NCBI RefSeq assembly: GCF_022601715.1
Contig: NZ_JAKVIM010000004.1
Location: 1 to 64,000, forward strand
Direction: 5' to 3'
Length of the DNA: 64,000 bases
Source of the DNA: Acinetobacter zhairuonensis
GTDB taxonomy: Bacteria; Pseudomonadota; Gammaproteobacteria; Pseudomonadales; Moraxellaceae
Below, piece after piece: positions 1-64,000 of the stretch. The translations under genes were made by a program, and so were the position numbers. Every line of letters begins with the position of its first letter. The first letter of the stretch is position 1. The notes under the pieces are model-generated. The model was not told where the DNA came from. It saw only the letters and a list, made by a program, of their open reading frames with translations, and made no database searches.

Positions 1-73
1 TGGCGAGACCCAGGATCGAACTGGGGACACACGGATTTTCAATCCGTTGCTCTACCTACTGAGCTATCACGCC
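1..73 (-). tRNA. tRNA-Phe (GAA), copy 1, cut at the window edge
   Basis: On the minus strand this folds as a tRNA with anticodon loop TTGAAAA (anticodon GAA, phenylalanine) and a normal T arm with GTTCGATCC. The body is identical to the copy at 212-287. The window begins at the discriminator A, so the CCA end (encoded in the other copy) lies outside. The acceptor stem GGCGTGA/TCTCGCC carries a U-U opposition at the fifth pair in both copies. Confidence 0.96.
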
Positions 74-154
74 GATGCCGTGTATTAAGCCGTATCTGAG
101 TTGAATAGTCAATCCTAATTCTCATTATTTTAATCGTTTGAATATTTTTTACCC

Positions 155-183
155 AAAAAAAATCCCTGATGGGATCAGGGATT
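155..183 (-). terminator. Rho-independent terminator between the two tRNA-Phe genes
   Basis: Perfect 10-bp stem AATCCCTGAT/ATCAGGGATT (161-170 and 174-183) with a three-base GGG loop, followed on the minus strand by a run of T. It sits just downstream of the second tRNA-Phe, so the two copies may be separate transcription units. Confidence 0.85.
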
Positions 184-211
184 GAAAACACAAATTTGGT
201 TTTAAAATATA

Positions 212-287
212 TGGTGGCGAGACCCAGGATCGAACTGGGGACACACGGATTTTCAATCCGTTGCTCTACCTACTGAGCTATCACGCC
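212..287 (-). tRNA. tRNA-Phe (GAA), copy 2
   Basis: Complete tRNA with encoded CCA, anticodon GAA. The same 73-nt body as copy 1 is repeated 138 nt away, which indicates a recent duplication or ongoing gene conversion. Confidence 0.97.
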
Positions 288-424
288 GATGGGGCGTATT
301 AAAGCGTTTTAAGATACATCAGTCAAGCAGATTTTTATTATTCTTGTATCGAATGATTGCTTTTTCATCAAAACTTCACTTCTGCTCTAAAAAGATTACC
401 TACCCTTGATCCTCTTTAATAAAA

Positions 425-446
425 AAAGCAGCATAACTGCTGCTTT
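425..446. terminator. Bidirectional terminator hairpin
   Basis: Stem AAAGCAGCA (425-433) and TGCTGCTTT (438-446) with loop TAAC and an A-run on its left. It lies downstream of the minus-strand acetyltransferase gene and most likely ends that transcript. Confidence 0.8.
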
Positions 447-499
447 CCTTATTAAATACTCATGCCCACGAGGCAACTAGCACAAGTTAGCTCTTCCAC

Positions 500-883
500 T
501 TAACTCGGCAACTTATTTAAATGCGCCAAACAACGGTGAATTGCACCACAACCGGGTTCAAATATTTTCACCCCTTTAGCCTCTTCCATACGACAAACTT
601 CTTCGACCAACCGTTCAGCGACACCACGACCCCGATTGGCTGGATGAACCACTACATATTCTAGGGTTTTACTTTCACCCTGCCCTGTACACCAAATTGC
701 ACCTATCACTTTGGTATTAAATTCTGCGGTGTAAACTAGGGTATACTGAGCTAAGTTTTGTTCAAGTTGTTCGATGGCATCTTGCCCGTCACCAAATTCT
801 GGGCTGGTGTCATACAGTCGCTCAAGCTGGCTGCGAATCTCTTCATTTTCTAGTGAAGTATAAGCATGTACGGTGATAGGCAT
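500..883 (-). CDS. PanZ-like GNAT-fold acetyl-CoA sensor/acetyltransferase
   Basis: A 127-residue single-domain GNAT protein. The acetyl-CoA pyrophosphate loop RGRGVA follows the beta-4 segment LEYVVVHP, around residues 75-90. Length and organisation match PanZ/PanM, which in enterobacteria binds acetyl-CoA and promotes maturation and feedback control of aspartate decarboxylase PanD in pantothenate synthesis. Whether this copy is a PanD partner or an ordinary N-acetyltransferase cannot be read from sequence. The start is supported by AGGAGG nine bases upstream. It is divergent from hisB. Confidence 0.75.
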   Translation of the reverse strand: MPITVHAYTSLENEEIRSQLERLYDTSPEFGDGQDAIEQLEQNLAQYTLVYTAEFNTKVIGAIWCTGQGESKTLEYVVVHPANRGRGVAERLVEEVCRMEEAKGVKIFEPGCGAIHRCLAHLNKLPS

Positions 884-979
884 TGATAAACCCTCCTGAG
901 CAATCTAATATGCGGTGATTTCGTCACGGCGAAAAACAGTTTACATCAATCATTTTTGACGTTTTTGAGGAACGTGTCT

Positions 980-1573
980 ATGACAGAACGTATCAGTGAA
1001 GTGGTAAGAAATACCAACGAAACCAAAATTCGAGTTCGTTTAAATCTCGATGGTACAGGTCAAGGCACTTTAAACACTGGAGTTCCTTTTTTAGACCATA
1101 TGATTGATCAAATCAAGCGGCATGGACTATTTGATATCGATATCCATTGTGACGGCGACTTGGAAATTGATGATCACCATACCGTAGAAGACTGTGGTAT
1201 TACCCTTGGTCAGGCTTTTGCCCAAGCATTAGGTGATAAAAAAGGCTTACGTCGTTATGGGCATTTTTATGCACCACTGGATGAATCATTAAGCCGTGCT
1301 GTGGTTGATCTTTCTGGTCGTCCGGGTTTATTTATGGATATTCCCTTCACGCGTGCCATGATTGGTCGTTTTGATGTGGATTTATTCTCAGAATTCTTCC
1401 AGGGTTTCGTCAATCATGCCCTCATGACGGTGCACATTGACAATCTTAAAGGTAAAAACAGCCACCACCAAATTGAAAGTGTGTTCAAAGCTTTTGCTCG
1501 CGCACTGCGTATGGCATGTGAAGTTGACCCTCGCGCAGCCAATACCATTGCTTCAACCAAAGGAAGTTTGTAA
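980..1573 (+). CDS. hisB: Imidazoleglycerol-phosphate dehydratase
   Basis: Monofunctional HisB of 197 residues, step six of histidine synthesis (imidazoleglycerol phosphate to imidazole-acetol phosphate), cytosolic and Mn-dependent. The paired metal-binding motifs DHHTVED and SHHQIES are both present. An upstream TTG at 956 would add eight residues, but ATG 980 has GAGGA nine bases before it and gives the usual N-terminus. The stop overlaps the start of hisH by one base (TAATG), so the two are translationally coupled. Confidence 0.97.
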
Positions 1574-2190
1574 TGACGCGTATTGCACTTCTTGACTATG
1601 GCATGGGCAATTTGCACTCGGCTGCAAAAGCATTAGAGCATGTCGGTGCTACGGTGGATGTCACCAACGATCCAAAACTGATTGCCCAAGCGGATAAAAT
1701 TGTCTTCCCTGGCGTGGGTGCCATGCGTGACTGCATGCAAGGTATGCATGAAGCAGGCATTGATGAAGTGGTGCGTAAAGCGGCTTTTAACAAACCCGTT
1801 TTAGCCATTTGCGTTGGTATGCAAGCCCTGATGCAGCATTCTGAAGAAAATGGTGGTGCAGACGCACTGGGTATTTTTGAAGGTGAAGTCAAACACTTCC
1901 CAACCATGCAAGGCTTAAAAGTACCGCACATGGGCTGGAATCAGGTTCATCAGGCTGATCCAAGCCATCCAATGTGGAACAACATTGAACAAGATGCGCG
2001 TTTCTACTTTGTGCATAGCTTCTATGTCGAACCGAAAGACAGCAGCATTGTCGCCGCGACTTGTGATTATGGCATCCAGTTCTGTACTGCACTACATAAA
2101 GAGAATCTGTTTGCTACGCAGTTCCACCCAGAAAAGAGTCATACTGCGGGTCTGCAATTGCTGAAAAACTTTGTGGAATGGGATATTTAA
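1573..2190 (+). CDS. hisH: Imidazole glycerol phosphate synthase, glutaminase subunit
   Basis: A 205-residue class I glutamine amidotransferase. It releases ammonia from glutamine and passes it to HisF, whose gene is about 9 kb away at 11150. The catalytic cysteine is in AICVGMQ (about residue 80), the oxyanion segment is PGVGA (46-50), and the His-Glu pair is in HPEKS near residue 186. It shares its start with the hisB stop. Confidence 0.97.
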
Positions 2191-2216
2191 ACCTACTTCA
2201 TTTTGTTTCTACACTT

Positions 2217-2245
2217 AAAGCCTAGTTGACCTAGGCTTTATTTTT
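2217..2245 (+). terminator. Terminator after hisBH
   Basis: Stem AAAGCCTAG/CTAGGCTTT with loop TTGAC, followed by ATTTTT. It separates hisBH from the exonuclease-like gene. Confidence 0.85.
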
Positions 2246-2292
2246 GCCAGATGATACGGTTTAGAACATTGCCGAATATATGGCCTTACTTT

Positions 2293-2925
2293 ATGACCAC
2301 CCAAATTCCCTCTCCTCTTCCTACAAAAGAACAAATTCAACAATTACCCCTTTTTCAAAATTTAGCGTCTGAACAAATTCAACTTATTACCAACTTGACC
2401 CAATGTGATGCCTTACAAGAGGAGTTGTTTGCAGCGCCTTTATTTGGTTTTGATTCCGAGTCAAAACCAACATTTCGTAAAGGTGAAGTTGCCACGGGTC
2501 CCCATGTGATTCAATTGGCAACTGCGGACAAGGCCTATATTTTCCAGATCAGTCCTGCCATTCTGGATTTTCTGACCCCAATTTTTGAAAGCCCAACACA
2601 ACTTAAAGTCGGTTTTGGGCTGAAAAATGATGCGCATCTGTTTCGTAAAAAAGGCATTCATTTCAATCAAGTGCTCGATCTTTCCAAAGCCTTTCACGCA
2701 TTTGGCATTACGACCCCAGTCGGGGTGAAAAATGCCATGGCATTGCTGTTTCAGGTCAATTTCCCGAAAAGTAAAAGTATCAGCACCTCGAACTGGAGCA
2801 GATTCCCCTTAAGTTCCGCACAAATCCAATATGCTGCGGCAGATGCCTACGCCCCTGTGCTGATTTATCAAGAATTGCTGCGTTTAGGCATCACTTTGCC
2901 CGCTGCACAGCATAGAACGAAATAA
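2293..2925 (+). CDS. RNase D-like 3'-5' exonuclease-domain protein
   Basis: About 210 residues with the three motifs of the DEDDy exonuclease fold. Exo I is FGFDSESKP (Asp54 and Glu56 counted from ATG 2293), Exo II is in KVGFGLKNDAHLF, and Exo III is YAAADAY, with the Tyr-X3-Asp spacing. It has no HRDC domain, so it is a minimal single-domain member rather than RNase D itself. The substrate is unknown. The frame is open from ATG 2251, which would add 14 residues. Neither start has a convincing ribosome site, and 2293 is chosen because homologous domains start close to it. It lies between hisBH and hisA. Confidence 0.75.
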   Translation: MTTQIPSPLPTKEQIQQLPLFQNLASEQIQLITNLTQCDALQEELFAAPLFGFDSESKPTFRKGEVATGPHVIQLATADKAYIFQISPAILDFLTPIFESPTQLKVGFGLKNDAHLFRKKGIHFNQVLDLSKAFHAFGITTPVGVKNAMALLFQVNFPKSKSISTSNWSRFPLSSAQIQYAAADAYAPVLIYQELLRLGITLPAAQHRTK

Positions 2926-3012
2926 AAGCAACATCTTAGGCTTAGATATTTGCCAATACTTTGCTAAGATTGCTGCAAATTACTTCAATAAGATCGGGTA
3001 AGGAGCGAAAGC

Positions 3013-3744
3013 ATGCTGATCATCCCTGCAATTGACCTGAAAGATGGCAAATGTGTGCGTTTAAAACAAGGCCGTATGGAAGACGATACCGTATTTTCTG
3101 ATGACCCTGTAGCAACTGCACAGCATTGGGTGAATGAAGGCGCTCGCCGCTTACATTTGGTCGATCTAAATGGTGCTTTCGCAGGTACACCAATTCATAA
3201 GCCTGTGGTTGAAGCGATTGCCAAAGCGCAGCCTGATTTGCCAATTCAAATTGGTGGCGGTATCCGTTCACTCGAAACGATTGAGCACTATCTTGATGCA
3301 GGCGTGTCTTTTGTGATTATTGGCACCAAAGCCGTGAAAGAGCCTGAGTTTGTCGAAGAAGCATGTAAGAAATTCGCAGGTCGTATCATTGTCGGGATTG
3401 ATGCCATGAATGGCATGGTCGCGACCGATGGCTGGGCGAATGTCACTGACGTTAAAGCAACCGATTTGGCTAAACGTTTTGCCGATGCAGGCGTATCCAG
3501 TATTGTGTACACCGATATTGCACGTGACGGCATGATGCAAGGTGTGAATGTGGAACAAACTGTCCACTTGGCACAATACTCAGGCTTGCCTGTGATTGCT
3601 TCTGGTGGCGTGACCAACTTGGATGACGTGCGTAACCTAAAAGGTCAACCGGGTATTCTAGGTGCGATTACCGGTCGTGCAATTTATGAAGGTTCATTGA
3701 ACTTGCGTGAAGCACAACTGTTATTGGATGAGCAAGCGCTCTAA
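3013..3744 (+). CDS. hisA: Phosphoribosylformimino-5-aminoimidazole carboxamide ribotide isomerase
   Basis: A 243-residue TIM barrel that converts ProFAR to PRFAR, the substrate of HisF-HisH. The general acid/base aspartates are Asp8 in IPAIDLKDG and the Asp of YTDIARDG. The phosphate loops IGGGIRS and ASGGVTN are intact. AAGGAG precedes the start. It is followed by a strong terminator. Confidence 0.97.
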
Positions 3745-3755
3745 TCCTAAGCACT

Positions 3756-3784
3756 AAAAAAGAGGTCACTTGACCTCTTTTTTT
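3756..3784. terminator. Terminator between hisA and the XRE-cupin gene
   Basis: Stem AAAAAGAGGTCA/TGACCTCTTTTT with a two-base loop CT and T/A runs on both sides. It can serve hisA and the convergent regulator gene. Confidence 0.88.
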
Positions 3785-3819
3785 GTCGCTGAATATCATA
3801 TTCAACCAATCATTTCGGT

Positions 3820-4368
3820 TTAGTAAATCGCATTCCGAATAAATTTCAGTGGCATGGCTGCCTGATTGATGTAGCGATATTCGATGGTACTTGCGTACAC
3901 AATCGATTCCCCTGCGCGCAGCACTTTCATTTCACCCGCCAAATCTAGGGTCAATTCGCCTTCAATCACATACAGCATCTCGCGCCAACCTTCTGGGTCA
4001 GGTTCAGCACAATACTGTTCATTCGGTGCGAGCGTCCACGTCCAGAGTTCCACTTTTTTACTGGCCGATGCCGAAGCCAACAGTTTTGCCTCACTTTGCT
4101 CTTGCGTGCCCTGCCAAGCCAAGGCATTTACTACCGCTTGTCCTTGCTGTTCAGGAGCTGCGATGATCTGGGCAAAATCGACTTCCAGTACATCGGCAAT
4201 CAAACTGAGTTTCGCTAGACTGATATTGTCCTGTCCTGTCTCGACGCCTGCCACCATACGACGACTTAAACCAGCCAAATCCGCCAATTGCTGCTGGCTC
4301 AAGCCTCTTAAATTGCGATAGTGGCGCACATTTTGACTGACATATTGTAAAACTTCAGGCTGCTTCAT
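3820..4368 (-). CDS. XRE-family regulator with C-terminal cupin sensor domain
   Basis: A 182-residue cytosolic transcription factor. An HTH_3/XRE domain lies at about residues 10-64 (LSQQQLADLAGLSRR), and a small cupin barrel at about 105-180 (PDPEGWREMLYVIEGELTL) probably binds the effector. It faces the EamA exporter gene, and two matching palindromes in the shared promoter region (4390-4448) are its likely operators. The inferred job is control of the exporter and of itself. The ligand is unknown. Confidence 0.88.
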   Translation of the reverse strand: MKQPEVLQYVSQNVRHYRNLRGLSQQQLADLAGLSRRMVAGVETGQDNISLAKLSLIADVLEVDFAQIIAAPEQQGQAVVNALAWQGTQEQSEAKLLASASASKKVELWTWTLAPNEQYCAEPDPEGWREMLYVIEGELTLDLAGEMKVLRAGESIVYASTIEYRYINQAAMPLKFIRNAIY

Positions 4369-4389
4369 ACAGGTGTTTCAAGAAAACAT

Positions 4390-4448
4390 TGCGCAGTATA
4401 TTGCACAAAAAATAAAAGCATGGCAAGCTATGTGCAATATATTGCACA
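4390..4448. promoter_or_regulatory. Paired 18-bp palindromic operators between XRE-cupin and EamA genes
   Basis: The right copy, TGTGCAATATATTGCACA (4431-4448), is a perfect palindrome. The left copy (4390-4407) matches it at 16 of 18 positions. The centres are 41 bp apart, close to four helical turns, which suits two regulator dimers on one face. The right copy ends 16 bp before the exporter start and contains TATATT. The left copy contains TATACT on the minus strand, where a regulator promoter would lie. Confidence 0.8.
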
Positions 4449-4463
4449 ACCCCCATCATCATT

Positions 4464-5363
4464 ATGTTCACCGCACGTTTTGGTTCTAAAGCACCAGTCA
4501 TTGCCCTAATCCTAATTACCTTTATTTGGGGCGGTACCTTTTTGACGGTTAAATATGCGTTAAATTTCAGTTCACCGATGTTTTTTGTCGGGCTGCGCTT
4601 TGCCTGTGCCGCGACCCTGATTGGCTTGCTGTCTTGGAAACAGTTGAAACACATCACCCGTCAGGATGTGTGGGCTGGGTTTATTATTGGCTGTATGCTG
4701 ACGATTGGTTATGGCACACAAACGGTTGGTTTAAAGAGCATCAGCAGTAGTGAATCCGCATTTTTAACCGCGCTGTATGTGCCACTGGTGCCGGTATTGT
4801 TGTGGTTGATCTTCCGCAAAACCCCACATTTCATGATCTGGATTGGCGCGTGCTGTGCATTTCTCGGTTTAGTGTTACTCACAGGTAACGGTTTGCAAGC
4901 CATTTCGCTCAATTTCGGTCAGGTGGTGACTTTATTGGGGGCGATTGGCATCGCACTGGAAATCATTCTGATTGGCTATTTTGCCCCGAAAGTCAATTTG
5001 GCCCGTGTCACCGTGATTCAACTGACAGTCGGTTCAATCCTGTCTTTTGCCGCTATGCCGCTGGTGGGAGAGCATCAAATTCCAGCATTTTCATGGCCAT
5101 TAGTTAGCATCGCTTTTGCCTTGGGGCTTGCCAGCGCCATGATTCAATACGTGATGAACTGGGCACAGCGTTCGGTCAATCCGTCTCAGGCTGCCATTAT
5201 TTATGCAGGTGAACCTGTCTGGGCGGCATTGTTTGGTCGTCTGGCTGGTGAGCGTTTAGCACCACTGGCTCTACTGGGGGGCGTACTGGTGGTGTTTGGC
5301 ATTCTGATCAGTGAATGGAAGCCAAAATTATTAAAATCAAAGAAAGAAGCTAAACAAGTTTAA
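4464..5363 (+). CDS. EamA/DMT-family inner-membrane transporter
   Basis: A 299-residue protein with ten hydrophobic segments in two EamA repeats of five, as in RhaT/YdcZ-type metabolite exporters. It begins with TFIWGGTF, a common DMT signature, and the second repeat ends in EPVWAALFGRLAGERL. The substrate is unknown. The gene is divergent from the XRE-cupin regulator and its start is only 16 bp from an operator half, with no clear Shine-Dalgarno sequence, so repression by blocking initiation is likely. Confidence 0.85.
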   Translation: MFTARFGSKAPVIALILITFIWGGTFLTVKYALNFSSPMFFVGLRFACAATLIGLLSWKQLKHITRQDVWAGFIIGCMLTIGYGTQTVGLKSISSSESAFLTALYVPLVPVLLWLIFRKTPHFMIWIGACCAFLGLVLLTGNGLQAISLNFGQVVTLLGAIGIALEIILIGYFAPKVNLARVTVIQLTVGSILSFAAMPLVGEHQIPAFSWPLVSIAFALGLASAMIQYVMNWAQRSVNPSQAAIIYAGEPVWAALFGRLAGERLAPLALLGGVLVVFGILISEWKPKLLKSKKEAKQV

Positions 5364-5371
5364 GTTACAAC

Positions 5372-5402
5372 ACGAAGTCGCCTTGATCTCTGGCGACTTC
5401 GT
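5372..5402. terminator. Hairpin between convergent genes, probable weak terminator
   Basis: Perfect 11-bp stem ACGAAGTCGCC/GGCGACTTCGT with a nine-base loop between the EamA and FAD-oxidase genes. There is no T-run on either side. Confidence 0.5.
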
Positions 5403-5417
5403 CATGAGGGTGAATAA

Positions 5418-6830
5418 TTAGAAAGACACCATTTTACCCGGATTCACCATCGCCCCCAAACTATACGCACTTTTCGCCATCGGAATCACCACAGGCGCTA
5501 AGGCACGACCAAAAAAAATATCCTGATGCTGAATATGCGTCAGCATCTGAAAATCATCCGCCTGACCACAGAAGTCATCGGCAATCGCTTTACCAATCCG
5601 CACCGTCTGCGCCACACCATGCCCACTCCAGCCTTGTACCGCATAGATTGGGTATTTATCGCCAAACTTACGGCTATCGGCTGCGCCATTCATAGTGAGA
5701 TCGGTCGTCCCACTCCAAACAAAATCCAGTGCTACATTTTTAAGTTGCGGGAACACGTGCTGAATCCGCCCCAATAAATATTGATGTGTCTTTTCTGGGG
5801 TCCAGCAAGAGCCTGTACCTTCCCCTCCAAATAACAAGCGGTTCTGAGATACACCACGGTAATAGTCAATTTGGAACTGGGTATCGTACACAGGCGTATC
5901 CGACGGCAATAACTCTTTTAAGTCTACTTCCAGCGGTGCTGTGGTGCAGACATAGGTATAAAACGGAATGGTGGTTTGGTTATGCTGTTCTAACAGCTTG
6001 AATGATGCATGATGCACTGCCATGACGACACTCTTACGTGCCTTAATCACGCCAGCTTGGGTCGTGACATAGATGCCATCTTCACGTTCCTGTACCGAAA
6101 GTACTTCGGTTTGCTCGTAGATCTTGCCACCATTCTGGCAAAATCCATAGGCCAAACCGCGATTCAATGCCAAAGGATGAATCTGTCCACCTAAGCTGTC
6201 CAGCAAACCGCCAAAATAATTATCCGAATTGACATGCTGCAACAGCTCATGTTTCCCCACCACATGGGTATGATCTTCACCTAAATATTTACGTGCATCG
6301 GCAGCTTGGGTGAGTGCCACCAAATGCCCTTCGTGCACCGCTGCGGTAATATGCCCCTGCTTACGCTGTAAATCGAGCTCGTAACGCGCTGCAATCTCAT
6401 CAATTAAAGTCATGGCTTCAGTCGAAGTAAAGTGCCACAAACGCTTAGCTTCGGCATAGCCAAAATGGTGAAGCATTTCTTCGGCTTCCCAACGCGCCAA
6501 ACCTGGGGTAAGTTGACCACCATTGCGTCCTGATGCCGCACCACCAATTCGATTTTTCTCGACCAGAACCGTCTCCACCCCTTGTTCCGCTAAATGCAGT
6601 GCTGTTGAGGTTCCAAGTAAACCACCACCAATCACCAGCACATCGCAGACAATATCGGCATTCAGTGCATCAAAACGATGCCAGTCTTGCAATGAACTTT
6701 CATAATAGTTGGCAGGATGCTCAAACTGCCCACGTGTATCAGGAATCCAGTTCCACTCTTTGCCACTTTGTGGCTGATGGCTGGCTTTGAATTCCACATC
6801 TTCTAGAAATTTTGGCTTATTGATTTGCAT
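5418..6830 (-). CDS. PuuB-like FAD-dependent amine oxidase (DAO family)
   Basis: About 470 residues. The FAD-binding GGGLLG lies at residues 68-73 and is followed by ASGRNGGQL, and the C-terminal FAD loop is VQGWSGHGV. Homology runs along the whole of gamma-glutamylputrescine oxidase PuuB, which oxidises glutamylated putrescine to the aldehyde. The N-terminus is about 45 residues longer than PuuB. ATG 6830 is preferred over GTG 6842 because GAGAG lies six bases upstream. It is the second gene after the PuuP-like importer, 36 bp away. No puuA, puuC or puuD is in the window, so the exact substrate is an inference. Confidence 0.82.
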   Translation of the reverse strand: MQINKPKFLEDVEFKASHQPQSGKEWNWIPDTRGQFEHPANYYESSLQDWHRFDALNADIVCDVLVIGGGLLGTSTALHLAEQGVETVLVEKNRIGGAASGRNGGQLTPGLARWEAEEMLHHFGYAEAKRLWHFTSTEAMTLIDEIAARYELDLQRKQGHITAAVHEGHLVALTQAADARKYLGEDHTHVVGKHELLQHVNSDNYFGGLLDSLGGQIHPLALNRGLAYGFCQNGGKIYEQTEVLSVQEREDGIYVTTQAGVIKARKSVVMAVHHASFKLLEQHNQTTIPFYTYVCTTAPLEVDLKELLPSDTPVYDTQFQIDYYRGVSQNRLLFGGEGTGSCWTPEKTHQYLLGRIQHVFPQLKNVALDFVWSGTTDLTMNGAADSRKFGDKYPIYAVQGWSGHGVAQTVRIGKAIADDFCGQADDFQMLTHIQHQDIFFGRALAPVVIPMAKSAYSLGAMVNPGKMVSF

Positions 6831-6866
6831 ATTTTCTCTCACTTCTCTTAGATCTACACGTCAACA

Positions 6867-8198
6867 TTAATAGGCATTGCCAATCACAATATTTTGCTTT
6901 TTCAGTTTCTTATAAATAAAGATCACGATGCCGACTGCCAGCCATGCCAGACCAAACATCAAGGCTGATTTTTCGAGGTTGAACCAGAGGCATAAAATAG
7001 CCACTACAGAAATGAGCGGTAAGAACAGGTTTTTAAATTTATTGTTCCAGCCCTGACGTTGCTTCTCGTGTACATAAAATTTCATAAAGACCGAGAAATT
7101 GACGGCGGTAAAGGCAATCAAAGCGCCAAAACTGATCATGCTGACCACGGTTGCCAAATCCAGCACGATTGCCAGCAAGCAAATCACACCGATGCCCAAC
7201 ACGGCATATAACGGCGTACCCAATTTACTGTGCACCTGACCCAAAGTGCCTTTATGGAAAATGCCGTCACGTCCCATAATATGTAGCAAGCGCGATGCAC
7301 TGGCATGGGTGGCCATACCTGAAGCAAAGGTATTCATAATTTGCGCGCAAAGGAAAACCGCTTGGAACAATGCCCCCCCGACATACATGACAATTTCAGG
7401 TAAAGCCGCATCAGGATCTTTGAAGCGGACATTGCTCGGAAAATACAGCTGAATAAACCAAGATGCGGTAAAGAAAATCACCCCACCAATTAAAGTGGTA
7501 TAGATCACTGCACGTGGAATGGTTTTCTTCGGATCTTTGGTTTCGTGCGACAAAGTGGTGACGGCATCAAAACCCAAGAAAGAAAAACAGAGGATGGAAG
7601 CACCCGCAATCAACGGCAGAATTTCAGGATTACCATTGAACAACGGCGCCATGGTCAGTACATGCTGATAACCTTGGTCATGTCCTACACCTTGAATGAC
7701 CAGATAGACGAACAACAACATCAACACAATCGGAGCGAAGACAAAAATCAGGCTCAAATTCGCCAGCAAATTAATTCTGAAACAGTTAATCAGGGTGACC
7801 AAAGCAGTGAACAGCACCACCCATGCCCAGTACGGAACAGCTGGGATCACGGCTTCCAAATAAATACCTGCCAGCAAAGCATTAATCAATGGCAGTAAAA
7901 TATAGTCCAACAAGGCACACCACCCGACAAAGAAGCCTGCCTGCGGACCACAGGTTTCAGCCGTGTAGCTATAGGCTGACCCAGGTTGATCACTGACCCG
8001 ACTAAAACGGGCATAACTGATTGCAGTCAGCAGCATGGCAAACAGTGCCAATAAATATGCCAGTGGTACACGACCTTCCGTCACCCCCGAGACAATACCG
8101 AAGGTATCAAAGACAGTCATGGGCGTCATATACGCTACACCAATAATAATGACCTGCCATAAAGACAATGTTCTGAAAGAAACCTCGGTTTTTTTCAT
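6867..8198 (-). CDS. PuuP-like APC-superfamily putrescine/amino acid importer
   Basis: A 443-residue permease with about 12 membrane segments. Long stretches correspond closely to E. coli PuuP, for example TPMTVFDTFGIVSG near residue 25, CFSFLGFDAVTTLS near 200 and FKDPDAALPEI near 255. It is therefore probably a proton-coupled putrescine importer. It is first in a two-gene transcript with the PuuB-like oxidase. The promoter region is shared with the divergent IS630-type HTH gene. Confidence 0.85.
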   Translation of the reverse strand: MKKTEVSFRTLSLWQVIIIGVAYMTPMTVFDTFGIVSGVTEGRVPLAYLLALFAMLLTAISYARFSRVSDQPGSAYSYTAETCGPQAGFFVGWCALLDYILLPLINALLAGIYLEAVIPAVPYWAWVVLFTALVTLINCFRINLLANLSLIFVFAPIVLMLLFVYLVIQGVGHDQGYQHVLTMAPLFNGNPEILPLIAGASILCFSFLGFDAVTTLSHETKDPKKTIPRAVIYTTLIGGVIFFTASWFIQLYFPSNVRFKDPDAALPEIVMYVGGALFQAVFLCAQIMNTFASGMATHASASRLLHIMGRDGIFHKGTLGQVHSKLGTPLYAVLGIGVICLLAIVLDLATVVSMISFGALIAFTAVNFSVFMKFYVHEKQRQGWNNKFKNLFLPLISVVAILCLWFNLEKSALMFGLAWLAVGIVIFIYKKLKKQNIVIGNAY

Positions 8199-8239
8199 TT
8201 TGCCACCACTTACATATTTTATTTAACTTAATTCTTTTT

Positions 8240-8267
8240 TTGCAACAACTATGCCATATAATATAAA
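8240..8267 (+). promoter_or_regulatory. Candidate promoter of the IS630-type HTH gene
   Basis: TTGCAA (8240-8245) and TATAAA (8262-8267), separated by 16 bp and 29 bp before the start codon, in a very AT-rich divergent region. Confidence 0.45.
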
Positions 8268-8296
8268 AAATCTTATTTTAAAAATGAGACAAATTA

Positions 8297-8656
8297 ATGC
8301 CGAGATACTCAATGGAAGTGCGAAAAGCCGCAATTCAAGCCTATAAAATTACCGACTACAAAGTGGCGGTGTGCAAGCAATTTAACATTTCACGGGTCAC
8401 TTTGGATGCCTGGATCAAGCTCGAAGAAGAGACGGGTGACCTTGTCCCAAAGCCCAGCGATAAACGTGGTGCACCCAGTCACATTAAAGATTGGACAGAA
8501 TTTCAAGTCTTTGTAAAGAAAACAAAATTTCAGAATATTAGCGATTTAGTTCCCTTATTTGAACAGGAATTTGGCTATAGTGTTTCTTATGCCGTGTTGG
8601 TTCGTGCCATCCATGTTTTAGGTTTGCGCAGACGTCGCGGACGCTATTATGCTTAA
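8297..8656 (+). CDS. Solitary IS630-type helix-turn-helix protein
   Basis: A 119-residue basic protein resembling the N-terminal DNA-binding part of IS630-family transposases (HTH_Tnp_IS630). A first HTH is at about residues 8-36 (VAVCKQFNISRVTLDAWIK) and a second putative one at about 75-110. It ends in an arginine-rich tail, RRRRGRYYA. No DDE catalytic part follows in any frame and no terminal inverted repeats were seen. It is thus a remnant or, more interestingly, a domesticated DNA-binding protein. A 22-bp tandem array begins 65 bp after its stop and could be its binding site. Confidence 0.7.
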   Translation: MPRYSMEVRKAAIQAYKITDYKVAVCKQFNISRVTLDAWIKLEEETGDLVPKPSDKRGAPSHIKDWTEFQVFVKKTKFQNISDLVPLFEQEFGYSVSYAVLVRAIHVLGLRRRRGRYYA

Positions 8657-8721
8657 TCCACTGTTACTTATATTTTAAATAAAATCACTTTATAAATTTA
8701 AAAAAATAACTGTACATATAT

Positions 8722-8868
8722 GTAAAGTTAATTTATTAAAAAAGTAAATTATAATTATTAAAAATGTAATTTTATTATTATAAGAAAGTACATTATAAAT
8801 ATTAAAAAAGTAATTTTAAATTATTAAAAATGTAAACTATTTATCAAAAAAATGTACATTTGATAAAT
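8722..8868. repeat. Seven-step 22-bp AT-rich tandem array (iteron-like)
   Basis: The motif GTA(A/C) recurs at 8722, 8744, 8766, 8788, 8810, 8832 and 8854, exactly 22 bp apart each time. The following part of each unit resembles TTATTAAAAA(A/T). Units 2 and 5 match at 19 of 22 positions. The array is bracketed by TGTACAT at 8711 and 8853. Its last step lies inside an inverted repeat, ATTTATCAAA (8839-8848) and TTTGATAAAT (8859-8868). There is no spacer class, so it is not CRISPR. Phased A-tracts at about two helical turns predict curved DNA. Confidence 0.85.
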
Positions 8869-8956
8869 GCACAACGTAAAGCTAGTTCGCTTAAACCGTC
8901 CAGCTTGAGGCAATCCCCTGACAAGCAATGGTGCATGTGGACTCGGAATTGGGCAA

Positions 8957-8985
8957 AAAAAAGAGTGGCTTTCGCCACTCTTTTT
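8957..8985. terminator. Terminator hairpin
   Basis: Stem AAAAAGAGTGGC/GCCACTCTTTTT with loop TTTC. It ends the minus-strand thrB-CSD-membrane protein transcript and may also stop reading from the array side. The rest of the gap 8869-9032 holds no recognisable feature. Confidence 0.85.
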
Positions 8986-9032
8986 CATTTTTAAATGCCA
9001 TTTTTTAGCTTTGATCGATTCAAATTGATGGC

Positions 9033-9419
9033 TTAGATGGGTTGGTTATCATTCAAGGTGATAATGCCACGGATAGCGCGATAGACGATCCAAATCCAAG
9101 CAATGGCAATCACACTGACACAGAAGATGGTGCTGCCCAAGGCAACGCCTGCAAACAGGTCTGGATTATCTCCCGTGAAAAACAAGAAAAAGAATGGCAC
9201 AAAAGCCATCACATTCCAGAAAAAATACCACCAAAAACTACGGATTTGCCATAAAAAGTGGCTCTCGAATATAGAGCCACGGACATCGTTTAATTTGACG
9301 TAGTTAATAATCAAGGCAATCAGTGCCAACACACCACCCGTAAAAATTGCAATGATATAAAGGACATATAAAATAAGCGTTAAACTACGATTTGGATCTT
9401 GGTCAATGGGATTATTCAT
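9033..9419 (-). CDS. DUF4870-like small membrane protein
   Basis: A 128-residue protein with three to four hydrophobic segments (about 15-40, 60-80, 88-115) and hydrophilic ends. The pattern resembles DUF4870/Tic20-like bacterial membrane proteins, and no function can be assigned. GAAGGGGAAAAAG precedes the start. It is last in the transcript thrB, CSD-DUF1294, this gene. Confidence 0.7.
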   Translation of the reverse strand: MNNPIDQDPNRSLTLILYVLYIIAIFTGGVLALIALIINYVKLNDVRGSIFESHFLWQIRSFWWYFFWNVMAFVPFFFLFFTGDNPDLFAGVALGSTIFCVSVIAIAWIWIVYRAIRGIITLNDNQPI

Positions 9420-9451
9420 TCTTTTTCCCCTTCGTATTGAAATGCTCTCCT

Positions 9452-10072
9452 CTAGATTAACAAGCTATTTAAAGGAGAGATCAGCCATAAAATAAGTAAT
9501 AGATTTAAAGCTATAGTACAGAAATACACGTTCTTAAAAGGTTGTTTTTGTGTTTTGTGCCGTAATTTTTGCTGCGCCAGCCATGCCGCAGGCCAACCGC
9601 CCAAAAATGCCAGAATATGCAGCGTTTGTTCAGGTACACGGCGACCTCCCAATTGTGCCGCTTCTTTATCTTGGGCATAAAACCAGTAGCTGGCGGCATT
9701 CATAAGACTGATAAACAGGAGAACCAGCCCGCTGAGCAAGCCCAACATCACCAAAATCGCCAGCACAATAAAATAAGCGATACATGCCAGCTGCATCACC
9801 GAATGCTTTTGCGGTGCAGCGGGTTTGGATTTTGGCTTAGTTCGTTTTGCTGTTTGTGAGGCTTTGAGATAGGTTACCTGCTGGGCACGAAAACGTCCTT
9901 GCCCATCTAGCAAGACCCCATATTCCAAGGCACAGCCGACAATCGGGCGCGGACCAGGGCGCGCAAAGTCCTTAATATGTAAGAACACACGCTCTTTATT
10001 GGCATCATCAGGTTGAATAAAGCCATAACCTTTATCATCAAACCATTCCACCAAGCGTCCCTGATCTCGCAT
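9452..10072 (-). CDS. Cold-shock domain fused to DUF1294 membrane domain
   Basis: A 206-residue two-part protein. Residues 1-70 form a cold-shock OB fold with the RNA-binding motifs KGYGFIQ (14-20) and VFLHI (29-33). A basic linker follows (about 70-88, rich in Lys and Pro). Residues 90-206 form the DUF1294 membrane domain, with RRVPE and GGWPAAWLAQ. This fusion recurs in proteobacteria, and the inferred role is a membrane-anchored nucleic-acid-binding protein. It starts 13 bp after the thrB stop, so it is probably cotranscribed. Confidence 0.85.
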   Translation of the reverse strand: MRDQGRLVEWFDDKGYGFIQPDDANKERVFLHIKDFARPGPRPIVGCALEYGVLLDGQGRFRAQQVTYLKASQTAKRTKPKSKPAAPQKHSVMQLACIAYFIVLAILVMLGLLSGLVLLFISLMNAASYWFYAQDKEAAQLGGRRVPEQTLHILAFLGGWPAAWLAQQKLRHKTQKQPFKNVYFCTIALNLLLILWLISPLNSLLI

Positions 10073-10085
10073 GTGATCTTCCTTG

Positions 10086-11036
10086 TTAGCCGTTTACAAA
10101 TTTTAAGCGTTCAATCAGCATATTACGCATTTCTAAAGGATTTTTCTGCAAAATATCATCGCCTGTACGTCCTTCAGCTGCATTTTTCTGTGCCACTTGT
10201 AAACGCATCATCCAGAACCGTCCTGCCGCCATGGCTAAATACAATTCCAGACAGGCTTTTTCATCTTCCGTCAGCGGACGAATCGTTTGGTAAGCAGTCA
10301 AAAATGCCAACGCTTTTTCTTCATCTAAATGTACATCAGGATATTCGGTACAGAAGTCATTCAGAGTAATCGCCACATCAAACAGCAATTCATCTTTATT
10401 TAATTCATAAAAGTCGAGAATGCCTTTCAGTTCTTCACCTTCAAATAAGGTATTGTCACGGAACAGGTCTGAATGGATAAAACCTTTTGGTCGGTCTGGA
10501 TAAACTGCGGTCATGGCATCATACAAACCCAACAATCCATTTAGTAATGCGGTATCCGCAGCATTGAGTGTCGGTTTAATTTCACGTGATACCTGACGCC
10601 AGTATTGGTGATTACGGTACTGCGCACGTTCCAAAGGAAAATCCTGTAAAGCCACATGCATTTTGGCTTGTGCCACGGCAATGGCTTCCACCTGTGCCAA
10701 AGTGGCTGGCATGGGATGTTTGCCCATTAAACGTGGTGCAATCTGTGCAGGTTTTTGTTTAATAGAATGAATTGCTTGCCCCGAATGATTTAAGGGTACA
10801 GGGACAGGCAAGCCTTGTTGCCCCAAGTGTTCCAGCACAGGCACAATTTCTCCCGCACCATGTTCATCCATTTCTTCGAACACGGTTAATACGTACTGGC
10901 TCTGGTTCGCACAGACCAGAAAATAGTTTGTATTTTGAATACCTCCTTGAATGGGAATCAGGTCAATCACCTCTAATCCATAAGGGGCTGCGAAGTCCTG
11001 AACTTCCTTTAAAGTCAAAGTGGTATAAACCGACAT
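10086..11036 (-). CDS. thrB: Homoserine kinase (ThrB of the aminoglycoside-phosphotransferase fold)
   Basis: A 316-residue kinase that phosphorylates homoserine for threonine synthesis. It is the Pseudomonas-type enzyme, unrelated in fold to the GHMP ThrB of E. coli. The catalytic HSDLFRDN lies near residue 188 and the metal-binding Asp is in ILDFYELNKDE. The length is typical. It is divergent from hisF and first of three minus-strand genes. Confidence 0.92.
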   Translation of the reverse strand: MSVYTTLTLKEVQDFAAPYGLEVIDLIPIQGGIQNTNYFLVCANQSQYVLTVFEEMDEHGAGEIVPVLEHLGQQGLPVPVPLNHSGQAIHSIKQKPAQIAPRLMGKHPMPATLAQVEAIAVAQAKMHVALQDFPLERAQYRNHQYWRQVSREIKPTLNAADTALLNGLLGLYDAMTAVYPDRPKGFIHSDLFRDNTLFEGEELKGILDFYELNKDELLFDVAITLNDFCTEYPDVHLDEEKALAFLTAYQTIRPLTEDEKACLELYLAMAAGRFWMMRLQVAQKNAAEGRTGDDILQKNPLEMRNMLIERLKFVNG

Positions 11037-11149
11037 AGAAAACCTGCGAAAAATCTTACATAAGTTTGATAGAATACCGTTTCAATCTGCCAAGGTGTAG
11101 CGCTTGTGTAGGTGAGTTTCATAATCGGCTGTAATTATTGGAAAAAATT

Positions 11150-11908
11150 ATGCTAGCTAAACGTATTATTCCTTGCCTAGACGTCGACAACGGTCGTGTG
11201 GTGAAAGGTGTACAATTCCTTGATATTCGTGACGCAGGTGACCCTGTAGAAGTTGCGCGTCGCTATAACGAACAAGGTGCCGATGAAATTACCTTTCTTG
11301 ATATTACTGCTACACATCATGGACGCGACACCACTTACCGCACGGTAGAACGCATGGCAGAAAGCGTATTCGTTCCACTGACCGTGGGTGGCGGTGTCCG
11401 TAAAGTTGAAGATATCCGTTTATTGCTCAATGCAGGTGCAGATAAAGTCAGCATTAACTCGGCGGCTGTGACTAATCCCGAATTTGTGCAAGAAGCATCG
11501 CAACGCTTTGGCGCGCAATGTATTGTGGTTGCCATTGATGCGAAAAAAACCGGTGAAAACAAATGGGAAATTTTCACCCACGGTGGTCGTAAACCAACGG
11601 GCATTGATGCAATTGAATGGGCTGTGAAAATGGCGGACTACGGTGCAGGTGAATTACTGATTACCTCCATGGATGCCGATGGCACCAAAGCAGGTTATGA
11701 CCTTGGCTTAATGCGTGCCATTAATGACCGTGTGACTATTCCAACGATTGCTTCGGGTGGCGTGGGAACACTGCAACACTTGGCAGATGGTATTTTAAAA
11801 GGTGGTGCCGATGCAGTACTGGCAGCCTCTATTTTCCACTTCGGTCAACATACCATTCCTGAGGCCAAGCAATATTTAGCGGCGCAAGGCATTGAAATGC
11901 GTCTCTAA
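11150..11908 (+). CDS. hisF: Imidazole glycerol phosphate synthase, cyclase subunit
   Basis: A 252-residue TIM barrel that joins ammonia from HisH with PRFAR to give imidazole glycerol phosphate and AICAR. Asp11 (IPCLDVDNG) and the Asp near 130 ([10 protein letters not shown]) are the catalytic pair. ATG 11150 is the family N-terminus, while a TTG at 11138 would add four residues. It is unlinked to hisH in this genome. Confidence 0.97.
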
Positions 11909-11933
11909 ACCGAATGCATCCATCTGGCTGTTC

Positions 11934-11963
11934 AAAGGAGTGCTGAATGCGCTCCTTTTTTAT
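11934..11963 (+). terminator. Terminator after hisF
   Basis: Stem AAAGGAGTGC/GCGCTCCTTT with one G-T pair, loop TGAAT, then a T-run. Confidence 0.88.
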
Positions 11964-11989
11964 TGCTGCCCACGCTGGCGAAAAACTAA

Positions 11990-12016
11990 GAAAAAAAAAG
12001 GAGTCTTGACGACTCC
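11990..12016 (-). terminator. Minus-strand terminator
   Basis: Stem GGAGTC/GACTCC (12000-12016), followed on the minus strand by ten T. It probably ends the fatty acid hydroxylase transcript, whose stop is 165 bp upstream. Nothing else is recognised in 12017-12180. Confidence 0.75.
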
Positions 12017-12180
12017 CTATAAATCAAGAAACTGAATCACTCTTGATTTGGCTCAAATACTTCAACAACTTAAAACGAGATACAGACATTGGTTGCGATG
12101 CAAATCAAGCAACCAATAAAGCTAATTTAGATGGGATTTCCCCTCAGTTATTGACCAAAGCCGACAAAATCATTGACCAA

Positions 12181-12837
12181 TTACGACAGTTCCGCAGATT
12201 GTGTAGCCTCCCCTATTGGATTTGGCTTTGAGTTAGATACAGCGCTACTACCTTTTTCAACCCACTTAGCGGGGAAATAACGTTGTGACAGTAGATTCAA
12301 TCGGCTTGCCATAAATAAAGGCAACTTCACGCCCAACGGATTCTGCTCTTGTAAATTTTCTGCCGAAATGACCCGAGTCCCCAGTACATAATCAAACCAC
12401 GGTTTAGTCACGCACCAGTTGGCGTCCTGATTGGCATTCATATGATGATCATAATGCCATGGTATTTTTTTCATCGCCCATTCAGGCTCTAAGTGCGCGC
12501 GACGGTGAATATAAAAATAATTGCAGGCACTATAGACCGCTGCCGCTGCCATGCCTTTCGAAATTGGATAAAACAAGGCGCTGCTTATGCCTGCGGCAAC
12601 CAGCAAGGACATCACTTCATTTTGGGTGCGCCAGTGCGGCAAACCTTCCACATAGCTCTCATCATGAAACTCTTGCCTCCTTACTTCACGATGATGCTCC
12701 CAGTGTGATTTCATACTTAAGGGCACAGGGCTATAACGTGGTTTTCCTACCCGATGGGTGCCATGTAATAGATATTTGTGTGCCACCCACTCAAAGCCAT
12801 TGGCCACTACCAGTCCTGCTAAAAATCCTTTCCACAT
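12181..12837 (-). CDS. Sterol desaturase / fatty acid hydroxylase family membrane protein
   Basis: A 218-residue membrane-bound di-iron enzyme of the FA_hydroxylase superfamily. The eight-histidine set is visible as HKYLLH, HWEHH, HRRAH and HYDHH. It probably hydroxylates or desaturates a lipid, and the substrate is not known. The head-to-head AraC regulator, with only about 100 bp between starts, is a candidate regulator. Confidence 0.85.
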   Translation of the reverse strand: MWKGFLAGLVVANGFEWVAHKYLLHGTHRVGKPRYSPVPLSMKSHWEHHREVRRQEFHDESYVEGLPHWRTQNEVMSLLVAAGISSALFYPISKGMAAAAVYSACNYFYIHRRAHLEPEWAMKKIPWHYDHHMNANQDANWCVTKPWFDYVLGTRVISAENLQEQNPLGVKLPLFMASRLNLLSQRYFPAKWVEKGSSAVSNSKPNPIGEATQSAELS

Positions 12838-12937
12838 CGTAAATTCTCCGTTTCATGGCTTGAATATAGAAAACTGAATGTGATAAATATTGACCATCAA
12901 CGAACTTAATATTGACAAATCACGACAACAAAAACAG

Positions 12938-13948
12938 ATGATGCACACCCTGAATGATTACACAGGTTCAGTCTATGGTGGATTGGGACACCTGCTTTAT
13001 TGCTACAGCCAAGCCAAAGGACTGACGGCTTCACCACAACTGGAAAAAGTGCAAAACCTAGAACGCTTTGACTATCGTATCTGGTATGCCTTGCTACATG
13101 ATTTACAGCAGCAAATACCTGATCCTGCACTTGGGCTGGAAATCGCGGCTTTTGTGCAAGCTAAACATTTGGGTATTTTGGCTTATCTGGCACTGGCTTG
13201 TGACACGCTTGGTGAAGCCTTAAGCCGCTATCATGACTTCCATCGCTTAATTTATGATGGTAGCCCACTGCAAGTTGAAAGCCATAGTGACTATTTGTAT
13301 ATCCGCTGGGGCAAACTGCCGCAGCATCTGACCACCCAACTCACCGATGAAATTGCGATTGCCCTGATGATGCAGTTTCTCAATCAAAATATGGCAGCGA
13401 ATCCCATTCAGCTACATGAAGTCCATTTTCGTCATGCTGCCCCGAAAAACAGCCGCCTGTATGAGCAATTTTTTCATTGTAAGGTGCGCTTTTCACAGCC
13501 TGCCACGCAGGTCTTGCTACCGCTTGCCGAATTAAGCAAACCCTTGCAACAAGGGGATCACACCCTACAGCAGCTTTTAATGCAACAAGCGCAAGCCTTG
13601 TTAAAGCAACTCCCGCATTCGACCCAGCTCGACCACCGCTTGCAGCAACTGATTCTGTCTGGTCTGCAAAAAAACCAGTATCAAATTGAAGTCATCGCCC
13701 AGCAACTGAATATTTCGGTACGACAGTTACAACGCTATTTGCAGGCCCAAGACAGCAGTTACCAGCAGCGTACCCAACAAGTACGTCAAATGCTGGCAGA
13801 ACAATATCTCAAAGACCCTCACCTGAGCTTGCAGGAAATCGCGCTACTTTTAAGCTACTCTGAACAAAGTGCATTTCAGCGTGCTTTCAAATTATGGACA
13901 GGACAAACACCGCAGCAGTTCCGTAAACTATATCTTCAAGCAATATAA
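12938..13948 (+). CDS. AraC-family transcriptional regulator
   Basis: About 337 residues. The N-terminal Arabinose_bd-type effector region (about 5-180) is of the kind found in OruR/ArgR-like and lipid-responsive AraC proteins. The C-terminal pair of HTH motifs includes IEVIAQQLNISVRQLQRYL and LSLQEIALLLSYSEQSAFQRAFKLWTG. The start is uncertain: TTG 12890, ATG 12938 and ATG 12941 are all in frame, and none has a strong ribosome site. It is divergent from the fatty acid hydroxylase gene. Confidence 0.88.
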   Translation: MMHTLNDYTGSVYGGLGHLLYCYSQAKGLTASPQLEKVQNLERFDYRIWYALLHDLQQQIPDPALGLEIAAFVQAKHLGILAYLALACDTLGEALSRYHDFHRLIYDGSPLQVESHSDYLYIRWGKLPQHLTTQLTDEIAIALMMQFLNQNMAANPIQLHEVHFRHAAPKNSRLYEQFFHCKVRFSQPATQVLLPLAELSKPLQQGDHTLQQLLMQQAQALLKQLPHSTQLDHRLQQLILSGLQKNQYQIEVIAQQLNISVRQLQRYLQAQDSSYQQRTQQVRQMLAEQYLKDPHLSLQEIALLLSYSEQSAFQRAFKLWTGQTPQQFRKLYLQAI

Positions 13949-14074
13949 GCATTTATAAAAATAAGCACATTTTTTAATCATTTTCACATTGAGTAATCTT
14001 AAATTAATCGTTAAAGATAAGACGTAGCACTTTAGAACAAAAATTAACCACAATCAAAAACCGTGGAGATGACC

Positions 14075-14770
14075 ATGAATAAATATCTTGCCGAGCTGCT
14101 TGGCACATTTTGGCTGGTGTTTGGTGGCTGCGGAAGTGCGATTTTTGCCGCAGCATTTCCTGAACTCGGCATTGGTTTTGCAGGTGTCGCGCTCGCCTTT
14201 GGTCTGACGGTGCTCACGGGTGCATATGCCTTTGGACATATCTCAGGCGGACATTTCAATCCCGCAGTCAGTATTGGTTTATGGGTCGGTCAGCGTTTCG
14301 ATGGTAAAGATTTATTGCCCTATCTGGCAGCGCAATTGATTGGTGCGGTGCTGGCGGCTTTTGTACTGTTCTTGATTGCACAAGGACAAGTCGACTTCGC
14401 AGGCACAGGTTCATTCGCCAGTAACGGTTATGCGGAACTATCTCCTGGACAATATGGCTTGCTTTCGGCACTGATGATTGAAGTGGTTCTGACCGCATTT
14501 TTCCTGATCGTGATTATGGGGGCAACAGACAAACGCACACCTGCGGGTTTTGCCCCTATCGCCATTGGTCTGGCACTCACCTTAATTCACCTGATCAGCA
14601 TTCCCGTGACCAATACTTCGGTCAACCCTGCACGAAGTACTGGGGTTGCCCTGTTTGCAGAAACCGCTGCTATGCGCCAGCTCTGGCTGTTCTGGCTGGC
14701 TCCTATTGTCGGAGCCGTGATTGGTAGTCTGATTTACAAATTCGTCGCGCAAAGCAAAAGCGGAAATTAA
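14075..14770 (+). CDS. aqpZ: Aquaporin Z-type water channel
   Basis: A 231-residue MIP channel with six membrane helices. Both NPA motifs are present (HFNPAVSIG and SVNPARSTG), and the arginine after the second gives the water-selective filter. ATG 14075 is chosen because GTGGAG lies six bases upstream. In-frame GTG 14063 and ATG 14069 are alternatives. Confidence 0.94.
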
Positions 14771-14808
14771 AAAAAGCCAGTCGATGTAATCTGTATCGAC
14801 TGGCTTTT
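14771..14808. terminator. Bidirectional terminator after aqpZ
   Basis: Stem AAAAGCCAGTCGAT/ATCGACTGGCTTTT with a nine-base loop, between convergent aqpZ and the 81-residue gene. Confidence 0.9.
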
Positions 14809-14823
14809 ATTGGATATATCCAC

Positions 14824-15069
14824 TTATAAAAACGGGTTTTCGACTTCCTGCGTAGCAGCAGCATCAAGCTGTTGCGGTAAATCCGTTTCTGCTTCCAAAC
14901 GGGTCACTATGGCATTCAGATAGGCTTGCAACACTTTGGCTGCTGCCAAACCTGCCTGATCCTTGGCAATTTGCAAATTGCCATAAATATTGATCCGATC
15001 CAGCTGATTTTCTAAGGTCAAATCATGAATCGCATGTGACTCGGTATCATTTTCAAAAGGTTTAAACAT
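14824..15069 (-). CDS. Small uncharacterised protein
   Basis: An 81-residue acidic protein with predicted helices and no signal peptide or membrane segment. Not recognised. GAGG lies seven bases before the ATG, and it is read just after the nuclease gene on the same strand, 42 bp away. Confidence 0.7.
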   Translation of the reverse strand: MFKPFENDTESHAIHDLTLENQLDRINIYGNLQIAKDQAGLAAAKVLQAYLNAIVTRLEAETDLPQQLDAAATQEVENPFL

Positions 15070-15111
15070 GGCAACCTCGGAGTAAATGCTGCAAATGAAG
15101 GTGTGCTGTTT

Positions 15112-16188
15112 TTACTTCACCCATTGCAACATATACTGCAACAGGGCTTCAATCAACTGTTTCACAATCGCATCTTGAGTCTCTGCATCTAAACTTGGGG
15201 CTGAGCTGGCGGCTGCCTTGCTACTGCCCGAGCTAAAGCTTTGTTGCGCAGCTTTAAGCTGATCCGCAGAGATATCTTCCGCACACTGGCTTTCCGCATC
15301 CCAATGTGAATAGGCAATCTCCTGTTTGGCTTTCACTGCATTGGCAGTCAATGGCAACTGGTAAGTATTGCGCTTTTGCTCTTCAGTGAGCTGCGGGAAC
15401 AGATTCACCCCAATCTGTTCTTCTAGATAGCAGACGCTGACAATTTTCACGTCTTGTGAATTGTTGTTCGGCGCGTAATACACCCCGATCGCACCTGTTT
15501 TAGGAATATATACCGCTTTATACACCGCAGTTGGAACCATGACCCCTTGCCCAATCACTTTGATCTTTTTACTGGTAAAGGTTGGTCCCGTCACCACATA
15601 GACATCGGTCTGGTGTTTGGTCACAATGGCGCGCGTGGCTTCTTCCAGTTTACGCCAAACTTCCTGATTATTTTTCGGCGCTTGCGGCACCATATTGGCC
15701 AGAGAAAAACTGTCAAACTGCGAAGTCTTATTCGGCATGTCGGCATTCGGTGCCATATGCCCTCGATCATAGCCTGAACCACGATAATCCGACAAAGTGG
15801 CACGATATTGCGTTGGAATCCGCTCTTCTTCATGGAAGCTGTCTTCACGCGGAATTTTCTGGCTTAAGCGCGCAGGGGTTAAAGCTTCCGCCACCCATAA
15901 CGGAGTTCTAGACACCCCAGAATACATGACATTAAAGCCATTAAAGCACAAAGGATAGCTCTGCTTTTTGAGGCTCTCTTTATTTAAATATGGCGGCACA
16001 TCGCGATAAAACTGGTCTAAACATGCCGAGTTGGATGCACTCGGTAAAGACAAAAACTGACTAATCCGCTCTTGCCCAAAGGCAATGGCAAAACTACCTG
16101 CTGCAACCACCCCCAACACCACTTTTGAACTGTGCTGATTAAAAAACCACGGAAAAGATTGCTTAGAACTACGTTTTTTACTTGCCAT
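15112..16188 (-). CDS. DNA/RNA non-specific endonuclease (NUC family), membrane-anchored or secreted
   Basis: About 358 residues from ATG 16188. A basic N-terminus is followed by one hydrophobic segment (about residues 23-40). The beta-beta-alpha metal nuclease domain contains DRGHMAPNAD, with the catalytic His, and the magnesium-binding Asn region ANMVPQAPKNNQ. The C-terminal ~60 residues are low-complexity Ser/Ala. The frame stays open to 16326, but those 46 residues overlap the opposite promoter region and are not typical. It likely degrades extracellular or periplasmic nucleic acid. Confidence 0.85.
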   Translation of the reverse strand: MASKKRSSKQSFPWFFNQHSSKVVLGVVAAGSFAIAFGQERISQFLSLPSASNSACLDQFYRDVPPYLNKESLKKQSYPLCFNGFNVMYSGVSRTPLWVAEALTPARLSQKIPREDSFHEEERIPTQYRATLSDYRGSGYDRGHMAPNADMPNKTSQFDSFSLANMVPQAPKNNQEVWRKLEEATRAIVTKHQTDVYVVTGPTFTSKKIKVIGQGVMVPTAVYKAVYIPKTGAIGVYYAPNNNSQDVKIVSVCYLEEQIGVNLFPQLTEEQKRNTYQLPLTANAVKAKQEIAYSHWDAESQCAEDISADQLKAAQQSFSSGSSKAAASSAPSLDAETQDAIVKQLIEALLQYMLQWVK

Positions 16189-16438
16189 TACTTTATCAAA
16201 CGCCTGATTTTGCAGGAGCTTAACAAAGCCCTTCTGCAGAAGTATATCTAGATGTGACTGATCGTATAACAATTCAACAAAATAATGACATGCCGATGGC
16301 ACTTGTAACAAATTGTCTGATTTCATCAGGCTTTTAAATGGCTTATCGATGCGATTAGGTAGATTCGATTGTCAGCTCAATTTTGAATATGCCATGGTAG
16401 ATATACAAATAACGGTAAGAATAAAAGACGGAGTAATG

Positions 16439-16882
16439 ATGTCTTCAAATCAATTAATTGCTGCAAAAGTTTTGGCCTGTGGTCTGTTCATAGGTCTTGT
16501 CAATGTTACGGCGTTTGCAGAACCCGCTGTACAGGCAGGCGAAACTTTAGAAAGCCTGTCACAAGCCAAAATTACGACCAGTATTAATGGACAACCCGGC
16601 TCCATTCAGGAGTTGGTTCAATCTGGACAGGTGCGCTTAGTCAATCCTGAACAGATCTCCACGCAGCCAAGCCCAGCCGCTGCTGTGGAGCAATCACCAG
16701 ATACCTCAACCGCAGCTTCTCCAAGTCAATCCATGCCTTCTGCCCCGCAATTCAATTCTTCCGCAGATCATCCAATTAATAACGCAGAGGCTGAAATGCC
16801 ACATAGCAACATGCCAGAAGCAGAACAAAATCTGCAGGCTCAACCTATGCCTGCAGATAGCCAAAGCATGCCTGCACAATAA
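16439..16882 (+). CDS. Secreted Pro/Gln/Ser-rich hypothetical protein
   Basis: About 147 residues. A signal peptide is clear (hydrophobic 8-24, cleavage after AFA). The mature part starts with a short folded region and ends in a low-complexity tail rich in Pro, Gln, Ser and Met with repeated MP(A/S) units. GACGGAG lies five bases before ATG 16439, and ATG 16436 is an alternative. No family is recognised. Confidence 0.65.
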   Translation: MSSNQLIAAKVLACGLFIGLVNVTAFAEPAVQAGETLESLSQAKITTSINGQPGSIQELVQSGQVRLVNPEQISTQPSPAAAVEQSPDTSTAASPSQSMPSAPQFNSSADHPINNAEAEMPHSNMPEAEQNLQAQPMPADSQSMPAQ

Positions 16883-16918
16883 GTAGATTGGCACTGCTCA
16901 CATTGAATATAAGCATAA

Positions 16919-16946
16919 AAAAACCAAGGTCTATGCCTTGGTTTTT
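16919..16946. terminator. Bidirectional terminator
   Basis: Stem AAAAACCAAGG/CCTTGGTTTTT with loop TCTATG, between the secreted protein gene and kup. Confidence 0.88.
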
Positions 16947-16971
16947 GAATCATCTTTACAATGCGACTTGA

Positions 16972-18849
16972 TCAGATTTCGATTTGGCTACCCAATTCCA
17001 CCACACGGTTTGGCGGAATTTTATAAAAGTCGCTGACAGGACTGGTATTACGCTGCATGGAAATAAACAGCTTTTCACGCCATGGCGCCAAACCATCCCC
17101 CACAGTACTGATAATGCGTTCACGCGAAACAAAGAAACTGATCTGCATAAGGTTATATTCCAGATCAATGGCTTGATAAACAGCTTCAAGCGCTTGTGGA
17201 ATATTCATCTCATCTTTAAAGCCGTAGAACAATTCCACTCGATAAAAATGCTGATTCATGCTTTCCACCTTAAAGCGTTCCTGCGCTGGAACATAAGGCA
17301 CATCCTGAATCTTCACAGTCAAAATGATGTTCTTTTGATGCAGTACCTTGTTGTGTTTCATGTTGTGTAACATGGCATGTGGTACCACCGTTGGAGTACC
17401 CGTCAAGAACACCGCCTCACCTTCGACCCAATTTGCCTGATCACCAATACTCTGCACAAATAAATCCAGCGGAAGCGTATCTTGCTGCAACTTGGCAAAG
17501 GTCAGTTCACGACCATCTTTCCATGTCATTAACAACATAAATGCGATACCACCAATCAGCAATGGTACCCAACCGCCTGAAAGCACTTTCAGCGAGGTTG
17601 CACTGACCAAGACCAAATCAAGCACCAAAAATGGTGTGATAAGCAACACCAGTTTCGGCTTGCTCCATTTCCATGTATAGCGAATAAACACGGCAATCAA
17701 CAAAGTATCGCAGAGCATGGTCATGGTCACTGCTAAACCATAAGCATGTGACAAGCGTGAGCTGGTCTGGAAGATCAGAATCAGCACAATAATCGCAGCG
17801 AGCAGAATCCAGTTCAGTAAAGGCACATAAATCTGACCTTGTTCCGAATCTGAAGTGTGCTTAATGCTCAGGCGTGGTAAATATCCCAATTGAATCGCCT
17901 GACGTGCCAATGAAAACACCCCTGAAATTACCGCTTGCGATGCAATCACGGCGGCCATGGTCGCCAAGAAAATCATCGGATACAGTGCCCATTCTGGAAC
18001 CAATAAATAAAACGGGTTTTCAATGGCATTCGGGTCACGTAGCAATAATGCTCCTTGCCCTGCGTAGTTGAGCAACAAACACGGCAATACCACAACAAAC
18101 CAAGCCAAACGAATCGGAACAGGACCAAAGTGCCCCATATCCGCATATAGTGCCTCACCGCCCGTGACCGTTAATACCACCGCACCCATAATGAAAAACG
18201 TCATCAAGGGATGGTTCATAATAAACTGAATTGCCCAATGTGGACTAAGCATGCCCAAAACCACAGGGGTTTGAATGATGCTAGAAACTCCCAATATGCC
18301 TAAAGAGAAGAACCACAATAAAGTTAGCGGACCAAAGAACTTGCCGACAAAGGCCGTACCATGTTTTTGCATCACAAACAGTGTGGTCACAATGGCAATT
18401 GCAATCGGCACAATATAAGGATCGAGCGCATCTGTCGCGATAGATAAACCTTCTACCGCCGACAGCACTGAAATGGCAGGGGTAATAATGCCATCCCCAA
18501 AGAACAGTGAGGCACCAATAAAACCAATGGCTATCAGAAACAGTTTTTTACGGTCACTAAAATTGGTATTACGCAGGTTCAAGGCAAGCAAGGCCATAAT
18601 GCCGCCTTCCCCATTGTTGTCTGCACGCATGACAATCGCGACATACTTAATGGTAATGACCATTGTCATTGTCCAAAAGATAATCGACAAAATACCCAAG
18701 ACATTCTCAGGGTTAATCCCCAGTCCATGTGCAGCATGGAATGATTCTTTCAGTGCATAGAGTGGACTGGTTCCAATATCCCCAAATACAACCCCTAATG
18801 CTGCCAAGGTTATCGCAGGCAATGCGGCTTTTTTTGCAGAACTTTGCAT
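16972..18849 (-). CDS. kup: Low-affinity potassium uptake protein Kup
   Basis: A 625-residue K+/H+ symporter of the HAK/KUP family, about 12 membrane segments followed by a ~180-residue cytosolic tail. The family start [17 protein letters not shown] and the segment [20 protein letters not shown] are intact. The length is normal. Single-gene unit. Confidence 0.96.
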
Positions 18850-18972
18850 ATGTTGTCTTCAAAAAGGAACAGTATTTTTCTGCAATCTTAACATTAAGGA
18901 AAATCTTTTTCTGCAAATCAATTGTTTCTGACTTGGCAGACTGTCTTTTTTTGGCTATTATCCCGCTCCAAT

Positions 18973-19063
18973 GGTGAAGTGTCCGAGTGGCTGAAGGAGC
19001 ACGCCTGGAAAGTGTGTAAACGTTTATAGCGTTTCGAGGGTTCGAATCCCTCTTTCACCGCCA
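18973..19063 (+). tRNA. tRNA-Ser (GGA)
   Basis: A 91-nt class II tRNA with a long variable arm. The anticodon loop CTGGAAA gives anticodon GGA. Acceptor GGTGAAG pairs with TTTCACC, and the CCA is encoded. Confidence 0.97.
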
Positions 19064-19095
19064 AATTCTGTAATCATGTAGCCGCATGATGTCTC

Positions 19096-19130
19096 AAAAG
19101 GTTTAAATCCAAAGGGTTTAAGCCTTTTTT
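19096..19130 (+). terminator. Terminator after tRNA-Ser
   Basis: AAAAGG-TTTAAA pairs with TTTAA-GCCTTTT around a nine-base loop, followed by six T. Confidence 0.7.
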
Positions 19131-19161
19131 GTTGCCTTTTAAAAAAATATATCCAATCAAT

Positions 19162-19188
19162 AAAAAATCCCCCAACAAAGGAGGATTT
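19162..19188 (-). terminator. Terminator of the valine-catabolic operon
   Basis: AAATCC/GGATTT stem with an A-run on the left, which gives a T-run on the minus strand. It lies 29 bp after the last operon gene. Confidence 0.65.
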
Positions 19189-19217
19189 CATCATTAGCAC
19201 GCAGAAAAATAGAGGGC

Positions 19218-20282
19218 TTATACCGATGCACTCATTTGCTTTTGCTGTCGCGAAGGCGGCAACAGATTCTCAAACATTTGCATCAATTCGGGATTTTCTG
19301 TTTGCCATTTCGGCTGTTTATCCTTATCAATTAGCAATGCGCGTACACCTTCTAGCATATCGCCCTGCTCAAACCAGATATCCTGCAAATCACGTTCAAG
19401 CTGCATACATTGTTCTAAAGACAAACCACGTCCCACATGCTGGAGCTTCAAGCTAATCTGCTTAGCCAACAATGAACGCTGCTGTAAAGTCGCCAAAATT
19501 TTAGCTGCCCAATCAGCATGTTCATCCTCTGCTGCATTCGCTAAACTATCTTCAATTTGCCCTAATTCGGCATGAGCAAAATGCTGACGAATTGCTTCTT
19601 CGTATTGTTTTAATTCACTTGGTACAGGTGTTTTTAAGTGGCGTGCAATGATCTGTTCAATGTATTGCTGATTTAACTGCGGTGCATTTGCCAATTCTGT
19701 TTGCAATTGGCCCAATTGCTCACTTGCCACCAAGTAATCAATTAAATCTAAATGCAGTGCATCGCTACTGCTAATCTGCTCCCCTGTCACCGCCATATAC
19801 ACACCGATATCATCTAGGCGGGATAAAAAGTGCGTTGCCCCGACATCTGGGAAAAAGCCAATCGCTGTTTCAGGCATCGCAAAGCGTGATTTTTCACTGC
19901 TGACCAGAATATGACAGGCTTGAGCCAAACCAAAACCACCACCCAGCACATAACCATCTAAGAACACCAGCACTGGCTTTGGATATTGGCGCAGGGTATT
20001 CAGCATATGATATTCATCGGCAAAATAGCGCTGGTCATTGCGGGTGCCATTTTGATAACTTTCATATAAGTAGCGAATATCGCCCCCAGCACAAAAGGCT
20101 TTGGCACTATTTGAATTAATTAGAACCGCCTGAACTTGAGGATCCTCTCGCCACTGTTCTAATTGCTGGGTAATGCCATGAATCATCGCGATTGACAGCG
20201 CATTTAAATGGCTGGCACGGTCGAGTGTGATTACGCCTAAATGCCCTTGTACGCTAATCGCTAAATTGTTTTCCATGCTCAT
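19218..20282 (-). CDS. 3-hydroxyisobutyryl-CoA hydrolase
   Basis: A 354-residue crotonase-superfamily protein with the long C-terminal region of HIBYL-CoA hydrolases. The oxyanion-hole and active-site segments are AFCAGGDIRYLYE, GGGFGLAQ and MPETAIGFFPDVGATHFLSRL. It frees 3-hydroxyisobutyrate from CoA in valine breakdown, which supplies MmsB. It is the last gene of the operon. Two ATGs six bases apart (20282, 20276) are possible starts. Confidence 0.9.
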   Translation of the reverse strand: MSMENNLAISVQGHLGVITLDRASHLNALSIAMIHGITQQLEQWREDPQVQAVLINSNSAKAFCAGGDIRYLYESYQNGTRNDQRYFADEYHMLNTLRQYPKPVLVFLDGYVLGGGFGLAQACHILVSSEKSRFAMPETAIGFFPDVGATHFLSRLDDIGVYMAVTGEQISSSDALHLDLIDYLVASEQLGQLQTELANAPQLNQQYIEQIIARHLKTPVPSELKQYEEAIRQHFAHAELGQIEDSLANAAEDEHADWAAKILATLQQRSLLAKQISLKLQHVGRGLSLEQCMQLERDLQDIWFEQGDMLEGVRALLIDKDKQPKWQTENPELMQMFENLLPPSRQQKQMSASV

Positions 20283-20291
20283 AGCCCCTTG

Positions 20292-21095
20292 TTATTGATT
20301 GTTGAATTGCGCAGGACGCTTTTCAATAAAGGCTTGCATGCCTTCTTTCTGGTCCGCAGTGGCAAAGATGGAATGGAAGGTACGGCGTTCAAAGCGTAGC
20401 CCTTCAGTCAAACTCACTTCAAAGGCACGGTTAATACTTTCTTTGATCATCATGGTTGCGGTCAGAGAGCGCTGTGCAATTTTCTCAGCAGCTTCTAGGG
20501 TATAAGCCAGTAGTTCTTCTTTCGGTAATACGCGAGCCACCAAGCCACTTTGCTCTGCCTCGGTTGCATCCATTTGTCGTGCAGTTAAACACATTTCCAT
20601 CGCCTTGGCTTTACCCAGTGCCAAGGTTAAACGCTGTGTTCCACCAATGCCTGGGATTACGCCCAGGGTCACTTCAGGCAAACCAAATTTGGCATTCTCG
20701 GCACAATAAATAAAATCGCACATTAAGGCCAATTCACACCCCCCCCCCAGTGCATAACCACTCACTGCGGCAATCAAAGGTTTACGGCGCTGTGCAATGC
20801 GATCTGCCAAATGGAAAAAGTCATCAAAATAGATGTTCGGGAAATTCAGCCCTACCATTTCTTTAATATCGGCACCCGCAGCAAAGGCTTTTTCTGAACC
20901 CGCCAACACCATACAACCAATCTCAGCATCGCGTTCAAATTGGTCTAAGGCTTGGTTAATTTCAGCAATCAGTTGGCTATTTAAGGCATTTAAAGCTTTC
21001 GGACGATTTAAGGTAATCAAGCCTACCCCATTACGCTTTTCAACCAAAATGGTGTCCCATTGTTGTTCTTCGATGAATGTTTTTTCCCACTGCAT
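20292..21095 (-). CDS. Enoyl-CoA hydratase
   Basis: About 267 residues. Both catalytic glutamate regions of crotonases are present (GGGCELALMCDF and GLPEVTLGVIPGIGGTQRL). In this operon it most likely hydrates methacrylyl-CoA to 3-hydroxyisobutyryl-CoA. ATG 21095 has AAAGGA seven bases upstream. The longer reading to 21149 is not supported. Confidence 0.93.
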   Translation of the reverse strand: MQWEKTFIEEQQWDTILVEKRNGVGLITLNRPKALNALNSQLIAEINQALDQFERDAEIGCMVLAGSEKAFAAGADIKEMVGLNFPNIYFDDFFHLADRIAQRRKPLIAAVSGYALGGGCELALMCDFIYCAENAKFGLPEVTLGVIPGIGGTQRLTLALGKAKAMEMCLTARQMDATEAEQSGLVARVLPKEELLAYTLEAAEKIAQRSLTATMMIKESINRAFEVSLTEGLRFERRTFHSIFATADQKEGMQAFIEKRPAQFNNQ

Positions 21096-21193
21096 GGTTA
21101 TATCCTTTCTTTGTAGACGTGCTGTACATGCAATCCACCGATCTCCCATCGATTACTACTTGCTTGTACAGCGATCAATTCTTTTCTATTTGT

Positions 21194-22417
21194 TTATAAA
21201 CTACGGGCAATCACCAAACGCTGAATATCGCTGGTACCTTCATAAATCTGACAAATGCGGGCATCCCGATAAATCCGCTCAATCGGGAAATCTTTCAAGT
21301 AGCCATAGCCACCAAAGATTTGTAAAGCGTTGGAACATACCCGTTCCGTCATTTCCGAAGCAAACAGCTTCGCCATCGACGCTTCGGTTAAACACGGCTG
21401 CCCTGCTTCTTTTAAACGCGCTGCCTGATGTACCAACTGACGCGCTGCCGCAATTTCAGTCGCCATACTGGCTAAACGGAACGACACCGCTTGCTGCTCA
21501 AAAATCGGTTTGCCAAATGCCACGCGCTCCTTGGCATAACGGGTCGCTTCTTCCAAAGCTGCTCGAGCTAAACCCACCGCCTGTGCGGCAATGCCAATGC
21601 GTCCACCTTCTAAATTGGACAAGGCAATTTTTAAGCCTTCACCCTCTTTGCCTAACAGCAGGCTTTTGTGTACCCGCAGATCAGTCAAGGCAATTTGGCA
21701 CGTGTCCGAAGCATGTAAACCGAGTTTTTCCTCGATGCGAATCACTTCATAACCTGAGGTATTGCGTGGTACCAAAAAGGCACTCATCCCCTTTTTACCC
21801 GCCGCAGGATCCGTTACCGCAAACACAATGATCACACCTGCATTATGTCCTGAGGTAATAAACTGCTTGGCACCATTAATCACATAATAGTCACCATCTT
21901 TCACCGCGCGGGTTTTAATTGCAGCAGCATCGGAACCGGTATGTGGCTCAGTTAACGCAAATGCACCGATCATTTCACCTTTGGCTAAAGGCACTAAAAA
22001 TTGCTGCTTTTGCGCCTCGGTGCCATATTTCAAAATTGGTACACAACCCACTGAATTGTGCACACTCATAATGGCCGAGGTTGCACCGTCCGCAGCGGCA
22101 ATTTCTTCTAGCGCAAGCACATAAGCCAAGTTGCCTGTGGCTGATCCGCCCCATTCTTCAGGCACCAACATGCCCATAAAACCCAATTGCCCCATTTGCT
22201 GTAACGCTTCTGCGGGAAAAATGCCATGTCGATCCCATTCACTGGCATAGGGTTTGATCTGTTCTTGGGCAAAGCTTTTTGCCATATCTTGAATCAAAAC
22301 TTGTTCTTCAAAAAACATACCCTGTCGATCCCACTCACTGGTATTCGGTTTTATTTGGTCTTGGTCAAAGCTTTTCGGCATGTCCTGCATCTGGACTTGT
22401 TCTTCAGTGAATTGCAT
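21194..22417 (-). CDS. Acyl-CoA dehydrogenase (isobutyryl-CoA type) with duplicated N-terminus
   Basis: A 407-residue FAD enzyme. The catalytic glutamate is in [11 protein letters not shown] near the C-terminus. Context suggests isobutyryl-CoA to methacrylyl-CoA. Residues 3-34 and 35-66 are tandem copies of the first helix region (offset 32 residues), so the protein is about 32 residues longer than usual. The inner copy keeps the normal residues ([13 protein letters not shown]), while the outer one is altered ([13 protein letters not shown]). ATG 22417 has GGAAAGG upstream. An internal ATG at 22318 would give normal length but has a poor ribosome site. Confidence 0.93.
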
Positions 22418-22441
22418 ACATCCTTTCCTTACAATTTCTTC

Positions 22442-24103
22442 TTAACTTGCGACAGCCGTAGCTGTTTGCTGCTTGGCAATTTCCTGATTACGCAGTAAAA
22501 AGCGCTGAATTTTTCCACTTGGGGTTTTTGGCAGTTCAGTGACAAACTCAATCAAACGCGGATAAGCATGTGCCGACAGGCGCTTTTTCACAAATAGACT
22601 CAGTTCGGTTTGTAATTCCGGACTAGCCAAATGCTCACCCGATAAAATCACAAAGGCTTTAATTACTTCTGTGCGTTCTGGATCAGGCACACCAATCACC
22701 GCAGCTTCAATCACTGCATCATGTTCCAACAGCGCGCTTTCCACATCAAATGGTCCCACGCGATAGCCTGAAGTGGTAATCACATCATCACTACGACCCA
22801 CAAAGCTCATACTGCCATCGGCATGAATTTCTGCGGTGTCTCCAGTCAAATAATAATGACCGACAAACGGTGATTTACGGCTTTCTTCATAGCCACCAAA
22901 CCACATCATTGGTGATTGGCTGATATCCACCGCCAGAATCCCCGGAGTATCTGCACCAAGTTCATTACCCTGTTCATCTACCGCCACCACACGATAGCCT
23001 GGGCTAGCAAAGCCTGCCGAGCCTGCACGTACCTCATGTTCTAGTGCATGATGGTTACAGACCACCATCCCGACTTCAGTTTGACCATAGTGGTCGTAAA
23101 TTGGAGCATCCAATACTTGCTTAAACCAGCGGAATACTTCTGGATTGAGTGGCTCACCTGCGCTGCTGACCACACGGAGTTTGCCGCGTAATTTCGCCAT
23201 TTGCTGCTGATCTGCCGCCATCATCATGCGATAAGCCGTTGGTGCACCTGCCAGATTATTCACGCCATAGTCTTGGACAATTTGACATAAGCTGTCTGGA
23301 GTAAAGGCGCCCTCATAAAAAATCGTTGGGTGTCCGAGCAATAACGGTCCAGTAATGCCGTAATACAAGCCATAGGCCCAGCCTGGATCGGCAATATTCC
23401 AAAATGAGTCCTCTGCTCTTAAGCCAATCGCATCTTGCATGTAGCCACCAAAAGCAATTAACGCTTTCAATGGTACTTTTAGCGGTTTAGCAGGTCCTGT
23501 AGTGCCTGAGGTAAACATCAACAAGAACGGATCTTGGATATTCATCATCACCACTTCACACTGATCAGATTGGCGGTTTACTTCAGCCCAAAAGCTATAA
23601 TCGCCCTGATATAGCCCCGTACCTTTTTCCCCTGACACAGTTACAATTGCTGGGCAGCCTTCCACCTCATGCAATTTGTCGCGATTACCAACATCGGTCA
23701 CCACCAGTTTGCTTTGTGCCAGCTGCAAGCGGTGCTCAATTGCTTTCGGACCAAATGCAGTAAACAAGGGTTGATAAACTGCACCTATGCGCCATGTGGC
23801 TAAAATGGTGATGATGAGTTCGGGGGTACGTGGCAATAAGCCCGACACGCGGTCGCCCTTGCCAATCCCTTGTGATTTGAGGAAATTGGCAAATTGACTG
23901 GCGCGTTGTTGTAATTCGCGAAAGGTATATTGTTCTTTACGACCATCTTTTCCCTGCCAAAACAGCGCAATGCGCCCCGGCAAGGCATGCCGATCACAAC
24001 ACTCATAACACGCATTCAGCGCATCGGTTGAACCTGATAAAAACCGTTGCGCAGCCTGTTGTAAATCAAACGTCTGCTGCGCTTGTTGATAATTTGAAGT
24101 CAT
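22442..24103 (-). CDS. AMP-forming acyl-CoA synthetase
   Basis: A 553-residue member of the ANL superfamily close to acetyl-/propionyl-CoA synthetases. The P-loop TSGTTGPAK, YGQTE and the C-terminal lysine motif PKTPSGKIQR are present. It probably activates a branched or short acid (isobutyrate or 3-hydroxyisobutyrate) for this pathway. It sits 24 bp before the acyl-CoA dehydrogenase gene. Confidence 0.9.
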   Translation of the reverse strand: MTSNYQQAQQTFDLQQAAQRFLSGSTDALNACYECCDRHALPGRIALFWQGKDGRKEQYTFRELQQRASQFANFLKSQGIGKGDRVSGLLPRTPELIITILATWRIGAVYQPLFTAFGPKAIEHRLQLAQSKLVVTDVGNRDKLHEVEGCPAIVTVSGEKGTGLYQGDYSFWAEVNRQSDQCEVVMMNIQDPFLLMFTSGTTGPAKPLKVPLKALIAFGGYMQDAIGLRAEDSFWNIADPGWAYGLYYGITGPLLLGHPTIFYEGAFTPDSLCQIVQDYGVNNLAGAPTAYRMMMAADQQQMAKLRGKLRVVSSAGEPLNPEVFRWFKQVLDAPIYDHYGQTEVGMVVCNHHALEHEVRAGSAGFASPGYRVVAVDEQGNELGADTPGILAVDISQSPMMWFGGYEESRKSPFVGHYYLTGDTAEIHADGSMSFVGRSDDVITTSGYRVGPFDVESALLEHDAVIEAAVIGVPDPERTEVIKAFVILSGEHLASPELQTELSLFVKKRLSAHAYPRLIEFVTELPKTPSGKIQRFLLRNQEIAKQQTATAVAS

Positions 24104-24187
24104 CCTTTCACCTCAGTCTCAATTCTTGTTATTCACGACACGGGTTTTTATAGAGCGCATTCATTGCGCTCATGCATTTCTTTTCAA

Positions 24188-25078
24188 TTAACTTTCTCGG
24201 GGTAAGTACTGCTGGATAATGCTGGAAAAATCCAAATGCGCATTCCCTTGTAAACACAACTGTTGATACAGTTGCTGCGCCAAGCCACCGAGCAATACAG
24301 GTTGCTTGACTTGGCTCGCGGCTTCAATGGCCAAACCTAAATCTTTTAACATCAATTGCGAGGCAAAACCGTCGGTATAACCACGACTTGCTGGTGCATT
24401 GGGACTGATATCTGGCCAAGGATTACAAATTTCCGAACTCCAGCAACGACCACTGGAGCTATTAATTACGCCAGCCAAGGCGTGTGAGTCAATCCCTAGA
24501 CGGCTACCCAGTGCCATGCCTTCTGCCACCGCCGCCATCGAAATACCCAAAATCATGTTGTTGCAGATTTTGGCAATTTGCCCAGCACCAACGGCACCGC
24601 AATGTACGGTGTTTTTGCCCATAAAACTGAGGATCGGTTTGACTTGCTCATAAGTCGCGTCATCAGCACCAACCATAAAGGTCAAGGTCCCCGCTTTGGC
24701 ACCAATGGTGCCGCCAGACACAGGCGCATCACAGACTTGAACCTGATGCTTCAAGCCTTCTGCCGCAACATCTTTAATGGTTTGTGGATCAATGGTACTG
24801 GAGTCAATGCATAAACTGCCTGCACGCATCACCGCTAAAATCCCGGTTTCCCCCAAATACACCTCGCGCACATGTTTGGCTGCGGGCAGCATGCTGATCA
24901 CCACATCCGCTTGTTCTGCTGCGGCTTGCGGGCTGTCACAGACAATCCCGCCACTTTCTGCAAACTGCAGCAAGACTTTTTCACTCAAGTCATAACCCAG
25001 AACTGTTTGCCCTGCTTTGAGCAGGTTCTGTGCCATCGAACCGCCCATATTACCTAAACCAATGAAAGCTATCTTCAT
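24188..25078 (-). CDS. mmsB: 3-hydroxyisobutyrate dehydrogenase
   Basis: 296 residues. The N-terminal Rossmann motif is GLGNMGGSMA (7-16), the substrate loop DAPVSGGTIGAKAGTL lies near 120, and the catalytic lysine is in GQIAKICNN near 171. It oxidises 3-hydroxyisobutyrate to methylmalonate semialdehyde with NAD. AAGGAG precedes the ATG. It starts 11 bp after the mmsA stop. Confidence 0.95.
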   Translation of the reverse strand: MKIAFIGLGNMGGSMAQNLLKAGQTVLGYDLSEKVLLQFAESGGIVCDSPQAAAEQADVVISMLPAAKHVREVYLGETGILAVMRAGSLCIDSSTIDPQTIKDVAAEGLKHQVQVCDAPVSGGTIGAKAGTLTFMVGADDATYEQVKPILSFMGKNTVHCGAVGAGQIAKICNNMILGISMAAVAEGMALGSRLGIDSHALAGVINSSSGRCWSSEICNPWPDISPNAPASRGYTDGFASQLMLKDLGLAIEAASQVKQPVLLGGLAQQLYQQLCLQGNAHLDFSSIIQQYLPRES

Positions 25079-25089
25079 CGCGCTACTCC

Positions 25090-26607
25090 TTAGCGTAAAC
25101 TGATGGTGGTATTCACTTCCCCAGCATCTTGGCTGTCTTCAAACCAGCGGCTGGTAATGGTTTTAGTTTGGGTATAGAACTGCACCGCCTGTTTGCCATA
25201 TGGACCCAGATCCCCCAGTTTTGAACCACGCGAACCAGTAAAGCTAAAGAACGGTACTGGAACTGGAATTGGAATATTGATGCCGACTTGACCGATATCA
25301 ATACGGTTTTGGAAGGTGCGTGCCACGGCACCGCTTTGGGTAAATAAGCCTACGCCATTGCCAAATGGATTGGCATTCACCAGCTCAATTGCCTGCTCCA
25401 AAGTATCGACACAGATAATCGCCAATACGGGACCAAAGATTTCTTCTTTATAAATGCGCATATCTGTCGTGACTTGATTGAAAATGGTCGCGCCAACAAA
25501 GTTGCCATTTTCATAGCCTTTAACCTGAATCTCACGGCCATCCAGCAATAATTCAGCGCCTTGTTCTACACCGCTGTTAATCAGCTCAATCACACGCGCT
25601 TTGGCACGCGGTGAAATCACAGGACCAATATCCGTATTCGGTTCATGTCCTGCATTCACGCTTAAAGTTTTGGCTTTTGCCACCAATTCATTGATCCAGC
25701 GTTGACTATCACCGACCATGACTGCCACAGACAATGCCATACAACGCTGCCCCGCAGCGCCAAATGCAGCACCGACCATGGCATTTAAAGTTTGTTCTTT
25801 ATTGGCATCGGGCATCACCACCACATGGTTTTTCGCGCCCATCATCGATTGCACACGCTTGCCATGCTGACCTGCGAGGTTATACACATGCGTACCCACA
25901 GCAGTCGAACCGACAAAGGAAATCGCTTTAATGTCTTGATGGGTACACAGTGCATCCACCACCTCTTTGCCGCCATGCACCACATTCAGTACGCCCGCGG
26001 GAATACCCGCTTCAATCGCTAATTCCACCAGCATCATGGTCGACAGCGGATCTTGTTCAGACGGTTTCAACACAAAAGTATTGCCACACACAATCGCCAT
26101 CGGGAACATCCACAATGGAATCATGGCAGGGAAGTTAAATGGGGTAATGCCCGCGCACACGCCAAGCGGTTGTTGTAAGGTATAAGTGTCCACTCCGCGT
26201 GCCACGCCTTCGGTATATTCACCCATTTGCAAAGTGCCGATCGAACAAGCATGTTCCACCACTTCTAAACCACGTTGAATATCGCCTTCCGCATCGGCTA
26301 AGGTTTTGCCTTGCTCTGCAGTCAGTACCTGTGCAATTTTCTTGGCATTGGCACGAATCAGCTCCTGCAATTTCAGCATAATGCGCATACGTGCCTGAAT
26401 TGGGGTTTCTCTCCAGCTGGCAAATGCCGCTTTGGCTGAAGCAATCGCAGCCTGTACTTCTTCAGGCGTTGCAAAAGGGACCAAGCCAATCACTTCTTGG
26501 GTGGCTGGATTGATAATATCTTGCCACTGTTGTGTTTTAGACTCGACGAACTCACCATTAATCAATAATTTAGCAGTCGTTAGTTGGATCTTAGAAACCG
26601 TATTCAT
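25090..26607 (-). CDS. mmsA: Methylmalonate-semialdehyde dehydrogenase (CoA-acylating)
   Basis: About 505 residues of the aldehyde dehydrogenase superfamily. It converts methylmalonate semialdehyde to propionyl-CoA with NAD and CoA. The catalytic cysteine is in GQRCMALS, as in MmsA enzymes, and NPFGNGVGLFTQSGA is typical. ATG 26607 has GGAGAGG upstream, while 26628 would add seven residues. It is the first gene of the operon and divergent from a LysR gene. Confidence 0.95.
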   Translation of the reverse strand: MNTVSKIQLTTAKLLINGEFVESKTQQWQDIINPATQEVIGLVPFATPEEVQAAIASAKAAFASWRETPIQARMRIMLKLQELIRANAKKIAQVLTAEQGKTLADAEGDIQRGLEVVEHACSIGTLQMGEYTEGVARGVDTYTLQQPLGVCAGITPFNFPAMIPLWMFPMAIVCGNTFVLKPSEQDPLSTMMLVELAIEAGIPAGVLNVVHGGKEVVDALCTHQDIKAISFVGSTAVGTHVYNLAGQHGKRVQSMMGAKNHVVVMPDANKEQTLNAMVGAAFGAAGQRCMALSVAVMVGDSQRWINELVAKAKTLSVNAGHEPNTDIGPVISPRAKARVIELINSGVEQGAELLLDGREIQVKGYENGNFVGATIFNQVTTDMRIYKEEIFGPVLAIICVDTLEQAIELVNANPFGNGVGLFTQSGAVARTFQNRIDIGQVGINIPIPVPVPFFSFTGSRGSKLGDLGPYGKQAVQFYTQTKTITSRWFEDSQDAGEVNTTISLR

Positions 26608-26674
26608 AACCTCTCCATAGGCTTTCATTTTTATTGTGTTGCTGCTGAACCCTACGACTTAAACCGTATGTTCA

Positions 26675-26691
26675 ATTTGTGATTTTCAAAT
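26675..26691. promoter_or_regulatory. Candidate LysR box upstream of mmsA
   Basis: ATTTG, seven bases, CAAAT, the T-N11-A form of LysR recognition sites, in the region shared by mmsA and the divergent LysR gene. Confidence 0.5.
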
Positions 26692-26742
26692 CAGACTAGC
26701 AAAGAAAACTTTGACCACCAATGCAGATTGGTGCACGATGGT

Positions 26743-26758
26743 TGTGCAATTTTGCACA
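26743..26758. promoter_or_regulatory. TGTGCAA palindrome before the LysR gene
   Basis: Perfect inverted repeat TGTGCAA, TT, TTGCACA, 18 bp before the LysR start codon. Its half-site is identical to that of the XRE-cupin operator at 4431-4448, but with a two-base instead of a four-base centre. Confidence 0.5.
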
Positions 26759-26776
26759 GGATGTGGAAAAGAAAAA

Positions 26777-27658
26777 ATGAAAGTGGATTGGGATCATCTA
26801 CAGTTTTTTTTGGTTTTGGCGCGTGCCAAAACCCTGACCAATGCAGCGCGGATTATTGGGGTCGAACACAGTACTGTGGCGCGGCGGGTGCAGGCACTGG
26901 AACTGGCTTTAGGCACACCGCTGTTTAAACGTGAAGCCACAGGCTATGAACTGACGGTCGATGGCATGGCGCTGGTGCCTCGCGTCGAGCAAATGGAACA
27001 GGCCTTTTTACAAATTGAAAAACCGCAACAGCCGCTGGAAGGTCGGGTCAGAATTGGTGCACCTGAAGGCTTTGGCACCGCCTTTTTAACCCAGTTATTG
27101 GCTGAATTGTCACAACAATTTCCACTACTGACCATCGACCTGATTCCCGTCCCCAAGATGATCAAGCTGTCACATCGTGAAGCCGATATTGTGATTTCGA
27201 TTGACCGTCCTAAATCGGGTCCTTACATCATTACCCGACTGACCGATTATTGTCTGAAAATTTACGGCAGCCAAAGCTATCTGGCGCAACATCCCCCGAT
27301 TCAAAGCATGGAAGACTTAGCCCACCATCGCTTTGTAAATTATATTGATGATCTGATTTATAGTTCCGAACTGTATTGCTTGGAACGCTTACCGATTCCG
27401 CTGACTGCCAATTTCCGCAGCAGCAGTATTTTGGCACAACAAATTGCAGTGAATGCAGGTGCAGGACTGGCGATTTTGCCGCAATTTCTGGCGCATGATC
27501 AACCCAATCTAGAACAAGTGCTTGCCGAGCAAGTGCGCTTTACCCATACCTTCTGGATGCTGACTTTTGTCGATTTACAGCATGAACCACGGATTAAACT
27601 GGTCTGGGATTATCTGCGTAAACAGACCGATTTAAAACAACGAATTTTGATGGATTAA
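26777..27658 (+). CDS. LysR-family regulator of the mms operon
   Basis: About 293 residues. The N-terminal winged HTH is LTNAARIIGVEHSTVARRVQAL and the C-terminal part is a periplasmic-binding-protein-like effector domain. ATG 26777 is the family N-terminus. An upstream TTG frame to 26711 is not supported. Position and divergent layout make the mmsAB operon its likely target. Confidence 0.88.
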   Translation: MKVDWDHLQFFLVLARAKTLTNAARIIGVEHSTVARRVQALELALGTPLFKREATGYELTVDGMALVPRVEQMEQAFLQIEKPQQPLEGRVRIGAPEGFGTAFLTQLLAELSQQFPLLTIDLIPVPKMIKLSHREADIVISIDRPKSGPYIITRLTDYCLKIYGSQSYLAQHPPIQSMEDLAHHRFVNYIDDLIYSSELYCLERLPIPLTANFRSSSILAQQIAVNAGAGLAILPQFLAHDQPNLEQVLAEQVRFTHTFWMLTFVDLQHEPRIKLVWDYLRKQTDLKQRILMD

Positions 27659-27682
27659 GCCGTCATCGCCAGCTGCATGCCC

Positions 27683-28147
27683 TCAATACTCGCCCATTTC
27701 GATACGGCGGGTCAGTTGTTCCAGACGATCGACTTTCTGATTTTGCGGCAAAACACGACACACCATTTCAGCGGTGTAGTCCACTGCAGTATTCGGAATA
27801 ATCGGGCGAGTCTGACTGGCAGCATAATTCTGGCTACTCATTAAGGAACCATTTTTTTTGAAATTGGCAGAAGAACGAATGCTGTATTGTTCACTGTCGC
27901 AGCCCACACGGTATAACGCCAAGGAATAATCCCCCAGCTCCAGACCATCTTTTTCTTTATCATTTTTAATTAGATACTTAACCCAGTATTCGACCTCATT
28001 GCTCTTGGCATCAAGAACTTTGACCCGATTAAAATCGACATAAATGAATTGCGAGCGATCATAATTTGCATTGACAAAAGTCCAGTCGGCAGATGCAAAT
28101 ACACTCCAAAATAAACTGAGAAAACTCATCAGCACACGATTTAACAC
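27683..28147 (-). CDS. Secreted protein resembling surface-adhesin protein E
   Basis: 154 residues with a signal peptide (cleavage after SVFASA). The mature region has WTFVNANYDRSQFIYVD and VEYWVKYLIKNDKEKDG, a beta-rich pattern like the Adhesin_E family of small exported proteins, and two cysteines (about 103 and 135) that may form a disulphide. The family assignment is tentative. Confidence 0.6.
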   Translation of the reverse strand: MLNRVLMSFLSLFWSVFASADWTFVNANYDRSQFIYVDFNRVKVLDAKSNEVEYWVKYLIKNDKEKDGLELGDYSLALYRVGCDSEQYSIRSSANFKKNGSLMSSQNYAASQTRPIIPNTAVDYTAEMVCRVLPQNQKVDRLEQLTRRIEMGEY

Positions 28148-28325
28148 AATACTATCCCCCCAGATAGACGCAAGGGATTATAGCAACTCCATGGCTTGAA
28201 TCACACAACAAAATCAACCTAAATAACTGAAATAATTAAATTAATATAATTTTTATTCCAAAACTTCCCGCACAGATTCAGCATCAATCTCATACTGTTC
28301 CACACTCCATAGCAGACTATGTGGA

Positions 28326-29234
28326 TTATTTAGCACCCTGATGACAGACCATTTGTAACATGCTGGCAAAATTAATTGCCAGTTGTGTTGCCAAATGCTG
28401 CTTATAAATGACCGCCAGCCCAACCCTGGGCGCAGGATCGGCGAAAGAACGATACACCACCCCCTGAATTTGTAGTTGTTGTGAAGATTCGGGCACCATC
28501 GACACGCCCAGATTCGCTGCCACCAACGATAAAATCGACACGATTTGTGGTGCACTCTGACCCATTTTCGGTTCAAATCCCGCCTGCTGACAGGCATCTG
28601 TAATCGCATCATACAAGCCTGCACTGACACTGCGCGGTGACACAATCAACTCTTGATTGCTTAAGCATGCCACCTGTAACGGCTGCTCCCCATGTGCCAG
28701 ATCACGGCGCACAGAAACTGCGGCAATTAAGGCTTCGTCCAGTAAATGTTGCATGGCTAAACTGGCATGAATTTGTTTGGGTGGACGAATGATCGCGATA
28801 TCCAGTCGGTCTTCCAGTACATAATCAATCAATTTAAGTGAGTTGGCTTCTTCCAGTTTTAAACCTACTTTCGGATACTGCTGCTGATAACGACGAATAC
28901 TTTCGGGAATCAGCGGATTCAGCATGGAGGTGCCCGTAAAACCAAGGCGCAGCTGCCCTACTTCACCATTGGAGACATGTCGTGCCAACTGAATGGCATC
29001 CTCCAATTGATGTTGCAGCGGTTCCACCGCTGTGAGAAAGGCTTGTCCAACTTCGGTCAGTACCACCCCTTGCGAAGTCCGTAAAAACAGCTCTGCACCA
29101 ATACAATCTTCCAAATCGCGAATTTGCATACTTAAAGGCGGTTGGCTCATGCACAAGCGTTGTGCCGCGCGGGTAAAGTTTTTTTCTTCTGCCACGGTTA
29201 AGAAATAGCGGATATGACGCAGTTCAATATTCAT
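28326..29234 (-). CDS. LysR-family transcriptional regulator
   Basis: 302 residues. HTH FTRAAQRLCMSQPPLSMQIRDLE at about 17-40 is of the BenM/CatM/HcaR type, followed by the substrate-binding domain. It is divergent from an MFS transporter gene (115 bp between starts), which is its likely target. The palindrome TATAGCTATA at 29247-29256 lies in the shared promoter region. Confidence 0.9.
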   Translation of the reverse strand: MNIELRHIRYFLTVAEEKNFTRAAQRLCMSQPPLSMQIRDLEDCIGAELFLRTSQGVVLTEVGQAFLTAVEPLQHQLEDAIQLARHVSNGEVGQLRLGFTGTSMLNPLIPESIRRYQQQYPKVGLKLEEANSLKLIDYVLEDRLDIAIIRPPKQIHASLAMQHLLDEALIAAVSVRRDLAHGEQPLQVACLSNQELIVSPRSVSAGLYDAITDACQQAGFEPKMGQSAPQIVSILSLVAANLGVSMVPESSQQLQIQGVVYRSFADPAPRVGLAVIYKQHLATQLAINFASMLQMVCHQGAK

Positions 29235-29349
29235 ATATCAAACATATATAGCTATAGACTCAAATATATTAGAAAGATAACCACACCACTGCTAGGCTTA
29301 TTCTGTAATTGAACATAACCACCAAACCTTTTGGCGACTGGAAATTCAA

Positions 29350-30594
29350 ATGCTCAGCCCTGTCTCATCAAGCCAAGAACTTGCCCCCATCCCACCTCAC
29401 TCCGACTCTTGGATTCAATCAGGGACAACCACTTATTACCGTGCAGGGCTTGCCCTGTTCTTGGTCGGGTTTGCCAGTTTCTCTTTGATTTACTGTGTGC
29501 AACCGCTACTGCCTGCATTTACTAAAACTTTTGCGGTCAGTCCTGCCAACAGCGCACTCGCCTTGTCTCTCACCACTGCCTTTTTAGCCGTTTCAATTGT
29601 ACTGTCTAGTGCATTTTCACAGGCTTTAGGACGTCGCAATGTGATTTTCATTTCTATGGCGTGTGCAGCCGCACTGAATATTTTGGCCATGTTTATTCCA
29701 AACTGGCACGCCTTCCTCGTGACACGCGCACTGCAAGGCTTTGTACTGGGTGGGGTTCCTGCCGTGACCATGGCATGGATTGCCGAAGAAATGGACCCGA
29801 AAGCTTTGGCACAAACCATGGGACTGTATATTGCAGGCACCGCTTTTGGTGGCATGATGGGACGCGTCGGCATGGGCATGCTGATTGAATGGATCAACTG
29901 GCAAACCGCACTGGGTGTATTGGGCATGCTGTGCTTGCTCTGTGCATTCGGCTTTCTATATTTACTGCCCCCTTCACGCCATTTTGTCGTAAAAAAAGGG
30001 CTGAATTTAAATTTTCACCTGCAGGCATGGTGGTCGCATCTCCGTCATCCCGCGCTACTGCGTCTTTATGTGCTCGGTTTTGTCTTGACCAGTATTTTTG
30101 TGACCTTGTTTAATTACATTACCTTCCGGTTAGATGCCGCACCCTACTTTCTCAGCCAAACCCAAATCAGCCTGATTTTTCTGTCTTATAGTTTGGGGAT
30201 GGTGTCTTCATCTCTAGCTGGTCGACTGGCACAGCATTTTGGTCGGCAAAATATGGTCATTCTCGGCTTTATTTGTATGGGATTGGGGATTATCTTGACC
30301 TTGGCACAGAACCTGTGGGCGATTATTTTCGGCATCGCCTTGATTACCGCAGGCTTTTTTATTGCCCATGCCTTGTGTAGTGGTTTAGTCGGTGCAGCAG
30401 CCCAAGACAATAAAGGACACGCCACCTCGTTGTATTTACTATTTTACTACCTCGGTTCTAGCATTATTGGTTCGGCTGGAGGCTGGTTCTGGTTACATGC
30501 AGGATGGTTAGGTGTTGTACTGCTGGCACTGCTCTTAGTACTGGCAGGGATTGGACTCTGCCTTCTCAAGATTCGCTCGTCCCATCTCGCCTAA
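29350..30594 (+). CDS. YnfM-like major facilitator transporter
   Basis: 414 residues, 12 membrane segments, with an MFS loop around SQALGRRNVIF. It matches E. coli YnfM along its length (YCVQPLLPAF, GLYIAGTAFGGMMGR, LYLLFYYLGSSI). The substrate is unknown; related proteins are put among arabinose/drug-type exporters. Probably under the divergent LysR protein. Confidence 0.88.
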   Translation: MLSPVSSSQELAPIPPHSDSWIQSGTTTYYRAGLALFLVGFASFSLIYCVQPLLPAFTKTFAVSPANSALALSLTTAFLAVSIVLSSAFSQALGRRNVIFISMACAAALNILAMFIPNWHAFLVTRALQGFVLGGVPAVTMAWIAEEMDPKALAQTMGLYIAGTAFGGMMGRVGMGMLIEWINWQTALGVLGMLCLLCAFGFLYLLPPSRHFVVKKGLNLNFHLQAWWSHLRHPALLRLYVLGFVLTSIFVTLFNYITFRLDAAPYFLSQTQISLIFLSYSLGMVSSSLAGRLAQHFGRQNMVILGFICMGLGIILTLAQNLWAIIFGIALITAGFFIAHALCSGLVGAAAQDNKGHATSLYLLFYYLGSSIIGSAGGWFWLHAGWLGVVLLALLLVLAGIGLCLLKIRSSHLA

Positions 30595-30867
30595 GTATTC
30601 TTCAGTGATCGTTCAAGGACCGCCTTACCATTATGTTACGTTGATTTATGGCACCCTTGAATCAAATAGGTCCAATATGCACATTTAAAACAAAATAGCG
30701 GGACATGAACAAATGCCTGTCTGCAAGCCACTTTAGTCGAGACTGGTAAAAGGATGAAAACTTGCGTGTATCGCCTAAAATCGCCTTAATTTTATATGGA
30801 AAAAGAGAATGGAGAGTGGCTTGGACTCAATTCAACATTCTAAATATTCGATCGTTCATTTTTTGGC
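30595..30867. other. Non-coding stretch before tRNA-Thr
   Basis: No reading frame, terminator or repeat that I can support between the MFS gene and the tRNA promoter. Confidence 0.5.
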
Positions 30868-30895
30868 TTGCATTCAAAACAACTTAATGTAAAAT
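30868..30895 (+). promoter_or_regulatory. Promoter of tRNA-Thr
   Basis: TTGCAT (30868-30873), 16 bp, TAAAAT (30890-30895), with the mature tRNA beginning 15 bp later. Confidence 0.65.
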
Positions 30896-30909
30896 GCACA
30901 GCACAAGAT

Positions 30910-30985
<76 letters not shown>

Positions 30986-30993
30986 TCTTACTT

Positions 30994-31026
30994 AAGCTCA
31001 CTATTTATAGTGGGCTTTTGTTGTTT
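30994..31026 (+). terminator. Terminator after tRNA-Thr
   Basis: AAGCTCACTAT/ATAGTGGGCTT (one G-T pair), followed by TTG and a T-rich run. Confidence 0.7.
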
Positions 31027-31041
31027 TTAAACCTGCATTTT

Positions 31042-31881
31042 TTATTTCTTCTGTGCCGTCACTTGCACATACTGTACTACGCCTTGTTCAGCAAGTTTCT
31101 GACATAATTTCGCAGTCATCTTTATTTTGACCAAATCTAGCGTCGTATATTGCTCGACTGAGTCTTGAGATATCGCCTGCTGCTGGATATAACCCGCAAA
31201 GCCAGCCAAGACAGGTTCAGATAAATCTTCAATCTGAATAAATTCAAATCCTGCTTGCGCTAACTGTTGCTGCAGCGAAATTTGATCGGGCAACTGTTTT
31301 AAATTCACATCCGCAGCTTTAAGTAGCAATGCCAATTGCATTTTATCCACGGCATTTGAATTCAAAAATTTCGGACTTAACATCAAGTAATGAAATGCTA
31401 AACGCCCTTTTGAATTCAAAACGGGAGACACTGCTGTTAAAAATGAATTCAAACTGCTGTGATAGGCAGCATCAATACACAACACCACATCAAAGTGTTG
31501 AGGAAAGGTGATCTGTTTTAAATTCAAAAAGGATTGGCAGTAAATATTTTGCGGCTTAGGAAAGATGGCTTGAATGCGTTGTACACATTCGGCTTGCAGT
31601 TCGACTGCGGTAAGGTGTTGGATCTGGTAGTACTGTTGCCAATGCAACACGCTTGCCCCTTGCCCGCAACCCAAATCCAGCACATGATCAGACGCAGTTA
31701 ATTGCACACTGTCTGCCAGATGATTAGCAAGGGCACGGCAAGCCTCGGGATAGGTCTGCGCTGTGGCAGACCAATAGCCCAAATTGCTCCAAGCCAGTTC
31801 GCTGCTGTCTCCTAATAATGCTGCATTAATTGCATATTTATGTTGCGAGAATGTTGAGCGAAGCTGGTGGAGCCATTTCAT
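31042..31881 (-). CDS. Class I SAM-dependent methyltransferase
   Basis: About 279 residues. SAM-binding motif I is HVLDLGCGQGASV near residue 70, followed by an acidic motif II (AVELQAE). ATG 31881 lies seven bases after the stop of the FAD-oxidoreductase gene. A TTG at 31911 inside that gene is less likely. The pairing with a FAD enzyme recalls gene pairs that modify lipids such as cyclopropane fatty acids, but this is inference. Confidence 0.82.
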   Translation of the reverse strand: MKWLHQLRSTFSQHKYAINAALLGDSSELAWSNLGYWSATAQTYPEACRALANHLADSVQLTASDHVLDLGCGQGASVLHWQQYYQIQHLTAVELQAECVQRIQAIFPKPQNIYCQSFLNLKQITFPQHFDVVLCIDAAYHSSLNSFLTAVSPVLNSKGRLAFHYLMLSPKFLNSNAVDKMQLALLLKAADVNLKQLPDQISLQQQLAQAGFEFIQIEDLSEPVLAGFAGYIQQQAISQDSVEQYTTLDLVKIKMTAKLCQKLAEQGVVQYVQVTAQKK

Positions 31882-31888
31882 GATTGAC

Positions 31889-33187
31889 TTAGTAGCCGAG
31901 TTGCGGAGCAACCTCTACTTTAGGCTTTAAGCCCACGAACGGCAATGGTGCACCAAAAATCTCGGCAATATTCATGGCTGAAGTCACCGCAGATTCCAAG
32001 ATTGGTAAACCGTCACACGACCAAGAACCACAATAGAACACTTTGCGATCGGCTTGCTTGTGTCGTTCTTGCAACTGCGTATTCAATGCCACAGTTTCAG
32101 AGTTCACCACCGCACGGGTCAAGGTCACACTGGAAATGATCTTTTTCGGATCAATTTCAGTCACAGGACGCCAAGTTTGGAACACAGGATTTTTACCCAC
32201 AAGGCTTGGTTCAACCGCATTTAACCAGACCGTGAATTGCTGACGGGTAAACTTACGATCCATCATATAGCTCAATACCGCCCAGTCTTTACGCTTTGGT
32301 GGCATCACAGACGTGTCGGTATGAATGACCAATTGACCTTGTTCAAATTTGAATTGCTTCAGCAAATCAATATCATCTTTAAACTGATCTTGATCGAGGA
32401 AAGTGTCAATTTTGTTGGTTGGAGTGGCAATCACCGCACGGTCAAACTGGTAAGTTTCACCTGCAGAGTTTTCAACCTGCACTTTATCGCCTTGCTGTTT
32501 CACATGGGTAATGGCAGAACCACTGCGAATCTCGATGCCTTGAATCAGCTTATCCACCAGCGCTGGCGTGCCACCCTGCATACGTAATAGCGCATCGCCA
32601 TCGGTCAATTGACGCAAGAAGGTCAATAATGGTTTTGCTGGCCAGTCACCAATGGTTTTCGGGTTACAGGTACAGATGGTGTACAACACTGGCATTACTG
32701 CACCGTGCCAGAACACTTCTTCAATATCGTTCTGGTTAATGAATTCAGCCAGCGTGATATCTTGATTGTCTGATTTAAAGAATTGTGAAATGGCGGTTTT
32801 CAGTTGCAACATGCCTTTCACTAAACGCCAACCGTACTGCTTAATGCCTTTACGGTTATTGATGATTGGGAAATTGCCAATACGGGTACGCGTCGTGGTT
32901 AACCACGTTTCAGTTTTGTCTTCAAATAACCAGCTACATGCCATATAAGTACGTACTGGAAAAGTTTGAATGCCTAAATAGGTGGCTAAACTTAAGGTAT
33001 TTTTCCACAAATGCGGATTCATGACACGTAAAGGCGCATCAATCAATCCACCCTCAAACTCGGTACTGTGACTATCCATTCCACGGCCTGGTAAGGCTTC
33101 AAAAATTGTAATGTTATGTCCAGCATCTTTAAGAATTCTCGCGGTAGCCAGCCCAGCCATGCCACTACCAATAACTGCAATATCCAA
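31889..33187 (-). CDS. FAD-dependent amine-oxidase-fold oxidoreductase
   Basis: 432 residues starting at once with the dinucleotide-binding motif AVIGSGMAGLATA (3-16). It has an NAD(P)-binding-8/flavin amine oxidase fold and a C-terminal FAD segment YCGSWSCDGLPILESAVTSA. It belongs to the group often placed next to fatty-acyl methyltransferases; no substrate can be named. Upstream gene of a two-gene unit with the methyltransferase. Confidence 0.8.
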   Translation of the reverse strand: MDIAVIGSGMAGLATARILKDAGHNITIFEALPGRGMDSHSTEFEGGLIDAPLRVMNPHLWKNTLSLATYLGIQTFPVRTYMACSWLFEDKTETWLTTTRTRIGNFPIINNRKGIKQYGWRLVKGMLQLKTAISQFFKSDNQDITLAEFINQNDIEEVFWHGAVMPVLYTICTCNPKTIGDWPAKPLLTFLRQLTDGDALLRMQGGTPALVDKLIQGIEIRSGSAITHVKQQGDKVQVENSAGETYQFDRAVIATPTNKIDTFLDQDQFKDDIDLLKQFKFEQGQLVIHTDTSVMPPKRKDWAVLSYMMDRKFTRQQFTVWLNAVEPSLVGKNPVFQTWRPVTEIDPKKIISSVTLTRAVVNSETVALNTQLQERHKQADRKVFYCGSWSCDGLPILESAVTSAMNIAEIFGAPLPFVGLKPKVEVAPQLGY

Positions 33188-33552
33188 AGTTATTATCCGT
33201 CAGTTACACATTAAGGAAATTATGTACCAAGGGCAGACAAAACAGACTATTAAAAAGTGCCAGATTCCGCGCTTTTAAAATTCGCTAACAAAATAGTTTA
33301 ATACCGTATTTTTGATTCTATTTTTATGCCTATTTTTTAAATAAACTCTTTTTTTAAATTACTAATATTTTATTTTTTGTTTAAAATTAGTTAATTATAT
33401 TAACCAATATTTTACCATATATTTTACAAACACAAGGAAAGAAGGTATCATACGCCACATAAAAATGATAATTTCATCACACTATACAAAGTAGGGCACT
33501 ATGCAAATCTAATTCACAACATTGGTGTCACCCAGAACAAAACTTACAGCGC
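33188..33552. other. AT-rich intergenic stretch
   Basis: Very AT-rich promoter-like DNA before the FAD-oxidoreductase gene, with no frame, hairpin or repeat that can be supported. Confidence 0.5.
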
Positions 33553-33586
33553 AAAAAGCCCCGATTCACCTCGGGGCTTCTTCTTT
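33553..33586 (-). terminator. Terminator of the pirin gene
   Basis: AAGCCCCGA/TCGGGGCTT (33556-33564, 33571-33579) with loop TTCACC and five A on the left, a T-run on the minus strand. Confidence 0.8.
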
Positions 33587-33625
33587 TTAGATTCATGCGA
33601 AACAACGAAAGAGTGGCTAAATGAT

Positions 33626-34510
33626 TTAGCGCACGCGCTCTTCCACAGGGATTTCACCAAACTTGCCTTGGTTAAAATCTTCAAAAGCCTGAATAATTTC
33701 CTGTTTGGTGTTCATCACGAACGGACCATAACCTTGAATCGGCTCATTTAATGGCTTGCCTGTCAAAATCAGGAATTTGGCATCAGTCACTGCTTCTAGC
33801 TGAATCTGGGCTTCGCCATCATGGGCAAAAAGTACAATCGAGTGATCCAGCACTTTTTGATGACCATTCAACAGCATTTCCCCTTGTAGCACCACCACCA
33901 AGGTGTTGTGATCGACGGGGACAAATACCTGTTCAGTATGCCCTGCTTTTAAAGCAGCATCCCAGACATTGACTGGTGTAAATGTTGAAGCTGCACCAGC
34001 ATGACCTGCATATTCACCTGCAATCACCCGCAAATGCCCTGCATCATCTGCAAAGTGAATGACAGGAATCTGCTCGGCTTGAATGGCTTGATATTGAGGT
34101 GCCGTCATTTTATTGGCGGCAGGTAAATTCACCCACAACTGTACCATTTCAAACAAACCACCTTGCGCTGCAAATTCGCTCGAATGAAACTCTTCGTGCA
34201 CCAAGCCCGAACCTGCGGTCATCCACTGCACATCACCCGTTTGAATCGTGCCACCACCGCCACTGGAATCTTTATGTGTCACCGCACCTCGGTAAGCAAT
34301 AGTCACCGTTTCAAAACCACGATGTGGATGAGAACCTACACCATGTTGTGCAGTCGTCGCTTTGAATTCATAAGGCGCAGCATAATCCAGTAACAAGAAT
34401 GGGCTAATCGCCTGTCCTAAACGGTCATATGAAAACAGGTTTCTGACTGGGAAACCATCACCGACCCAATGCATATTTTGGTTACGGTACACGCCTGTAA
34501 TTTTTTTCAT
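33626..34510 (-). CDS. Pirin-family bicupin protein
   Basis: About 294 residues with the N-terminal pirin cupin. The metal-binding set is visible in GSHPHRGFETVTI and GLVHEEFHS. Bacterial pirins such as YhhW can oxidise quercetin, but the role here is unknown. AGGAG lies seven bases before ATG 34510. It is divergent from the YcaC-like gene. Confidence 0.9.
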   Translation of the reverse strand: MKKITGVYRNQNMHWVGDGFPVRNLFSYDRLGQAISPFLLLDYAAPYEFKATTAQHGVGSHPHRGFETVTIAYRGAVTHKDSSGGGGTIQTGDVQWMTAGSGLVHEEFHSSEFAAQGGLFEMVQLWVNLPAANKMTAPQYQAIQAEQIPVIHFADDAGHLRVIAGEYAGHAGAASTFTPVNVWDAALKAGHTEQVFVPVDHNTLVVVLQGEMLLNGHQKVLDHSIVLFAHDGEAQIQLEAVTDAKFLILTGKPLNEPIQGYGPFVMNTKQEIIQAFEDFNQGKFGEIPVEERVR

Positions 34511-34806
34511 TTCAAAACTCCTATCTCTAGGATTTAACATCTGGTCATGTTAAGTGTTTTAAAGTGTGATACCTAGCCAGCCAATGCAATACACCATTCT
34601 ATTTTTAAAACAATCTAAACTAGATGCATCTTTTGTCGCAAAAGTACCAAATATAACAAAATACGATCAAGAAAAAGACAATCCTTAACAACCATACAGA
34701 TTAAGCTCAAATGGCTATTTCCACCAAAACAACAAAAAAGTAGCCAAATTTAAGATTATGAATATTTTGGCGTAGACCACTTAAAAGACAGACAAGGAAT
34801 CAGACC

Positions 34807-35433
34807 ATGGGCACTCCCTATATTCGTTTAGAAAAAGACAATGCTGCCGTACTCTTAGTAGATCATCAGACAGGGTTACTGTCACTGGTACGTGACATCG
34901 ATCCCGATAAATTTAGAAATGATGTGCTGGCTTTGGCTGATGCAGCCAAATATTTCAACTTACCCACGATTCTCACCACCAGTTTTGAAAATGGTCCAAA
35001 CGGTCCACTCCTTCCAGAATTAAAAGCTATGTTTCCTGATGCGCCTTATATTGCCCGACCAGGACAGATCAATGCTTGGGACAATGCCGATTTTGTTCAG
35101 GCAGTCAAAGCGACAGGGAAAAAACAACTGATTATTGCGGGTGTGGTGACCGAGGTCTGTGTGGCTTTTCCAGCCCTATCGGCACTTGCTGAAGATTTTG
35201 AAGTCTTTGTCATTAGCGATGCTTCAGGCACGTTTAATGCCCTGACCCGCGATGCAGCATGGGAACGCATGTCACAAGCTGGTGCGCAACTGATGACTTG
35301 GTTTGGCATGGCTTGTGAATTGCATCGTGATTGGCGCAATGATATTGAAGGCTTGGGAACTTTATTCTCGAACCATATTCCTGACTATCGTAATTTAATG
35401 ATTAGTTTTGATCAAAATCATCGACAAAAATAA
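34807..35433 (+). CDS. ycaC: YcaC-like isochorismatase-family hydrolase
   Basis: 208 residues, very close to E. coli YcaC throughout. Catalytic triad: Asp in LLVDHQTGLLS, Lys in GKKQLIIAG and Cys in GVVTEVCVAFPALSAL. YcaC forms an octameric ring hydrolase of unknown physiological substrate. AAGGAA precedes the start. Confidence 0.92.
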   Translation: MGTPYIRLEKDNAAVLLVDHQTGLLSLVRDIDPDKFRNDVLALADAAKYFNLPTILTTSFENGPNGPLLPELKAMFPDAPYIARPGQINAWDNADFVQAVKATGKKQLIIAGVVTEVCVAFPALSALAEDFEVFVISDASGTFNALTRDAAWERMSQAGAQLMTWFGMACELHRDWRNDIEGLGTLFSNHIPDYRNLMISFDQNHRQK

Positions 35434-35466
35434 TGCCCTCATAGCTTAGACAGCAAAGTGATCGCA

Positions 35467-35498
35467 AAAAAATCCAGAACCTCAGTTCTGGATTTTTT
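35467..35498. terminator. Bidirectional terminator
   Basis: Stem AAAAAATCCAGAAC/GTTCTGGATTTTTT with loop CTCA, between the ycaC-like gene and ahpC. Confidence 0.92.
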
Positions 35499-35518
35499 AA
35501 ATTCAAAGTGTTTTCGAC

Positions 35519-36082
35519 TTAGATTTTACCAATCAAATCAATCGAAGGCGCCAAAGTCGCATCACCTTCTTTCCATTTTGCAGGACAAACTTCGCCTGGG
35601 TGTGCATGGACATACTGTGCCGCTTTAACTTTACGCAATAATTCTTGCGCATCACGACCGACACCACCTGCATTGATTTCAATAATCTGGATTTTCCCTT
35701 CAGGATCAATCACGAAAGTACCACGATCTGCCAGACCGTCGGCTTCAATCAGCACTTCAAAGTTTTTCGCCAACACCCAAGTCGGATCGCCAATCATGCT
35801 GTACTGAATTTTCTTAATTTCTTCAGAACTGTCATGCCAAGCCTTATGCGTGAAATGGGTATCGGTCGACACTGAGTAAATTTCTACACCCATGTTTTGG
35901 AATTCAGCATAGTGATCAGCTAAATCGCCTAACTCAGTTGGACATACAAAAGTGAAATCGGCAGGATAGAAAAACACCACCGACCATTTGCCATAAAAAT
36001 TCTGTTCAGACACTTGAATAAATTCATCATTTTTATAAGCCGTTGCATTGAATGGTTTGACTTCAGTATTGATTAAACTCAT
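35519..36082 (-). CDS. ahpC: Alkyl hydroperoxide reductase subunit C (typical 2-Cys peroxiredoxin)
   Basis: 187 residues. The peroxidatic cysteine is in [10 protein letters not shown] near residue 47 and the resolving one in GEVCPAKW near 166. It reduces H2O2 and organic peroxides. No ahpF is adjacent. The promoter region carries a dyad that resembles an OxyR site (36150-36190). Confidence 0.96.
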
Positions 36083-36149
36083 GTGTAGTTCCTTAGGTTC
36101 AGTGACTGTGTTTGTTTAACTTGAAACCAAGCATAAGGAATTTAACAAA

Positions 36150-36190
36150 ATAGGTAAAACCGTAGTTTTTCATAATTTTAATCGGTTTTA
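36150..36190. promoter_or_regulatory. Dyad upstream of ahpC, candidate OxyR site
   Basis: Inverted repeat TAAAACCG (36155-36162) and CGGTTTTA (36183-36190). ATAGGTAAAACC at 36150 fits the ATAGnTnnnAnC half of the OxyR motif, and a weaker ATA-nTnnnAnC match begins exactly 22 bases later. It lies 68-108 bp before the ahpC start. Confidence 0.4.
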
Positions 36191-36246
36191 TAGATTTAAA
36201 ATTTAGATGAATTTTTCCTTTTTTATTCTTTTATTCGATACAAATA

Positions 36247-36284
36247 AAAATGCTGGTGACAGCCAAAGCCATCACCAGCATTTT
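36247..36284 (-). terminator. Terminator of gabTD
   Basis: AAAATGCTGGTGA/TCACCAGCATTTT with a 12-base loop and a T-run on the minus strand. Confidence 0.85.
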
Positions 36285-36300
36285 GAAACTGCAGCAAAAA

Positions 36301-37758
36301 TTACGCTGTAGTGTCGGTTACATCGATACACATGTACTTCATTTCTAAGTACTCATCGATGCCCCACTCTGAACCTTCACGACCTAAGCCAGACTGCTTC
36401 ACACCACCAAACGGCGCAACTTCATTGGAAATAGCCCCAGTGTTCACACCGACCATGCCATATTCTAAAGCTTCGCCTACACGCCATTGACGTGCTGCGT
36501 TTTGGGTAAAGATATAGCTAGCCAAACCAAACTCGGTATCATTTGCCATCGCAATTGCTTCTGCTTCCGTTTCAAAGCGGAACAATGGTGCCAATGGACC
36601 AAAGGTTTCTTCCTTCGCCACACGCATGTCTTGCGTTACATCACGCAAAACTGTTGGTTCAAAGAAGGTCTTGCCTAAAGCATGCAATTGACCACCAATC
36701 AGCACTGTCGCACCGTTCGCTTTCGCATCATCAATATGTGATTGCACTTTCGCTACAGCTTTCGCATCAATCAGTGGACCTTGCGTCGAACCTTCGGTAC
36801 GGCCATCACCCACTTTTAATTTTGCTACTTCAGCCACCAAGCGTTCGCACAATGCATCATAAATGCCTGCTTGCACATAGATCCGGTTGGCACAGACACA
36901 CGTTTGACCGCTGTTACGGAATTTGCTCATCATGATGCCTTGTACGGCTTGCTCAAGATTTGCATCATCAAATACGATCACTGGTGCATTACCACCAAGC
37001 TCTAAAGAAAGCTTTTTAATGGTCGGTGCACATTGCTGCATCAAGATACGACCCACTGGTGTCGAACCTGTGAAGCTAAGCTTACGCACCACATCGCTAT
37101 TACACAATGTCTGACCGACTTCAGCAGAATCGCCACTAATGTTCAACAACACATCTTGCGGTAAACCTGCTTGCAATGCCAACACTTCTAAAGCATAAGC
37201 CGTTAACGGCGTTTGTTCCGCTGGTTTCACCAACATTGAACAACCCGCTGCAATAGCTGGTGCTGCTTTACGGGTAATCATCGCAGCGGGGAAGTTCCAC
37301 GGCGTAATTGCTGCGGTCACACCAATCGCTTGCTTGATCACCACCAAACGCTGATGCGCTTGCGTTGGAGAAAGCACGGCACCATCAATACGACGTGCTT
37401 GCTCTGCAAACCAACGGATAAATGATGCGGCATAAGCAATTTCACCACGTGCTTCAAGCAATGGCTTGCCTTGTTCAGCCGTGAGTAACTGTGCCAAGTT
37501 TTCCTTGTGTTCAAGCATCAACTCGTACCATGCCCACAACACATCGGCACGTTGTAAAGCAGTTTGCTTTTTCCATTGTGCTTGTGCGTGTTCAGAACGG
37601 GTAATGGCAGCTTCGACACCAGCACGGTCATAGGTTTTCACCCATGCCAGGCTTTCACCCGTCGCTGCATCTTGAACTTCGATATAGTCACTTGAAGCAG
37701 GTGCTTCAAGTGCAATATCAGGATGTGCTAATAAATATTGCAATCCTTGTTGAATCAT
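36301..37758 (-). CDS. gabD: Succinate-semialdehyde dehydrogenase
   Basis: 485-residue aldehyde dehydrogenase that oxidises succinate semialdehyde to succinate. The active-site glutamate is in LSLELGGNAP and the cysteine in NSGQTCVCANRIYV, as in GabD. The ATG overlaps the gabT stop by four bases (ATGA), so it is coupled to gabT. Confidence 0.95.
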   Translation of the reverse strand: MIQQGLQYLLAHPDIALEAPASSDYIEVQDAATGESLAWVKTYDRAGVEAAITRSEHAQAQWKKQTALQRADVLWAWYELMLEHKENLAQLLTAEQGKPLLEARGEIAYAASFIRWFAEQARRIDGAVLSPTQAHQRLVVIKQAIGVTAAITPWNFPAAMITRKAAPAIAAGCSMLVKPAEQTPLTAYALEVLALQAGLPQDVLLNISGDSAEVGQTLCNSDVVRKLSFTGSTPVGRILMQQCAPTIKKLSLELGGNAPVIVFDDANLEQAVQGIMMSKFRNSGQTCVCANRIYVQAGIYDALCERLVAEVAKLKVGDGRTEGSTQGPLIDAKAVAKVQSHIDDAKANGATVLIGGQLHALGKTFFEPTVLRDVTQDMRVAKEETFGPLAPLFRFETEAEAIAMANDTEFGLASYIFTQNAARQWRVGEALEYGMVGVNTGAISNEVAPFGGVKQSGLGREGSEWGIDEYLEMKYMCIDVTDTTA

Positions 37759-39053
37759 GCTGATTGCTCCGCAGTTTGCGCCCCAACAGTCTCTGGAAGT
37801 GCCAGTGAATCAAAACCTTGTTTTAAGATGTCTAATGCTTGGCGGAATTGTTCTGTTGGAATCGTTAATGGATATAAGAAACGAAGGACGTTTCCATTTT
37901 TACCACAAGTCAACAACAACAAACCTTTCTGCATTGCAAAAGTTTGTACAGCTTTTGCGATGTCTGCATTTTCAACTTCAACAGCCACCATTGAACCTAA
38001 TGCACGAATATCGTTCACGATAGTTGTTCCTGCTTGAATTTGCTTCAACACAGTCACTAATTCTTCACCCAATACATTGGCACGTTCACACAGCTTTTCT
38101 TCTTCAATCGCATCAATCACTGCGTGTGCAGCTGCAACAGCAATTGGGTTACCTGCGTAAGTACCACCTAAACCACCTGGGTTTGGTGCATCCATGACAT
38201 CTACACGACCAACTACACCTGAAATAGGGAAACCACCGCCAAGGCTTTTCGCCATCGTGATCAAATCCGCTTTAGTTTCGTAATGATCCATTGCGAACAA
38301 TTTACCTGTACGCGCAAAACCTGTTTGAACTTCGTCTGCAATCAATAAAATACCGTGTTGGTCGCAAATTGCACGTAAACGCTTTAAGAATTCAGCAGGA
38401 ACAACGTTAAAACCGCCTTCACCTTGTACTGGCTCAAGTACAATCGCTGCTACATCATGTGCAGATACATCTTCACTGAAAATGTTTTCAACGCTTTCAA
38501 TGGCCGCATCAACAGAAATGCCTTTAGACGCCACTGGGTAACGTGCATGGAATACGCCACCAGGCATGACACCAAAATCACGCTTGTACGGTGCAGTTTT
38601 ACCTGTCATTGCCATGGTCATGAATGAACGACCATGGAAACCATTACCAAAAGTAATAATGCCGTGACGACCTGTATAAGAACGTGCGATTTTTACCGCA
38701 TTTTCAACTGCTTCAGCACCCGTGGTGAAGAATGCAGTTTTTGCTTGACCCGCAATTGGAGCGCGCTCATTAATACGTTCAGCCAAAGATACATAGCTTT
38801 CGTATGGCGTCACTTGGTAAGCCGTATGCGTGAACTTAGTTAATTGTTCAGTTACTGCTGCGATCACTTTTGGATGGCGGTGACCTGTGTTTAAAACTGC
38901 AATACCACCCGCGAAATCGATGTATTGGTTACCTTCCTTGTCCCAAATCGTGGCATTTTCAGCTTTTTCTGCATACCACTGACACATCACGCCTACACCG
39001 CGTGGAGTTGCTTGCTGTTTACGTGCGTTGAGTGCAGAATGTTGAGTATCCAT
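37755..39053 (-). CDS. gabT: 4-aminobutyrate aminotransferase
   Basis: 432-residue class III PLP aminotransferase that moves the GABA amino group to 2-oxoglutarate. The PLP lysine is in ITMAKSLGGGFPISG and the cofactor Asp in LIADEVQTGFARTG. AGGA lies seven bases before the ATG. First gene of gabTD, divergent from gabR. Confidence 0.96.
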   Translation of the reverse strand: MDTQHSALNARKQQATPRGVGVMCQWYAEKAENATIWDKEGNQYIDFAGGIAVLNTGHRHPKVIAAVTEQLTKFTHTAYQVTPYESYVSLAERINERAPIAGQAKTAFFTTGAEAVENAVKIARSYTGRHGIITFGNGFHGRSFMTMAMTGKTAPYKRDFGVMPGGVFHARYPVASKGISVDAAIESVENIFSEDVSAHDVAAIVLEPVQGEGGFNVVPAEFLKRLRAICDQHGILLIADEVQTGFARTGKLFAMDHYETKADLITMAKSLGGGFPISGVVGRVDVMDAPNPGGLGGTYAGNPIAVAAAHAVIDAIEEEKLCERANVLGEELVTVLKQIQAGTTIVNDIRALGSMVAVEVENADIAKAVQTFAMQKGLLLLTCGKNGNVLRFLYPLTIPTEQFRQALDILKQGFDSLALPETVGAQTAEQSA

Positions 39054-39173
39054 TATTTTTCCTCATTTTTTCATCATCAATTACAGCTTTGGTCTATGCA
39101 TCCCTTCGCCTTATTTCAGGATGCTTTACAATGACTGCCTATGACTGTAATTTCGCGCGTCTTGGGTCAACTG

Positions 39174-39211
39174 ACGAGAGCCACTTTTTAACTGTAGGAG
39201 AGAGCCAATTG
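39174..39211. promoter_or_regulatory. GabR operator between gabT and gabR
   Basis: ACGAGAGCCA (39174-39183), 17 bases, then AGAGCCAATTG (39201-39211). The core AGAGCCA is a direct repeat 24 bp apart. The same two elements with the same 17-base spacing occur at 42405-42442 upstream of gabP, in the same orientation to the target gene. Paired direct repeats are the usual site form for MocR/GabR proteins. Confidence 0.8.
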
Positions 39212-40708
39212 CGTAGTTTGTTAGGCGATCATTTGTTACACCGTCTCCAACAGGATACTGAGGGTAAACTGCATCAACGTTTATTCCGCTGCTTAAGAGG
39301 CGCGATCACCGAAGGCGTGCTTCAACCCAAAACTCGCCTACCTGCTTCTCGTGATTTGGCCAGTGAAATTAAAGTCTCACGTAACACCGTGCTTTCCGCC
39401 TATGAACAACTGCAAGCAGAAGGCTATTTAGAAGCACGCACAGGTCATGGCACTTGGGTGGCAGAACACTTACCCGAAGTCTTTTTAAATACCACTCACG
39501 GCAAAAAAACCGAAGGGATTGCCAAAGCCAAGAAAAATGCCTCTTTATCACAACGTGGGGCACTGGTATTTGGTCATGCGGCAGCATCCCCCCATCAATG
39601 GGGGGCATTTGTGCCTGGAGCACCTGATGTCACTGAGTTTCCGCATCAGATCTTTAGCCGAATCCAAGCCCGTCTGAATCGGGAACCTGATATTGATCAA
39701 TTGATTTACAGCAATGCCGGTGGCTGCATAGAACTGCGTAGTGCCTTAGCCGATTACCTGCGGGTTGCCCGTTCGGTGCAGTGCGATACTGACCAAATTA
39801 TTATTACCGAAGGTATTCATCAAGCGATTGATCTGGTCTCTCGTGCCCTGTGTGATATTGGCGATCAAGTCTGGATTGAAGACCCTGCCTACTGGGGCAT
39901 GCGTAACACCCTACGTATCAACGGACTGGATATTCAGCCTATGCCTGTAGATGCCGATGGCATTATTCCAGAACAACATCCTGAAAAGCCGCCTAAACTG
40001 ATTTTTGTCACCCCTTCACATCAATATCCTTTAGGCTCGCACCTTAGTTTAGAACGCCGAAAACAACTGTTAAGCATTGCTAAACAAAATAACAGCTGGA
40101 TTGTGGAAGATGACTATGACAGTGAATTCCGTTTTTCAGGTCAACCTTATCCGTCGCTGCAAGGTTTGGAGTCTGACTCTCCCGTAATTTATATGGGGAC
40201 CTTCAGTAAAACCATTTACCCTGCGTTACGCATTGGTTATTTGGTAGTACCACGCTCGCTGTTTTCGCCATTACGAGTCTTGGCTGCGGAGCTGTACCGT
40301 GGCGGACATTTGCTGGAGCAACGCGCTTTGGCGGAGTTTATTCGTGAAGGACATTATGAGGCGCACATTCGACGTATGCGCTTGCTGTATGGTAAACGTC
40401 GTGCCTACTTGGTCGATTTAATCAATCGCTATTTGGGACCCGAATTTGTACATGAATACAATGATGCTTCGGGACTGCATTTGGTGTTGAAACTGCCTGA
40501 ACACTGCGATGATGTCGGCATTGCATCCTCTGCCTTGGAACGTGGCATTAAAGTTCGCCCGCTGTCGCAATACTATATGCATTCACATGCACGCGCGCAG
40601 CGTGGACTATTGATGGGCTTTGCCTGCGTGAATGAACGCGATATGGTGATGTCATTTGGCGTATTACTCCAGTGCTTACGTGAAGCCAGTGTACCCACCA
40701 TCCATTGA
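39209..40708 (+). CDS. gabR: GabR-type MocR regulator (GntR HTH plus aminotransferase-like domain)
   Basis: About 499 residues. The GntR winged helix starts near residue 20 (FRCLRGAITEGVLQPKTRLPASRDLA), and the rest is a fold-I aminotransferase-like effector domain with the PLP lysine in GTFSKTIYPALRIGYL. The frame is open from ATG 39131 and further upstream, but that region carries the operator. TTG 39209 has AGGAG eight bases upstream and gives the family length, so I prefer it. The operator would then overlap its own ribosome site. Expected to activate gabTD and gabP with GABA and PLP. Confidence 0.85.
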   Translation: MRSLLGDHLLHRLQQDTEGKLHQRLFRCLRGAITEGVLQPKTRLPASRDLASEIKVSRNTVLSAYEQLQAEGYLEARTGHGTWVAEHLPEVFLNTTHGKKTEGIAKAKKNASLSQRGALVFGHAAASPHQWGAFVPGAPDVTEFPHQIFSRIQARLNREPDIDQLIYSNAGGCIELRSALADYLRVARSVQCDTDQIIITEGIHQAIDLVSRALCDIGDQVWIEDPAYWGMRNTLRINGLDIQPMPVDADGIIPEQHPEKPPKLIFVTPSHQYPLGSHLSLERRKQLLSIAKQNNSWIVEDDYDSEFRFSGQPYPSLQGLESDSPVIYMGTFSKTIYPALRIGYLVVPRSLFSPLRVLAAELYRGGHLLEQRALAEFIREGHYEAHIRRMRLLYGKRRAYLVDLINRYLGPEFVHEYNDASGLHLVLKLPEHCDDVGIASSALERGIKVRPLSQYYMHSHARAQRGLLMGFACVNERDMVMSFGVLLQCLREASVPTIH

Positions 40709-40726
40709 TTTAATCTCTATCCAAAA

Positions 40727-40759
40727 ATAAGAGAGCCTCCAATTGGAGGCTCTCTTTTT
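40727..40759. terminator. Bidirectional terminator between gabR and gabP
   Basis: Stem GAGAGCCTCC/GGAGGCTCTC with loop AATT and A/T runs on both sides. Confidence 0.92.
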
Positions 40760-40778
40760 AACTTGCGTTAGCGAAAGA

Positions 40779-42221
40779 TTAAACCAGCTCTTCTTTATGC
40801 GTATGAGCTAAATGCGAAGCTCTACGCTCCTTCCCCCAACCGAACTTTTCCGACAACAAGCCAAAGAATACGATAGTGCCAAACAATGCAGTGGTATAAA
40901 TCACTTCTTTGAAATAGGTCCCTTCAATCAACATGGTGAGGATTGCAGCAATAATCGCAATGATGACTGCATAAGTCACATAAGGGAACAACCACATTTT
41001 AAAGTCGATTTGCACCCCTTCAGCTTCCAGCTTTTGACGCATACGCAATTGCGAATAGGCAATGGTCAAGTACACATATAAGGTCGCTGCACCCGTAGTC
41101 AACATGAAGAAGTCATACACATTCATACTCTCGGTGGCAGTCAATACCACTGCAATTACAGAGAAGATACATGACACAATCACACCCAAAGATGGACTTC
41201 CATGACGGTTGATTTTACCAAAACTCTTTGGCGCATCACCACGTTTAGACAACGAAAAGATCATACGTGAGCAAGTATACAATGCTGAGTTAAAGCAGCT
41301 ACATACCGATGTGAGCACCACAAAGTTCACAATATGACGCGCTCCTGGAATGCCAAGGGCGCTTAAGGTTACGCTATAGGTACCCCAAGTTGAATCTTTC
41401 AAAAGTTCATTGTTATGTGGAATCAAACATACCGCAACAAACATTGAACCGACATAGAACAACACAATTCGCCAAACCACCGAGTTTGAAGCCTTACGAA
41501 TTTCTTTAGATGGGTTTTCAGATTCTGCCGCTGCAACCGTGACAATTTCAGCGCCAATATAGGCAAACATCACGCCCAGCAAGGCAGTAATGACCGAGGA
41601 TGCACCATTGGGCATAAAGCCTTCAGCAGTCAAATTGCTGATACCTGATGCAGTAGGATCACCCCAAGGCCACAAATGCATGATGGCTAAGCTACCAATT
41701 ACAAGGAAGATCACAATCGCAATGACTTTGACCAGTGCAAACCAGAACTCAAACTCACCGTAATTTTTCACGTTCTGTAAATTGACGGCGACCAAGGCCA
41801 CAATCACCACCACCATATAAGCCCAAATCGGGATAAACGGGAACCAATTATTTAAAATTTTACCTGCGACATAGGCTTCCCATCCCATGAGCATCGCCAA
41901 AGTACACCAGTATAACCAGCCAATTGAAAAACCTGCCCAACGACCAATGGCACGATCGGCATAAGTTGAAAAAGAACCACTATCAGGGTTTAGAACAGCC
42001 ATTTCACCAAGCATACGCATGATGAACCAAACCAATAAACCGCCGAGTGCATAAGTGAGAAAAACAACAGGTCCAGTGTTGTAAATAATGCTTCCTGAAC
42101 CGACAAAGAGAGAACCACCAATGACCCCTGCAATCGAGATCATGGTCAAGTGGCGCGACTTAAGCCCATTATTTAAGCCTTGGGAGCCTTTGGACTCAGA
42201 CGTATTTTGATGTCCAGCCAT
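40779..42221 (-). CDS. gabP: GABA permease-like APC transporter
   Basis: 480 residues, 12 membrane segments, amino acid permease (AAP) family. The opening LKSRHLTMISIAGVIGGSLFVGSG is typical of GabP, AnsP and AroP. Assignment to GABA rests on position beside gabTDR and the shared operator. AAGGAA precedes the start. Confidence 0.88.
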   Translation of the reverse strand: MAGHQNTSESKGSQGLNNGLKSRHLTMISIAGVIGGSLFVGSGSIIYNTGPVVFLTYALGGLLVWFIMRMLGEMAVLNPDSGSFSTYADRAIGRWAGFSIGWLYWCTLAMLMGWEAYVAGKILNNWFPFIPIWAYMVVVIVALVAVNLQNVKNYGEFEFWFALVKVIAIVIFLVIGSLAIMHLWPWGDPTASGISNLTAEGFMPNGASSVITALLGVMFAYIGAEIVTVAAAESENPSKEIRKASNSVVWRIVLFYVGSMFVAVCLIPHNNELLKDSTWGTYSVTLSALGIPGARHIVNFVVLTSVCSCFNSALYTCSRMIFSLSKRGDAPKSFGKINRHGSPSLGVIVSCIFSVIAVVLTATESMNVYDFFMLTTGAATLYVYLTIAYSQLRMRQKLEAEGVQIDFKMWLFPYVTYAVIIAIIAAILTMLIEGTYFKEVIYTTALFGTIVFFGLLSEKFGWGKERRASHLAHTHKEELV

Positions 42222-42404
42222 ACAATTTTCCTTAACATTATAGGAATATCGGTGTCACAGAGTGATTACACCCTAAGTCATCACTATTCCTAAATACTTG
42301 GTGAATTTGCCCAACCGCCTGAGGGAGAGGATTGTGCGGGCAAATCCGACGTTTCCGTATGCATACTTCTAATAGGCTTAATTTGTCGTTTTGGCACTCA
42401 AGAA

Positions 42405-42442
42405 ACGAGAGCCATTTTTCTATAGAAAGAAAGAGCCAATTG
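42405..42442. promoter_or_regulatory. GabR operator upstream of gabP
   Basis: ACGAGAGCCA (42405-42414), 17 bases, AGAGCCAATTG (42432-42442), the same arrangement as at gabR and 184 bp before the gabP start. Confidence 0.8.
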
Positions 42443-42571
42443 TATTTCCAATGCACTATTTTTGTGCGTTTTTTATGATTTACTTCCGTGTGTTCCATCT
42501 TATTTAGACTAAATTTTAGAGATCAACGTCATGAAAAATAATAACTTAAGCATAAAATTCCCAGATAAATT

Positions 42572-42595
42572 GATCCACTTTTACAGGAGCCAATT
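42572..42595. promoter_or_regulatory. Shortened GabR-like element
   Basis: GATCCACTTTTACAGGAG runs into CCAATT. It reads like the gabR operator with internal deletions (repeats 15 instead of 24 bp apart). It may be a degenerate copy or the site of another MocR protein. Confidence 0.35.
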
Positions 42596-42666
42596 CATGT
42601 GCCTTGCGATTTGATTATCCTCTAGAACTTTAGTATAGCGCGCAAATTATTTAGCTGAGCTAAATA

Positions 42667-42700
42667 AAAAAACCTTCCTAGCTAGGCTAAGAAGGTTTTG
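42667..42700 (-). terminator. Terminator of ssb
   Basis: AAAACCTTC/GAAGGTTTT stem around a loop that itself contains the palindrome CCTAGCTAGG, with an A-run on the left (T-run on the minus strand). Confidence 0.78.
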
Positions 42701-42738
42701 CTTGTTTACATCAATGGGATGAAAGTACTTGAGTCCGA

Positions 42739-43314
42739 TTAAAACGGTAAGTCATCATCTAAATCAGCGGGTGCAGGTGCTGCTGGCGCTGCTTTTGGTG
42801 CAAAGCCACTTGGATTATTGTTGCCATAACCCGCTTGGTTGCCACCGCCTTGATTATTGTTAAAACCGCCTGCGTTGTTATAACCAGTGTTATTGCCATA
42901 ACCACTGTTCTGGTTATTGTTAAAACGCGGTTGGTTAAAACCAGCATTATCGCCTGCTGGAACACCTTCGCCTTGTTGGCGGTTAGAATCGAGCATTTGC
43001 ATTTGCTCACCACGGATTTCAGTGGTGTAACGCTCTTGTCCATTCTGGTCTGTCCATTGGCGAGTACGCAATGAACCTTCAATATAAACTTTAGAACCTT
43101 TACGTAAATATTGCTGTGCAATTTCACCTAAACGATTGTGCAAGACAATGCGGTGCCATTCCGTTTGTTCTTTACGTTCACCTGTGCTTTTGTCAGTCCA
43201 AGAATCGCTGGTTGCGATTGAAAACTGAGTAAGCGAGCCCCCATTTGGAAAAGTTTTCGTTTCAGGATCACGACCTAAAGTTCCAACTAAAATAACCTTA
43301 TTTACACCACGCAT
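42739..43314 (-). CDS. ssb: Single-stranded DNA-binding protein
   Basis: 191 residues. The OB fold (1-110) starts [19 protein letters not shown] Gly/Asn/Gln-rich linker (about 115-175) follows, and the acidic tail DLDDDLPF binds partner proteins. It acts in replication, recombination and repair. 51 bp downstream of yajR on the same strand. Confidence 0.97.
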
Positions 43315-43365
43315 TTGCTGACTTCATCCTATTTGTTTCTATATTTTACTTTATAAGAGTTATGC

Positions 43366-44730
43366 TTAAATGGCTACCTCTTTCCCCAACAAGTGCGTTA
43401 AATGTTGTCGCGCAGCTTCATCAATCCGCTGCTTATCTACTTTTATATACGCCACATGCTGGTCCGACATCACCACGACTTCTTCAATACCACGAATCGC
43501 TAAAAGCTGAGAAGTCCATTCATCCGTTTGTTTGCTTTCAGGTAAACGCAACACAATGGAAGAAAGATAACGCGGCTGAGCCAGCCCAAAACTAATGAGC
43601 AACCAAATTATAGCAATAGCCGTCAGGATACTCCAACCCATTGCCGTGTTATTCAGCATCAATAACTGACCGCCTAGCGTACCACCAAAAAACGCCCCTA
43701 AAAACTGGCTACTGGCATTCACGCCCATGGCTGTGGCTTTGGACTGAATTGGCGCAGCCTTTGACAACCAAGACGGCAATAAAGCTTCCATCACATTAAA
43801 GGCAATGAAAAATAAGCCCAGTCCAGTCAACAGGATATATTTTGATTCATAGCCAAAAATCAGGGTAATTAGACCAAGAATAATCCCTGCAATCGCAGTC
43901 AGGAAAATACTGCGCATTTTGCGATATTTTTCCGCCACAATAATACTTGGGAAAGCGAAAAACAGACTGATTACGAGGAGCGGTAAATAAATGAGGCCAT
44001 GCTTAGCCAACGGAATTTGTGCAAATTCAATCAGCTGTGAAGGCACATAAATAAACATCGCGGTCAGCAACAGATGTAAGGTAAACACCGAAACATGCAG
44101 ACGATTGAGGTCTGGCATTTTCAGCACTTGCTTTAACTGCGACATATAGCCTTGCTGGTAATTTCGATGATGGCGAGTCACTTTCGGAACCAAAAGCAAC
44201 ATCGCGATTGCCCCTAGCCCCATAATGGTGGTGACCCAAAATAAGCCAGAGATCCCAACCAGACTGGTTAACCACGGTCCCAAGCTAAATGCCACCACGA
44301 AGGACAAGCCAATACTCATACCCATGGCCGCCATAGCTTTGGTGCGTTGTTCTTCACGGGTGACATCAGCCAGTAACGCCATGACGACCGCAGAGACAGC
44401 CCCTGCTCCAGCAATGGCACGACCAATAATTACCCCGTAAATGGTGTCTGACATTGCCGCCACGGCTCCACCTATAGCGAACAATAACAACCCAAGCACC
44501 ACCAAAGGTTTGCGGCTAAAACGGTCTGCAATCAGGCTAAACGGAATTTGTAAAATGGCTTGGGTCAGCCCATACACGCCGACCGCCAAACCAATCAGCG
44601 CAGGTGTAGCGTATTGATACGACTGTCCAGCCACGGAAAAGACCGGAATAATCATGAACAGGCCCAACATGCGCAATGCAAAAATACTACTTAAAGCAAA
44701 GGTTGAACGGCGTTCTAAGGAATTCATCAT
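43366..44730 (-). CDS. yajR: YajR-like MFS transporter with C-terminal YAM domain
   Basis: 454 residues, the same length as E. coli YajR. It has 12 membrane segments with the motif FSLIADRFSRKPLV (RxxxR/K loop) and LLADVTREEQRTKAMA. The last ~70 residues form a ferredoxin-like cytosolic YAM domain (IRGIEEVVVMSDQHVAYIKVD). YajR is a proton-driven exporter of unknown physiological substrate. Confidence 0.9.
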   Translation of the reverse strand: MMNSLERRSTFALSSIFALRMLGLFMIIPVFSVAGQSYQYATPALIGLAVGVYGLTQAILQIPFSLIADRFSRKPLVVLGLLLFAIGGAVAAMSDTIYGVIIGRAIAGAGAVSAVVMALLADVTREEQRTKAMAAMGMSIGLSFVVAFSLGPWLTSLVGISGLFWVTTIMGLGAIAMLLLVPKVTRHHRNYQQGYMSQLKQVLKMPDLNRLHVSVFTLHLLLTAMFIYVPSQLIEFAQIPLAKHGLIYLPLLVISLFFAFPSIIVAEKYRKMRSIFLTAIAGIILGLITLIFGYESKYILLTGLGLFFIAFNVMEALLPSWLSKAAPIQSKATAMGVNASSQFLGAFFGGTLGGQLLMLNNTAMGWSILTAIAIIWLLISFGLAQPRYLSSIVLRLPESKQTDEWTSQLLAIRGIEEVVVMSDQHVAYIKVDKQRIDEAARQHLTHLLGKEVAI

Positions 44731-44880
44731 ATCAATAGACTTAAATGCGTTGAATTTGGAAGCTATGCTACAACATTCAGACCCGAATGCGTGGTGATTC
44801 TGGAATTATCTCAAGAAAAAAGGGCGCAATACAATGCACCCTTGCTTCTACTCTGCGGACATTTCGTTCACATCCAAGGC

Positions 44881-45966
44881 TTAACCATGTTGTCCTTGGC
44901 GTTTGCGGTATTGAATCGAGGCCATGATTGCCCACACAATAAATGCCACACCAATCAGACCGGTCACCACTTCTGGAATGTGTAAGCCTGTACCACTCGC
45001 CAACATAATGAAGGCTAAAGCACCAATTGCATAATGCGCACCATGTTCAAGGTAAATATAAGCATCTAAAGTGCCTTTCTCCACCAAGTAAATGGTCATG
45101 GAACGCACGAACATCGCACCAATCGCAAGACCCAGCATAATGATGACTACATCCGAAGTAATCGCAAATGCACCAATCACGCCATCGAAACTGAAAGAGG
45201 CATCCAGCACTTCAAGATAGATAAAGCCGCCTAAGCCCGCTTTAATCACACCTGTAGAAGCACCACTGGCATCATGTGCCACGGCATTACCCTCTTCATC
45301 AATTTCAGGTTCACCGCCCAGTAAATGGCTAATCACCTGTACCCCGATATAGATCACGATCCCCCAGATACCCGCCATGGTCACCACCAAGCGTTTCGCT
45401 TCTTCTACATTCGCAGCCATCACCAATAAAGCGATCAGGGCAAGGAAGACTGACATTGCAGGGACATTGGCCAAGTTACTTAAACGATGTTCCAACCATT
45501 TAAACCAATGCGTATCTTTGCCTTCATCCAAGAAGAAGTTGAGGAACACCAGTAACAAGAACGCGCCACCAAAAGCGGCAATTTCAGCATGATGCGCCAT
45601 CAATTTTTCTGAATATTGCTGTGGTTCATTCAATGCCATTTTCACCACTTCCAGCATGCCCATGTCTGCCGTTACCGCAACAATCACAATTGGGAACACC
45701 AGACGCATACCAAAGACCGCAATCACAATCCCGATGGTTAAGAAGATCATTTTCCAGAAATGATCCCAGCCGCGAAGTACAGAGGCATTCACAACCGCAT
45801 TGTCAAATGACAATGACACTTCCATGACTGCCAAAATGGCCGTAATGGTCAAAGCAGTAAACATGGTCTTCAAGCCTGCTTCTGGACCATGCGTAAAGCC
45901 CCAATATGCAGAAATTGCAAGACACACAATCGTAAAAAAGATAGAGAAACCAAAATGTTTCATCAT
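44881..45966 (-). CDS. DUF475 / TerC-like integral membrane protein
   Basis: 361 residues, about nine membrane segments. The TerC-family acid motifs SLSFDNAVVNASV near residue 52 and ASFSFDGVIGAFAI near 258 are present, which in TerC proteins are thought to bind metal ions. A role in metal (Mn) export or tolerance is inferred from the family. I found no yybP-ykoY-like element upstream. Single gene. Confidence 0.87.
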   Translation of the reverse strand: MMKHFGFSIFFTIVCLAISAYWGFTHGPEAGLKTMFTALTITAILAVMEVSLSFDNAVVNASVLRGWDHFWKMIFLTIGIVIAVFGMRLVFPIVIVAVTADMGMLEVVKMALNEPQQYSEKLMAHHAEIAAFGGAFLLLVFLNFFLDEGKDTHWFKWLEHRLSNLANVPAMSVFLALIALLVMAANVEEAKRLVVTMAGIWGIVIYIGVQVISHLLGGEPEIDEEGNAVAHDASGASTGVIKAGLGGFIYLEVLDASFSFDGVIGAFAITSDVVIIMLGLAIGAMFVRSMTIYLVEKGTLDAYIYLEHGAHYAIGALAFIMLASGTGLHIPEVVTGLIGVAFIVWAIMASIQYRKRQGQHG

Positions 45967-46180
45967 AACGAAGTGACCTATGGATAATAAGAGCGCTATA
46001 GAGTTGGCTACAGCTTAAAAATTCATGCGCGTTATTATGCCGTGTTTGAGTGCCAAACCAAAATTGTTCTGCTATTTTTTGTTCAGCATACGCAGCAAAA
46101 ACAAAATCAGGGTCGTGTATTCACGAGGCTTCGGTTAGTCTAGGCAGCATCATTTGGCAAGATAAAAAAAGGAATCCGTG

Positions 46181-46855
46181 ATGCTTTTTTCTGAGCAATT
46201 GTGGCAGCGTAATCTCGACTTATATCAAAAAACCTTATCCCTGCCTTTTAATCAAGAGCTGGCGCGAGGCACGCTCAGCCGTGAAGCTTTTTGTCATTAT
46301 GTGATTCAGGATGCGCACTATTTATTGGCTTATGGTCGTGCCTTAGCGGTATGTGCAGCAAAAGCTTATGAAGCCGATGATGTGATGCAATTTTCAGAAG
46401 CCGCCAAAATTGCGATTGTGGTGGAGCGCAGCCTACATGACAGCTTTATGCAAGAATTCGATGTCACTAAACAGCAATTTGAAACCACCCCGCTGACCTT
46501 GGCCTGTCACCATTACACCTCATTTTTAACTGCAACGGCATGGTCGGAAAGCTATCCTGTGGTACTTGCGGCTTTATTGCCATGTTTCTGGATTTATGCC
46601 GAAGTAGGCAATGACATTGTTGAACATTCAGTGCCAAATAATCCATATCAAGCGTGGATTGATACCTATTCAGGGGAAGAATTCCATACCGCAGTTCGCA
46701 ATGTGATTGCGACCGTAAATAAAGTTGCTGCTCGTTGTGATGCCGACACTTTAGAAAAAATGCATGCAGCCTATCGCATGGGTGCCAAACTGGAATGGTT
46801 GTTCTGGGACAGTGCTTACCAGCAACGACAATGGTTGGGTTTAGACAACTTATAA
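46181..46855 (+). CDS. tenA: TenA-family aminopyrimidine aminohydrolase (thiaminase II)
   Basis: 224 residues, all-helical TenA fold. It salvages thiamine breakdown pyrimidines. Conserved Asp in VIQDAHYLLAYGRAL, the catalytic cysteine in LLPCFWIYAEVG and the glutamate in KLEWLFWDS are visible. AAAGGAA lies before ATG 46181 (GTG 46178 possible). No TPP riboswitch is seen upstream. Confidence 0.92.
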   Translation: MLFSEQLWQRNLDLYQKTLSLPFNQELARGTLSREAFCHYVIQDAHYLLAYGRALAVCAAKAYEADDVMQFSEAAKIAIVVERSLHDSFMQEFDVTKQQFETTPLTLACHHYTSFLTATAWSESYPVVLAALLPCFWIYAEVGNDIVEHSVPNNPYQAWIDTYSGEEFHTAVRNVIATVNKVAARCDADTLEKMHAAYRMGAKLEWLFWDSAYQQRQWLGLDNL

Positions 46856-46925
46856 TGTGACCATCTACAGGACTGATCATTGAGCCATTTGGCTCATGAT
46901 CATCTTTAAAACGAATGAGAAAAAT

Positions 46926-47297
46926 ATGTATATTGGAGAACTGGCGGCATTAACAGGTGCTTCCCCAAAAGCCATTCGGCATTATGAAAAACTCGGTTTA
47001 TTGCCCATCGCAAAAAGAAAAGGAAATTATCGGATTTATGAAGCCATCGATGTGCAATCGGTCAAAATGATTCGTCTTGCACAAGCGGTTGGCTTTAGTC
47101 TTTCCGAGCTTTTGGAGCTTTCTGTTTTAAAATATCAACAGAACCAGTTTCCAGTGGAAGTAGCAAAAGTATTAATAGCCAACAAACATCAGCAAATTTT
47201 AAAACACCAACAAGCCTTAAACCGTTTACAAGAAAACTTAAAACAACTGGAAGATGAAATTACCCAAACCTATATGACCAGCAACAGTGCTGTATAA
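46926..47297 (+). CDS. MerR-family regulator without cysteines
   Basis: About 123 residues: MerR winged HTH (IGELAALTGASPKAIRHYEKLGLL), then a dimerisation coiled coil to the end. It has no cysteine at all, which argues against metal, thiol or iron-sulphur sensing. It lies between tenA and an SDR gene. A long-spacer promoter typical of MerR targets lies just after its stop, so the SDR gene is the likely target. Confidence 0.85.
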   Translation: MYIGELAALTGASPKAIRHYEKLGLLPIAKRKGNYRIYEAIDVQSVKMIRLAQAVGFSLSELLELSVLKYQQNQFPVEVAKVLIANKHQQILKHQQALNRLQENLKQLEDEITQTYMTSNSAV

Positions 47298-47329
47298 CGC
47301 TATTAAACAACGAACCTGCAAATGAACAC

Positions 47330-47361
47330 TTGACTCTGCCCTTAGGGGAAAGGTTTATGGT
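47330..47361 (+). promoter_or_regulatory. MerR-type long-spacer promoter before the SDR gene
   Basis: TTGACT (47330-47335) and TATGGT (47356-47361), 20 bp apart, longer than the normal 17. An imperfect dyad CTGCCCTTAGGGGAAAGG fills the spacer. This is the layout MerR proteins untwist to activate. Confidence 0.6.
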
Positions 47362-47390
47362 GATGACTCCTTTTATTACGGATCCATAAA

Positions 47391-48197
47391 ATGAGTTCTT
47401 ATCTTTCTGCATTTCAAGGTTCAACCGCACTCATTACAGGTGCATCTTCAGGTATCGGCAAAGCGTATGCGCAAAAGCTGGCCTCTTTAGGCATCCACTT
47501 AATTTTGACCGCACGCTCTGAGCAAAAACTGAAGGAGTTAGCGCATGAACTACAAAAAAAATATCCCATTCGGGTTGAGGTCATTGGTTTAGATTTGGCT
47601 CATCAACATGCCGCGCAAAAGCTGTTTGATGAGGTGCAAGCCCGACAATTATCGGTGGAGATTTTAATTAACAACGCAGGATTTGGAAAATGGAGCCAAT
47701 TTCTAGATCAATCTGCTGCAACCTACAATGAAATGATCATGCTTAACATCAATAGTGTAACGTCCTTATGCTATTTATTTTTGCCACAAATGCTGACGAG
47801 CAAAAAAGGCATCATGATTAATATCGCATCGACAGCGGCATTCCAGCCGTTGCCCTACATAGCAGTGTATGGGGCAAGCAAATCTTATGTGCTGCATTTG
47901 ACTGAAGCGCTTGCAGGAGAATATGCGGCTTCAGGGATTAAATTTTTAGCGGTCTGTCCTGGCAATACTGAAACCAATTTTACGCAAGTGGCAAATGCCG
48001 ATACCCGCGGTATGAAAAGCTCTTCGGTCGATGAAGTCGTTTCAGCCACATTAAAGGCATTGGATCAAAACAAGGCTTCAATCATTGTAGGGTGTAACAA
48101 CTATCTCACTGCTCAATTGCCCCGTGTGCTGTCTCGACAAAAAATGATTGATGTGGTTGAGCGTATTCTTAGAACCCGCATTGTGAAAGCATCCTAA
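47391..48197 (+). CDS. Short-chain dehydrogenase/reductase
   Basis: 268 residues. NAD(P)-binding TGASSGIGKAYAQ (about 16-28), NNAGFG and the catalytic YGASK with an upstream Ser (NIASTAAF). It belongs to the classical DltE-like SDR group. No substrate can be given. Controlled, on position, by the MerR-family protein. Confidence 0.9.
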   Translation: MSSYLSAFQGSTALITGASSGIGKAYAQKLASLGIHLILTARSEQKLKELAHELQKKYPIRVEVIGLDLAHQHAAQKLFDEVQARQLSVEILINNAGFGKWSQFLDQSAATYNEMIMLNINSVTSLCYLFLPQMLTSKKGIMINIASTAAFQPLPYIAVYGASKSYVLHLTEALAGEYAASGIKFLAVCPGNTETNFTQVANADTRGMKSSSVDEVVSATLKALDQNKASIIVGCNNYLTAQLPRVLSRQKMIDVVERILRTRIVKAS

Positions 48198-48210
48198 ATA
48201 GAGGCGCATT

Positions 48211-48242
48211 GAAAAGATTAAGACGTCGCGCTTAATCTTTTC
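48211..48242 (+). terminator. Hairpin after the SDR gene
   Basis: Perfect 12-bp stem GAAAAGATTAAG/CTTAATCTTTTC with an eight-base loop. Confidence 0.75.
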
Positions 48243-48376
48243 ATACTGAAAGATTTGCCCCGCATACATCAGATCTGCTGCTGCCACCTATCTGATTACC
48301 ATACCAATATGCATATTCCAAAACACCTGCTGGACTTTATTGCACAATTTAGTTGTATGTATAACCAGCGCTGTAT

Positions 48377-48529
48377 GTGAATGATTTTGAACAGCACTAC
48401 AATCAGTTTCTACAAATCTTAGAACTAGCAATTAATCATGACGCACGACAACATCATGCTATTCCGCGACAGCATGCCTTTGAATCGATTGAATCATTTT
48501 TTGAGCGCACATTTGCCGCAGCCTGTTAA
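48377..48529 (+). CDS. Short open frame, possibly a gene remnant
   Basis: A 50-codon frame from GTG 48377 with a protein-like composition (NDFEQHYNQFLQILELA near the start, FESIESFFERTF near the end) in a 390-bp gap. There is no good ribosome site, and a stop lies a few codons upstream. It may be the 3' end of a decayed gene. The rest of 48243-48587 shows nothing I can name. Confidence 0.25.
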   Translation: MNDFEQHYNQFLQILELAINHDARQHHAIPRQHAFESIESFFERTFAAAC

Positions 48530-48587
48530 ATCAACCCCAGCAGAGGTGTTCTTTACTACTTATTAACACCTCAAATGCTCGCCATAT

Positions 48588-48941
48588 TTAGAGCAAATTG
48601 ACTGCCAATAATGCCAACACGGCGGGCACTGCCTGAATATATATAATCTTTTTACTGGCGGTCAGTCCCCCATAAATGCCTGCCACCAATACGCAACCTA
48701 AAAAGAAGTTTGCCAGAGCCACAGCATAGCTTTCAGGTGCGCACAATGACCAGAATAAACCTGCTGCCAAAAAGCCATTATATAGCCCCTGATTTTGTGC
48801 CATGACCTTGGTCAATTGGGCTTTTTCAGGCGTATTGCCAAAGGCTTTTAAACCTTTGGGTTTATCCCATAAAAACATTTCCAGCACTAAAATATAGACA
48901 TGTAAAAGGGCGATGAGTCCCACTAAAATTTGTCCCAGCAT
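48588..48941 (-). CDS. DUF1304 small membrane protein
   Basis: 117 residues, four membrane segments. It has the DUF1304 pattern LHVYILVLEMFLW and QNQGLYNGFLAAGL. Function unknown. Next to an oxidoreductase/TetR unit on the same strand, 77 bp downstream. Confidence 0.88.
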   Translation of the reverse strand: MLGQILVGLIALLHVYILVLEMFLWDKPKGLKAFGNTPEKAQLTKVMAQNQGLYNGFLAAGLFWSLCAPESYAVALANFFLGCVLVAGIYGGLTASKKIIYIQAVPAVLALLAVNLL

Positions 48942-49018
48942 TTTTATTTTCCTTTTTTGCTTTGCTTTCTAAGATATAACAAAAGTGAGCCTTGCGGCTC
49001 ACTTCAGTAGATTTGATA

Positions 49019-49996
49019 TTAAGGCTTAAACAACACTTTACCTTGGCGTGCGTCTTGAGTCGCTTTTTGCGCCGCTTGCGTCACTTGATCAAACGCATAA
49101 ACGCCTTCGACAGGTAAGGTCAATTTCTGCTGCGCCGCGAGGGTTAATAATTCCATCACCAAGGCTTTTTTACGTTCCGCTGGCATTTGCTGATTCACCA
49201 CACTTGCCCAGAAACCTTTCACAGCAGCTTGTTTAAAGATTAAATCGCCCGATTCAATCTGCATGGTTTCACCCGTCATGCTGCCAAAGGATACCAACAA
49301 TGAATTTTCACCCAACAGGCTGAGTAACTCGCCACTGGCTTTGCCGCCAATCGAGTCTACACCCACCATCAATGGATGCTCACCCTGAATGGCTTTGACT
49401 TGGTCTTTCCAGTCCGCCTGATCGGTTGCCACCACATTTTGAATACCCAGTGCATTCATTTCGGCAACAGCTTCTTGGCGACGCACCAAGTTAATCACAT
49501 GAATCCCACGCGCTTGTGCAATCATCGCCACAGTTTTACCCACAGCACCATTGGCAGTGTTTTGAATCATCCACTGGTCTGGCTGTAAATTGGCAAAATC
49601 CAACAACATTAAAGAACTCAGTGGCATGGCAATCAACTGCGCTGCCAGTTCATCTGGAATGGCATCAGGTAAAGGAATCAATGCGCCTGCTGGTGCCAGA
49701 CAATATTCTGCCCAACTACCATGAATACCTGCAGCAGAAACACGTTGTCCCAGTTCAAAACCTGCGACACCTTCACCCAACGCATCGATAATACCTACTG
49801 CTTCGCTGCCACCAATGGCAGGCAATTCAGGCTTATAACCATAGCTACCGCGTACCGTCCAGACATCATGGTTATGAATTGGCGATAAAATGACTTTGAG
49901 ACGCACTTGACCTGCTTCCGGCTCAGGTTGTGGCATGTCCGCTTGTTCTAAAACATCAACAGGTTCACCAAAACTACGGTGGATAATACTTCGCAT
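49019..49996 (-). CDS. Zinc-type (MDR) quinone/enoyl reductase-like oxidoreductase
   Basis: 325 residues, medium-chain dehydrogenase fold. N-terminal GroES-like part with GEPVDVLEQADMPQPEPEAGQV; nucleotide-binding segment NTANGAVGKTVAMIAQARG. No structural-zinc cysteine cluster, so it resembles MECR/quinone reductases that use NADPH without zinc. It follows a NemR-like regulator by three bases and may detoxify reactive electrophiles. Confidence 0.85.
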   Translation of the reverse strand: MRSIIHRSFGEPVDVLEQADMPQPEPEAGQVRLKVILSPIHNHDVWTVRGSYGYKPELPAIGGSEAVGIIDALGEGVAGFELGQRVSAAGIHGSWAEYCLAPAGALIPLPDAIPDELAAQLIAMPLSSLMLLDFANLQPDQWMIQNTANGAVGKTVAMIAQARGIHVINLVRRQEAVAEMNALGIQNVVATDQADWKDQVKAIQGEHPLMVGVDSIGGKASGELLSLLGENSLLVSFGSMTGETMQIESGDLIFKQAAVKGFWASVVNQQMPAERKKALVMELLTLAAQQKLTLPVEGVYAFDQVTQAAQKATQDARQGKVLFKP

Positions 49997-49999
49997 GGG

Positions 50000-50602
50000 T
50001 TAATCCTTCATTGGTTGTAATAGGTTGTGTGTGGTTTCGAGTGCCAAATGCAAAGGAGCTTTGTCTTGTGCCAATTTGGCCAGCAAGGCTGCGCCTAACC
50101 ACAGTTGATACATCACTTGCGCCATTTTCACGGGCTGAATATGTGCGGGGATCGAACCTTCCTGCTGTCCTTCTTCAAGTAAAGCAGCAACCCGCTCGGT
50201 TAATTTACTGACCCCGAAATTCAGAATCTGACGCATATCTTCCGACAGATCAGACACTTCGGCAGCCAGCTTCACAATCAGGCAGTTTTCTGCCCAACCG
50301 CCATGAATCGGGTCTTCAATCCATGCCTGCCATAACGCCATTAAGCGCGCATAGGCACTGCCATCCGTCAGTTGCCACAGCTGCTCCACCTGATTTTTAT
50401 AATCCGTGATGTACTGCTCTAACAGCGCGCAGCCAAAGGCTTCTTTCGAGGCAAAATAATGGTAGAACGAACCTTTCGGCACGTCGCATGCTTTTAAAAT
50501 TTCTTGCAGCCCCACGCCAACAAAGCCTTTCTGTAACACCAGTGGAAAACTGGTCTCCAAAATATGCTGACGAGTGGCTTCACTTTTGTTTGATCGTTTC
50601 AT
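50000..50602 (-). CDS. NemR-like TetR-family repressor
   Basis: About 200 residues. HTH VGLQEILKACDVPKGSFYHYFASKEAFG is followed by ENCLIVKLAAEVSDLSEDMR, matching E. coli NemR in the same place and keeping the cysteine of that segment. NemR responds to electrophiles and bleach and represses a reductase. A NemR-type box (50624-50638) lies just upstream. ATG 50602 is preferred over 50608. Confidence 0.88.
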   Translation of the reverse strand: MKRSNKSEATRQHILETSFPLVLQKGFVGVGLQEILKACDVPKGSFYHYFASKEAFGCALLEQYITDYKNQVEQLWQLTDGSAYARLMALWQAWIEDPIHGGWAENCLIVKLAAEVSDLSEDMRQILNFGVSKLTERVAALLEEGQQEGSIPAHIQPVKMAQVMYQLWLGAALLAKLAQDKAPLHLALETTHNLLQPMKD

Positions 50603-50623
50603 GCACACACTTTAATTTAGTAT

Positions 50624-50638
50624 TAGACCAGTCGTCTA
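50624..50638. promoter_or_regulatory. NemR-type operator
   Basis: TAGACCAGTCGTCTA, an inverted repeat TAGAC/GTCTA with a five-base centre, 21 bp before the tetR start. It is close to the TAGACC-type box of NemR regulators. Confidence 0.65.
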
Positions 50639-50845
50639 GTAAAATTATGTAATTTTGAATTGTTCACGCTTTTCGGCTAGTCACTGCGTCAATTGAATGT
50701 TAAAACTAGCTGCTGAACGGATACCGCATCCGTCACGGCATGCTAAACCGTCATTATTTGTCGTTTAAAAATCAATTCGGCTGCCTTGAACAATTTTAAA
50801 GCGCTATCATATAAGTTTCTATTTGCACATAACTGAGATGTTTTC

Positions 50846-53677
50846 ATGAGCCAAAGTCATATCCGTATTCGAGGTGCACGTACCCATAATTTAAAAAATG
50901 TGAGCCTCGATATTCCCCGCGACAAGTTTGTGGTGATTACGGGACTTTCGGGTTCAGGTAAATCTTCCCTCGCGTTTGACACGTTATATGCCGAAGGTCA
51001 GCGCCGCTATGTGGAATCACTGTCTGCCTATGCGCGCCAGTTTTTATCGCAAATGGAAAAACCTGAAGTCGACTCGATTGAAGGCTTAAGCCCTGCCATT
51101 GCCATTGAACAAAAATCCACCAGCCATAACCCGCGTTCTACCGTGGGCACTATTACCGAAATTTACGACTATTTACGTCTGCTCTATGCACGTGTCGGCA
51201 CCCCGTTTTGCCCTGAACACGACCTACCGATGGTGGCGCAAACCATTTCGGAAATGGTCGATGCAGTCAAAGCCCTCGAAGAAGGCACTGCACTAATGTT
51301 ATTGGCACCGGTGGTGCGCGATCGTAAAGGTGAATACACCCACCTGTTCGAGCAACTGCAAAGCCAAGGTTTTGTGCGCGCCCGAGTGGATGGTGAAATC
51401 ATTGATATTGATTCACCGCCTGAACTGGATAAAAAGAAAAAACACACCATTGAAGTGGTGGTGGATCGTTTTAAAGTCCGTGATGACTTGGGTAACCGTA
51501 TTGCGGAAAGCTTTGAAACTGCATTGCGTTTAGGTGGCGATATTGCAGTACTGTCATGGATGAAAGATGAACATCCTGACCGCGTCTTTTCAGCCAAACA
51601 CTCTTGCCCTGAATGTGACCGTGCCGTAGCAGAACTGGAACCGCGTCTGTTTTCATTTAACAATCCCTTTGGTGCCTGCCCCGTCTGTGATGGTTTAGGT
51701 ACCCGTAGCCATTTCAGTGCAGACAAACTGATTCCCAACCATGAACTGTCGATCAGTCAGGGGGCTATCCGCGGTTGGGATAGACAACGTCCGTATTACT
51801 ACAGCATGATTCAAAAAGTCGCGGATCACTTTGAATTTTCTTTAGATACCCCGTGGCATGAACTGAATAAAGACACCCAGAAAAAGTTTTTATACGGTAC
51901 TGGCAAAGAAAAAGTCGATTTAAGTTATATCGATGAACGCGGTCGTAAACACAATCGGGTACAGCCGTTTGAAGGGATTTTGCCGCACCTTGAGCGTCGT
52001 TATCGCGAAACTGAAAGCAATTATGTACGAGATGATTTGGCGCAGTATTTATCCAATGCCGCCTGTGATGCCTGTGGCGGTTCACGTTTAAATGAAATCT
52101 CGCGTAATGTACGCGTCAAAGACAAAACCATTGCCGAAATCACCAAAATGTCGATTGGTGATGCCGAAACCTATTACCAAACCCTGAACTTAACCGGTGC
52201 CAAGGGGGAAATTGCCGACAAGATTTTTAAAGAAATCCGCGAACGTCTGCACTTCCTCGTGTCGGTGGGTTTGAACTATCTCAGCCTATCTCGTTCCGCC
52301 GAAACCCTCTCAGGCGGCGAAGCGCAGCGTATTCGTCTGGCATCGCAAATTGGGGCAGGTTTAATGGGCGTGATGTACGTGTTGGATGAACCTTCAATTG
52401 GTCTACATCAGCGTGACAACGACCGTCTACTGGAAACTTTGGTGCGCTTGCGTGATCTGGGCAATACTGTATTAGTCGTTGAGCATGATGAAGATGCGAT
52501 TCGCGCAGCCGATCATATTATTGATATTGGTCCAGGGGCAGGCGTGCATGGTGGTCAAATTATTGCCGAAGGTACAGCCGATGAACTGGCACGCCATGAG
52601 GATTCTTTAACAGGACAATATCTGTCAGGTAAATTAAAAATTGCCGTGCCTGCACAGCGTACGCAACCGCCGCGTCCAGATGAACAGATTAAACTGATGG
52701 GTGCTGCGGGACATAACCTGAAAAATGTCGATCTAACGATTCCTTTGGGTGTAATGACCTGCGTCACAGGTGTATCGGGTTCAGGTAAATCTACCTTAAT
52801 TAACCGTACCTTGTTGCCATTGGCTGCAACGCAATTGAATGGTGCAACCACACTGACTGCCGAAAAGTTTGATTCGATCGATGGCTTACAATTCCTCGAT
52901 AAAGTCGTGGATATTGACCAAAGCCCGATTGGACGTACGCCACGCTCTAACCCTGCCACCTATACGGGTTTATTTACCCCAATTCGTGAGTTGTTTGCAC
53001 AAACCCCTGAAGCCAAAGCCCGAGGTTATGCGGCAGGTCGTTTCTCCTTTAACGTCAAAGGCGGACGCTGCGAAGCGTGTGAAGGCGATGGCATGATTAA
53101 AGTAGCAATGCACTTCTTGCCTGATATGTACGTGCCGTGTGATGCCTGCCATGGCAAACGCTATAACCGTGAAACTTTAGAAGTCGGTTATAAAGGTAAA
53201 AACATTTCCGATGTATTGGACATGACCGTTGAAGATGCGATGCATTTCTTCGAAGCGATTCCTGTGATTCACCGTCGTTTAGAAACCTTGCACCAAGTCG
53301 GTTTGGGTTATATCCGTTTGGGTCAATCGGCAACGACGCTTTCAGGTGGTGAAGCACAGCGTGTGAAACTGGCACGTGAGTTGGCAAAACGCGATACAGG
53401 CAAAACCTTGTATGTGTTGGATGAACCGACCACGGGTCTGCATTTCCATGACATTGCCAAGCTGCTCGACATCCTGCATGAGCTACGCAATAAGGGCAAT
53501 ACCATTGTGGTGATTGAGCATAATTTGGATGTGGTTAAAACCGCAGACTGGGTAATTGACTTAGGTCCTGAAGGTGGTGCAGGTGGTGGGCAGATTATTG
53601 CCGAAGGTACGCCTGAAGAAGTGGTGAAAAGTAAAATTTCACATACAGCTAAGTTCTTAAAACCGTTGTTGAAATAA
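50846..53677 (+). CDS. uvrA: Excinuclease ABC subunit A
   Basis: 943 residues, damage recognition in nucleotide excision repair. Two ABC ATPase modules: Walker [10 protein letters not shown] (about 32) and GVSGSGKST (about 640); signatures LSGGEAQRI and LSGGEAQRV. Zinc modules are CPECD...CPVCDG, CDACGG and CEACEGDG...CDACHG. Full length. No LexA-type CTG-N10-CAG site stood out in the promoter region. Confidence 0.98.
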
Positions 53678-53683
53678 GAATCT

Positions 53684-53717
53684 CCCCTAACCCCTCTTTT
53701 TAAAGAGGGGTTAGGGG
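53684..53717. repeat. Perfect 16-bp hairpin after uvrA
   Basis: CCCCTAACCCCTCTTT (53684-53699) pairs with AAAGAGGGGTTAGGGG (53702-53717) across a TT loop. No T-run follows, so this may be a small mobile hairpin repeat rather than a terminator. It marks the border between uvrA and the AT-rich gene that follows. Confidence 0.75.
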
Positions 53718-53762
53718 GAATTTAAATAAACATAAGAAATAAATAATTTTTGGGGGTGAATA

Positions 53763-54617
53763 ATGCGGTTTTCAGAAAGATATGGTTATAAGCCTGTGCG
53801 TGAAATTATTCAAAAAGAAAGTATAAATAATGAATTGAAAAATAGACTTTGGAATATCATTAGCATCTCTATATTTGAAAAATACCAACCTCCCTCTCGC
53901 GCTTTGCGGGTACAAGTAATTAAAGGGAGTAATCTAGACTTTTTCTTTTCAGCACTTTTTCATTCATTTTTTAAGAAAAGAGTTGATCAAATCCCCTTGT
54001 CCATTCAATCAACTATTGAGCATATTGATAAATTATTTTTTGGTAAATATAAATGGTTTGAAATATACGATTTGATTGAAACCTGTATTGAATATTTCCC
54101 CTTTCAAAACGAAAAAGATAGCTTCATTCTACTTTTAAATGATTGTTTACAATCTGAAAACTCAGCCTATAGAGTTATTAACCAGCAAATTACAGAAATA
54201 ACATCTGAACAAGAAATTCAATCTATCGAAGATGCTTTAGAAAATACAGATCAATATTCAGGTGTTCAACAACATCTTAATCAAGCTTTAAAACTGATGT
54301 CAGATCGTCAAAACCCCGATTATCGAAACTCAATTAAAGAATCGATTAGCGGTGTAGAAGCTTTGGCAATGCAACTTCTCGAAGATAATTCCATTACTTT
54401 AGGAAAAGCGATTCCTAAATTAAGATCTAAATACAATTTACATCCAACTCTTATGGAAAGTTTAAATAAATTATACGGATATTCGTCAGATGAAGATGGG
54501 GTACGTCATGGGTCTCCTAACTCATCCACTGTAACCTATATCGATGCAAAATTTATGCTGGTTGCCTGCACCAACTTTATTAATTATTTGATTGAAAAAA
54601 CCAAAGGACAAAACTGA
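53763..54617 (+). CDS. AbiJ-NTD4/HEPN-like putative abortive-infection protein
   Basis: 284 residues. The N-terminal segment FSERYGYKPV...LWNIIS (1-35) is typical of the AbiJ_NTD4 domain. The C-terminal helical part (about 180-284) resembles the HEPN-related domain of these proteins, with SIKESISGVEALA, TLGKAIPKL and DEDGVRHGSP. Such proteins are single-gene phage-defence candidates. The gene is clearly more A+T-rich than uvrA and lies between a hairpin repeat and an odd non-coding stretch, which suggests acquisition. Activity is inferred only. Confidence 0.75.
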   Translation: MRFSERYGYKPVREIIQKESINNELKNRLWNIISISIFEKYQPPSRALRVQVIKGSNLDFFFSALFHSFFKKRVDQIPLSIQSTIEHIDKLFFGKYKWFEIYDLIETCIEYFPFQNEKDSFILLLNDCLQSENSAYRVINQQITEITSEQEIQSIEDALENTDQYSGVQQHLNQALKLMSDRQNPDYRNSIKESISGVEALAMQLLEDNSITLGKAIPKLRSKYNLHPTLMESLNKLYGYSSDEDGVRHGSPNSSTVTYIDAKFMLVACTNFINYLIEKTKGQN

Positions 54618-54928
54618 AACTCAATCACATGACAGGCGACATGGAGGTCGCCCGTTTGACTGTGCTCCAAGGGACTGAACGTCAGTCAAAACAGAAGGTT
54701 TTATCACTTTTTCCCAGTCAAAAGTGAGGCAACTCCTATGCAACGAGCGTTAAATCACTGACTCAATATGAGGACGAGATAAAGAATCAAACTGATATTC
54801 AAATCACTTAACACCAAAAACTAAATTCTATTTCTCAATTTAAATTCAAATCACGTAAAATCCGACTCGGCTTTTATCAAAACAGAAGCCCTATGACTTT
54901 TCAATAACTCAATTACATAATCAAAATC
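54618..54928. other. Non-coding stretch with three hairpins
   Basis: Inverted repeats GGCGAC/GTCGCC (54635-54652), TTTGACTG/CAGTCAAA (54655-54690) and CACTTTT/AAAAGTG (54705-54726) follow one another. There is no supported frame. This may be part of a dispersed repeat or a structured RNA. Confidence 0.5.
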
Positions 54929-55744
54929 ATGAAAGCACTCCTTCTCAGCATGTCTTTGGGACTTGTTTCCCTGCATACCCTTGCCGATGGCTATATGAAT
55001 GAAAATATGATTGTTTTCAGCTCAGAATCCGATGGCAGTGATGACCCATGGCAAGACCACCCAAAATGTACACCCAACATTCAACCTGTTAGTACTGCAA
55101 AAACATGGCTAGTTCAGTATTTCTATGCTGACCAAAGCCCCTTAACTTCTGGATTTATCACCACGCAAAAGCCTTCAAGCAAAGCCAGCGAATGCGAACA
55201 TCTGGTACATTTTCCAGATCAAATACAAGGCTCAGGGACTTTTGAAAGTTTTTATCCGAATGGAAAAATGCGTAGCCAGATCGAATATGAAGATGGTGTT
55301 TACCACGGCAAGCTCATTTTTTGGCATGCCAACGGCTTAAAAGAACAAGAATCGAATGCGATTCACGGTGTCACGGATGGTGACTACCGCATTTGGCACC
55401 CGAACGGACAATTGGCACTGTCCATGAAATATAAAGATGATATGCAGGATGGCATGAAACAACGCTGGTATGCCGATGGTAAACCGTGGACCTATGTGCG
55501 TTTCGAACATGGTGTAATGCGTGGTGAACTGAAACAGTGGTTTCAGAATGGAAAACTGGAACGCCGCGGAGAATACCGTAACGGGCTAAGACAAAACCGC
55601 TATGAAATCTGGCACGAAGATGGCACACCAGAAGCCGTATTAACCTATGATGCAGGCAGTATTATTCAAGCCCAGTGCTGGAATGAAGGAGGTAAAGCAC
55701 TCGCGAGCAAAAGTTGTATGAACAGCTATCGAAATGAAGAATAA
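54929..55744 (+). CDS. Secreted MORN-2 repeat protein (YwqK-like)
   Basis: 271 residues with a signal peptide (MKALLLSMSLGLVSLHTLA). From about residue 108 five or more MORN-variant units follow (FYPNGK, FWHANG, IWHPNG, WYADGK, WFQNGK, IWHEDG, each with Y-x-x-G-x-x-x-G spacing). Databases often name such proteins YwqK-family antitoxin, but nothing here shows toxin-antitoxin function. No partner gene is adjacent. Confidence 0.85.
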   Translation: MKALLLSMSLGLVSLHTLADGYMNENMIVFSSESDGSDDPWQDHPKCTPNIQPVSTAKTWLVQYFYADQSPLTSGFITTQKPSSKASECEHLVHFPDQIQGSGTFESFYPNGKMRSQIEYEDGVYHGKLIFWHANGLKEQESNAIHGVTDGDYRIWHPNGQLALSMKYKDDMQDGMKQRWYADGKPWTYVRFEHGVMRGELKQWFQNGKLERRGEYRNGLRQNRYEIWHEDGTPEAVLTYDAGSIIQAQCWNEGGKALASKSCMNSYRNEE

Positions 55745-55764
55745 TTCTGAATAACAGTGCATTG

Positions 55765-55799
55765 ATGCGGTCACAAGCCTAACCTTGTACCGCATTTTT
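55765..55799 (+). terminator. Terminator of the MORN gene
   Basis: ATGCGGT-ACAAG pairs with CTTGT-ACCGCAT (one bulged C), then five T. It overlaps the last codons of the convergent diguanylate cyclase gene. Confidence 0.75.
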
Positions 55800-57479
55800 C
55801 CCCTTTGCTTTGGCTTTAAACAAAGACTGATCAGCTTTATGAAACAGTTCTAACCAACTGGCAGCACCCACTGCATAACCTGCGCTGATGGAAACATGTA
55901 ATTCCTGTGCCAGCCCGACTTGCATACTGGTGCTGTCAACATCGCGTCGTATTTGATCAGCAATATTCAGTGCGTCAATATCTGTGATTTGCTCCAGCAA
56001 GACTAAAAATTCGTCCCCGCCATAACGCACAATTAAATCTGTGGTACGCACATTGGCTTTTAAAATATTGGCGACCATCTGAATGACTTTGTCGCCAATC
56101 ATGTGCCCATATTGATCATTCACTTGTTTAAAATCATCAATATCAATTACCAGCAGTCCCAGCTTTTCGAGTTTTTTCGGCTGCTGTTCCAGATGCTGAA
56201 TATAACTTTCTAAAGCTAAACGATTAGCAACGCCAGTTAAGGCATCCGAATTGGCAATATTTTTCAGCTGAAATTCCAAAGCATCACGTTGCTGTAACAT
56301 GCCTTCTAGCTTGCGTATTGCCGTAAATAGGGAATCCACACCACGTTCTTGCAGCAGTCGGTCTGAAGGCTGCGGTTGCGCCTGCGATAAATTTAAAATG
56401 GTTTCTCGAGCTTTAATTAAAGGCTCAAACACATTGCGACGCGCATAAATCATGGTGAACAATGCCGCCATTAAGGACACCGAAGTCATAAAAAGGGTCA
56501 GAAAAAATTGCCGCTTGGCTTGTAATTTCTCACGTTCTGCCACTTTCAGACTGTAGTCCAACATATAGCTTTGCAAATTCACCACAGAACTAAATTTATC
56601 GACAATTTGCTTGGTCAATTCCGTACCAGACAGCACATATGCTTGCCCTGCAAGGCTGTTTTGAATCAGCGTTTGTACGGTTCCAATCCCTTGATCGAGA
56701 AAGTCCGTTTTGACTTTCTGATGTAGTTGAATAAATTCAGGGGTTTTGTCTTGTTCTGGCAAAATGGTGTAGACCAAATCCCACAAATATCGTGCTTGAT
56801 GTTGAGTCTGTAAGGAACGCGCCAAATTGGTATCGGGCATTTTTTCTTCAAAGGTCACAGGCGCAATAATATTGGAAGCTACACGCCCAGCCTGATCGCG
56901 CAAATCTGCCAAAATCAGAATTAAGGTATAGTAATTCGAGGTGTATTCATCTTGGCTTTGTGAATGAATAACCATATTTTTCAATATATTATGGCTTTCA
57001 TCCCAAGCAGAAAACATCTTTAAAATTGCCCCATCCGGTTGTTGCATACTGCGCGCTGTGCGTGGCAGTGCAGCATAGGCATCTACGGCTGCACGTCCTT
57101 GCTGGAGTTGCGGTTGCAATTGCGTAGCAATTTCGGAGGCTTCGGTGTAAAAACCTGTCGCATTGAGCTGCACAATCGTACTTTGAATATGCTGATCTAC
57201 CCCACGTCGATATTCTGCTAACTCTTCTCGGTTCTGGGCATACTCTTCGGACGTACTGGACATAACTTTATTACTTGGAGCACGTTCCCGCGAAATTTTA
57301 TTGGATAATTCCGCAACCGTGCGCAAACTTTTAATTTCTGTCAGTGCCAGCTGGGCTTGTTGATAATGCTGATAACTTTTGAAGATGAGCGGAACAGAAA
57401 TAAACAGTAATGACAGCACAATGACCAACATTGCCCCGAATAATCGCTTACTTATATTTTCTGCACGTAATTTTGCCAT
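55779..57479 (-). CDS. Membrane diguanylate cyclase (GGDEF)
   Basis: 566 residues. One membrane segment at about 12-33, a helical periplasmic sensor domain to about 325, a second membrane segment (about 327-347), a linker, then a GGDEF domain from about 400. The active site RYGGDEF is intact, and the inhibitory I-site RTTD lies five residues before GGDEF, so it should make c-di-GMP under product inhibition. Last of three minus-strand genes after the OXA gene and the 59-residue frame. Confidence 0.93.
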   Translation of the reverse strand: MAKLRAENISKRLFGAMLVIVLSLLFISVPLIFKSYQHYQQAQLALTEIKSLRTVAELSNKISRERAPSNKVMSSTSEEYAQNREELAEYRRGVDQHIQSTIVQLNATGFYTEASEIATQLQPQLQQGRAAVDAYAALPRTARSMQQPDGAILKMFSAWDESHNILKNMVIHSQSQDEYTSNYYTLILILADLRDQAGRVASNIIAPVTFEEKMPDTNLARSLQTQHQARYLWDLVYTILPEQDKTPEFIQLHQKVKTDFLDQGIGTVQTLIQNSLAGQAYVLSGTELTKQIVDKFSSVVNLQSYMLDYSLKVAEREKLQAKRQFFLTLFMTSVSLMAALFTMIYARRNVFEPLIKARETILNLSQAQPQPSDRLLQERGVDSLFTAIRKLEGMLQQRDALEFQLKNIANSDALTGVANRLALESYIQHLEQQPKKLEKLGLLVIDIDDFKQVNDQYGHMIGDKVIQMVANILKANVRTTDLIVRYGGDEFLVLLEQITDIDALNIADQIRRDVDSTSMQVGLAQELHVSISAGYAVGAASWLELFHKADQSLFKAKAKGKNAVQG

Positions 57480-57498
57480 GAATCGTTTTAAATTTTAT

Positions 57499-57678
57499 CT
57501 ACGCTGCTTCTGCACAGTTAAACCATATCATGGGTTCAACATGCAACGGGGAAAATGAAATATTGATCTGTTCTTGAGTTTTTATGCTAGCAAGCGCTTT
57601 AAATTTAAATCCACAGATAAAATGAAGCGCATATTCAGCAGCATTAAAAGGCAAATCTTCACACCAAATAAAATCCAT
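57499..57678 (-). CDS. Small 59-residue protein between blaOXA and the GGDEF gene
   Basis: Open frame from ATG 57678 to TAG 57499. AAAAGG is just upstream, 26 bp after the OXA stop and 19 bp before the cyclase start, all on one strand. The product opens with MDFIWCEDLPFNAAEYALHF and contains three cysteines. It is not recognised. It would fall below common length limits for gene calling. Confidence 0.5.
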   Translation of the reverse strand: MDFIWCEDLPFNAAEYALHFICGFKFKALASIKTQEQINISFSPLHVEPMIWFNCAEAA

Positions 57679-57704
57679 CTGCCTTTTAAATTCAAACTTC
57701 CGCT

Positions 57705-58571
<867 letters not shown>

Positions 58572-58619
58572 TCATAATAGCCAGATTTTGACCAGATGGA
58601 ATAATTATTATCGAATGAG

Positions 58620-58652
58620 TTTACTTATGTTCTATTATGGTGCATAATGCAC
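58620..58652 (+). promoter_or_regulatory. Promoter of candidate plus-strand small RNA, with operator-like palindrome
   Basis: TTTACT (58620-58625), 17 bp, CATAAT (58643-58648). The 13-bp palindrome GTGCATAATGCAC (58640-58652) covers the -10 element. Confidence 0.5.
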
Positions 58653-58655
58653 GTA

Positions 58656-58754
58656 ATTAGGGCGTTTTTAATTTCATCCTCAGCAGATATTTTTAAATTT
58701 CCCTGTTTTTTGGCGAAAAGATCCCAGTTTATTTATTTAAATTGGGATTTTTTT
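58656..58754 (+). ncRNA. Candidate small RNA, plus strand
   Basis: About 99 nt from the predicted promoter to a strong terminator: an 11-bp stem (58721-58731 with 58738-58748, one G-T pair) followed by seven T. There is no plus-strand gene upstream that this terminator could serve, because blaOXA runs the other way. Confidence 0.45.
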
Positions 58755-58805
58755 CGCTTATACGAATCAATCTCAATATATTACTTCATTATAATCAAGA
58801 TAAAA

Positions 58806-58822
58806 AGCACCATATTGGTGCA
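58806..58822. promoter_or_regulatory. NtrC-like palindrome (or minus-strand hairpin terminator)
   Basis: AGCACCATATTGGTGCA matches the NtrC enhancer form TGCAC(C/T)A-N3-TGGTGCA at all but one position. On the minus strand the same hairpin is followed by five T, so a terminator is the alternative. Confidence 0.45.
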
Positions 58823-58976
58823 TTAAATTCAACAAAAATGACTATGCCTCGCCCCTCTCAAGCAAATCACATACGCCATTTTTCTTTAAAACAGCTTGGA
58901 CTGAAGCGGGTAATATCAAAAAGTTGCACCAATTTAGACGTTCTGTGATTGAAATTTTAATCTTAGCGAGAACAGA

Positions 58977-59080
58977 CAAAAAAAAGCCCAACCTTGGGGA
59001 AAGCTGGGCGATAAACTAAAAACCTTTTGTGGAGAATCAGTCAGCTATCACACTATTTGAATGAAACATGATCTGATTAC
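58977..59080 (-). ncRNA. Candidate small RNA, minus strand
   Basis: About 104 nt. It ends in a 10-bp terminator stem (58986-59009, two G-T pairs) with a CCCC loop and eight T. The nearest minus-strand gene upstream ends 1.5 kb away, beyond the plus-strand porin gene, so the terminator has no gene to serve. A C-rich loop is a common seed for pairing with ribosome sites. Confidence 0.5.
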
Positions 59081-59086
59081 AGCTTT

Positions 59087-59115
59087 ATTATGTTCCGCTT
59101 TTTATCAGAAGTAAA
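59087..59115 (-). promoter_or_regulatory. Promoter of candidate minus-strand small RNA
   Basis: On the minus strand TTTACT (59110-59115), 17 bp, CATAAT (59087-59092), the same two hexamers and spacing as the plus-strand unit at 58620. Confidence 0.5.
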
Positions 59116-59367
59116 GTCGATTGAATCACTTTGTTTTATAGAAAAACACACAAAACCCTGTTTAAGCCAACTAGTTCTCACTCTCGCTTAAAAATAGTTT
59201 ATTTAAAATACAATTGTTACATTTTTTGCAAGTTTTAATTAAATTTTGAGCAAATCTTTGCGTTATGACACAAGAAATTATAACAATTAGATGAAATTTA
59301 CCATTGTTTATGACAATAATAAAAATAAAATTAATCTTTTTTTACAATAATAAAAGCTTAATATCAC

Positions 59368-59389
59368 GCACCAAAATTGTGCTTTTTTT
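59368..59389 (+). terminator. Hairpin with T-run upstream of the porin, also NtrC-like
   Basis: GCAC/GTGC around CAAAATT, followed by seven T. The stem is short. The 15-mer GCACCAAAATTGTGC also resembles the NtrC-like palindrome at 58806. Other DNA in 59116-59520 is AT-rich without a clear feature. Confidence 0.35.
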
Positions 59390-59521
59390 CTGTTATATCC
59401 GACTTATTCAATTGTAATCCCTGCCTTTTTCATGGGTTGACACAGATTTTTCTATTTGTTTAATTTACAACCAATTTTTTATTGGAGCAAATGCTCACTA
59501 CGAACTGTAACATGACCTCGA

Positions 59522-59549
59522 TTGACTAAATAAATTGTTACAATACAAT
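59522..59549 (+). promoter_or_regulatory. Promoter of the Omp33-36 porin gene
   Basis: TTGACT (59522-59527), 16 bp, TACAAT (59544-59549), giving a leader of about 33 nt. Confidence 0.65.
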
Positions 59550-59588
59550 GCCACTTGCTTAATCCATTTTAACAAACTGGTAATACTT

Positions 59589-60467
59589 ATGAAAAAACTC
59601 GGTTTAGCCACTGCTTTATTATTAGCCATGACCGGTGCTCAAGCATACCAATTCGAAGTACAAGGTCAATCTGAATACATCGATGCATCTGCAGCAAACG
59701 ACAAAGATTTTACTGGCGGTGTGCAAGGTACTTACTACTTAAAAGATGTAGATACTTCTAAAGGTCCTTTAGCTGAAGCAGCTTTCTTAAACCAAGCTTC
59801 AAACGTATCTTTGGCATATAACTATGCTGAACTAGGTTCTAATGGCGTTGATTTCACAGCACATAACTATGGTGCAAAAGCTGAAGCTTACGTACCAACT
59901 AAATATGTACCTGTATACGCAAGCGCTTCTTACAGCCACACCATTTTAGATAGCAAAAACAATGCTGCAAATGATGACCAAGGCGACCGTTATGCACTTG
60001 AACTTGGTGCTTTAGCTGCGCCGAACTTCTTGGTTGCGCTAGGTTATACCAGCGTTGCTGACCAATTTGCTTTAGATGCATTCAATGTCATGAACAATGG
60101 CGTAGTGAAAGCAGTTGGTGAAACTGCAACAATTGGTGACGACCAAGATGCAATCACTGCACGTACTAAATATGTAGGTAACATTGACGGTACCAACATG
60201 GCTGTAGGCTTTGAGTCTGGTCTTGTTTATGGTGACGACACCGCTTACCAATTGAAAACTGACTTATATGTAACACCAAAACTAAGCGTTGGTGCTTCTT
60301 TTGCAAAATCAAGCTTCGCAGGAACTCCTGACTCAGCTTGGGGCGCGAACGTAAACTACTTCATCACTCCTGCCGTTGCTGTAGGCGCGAGCTATGTCAA
60401 TGCGAATGCTGAAGAAGTTGCACTTGATACGCAAACTGTTGGCTTAAATGCTAAATTCCGTTTCTAA
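59589..60467 (+). CDS. omp33-36: Omp33-36-family outer-membrane porin
   Basis: About 292 residues. Signal peptide MKKLGLATALLLAMTGAQA, then a beta-barrel that ends in a C-terminal phenylalanine (KFRF). The mature start YQFEVQGQSEYID and DKDFTGGVQGTYY match Acinetobacter Omp33-36, a water/small-solute channel whose loss is linked to reduced carbapenem entry. ATG 59589 begins the signal peptide. An upstream frame to 59535 lies in the promoter. Confidence 0.93.
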   Translation: MKKLGLATALLLAMTGAQAYQFEVQGQSEYIDASAANDKDFTGGVQGTYYLKDVDTSKGPLAEAAFLNQASNVSLAYNYAELGSNGVDFTAHNYGAKAEAYVPTKYVPVYASASYSHTILDSKNNAANDDQGDRYALELGALAAPNFLVALGYTSVADQFALDAFNVMNNGVVKAVGETATIGDDQDAITARTKYVGNIDGTNMAVGFESGLVYGDDTAYQLKTDLYVTPKLSVGASFAKSSFAGTPDSAWGANVNYFITPAVAVGASYVNANAEEVALDTQTVGLNAKFRF

Positions 60468-60486
60468 TTAATTAGAATCTGAATTC

Positions 60487-60516
60487 AAAAAAGGACGCTG
60501 TTGGCGTCCTTTTTTT
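60487..60516. terminator. Bidirectional terminator after the porin
   Basis: AAAAAAGGACGC/GCGTCCTTTTTT with loop TGTTG, between convergent omp33-36 and the BCCT gene. Confidence 0.9.
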
Positions 60517-60526
60517 ATTGTTGCTG

Positions 60527-62497
60527 TTAGCTTGGGCTACGCACCAAATTTAAGAAGTAAAGATGTCGCTCATATTGATCAATAATATCCTGTAATAAGT
60601 CTTCAATGGTCCAGTCCATCACATCATAATTCTGCCCACCCTCTCGCAAACAAACTTCTGCCTGATAGAACGGCTGATCTTGTGCCAACGTATCTGCCAT
60701 AAAACTGGGCGGTTGAGTTTCACGTGAAACCACTTGATAAATGAAGTTAATCTCATTGTGATGATCAACACGTAAGCGTAAACCATCCTCAATCGGCTGA
60801 ATACTGACTTCTAAATCACGGCGCTCAAATTCCTTTTGTACTTGAGAAAATGCTTGCTGCACAGTTTGTTGAATAAACTGCTCAATCTCTTGCTGGGTAT
60901 GCGGATAATGCATGATGAGTCCCAAACGCTGTTGCCAACTGCGCGGGTTTTGGATTGCACGCGGTGTAATTCGAGCATCCTGCAAAGCATTCATTTTGGT
61001 CAAATCTAGCCTTAAGGCTTTGACCAACCCCCAGCACACCAATAGCATAATTAAAGTAAAGGGCAAAGCACTCATAATGGTGGCGGACTGTAATGCAGCC
61101 AAACCGCCTGCGATCAATAAGATAATGGAAAGCAATGCAATCAGCACAGTCCAGAACAAACGCTGCCATAACGGTGAGTTTTCACTTTCTGCGGTCAGAT
61201 AATCAATCACCAGAGAACCCGAATCGGCAGAGGTCACGAAGAAAAGTACCACCAAGACTGTCGCAATTAGACTCGATACTTGCGCAAAAGGCAGATGCGT
61301 TAAAAATTCAAACAGGGCAACCGAAGAGTCTTGCTGTACTGCAGTAATCAATGAACTTTGCCCGTCCTGAATAATGCTGAACAAGGCCGCATTGCCCATA
61401 AAGCCCATCCAGATTAAGGTAAATCCTGTCGGAATAAAGAGTACTCCGACAATAAATTCCCGAATGGTGCGTCCGCGTGACACACGCGCAATGAACATGC
61501 CGACAAAAGGTGACCATGAAATCCACCATGCCCAATACATAATGGTCCAGCCGCCAATCCAACCATTCGGTTGATAGGCATATAAATTAAAGGTCATGGT
61601 AAATAAGTTAGAAACGTATTGCCCTGCATTTTGAATGGTGGTCTGTAAAATATAGATGGTTGAGCTACAGAAAAAGACAAACAATAACAGCAGCAAGACC
61701 AGAATCAGATTTAGTTCCGACAAGCGCTTAATGCCTTTATCCAGACCAAAACCCACGGACAAAGAGGCTAAAAAAGTCACAAAGACAATTAGTCCAACCT
61801 GAATACCAATGCTCTGCTGAATCCCAAAGAGATAATTCAATCCTGAATTGATTTGGGTCACCCCAAAACCAAGCGTTGTTGCCACCCCGAAAATAGTGCC
61901 TATGGTCGCAAAGGTATCGACGGCATCTCCAACAGGACCATAGATTTTTTTACCGACCAGCGGATATAAAGCAGAACGGACTTTGAGCGGTAGATTATGC
62001 CGAAAAGAAAAATACGCCAAAGATAGCCCCACCAAGGCATAAATGGCCCATGCATGCAGCCCCCAATGGAAGAAGGTAATCCGCATGGCTTGCTGTGCCG
62101 AAGCTAAAGTCTCTCCTTCCCCAGTCGGTGGACTGACATAATGCATGACAGGCTCGGCAACCCCGAAGAACATCAAGCCAATACCCATCCCTGCAGTGAA
62201 CAGCATCGCAAACCACGAACTTTTACTGTATTCAGGCGTACTATGATCGGGACCCAGTTTGATTTTTCCCATACCCGACATGGCAATGAAAATCAGCAGA
62301 ATCAAAAAAAAGGCAACGGCTAAGACATAGAACCAGCTAAATGAATCAATAATCCATTGATTCAAATGTTTGGTTAACGCTTCAAATCCGCTTGGATCGA
62401 ACAGAATTAAAGCCAAAAACAGTGCAATGATGATGACTGTACTTAAAAATACATTCCGTTTGACATTGGCAAACGGAGACGTCTTTGTGGAAGGCAT
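60527..62497 (-). CDS. BCCT-family choline/betaine/carnitine transporter
   Basis: 656 residues with 12 membrane segments. The family signature MYWAWWISWSPFVGMFIARVSRGRTIREF and the aromatic substrate region are intact. The C-terminal ~150 residues are hydrophilic, as in osmosensing BetT-type carriers. Choline is the likeliest substrate, but no bet genes lie in the window. Confidence 0.92.
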   Translation of the reverse strand: MPSTKTSPFANVKRNVFLSTVIIIALFLALILFDPSGFEALTKHLNQWIIDSFSWFYVLAVAFFLILLIFIAMSGMGKIKLGPDHSTPEYSKSSWFAMLFTAGMGIGLMFFGVAEPVMHYVSPPTGEGETLASAQQAMRITFFHWGLHAWAIYALVGLSLAYFSFRHNLPLKVRSALYPLVGKKIYGPVGDAVDTFATIGTIFGVATTLGFGVTQINSGLNYLFGIQQSIGIQVGLIVFVTFLASLSVGFGLDKGIKRLSELNLILVLLLLLFVFFCSSTIYILQTTIQNAGQYVSNLFTMTFNLYAYQPNGWIGGWTIMYWAWWISWSPFVGMFIARVSRGRTIREFIVGVLFIPTGFTLIWMGFMGNAALFSIIQDGQSSLITAVQQDSSVALFEFLTHLPFAQVSSLIATVLVVLFFVTSADSGSLVIDYLTAESENSPLWQRLFWTVLIALLSIILLIAGGLAALQSATIMSALPFTLIMLLVCWGLVKALRLDLTKMNALQDARITPRAIQNPRSWQQRLGLIMHYPHTQQEIEQFIQQTVQQAFSQVQKEFERRDLEVSIQPIEDGLRLRVDHHNEINFIYQVVSRETQPPSFMADTLAQDQPFYQAEVCLREGGQNYDVMDWTIEDLLQDIIDQYERHLYFLNLVRSPS

Positions 62498-62649
62498 GAT
62501 TTCCCCCAGAAGATTTTTAATAATGTAAAGATGAAACCAATCAGGTTTATTCGCGAGTCTTATAAAGAGTAAAAGATGAATGTTTAAAATTTAACAATTC
62601 TTGATCATGATAATTTATGCCGCAAAACAAGGCAGTGCAATTCCTGTAA

Positions 62650-63061
62650 CTATTTTTCTTGCTGTCTTGGCGCATGCCGAATGTACTGAAGGGCAATCAG
62701 TCGAGAAACGATTAACGCCAAATACATCACCCCACAAAACATTTGTAACATGGCTAAAATACGTGCTGCTGGACTGGTTGGCATAATGTCAGACAGACCT
62801 GTCGCAGACTGCAAACTAAAACTCAGAAACAATAAATTCTGCCATGACTGTAAACCTGTGGTGGGACTTTGAAAACTGTTTGGCAATAATTAATAAAGCC
62901 AGTACTCCCAGACACCACATAAATGCCCGATAAGACAAACTGTGATGACCAATCATGGACAGCCATAACATACAGAATTGAACCAAGAGCAACCATGCAG
63001 AAGGCAATAAGCGAAATCCTTTCCAGAAGTCGATGAGCACTTGCATAGGCTTCTCTCCCAT
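62650..63061 (-). pseudogene. Frameshifted ion-channel (Ion_trans_2) gene
   Basis: ATG 63061 opens a frame with two hydrophobic segments (WLLLVQFCMLWLSM, FMWCLGVLALLIIAK) that ends at 62816. The expected pore region continues in another frame (62886-62650): LLFLSFSLQSATGLSDIMPTSPAAR, then a last membrane helix. A one-base slip near the AAAA at 62871-62874 would join them. The filter reads GLSD where K+ channels have GYGD, so even the joined protein would be atypical. Confidence 0.65.
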
Positions 63062-63211
63062 TGATTGATAGCACGGTATGACACAGTTTTTTTGTTTCAG
63101 TACTATCCAAATACCGATGCTTCATTTTTATTCTGCTTCTGTTGTAGCGTATTTGTGACTATTGGTCTAGCCCATAATTACTTCCTTAAGCCTCGGTGTT
63201 GCTTAAAAGCA

Positions 63212-63249
63212 GACAATAAAAAAGCCCCACTTGGGGCTTTTTTATTGTC
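63212..63249. terminator. Long bidirectional terminator after actP
   Basis: Perfect 17-bp stem GACAATAAAAAAGCCCC/GGGGCTTTTTTATTGTC with loop ACTT. Confidence 0.92.
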
Positions 63250-63260
63250 ATGAACTAGAA

Positions 63261-64000
63261 TTAGTGATCAGATGCGCCTGAAATACCAACACCAGTCATA
63301 GAGCGTACATACTGTGCATCGAATGCTTTGCGTTCTGCTTTCGCACGCGCAGAGTTATCTGTCACAGAGAAGAACCAGCAGCAGAAGAATGCAAGTGGCA
63401 TAGAGAACAATGTTGGGCTGTTGAAACCAAACACTGGTGTATCAGAGATATGTAATGTATCTACCCATACTGCTTTAGATAGTACGATTAACGTCACCGC
63501 ACTGATCAAACCAGCCAAACCACCAATCACTGCACCGCGAGTCGTTAAACCTTTCCAGAACATTGACAATACAAGGATTGGGAAGTTTGCACAGCACGCA
63601 ACTGCGAATGCCAAGCCCACCATGAACGCGACGTTTTGTTTCTCGAACAAAATACCGAGGATCATTGCGAAAATCGCCAATACTAAAGTTGCGATTTTAG
63701 ACATACGAAGTTCAGATTCAGGCGTTGTTTGACCTTTCTTGAATACGTTTGCATACAAGTCATGTGAAATTGCTGAAGCGCCAGACAATGTCAAACCAGC
63801 TACAACCGCAAGAATTGTTGCGAATGCGACTGCTGAAATGAAGCCCATGAACAAGTCACCGCCCAATGCATCAGACAAGTGAACCGCTGCCATGTTGTTA
63901 CCGCCAACAAGCTCAAGCTTGCCAGTCACTGCCATTTTTGCAACATCAATGAACTGTGGGTTGTTTGAAACAAACAAGATCGCACCGAAACCAATGATGA
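63261..64000 (-). CDS. actP: Acetate/cation symporter ActP, C-terminal part (runs off the window)
   Basis: About 246 codons of a sodium:solute symporter. It matches ActP closely ([59 protein letters not shown] at the end). The frame stays open to the window end ([14 protein letters not shown]), so the 5' part is outside. It takes up acetate and other short acids. Confidence 0.93.

Follow-up and report, generated by a model that had tools for sequence, protein, structure and literature searches.

A probably domesticated IS630 DNA-binding protein and its neighbouring 22-bp array: candidate architectural elements at a sigma54-type permease operon of Acinetobacter

The window, as we call the whole stretch of 64,000 nucleotides analysed here (Acinetobacter zhairuonensis, contig NZ_JAKVIM010000004.1), contains a gene for a solitary IS630-type DNA-binding protein (F0), an array of 22-bp units 3' of it and, divergent from F0, an operon encoding an amino-acid permease (F2) and an FAD-dependent oxidoreductase (F1). 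A sigma54-type promoter faces F2; an NtrC-like dyad and a terminator-like hairpin lie beyond the array (Table 1).

Table 1. Position and basis of the features of the locus in the window.
Feature	Position	Strand	Basis
F1, FAD-dependent oxidoreductase (DAO family), second gene of the divergent operon	5418..6842	-	Pfam DAO, E=4e-57
F2, APC-family amino-acid permease, first gene of the divergent operon	6867..8198	-	Pfam AA_permease, E=3e-35
Sigma54-type -24/-12 promoter TGGCATAGTTGTTGCA, facing F2	8241..8256	-	regular expression for the -24/-12 consensus
F0, solitary IS630-type bipartite DNA-binding protein, 119 aa	8297..8656	+	ORF, homologs, HMM matches
Array of 22-bp units	8722..8856	+	consensus TTAAAAA-N-GTAAA-n-T, AT-only middle
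NtrC-like dyad TGACAAGCAATGGTGCA	8919..8935	.	9 of 14 to consensus, weak alone
Terminator-like hairpin closing the F0-array-dyad stretch	8958..8985	+	1 found, 0.7 expected in region shuffles

Within the array, GTA marks at 8722, 8744, 8766, 8788, 8810, 8832 and 8854 follow one another in exact 22-bp steps, as the sequence-only reading of this DNA had claimed, and an eighth in-phase GTA was found at 8876, just outside the AT-rich stretch. The longest in-phase chain thus counts eight marks, and a maximum of five (2 of 5000) was reached in order-2 Markov shuffles of a 190-bp stretch in which any period from 8 to 69 was allowed. The first mark lies 65 nt 3' of the F0 stop codon, and the open reading frame of F0 bears out the distance given earlier between a 119-residue protein and the start of the array. 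TRF detected the array at periods 22, 44 and 66. Across 35 loci, 227 units consist of nearly nothing except A and T (6% G, 3% C); because these units were picked by their GTA, the GTA column is ascertained in the unit statistics. As we read it, the PWM of the array unit shows no dyad. Predicted curvature was weakly above that of shuffled sequences (mean z -0.98 in 16 of 36 arrays, one of them below -2), and intrinsic curvature was accordingly dropped as a conserved property of the arrays. Isolated copies of the unit elsewhere in the same genome were also discarded as a candidate: TTAAAAANGTAANNT gave five matches, four of them in the array, versus eight for the reversed control. In IS630 ends, a GTA lies some 22 bp inward of the tip; descent of the array from IS630 terminal repeats was rejected on negative PWM scores in a comparison that covered the left ends of five elements on one strand.

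Other repeat features were observed alongside. In several loci (e.g. window 8722-8856) endings of the TTAAAAAT type often alternate with endings of the ATAAAAAA type from unit to unit, which produces a super-period of 44 bp; TRF scores periods 44 and 66 above 22, and autocorrelation is 0.64 at 44 versus 0.60 at 22. About 10 bp ahead of the first unit stands a TGTACAT palindrome (window 8711-8717), common to several loci and possibly an inverted boundary site of the array. Elsewhere in the window, TRF reported two 96-bp tandem copies with an 80% match (22227-22406).

F0 matched the NCBIfam IS630 transposase model NF033545 with E=1.8e-7 and 30.9 bits, under the curated cut-off of 100, which applies to the full-length protein. 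Since the alignment is confined to model positions 6-118 of 299, the catalytic (DDE) half is missing from F0, in agreement with the earlier description of a DNA-binding part of an IS630 transposase with no catalytic domain. All 19 rows of our alignment A1, in which one locus is present twice (L075 and L002) and which hence covers 18 distinct loci of 37, match the N-terminal DNA-binding region of NF033545 with E <= 0.001 (best 2.8e-8). Pfam searches with E up to 10 returned three HTH-type families and BT_2262-like_C for the 119-residue protein, all below cut-off, and the sigma54-interaction domain PF00158 (AAA+) was absent from these matches. The AlphaFold2 model of F0 (pLDDT 78.5, pTM 0.41) has two three-helix (HTH) units and a C-terminal hairpin. 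With this model, Foldseek gave no match reaching E 0.001, the top three being Pax paired domains, and a second structural comparison gave middling values (Pax 1pdn Z 7.8, Tc3 Z 6.3, CENP-B 1hlv Z 5.1), the best of which is at a level common among models with no clear match. The only sequence relatives of F0 among solved structures under 0.01 were poxvirus scaffold proteins, which were taken as chance and set aside.

Orthologs of F0 (70-100% identity, one per genome) are present in 37 of 175 Acinetobacter genomes and absent from 138; all 37 are exactly 119 residues long and share 57 invariant positions. When 348 genomes of the family were searched, E<1e-60 was reached in the same 37 genomes only, the next best match being 1.9e-35, and just two other genera had matches, at 1.4e-12 and 4.5e-9; a scan of named genomes returned 30 F0 loci, in Acinetobacter only. 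The species concerned include A. ursingii, tandoii, schindleri, bouvetii, brisouii and populi, and further A. puyangensis, terrae, apis, boissieri and kanungonis. Among 72,556 plasmid records, 25 contained any match and none a relative of at least 60% identity. The median dN/dS of F0 was 0.059 over 55 usable pairs of 666 (611 pairs fell outside dS 0.05-1.2), indicating that F0 is under strong purifying selection. Two-ORF IS630 elements of the genus carry an OrfA about 45% identical to F0, followed by OrfB. Matches to this IS-type OrfA are multi-copy in G021 and G069 (22 in G069), compared with the single F0 ortholog per genome, and tblastn revealed no OrfB at the F0 locus (L074). These sequence comparisons strongly support the view that F0 arose by domestication of the DNA-binding domain of an IS630 transposase.

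Further solitary proteins resembling IS630 OrfA (115-124 residues, starting with MRAYSLDLR or MRVYSLDLR) form a second set, noticed at L111, L112 and L113 (loci of G191, G176 and G064) and at L174, L178 and L179. At L111-L113 the gene order is conserved, and the proteins are encoded divergently from two neighbouring genes for YadA-like surface proteins (by eye). No OrfB was found for this set, and no array within 400 bp on either side of the members tested; a second, independent domestication is possible.

Across genomes, an array lies just 3' of F0 in all 36 loci with enough sequence, the contig of the remaining locus (L084) stopping 71 nt past the F0 gene. Runs of GTA at 22 bp, with 3-10 marks, were found within 900 bp 3' of the gene in 35 of the 37 loci when the genus was searched for both protein and periodicity. 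At L107 (A. apis) the 22-bp grid is kept with GTA and GTC alternating. Three solitary F0 homologs at 46-50% identity that were examined have no 22-bp GTA run. A strict AT-rich array pattern matched 24 of the 37 genomes with F0 and none of the 138 genomes without it (175 in total), and every place among the matches listed is an F0 locus; the sensitivity of this pattern is 24 in 37, and the window's own array escapes it. Independent occurrence of protein and array, which had been named in advance as speaking against the pair, was thus looked for and not found at this sensitivity. In a set of 144 genomes, 20 of them with an F0 ortholog, five GTA spaced by 22 bp were matched in 25; sorted by eye, 13 were AT-rich arrays at the F0 locus and 12 were other repeats elsewhere. 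One genome without F0 (G023) gave 2979 five-GTA matches, the places of which are known for part of them.

The phase of the arrays is nearly fixed: 188 of 205 spacings between successive PWM sites equal 22 bp, and 197 of 205 are multiples of 22 (nine being 44 or 66). In 15 close array pairs, substitutions affected GTA in 6 of 357 positions (1.7%), the A-run in 45 of 714 and the linker in 225 of 1190 (19%). The same pairs had three indels within arrays, a rate of 1.5 per kb (sizes 1, 22 and 22 bases), versus 31 in the flanks, 11.2 per kb and none of 22 bases; the indel comparison used array limits unfiltered for phase, and the 15 pairs are not independent. Spacings, substitutions and indels indicate that the GTA marks and the 22-bp phase are constrained and the linkers are not, which upholds the proposal that the period is kept while the sequence between the marks drifts. 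Recognition-helix positions 34 and 38 of F0 are changed in A. apis alone among the 37 orthologs, and A. apis is the sole one of 36 loci with no GTA run; helix changes thus appear to covary with changed marks, in a single case that is the right one. Because the 37 loci share descent, linked conservation speaks for selection on each part, not for joint action. The pairing of a domesticated IS630 DNA-binding fragment with the adjacent array, put forward in the sequence-only reading and seen in 36 of 36 loci with enough sequence, is strongly supported by these genome comparisons.

F1 and F2 lie beside F0, divergent from it, in 37 of 37 loci, and F1, F2, F0 and the array stay together in seven loci whose outer flanks both lack the usual neighbours. 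F0 and its array therefore belong to a fixed module with the divergent permease and FAD oxidoreductase. Elsewhere in the genus, F2 homologs occur in other clusters, often with aldehyde dehydrogenase-like and GntR-type regulator genes (by eye). Distances of F0 correlate with those of F1, F2 and the flanking gene F4 (r 0.72 to 0.80; one F2 of 37, at L091, was left out of the F2 distances), in keeping with joint, mostly vertical descent. The permease gene at L091 (G021:C1) is split by an inserted IS630 element with OrfA and OrfB. At L144 (G066:C7), an IS5-like transposase (by eye) replaces promoter motif, F0 and array, and F1, F2 and downstream genes remain; since all three are replaced together, this genome does not separate them. 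F1 had no match among solved structures at 1e-20. The intergenic region between F2 and F0 contains no conserved site of the array type, the matches there being scattered (best 9.1, in one locus).

The module, the promoter and the dyads described below had escaped the sequence-only reading. An alignment of the F2-F0 intergenic region shows, by eye, a single strongly conserved block, which reads TGGCAY...TGCA towards F2. We assigned it to F2 as a sigma54-type promoter by the consensus that we take to be TGGCA/GG-N10-GC. The motif is present in 37 of 37 F0 loci versus 2 of 20 F2 homologs in other contexts (L145 and L162); L161, a partial F2 gene, cannot be judged. In this genome, two amt genes also have a motif of this form ahead of them. 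As a lone match in 64 kb the motif is within chance (0.63 expected), and it is notable for its fixed place across loci, not for its occurrence in the window. In the window, 465 bp separate the -24 element from the first array site, which lies upstream of it. For the promoter and dyad tests we chose 22 representatives by eye so that each group of similar loci supplied one, and this distance is 461-467 bp in 10 of the 22 (range 398-487). Helical phasing between promoter and array was considered and is not supported (R 0.38 at 11 bp, 0.19 at 10.5). Sigma54 needs an AAA+ activator. This genome has four strong matches to sigma54 activators, two of which adjoin histidine kinase-like genes (by eye), and one of these kinase-adjacent activators was read, again by eye, as NtrC.

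Beyond the array, dyads were scored against TGCACCA-N3-TGGTGCA, which we assume to be the NtrC consensus. In the 120 bp past the array of 36 loci (L084 was dropped from these tests, its contig ending too early), the mean best score was 9.6 of 14 versus 7.60 (sd 0.15) in 300 base shuffles; a spacer of 3 was best among 0-8, and the half-site TGCACCA ranked first of 420 permutations. In the 22 representatives this half-site again ranked 1 of 420 past the array; ten control windows from these loci gave ranks of 30-402. The helical phase between dyad and array gave R 0.65 at 11 bp (rank 1 of 420), with 10.5 bp third, and phasing at the full 22-bp period was weak (rank 42 of 420). The dyad test was set up after TGGTGCA had been noticed in several loci and the phasing test after the distances had been noticed, and the loci share ancestry, which limits how these statistics are to be read. 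Five of the 36 loci have no dyad scoring at least 9 within the tested 120 bp, and in the window nine other sites outscore the dyad of Table 1 (eight at 11-12, one at 13). Scored over the entire 1.4-kb stretch, most loci were not clearly above shuffles, the excess being found in the post-array window only. TGCAC-N7-GTGCA dyads in the same genome were rejected as a candidate (two places, fewer than the control), and the amt loci of G000 offered no clear NtrC dyads for calibrating the consensus. Taken across species, the comparisons indicate that NtrC-like dyads are enriched past the array and helically phased with it; the activator binding there may be NtrC. The strongest dyad of the window, 13 of 14, lies at 58806-58822 with weaker ones around it, upstream of a gene (57705-58547, minus strand) whose product has class D beta-lactamase-like motifs STFK, YGN and KSG (by eye).

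The co-occurrence of F0 and array, the fixed phase, the selective constraint, the module, the promoter motif and the enrichment and phasing of the dyads are all read from sequence, and together they suggest a mechanism. F0 would bind in head-to-tail order along the 22-bp units that follow the F0 gene, at about one molecule per two helical turns and on nearly one face of the DNA; a bipartite F0, as modelled, gripping about two turns would fit the 22-bp unit. Because the array sits between the sigma54-type promoter (about 465 bp off in the window) and the enhancer-like dyads just beyond, F0 on the array may act as a dedicated architectural protein that sets the DNA geometry through which an enhancer-bound activator reaches Esigma54. 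By setting this geometry, F0 would tune the nitrogen-responsive uptake and oxidation of a presumed amino acid or amine. We give about an even chance to the reading that F0, coating the array, governs looping between enhancer and promoter of the permease operon in an IHF-like role, and we lean slightly towards F0 helping the loop over F0 blocking it. A bolder form of the proposal, which we regard as doubtful, holds that F0 polymerises on its own phased array and joins an NtrC-type enhancer in one helically phased complex, such that the output of a nitrogen-scavenging operon is set by loop geometry and not by a ligand-sensing repressor; this would be a locus-specific, IS-derived counterpart in mechanism to CENP-B on its boxes.

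The main rivals of loop control are autoregulation and silencing. F0 and array might be purely autoregulatory, with a roadblock or feedback on the gene's own transcription from its 3' region and no direct effect on the permease operon. The array follows the F0 stop on the same strand, with the terminator-like hairpin on its other side in the window, and the shared intergenic region is free of a conserved site, as this explanation would have it; it leaves unexplained both the union of F0, array, F1 and F2 in 37 of 37 loci despite changed outer flanks and the phasing of the dyads to the array, and we judge it unlikely. Similarly unlikely, in our estimate, is a local silencer or insulator, in which F0 on the array forms an AT-rich nucleoprotein filament that blocks enhancer-promoter contact or spreads over the operon. 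The position of the array between enhancer-like dyads and promoter and the A+T content of its units would suit such a filament, whereas dyads on the same helical face as the array suggest contact rather than insulation. That another protein binds the array (an enhancer-binding protein, IHF or an H-NS-like protein) with F0 a mere neighbour is improbable: the genome does encode candidate sigma54 activators, and A-tracts alone could draw general nucleoid proteins, but the strict array pattern, which catches 24 of the 37 genomes with F0, matches none of the 138 lacking it, the species with changed helix positions also has changed marks, the unit PWM is free of a dyad and predicted curvature is only weakly above shuffles.

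Among the functions offered in the sequence-only reading, that of a regulator is the one we favour, because F0 and array are always found with the divergent permease/oxidoreductase operon and its sigma54-type promoter; a partition, nucleoid or incompatibility element is not supported and is, like a role as RNA, unlikely. A protein with an array resembles ParB-type or iteron systems in outline, and in the seven genomes, of 11 searched, for which the distance was measurable, dnaA is about 173-243 kb away from the locus (two distances assume circular contigs). Shared synteny can explain this closeness. No partition or replication gene was recognised among the window neighbours, neither the ORFs between 4 and 14 kb nor HMM scans of four of them besides F0 showing a recognisable ParA or Rep partner; the outer context varies between loci, most Acinetobacter genomes lack an F0 ortholog and the plasmid records hold no close relative, so that we consider a chromosome partition, nucleoid or incompatibility element very improbable. 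The least likely of all is that the array acts as RNA in the 3' untranslated region of the F0 mRNA. In the window it does lie between F0 and a hairpin on the same strand, yet its fold energy is unremarkable (z -1.56, with 15 of 200 shuffles as good), and a phase of two DNA turns next to a gene for a DNA-binding protein points to DNA.

Loop control by F0, if correct, suggests that a captured transposon part now helps to control a nutrient-uptake operon. A bacterial case in at least 37 species, with a likely target array adjoining the gene, would open to study both the conversion of a transposase into a host factor and the effect on sigma54 looping of a strictly phased array beside an enhancer. 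The natural variants, namely arrays of 3 to about 11 sites and the changed helix and marks of A. apis, are ready test material. The statement that no system of this form has been described also stands in print as far as our search reached: a description of an F0-type protein, its array or the arrangement was not found in the literature searched, most subscription papers lying outside its coverage.

Several known systems resemble single aspects of the locus. F0 is homologous to the DNA-binding domain of IS630/Tc1/mariner elements (Acinetobacter IS630 OrfA, Tc3, Mos1) at the identity to OrfA given above; unlike IS630 elements, it is a single copy in a fixed module with neither catalytic part nor OrfB, and it has an array in place of terminal repeats, the array PWM being unlike the five IS left ends scored. 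Plasmid Rep iterons are tandem direct repeats of about 22 bp beside the gene of a DNA-binding protein, and the F0 array is alike in repeat length and in adjoining such a gene. Near-perfect 22-bp repeats were matched by the five-GTA pattern in other contigs of the genus; compared with iterons, the F0 units are diverged, with only marks and phase kept, and no Rep gene was recognised beside F0 in the window. TldR-type proteins are transposon-encoded proteins turned host regulators; F0 is likewise transposon-derived, but from another transposon family, with its own array and no guide RNA proposed. At sigma54/NtrC promoters, IHF and other architectural proteins have sites between enhancer and promoter, which the F0 array resembles in position and in its proposed role in loop geometry, whereas F0 is unrelated to IHF, one array was found in the genome with the five-GTA pattern and several phased sites take the place of one bend. 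In eukaryotes, DNA-binding domains of domesticated transposases are known to occur together with arrays of sites: CENP-B and Pax have host-reused DNA-binding domains of Tc1/mariner-superfamily transposases, and CENP-B is bound in tandem arrays. CENP-B with its box, and Pax, are alike in outline to F0 in the reuse of such a domain by the host, with middling Z scores; the F0 system differs from CENP-B in being bacterial, in its 22-bp spacing and in its association with a metabolic operon instead of a centromere.
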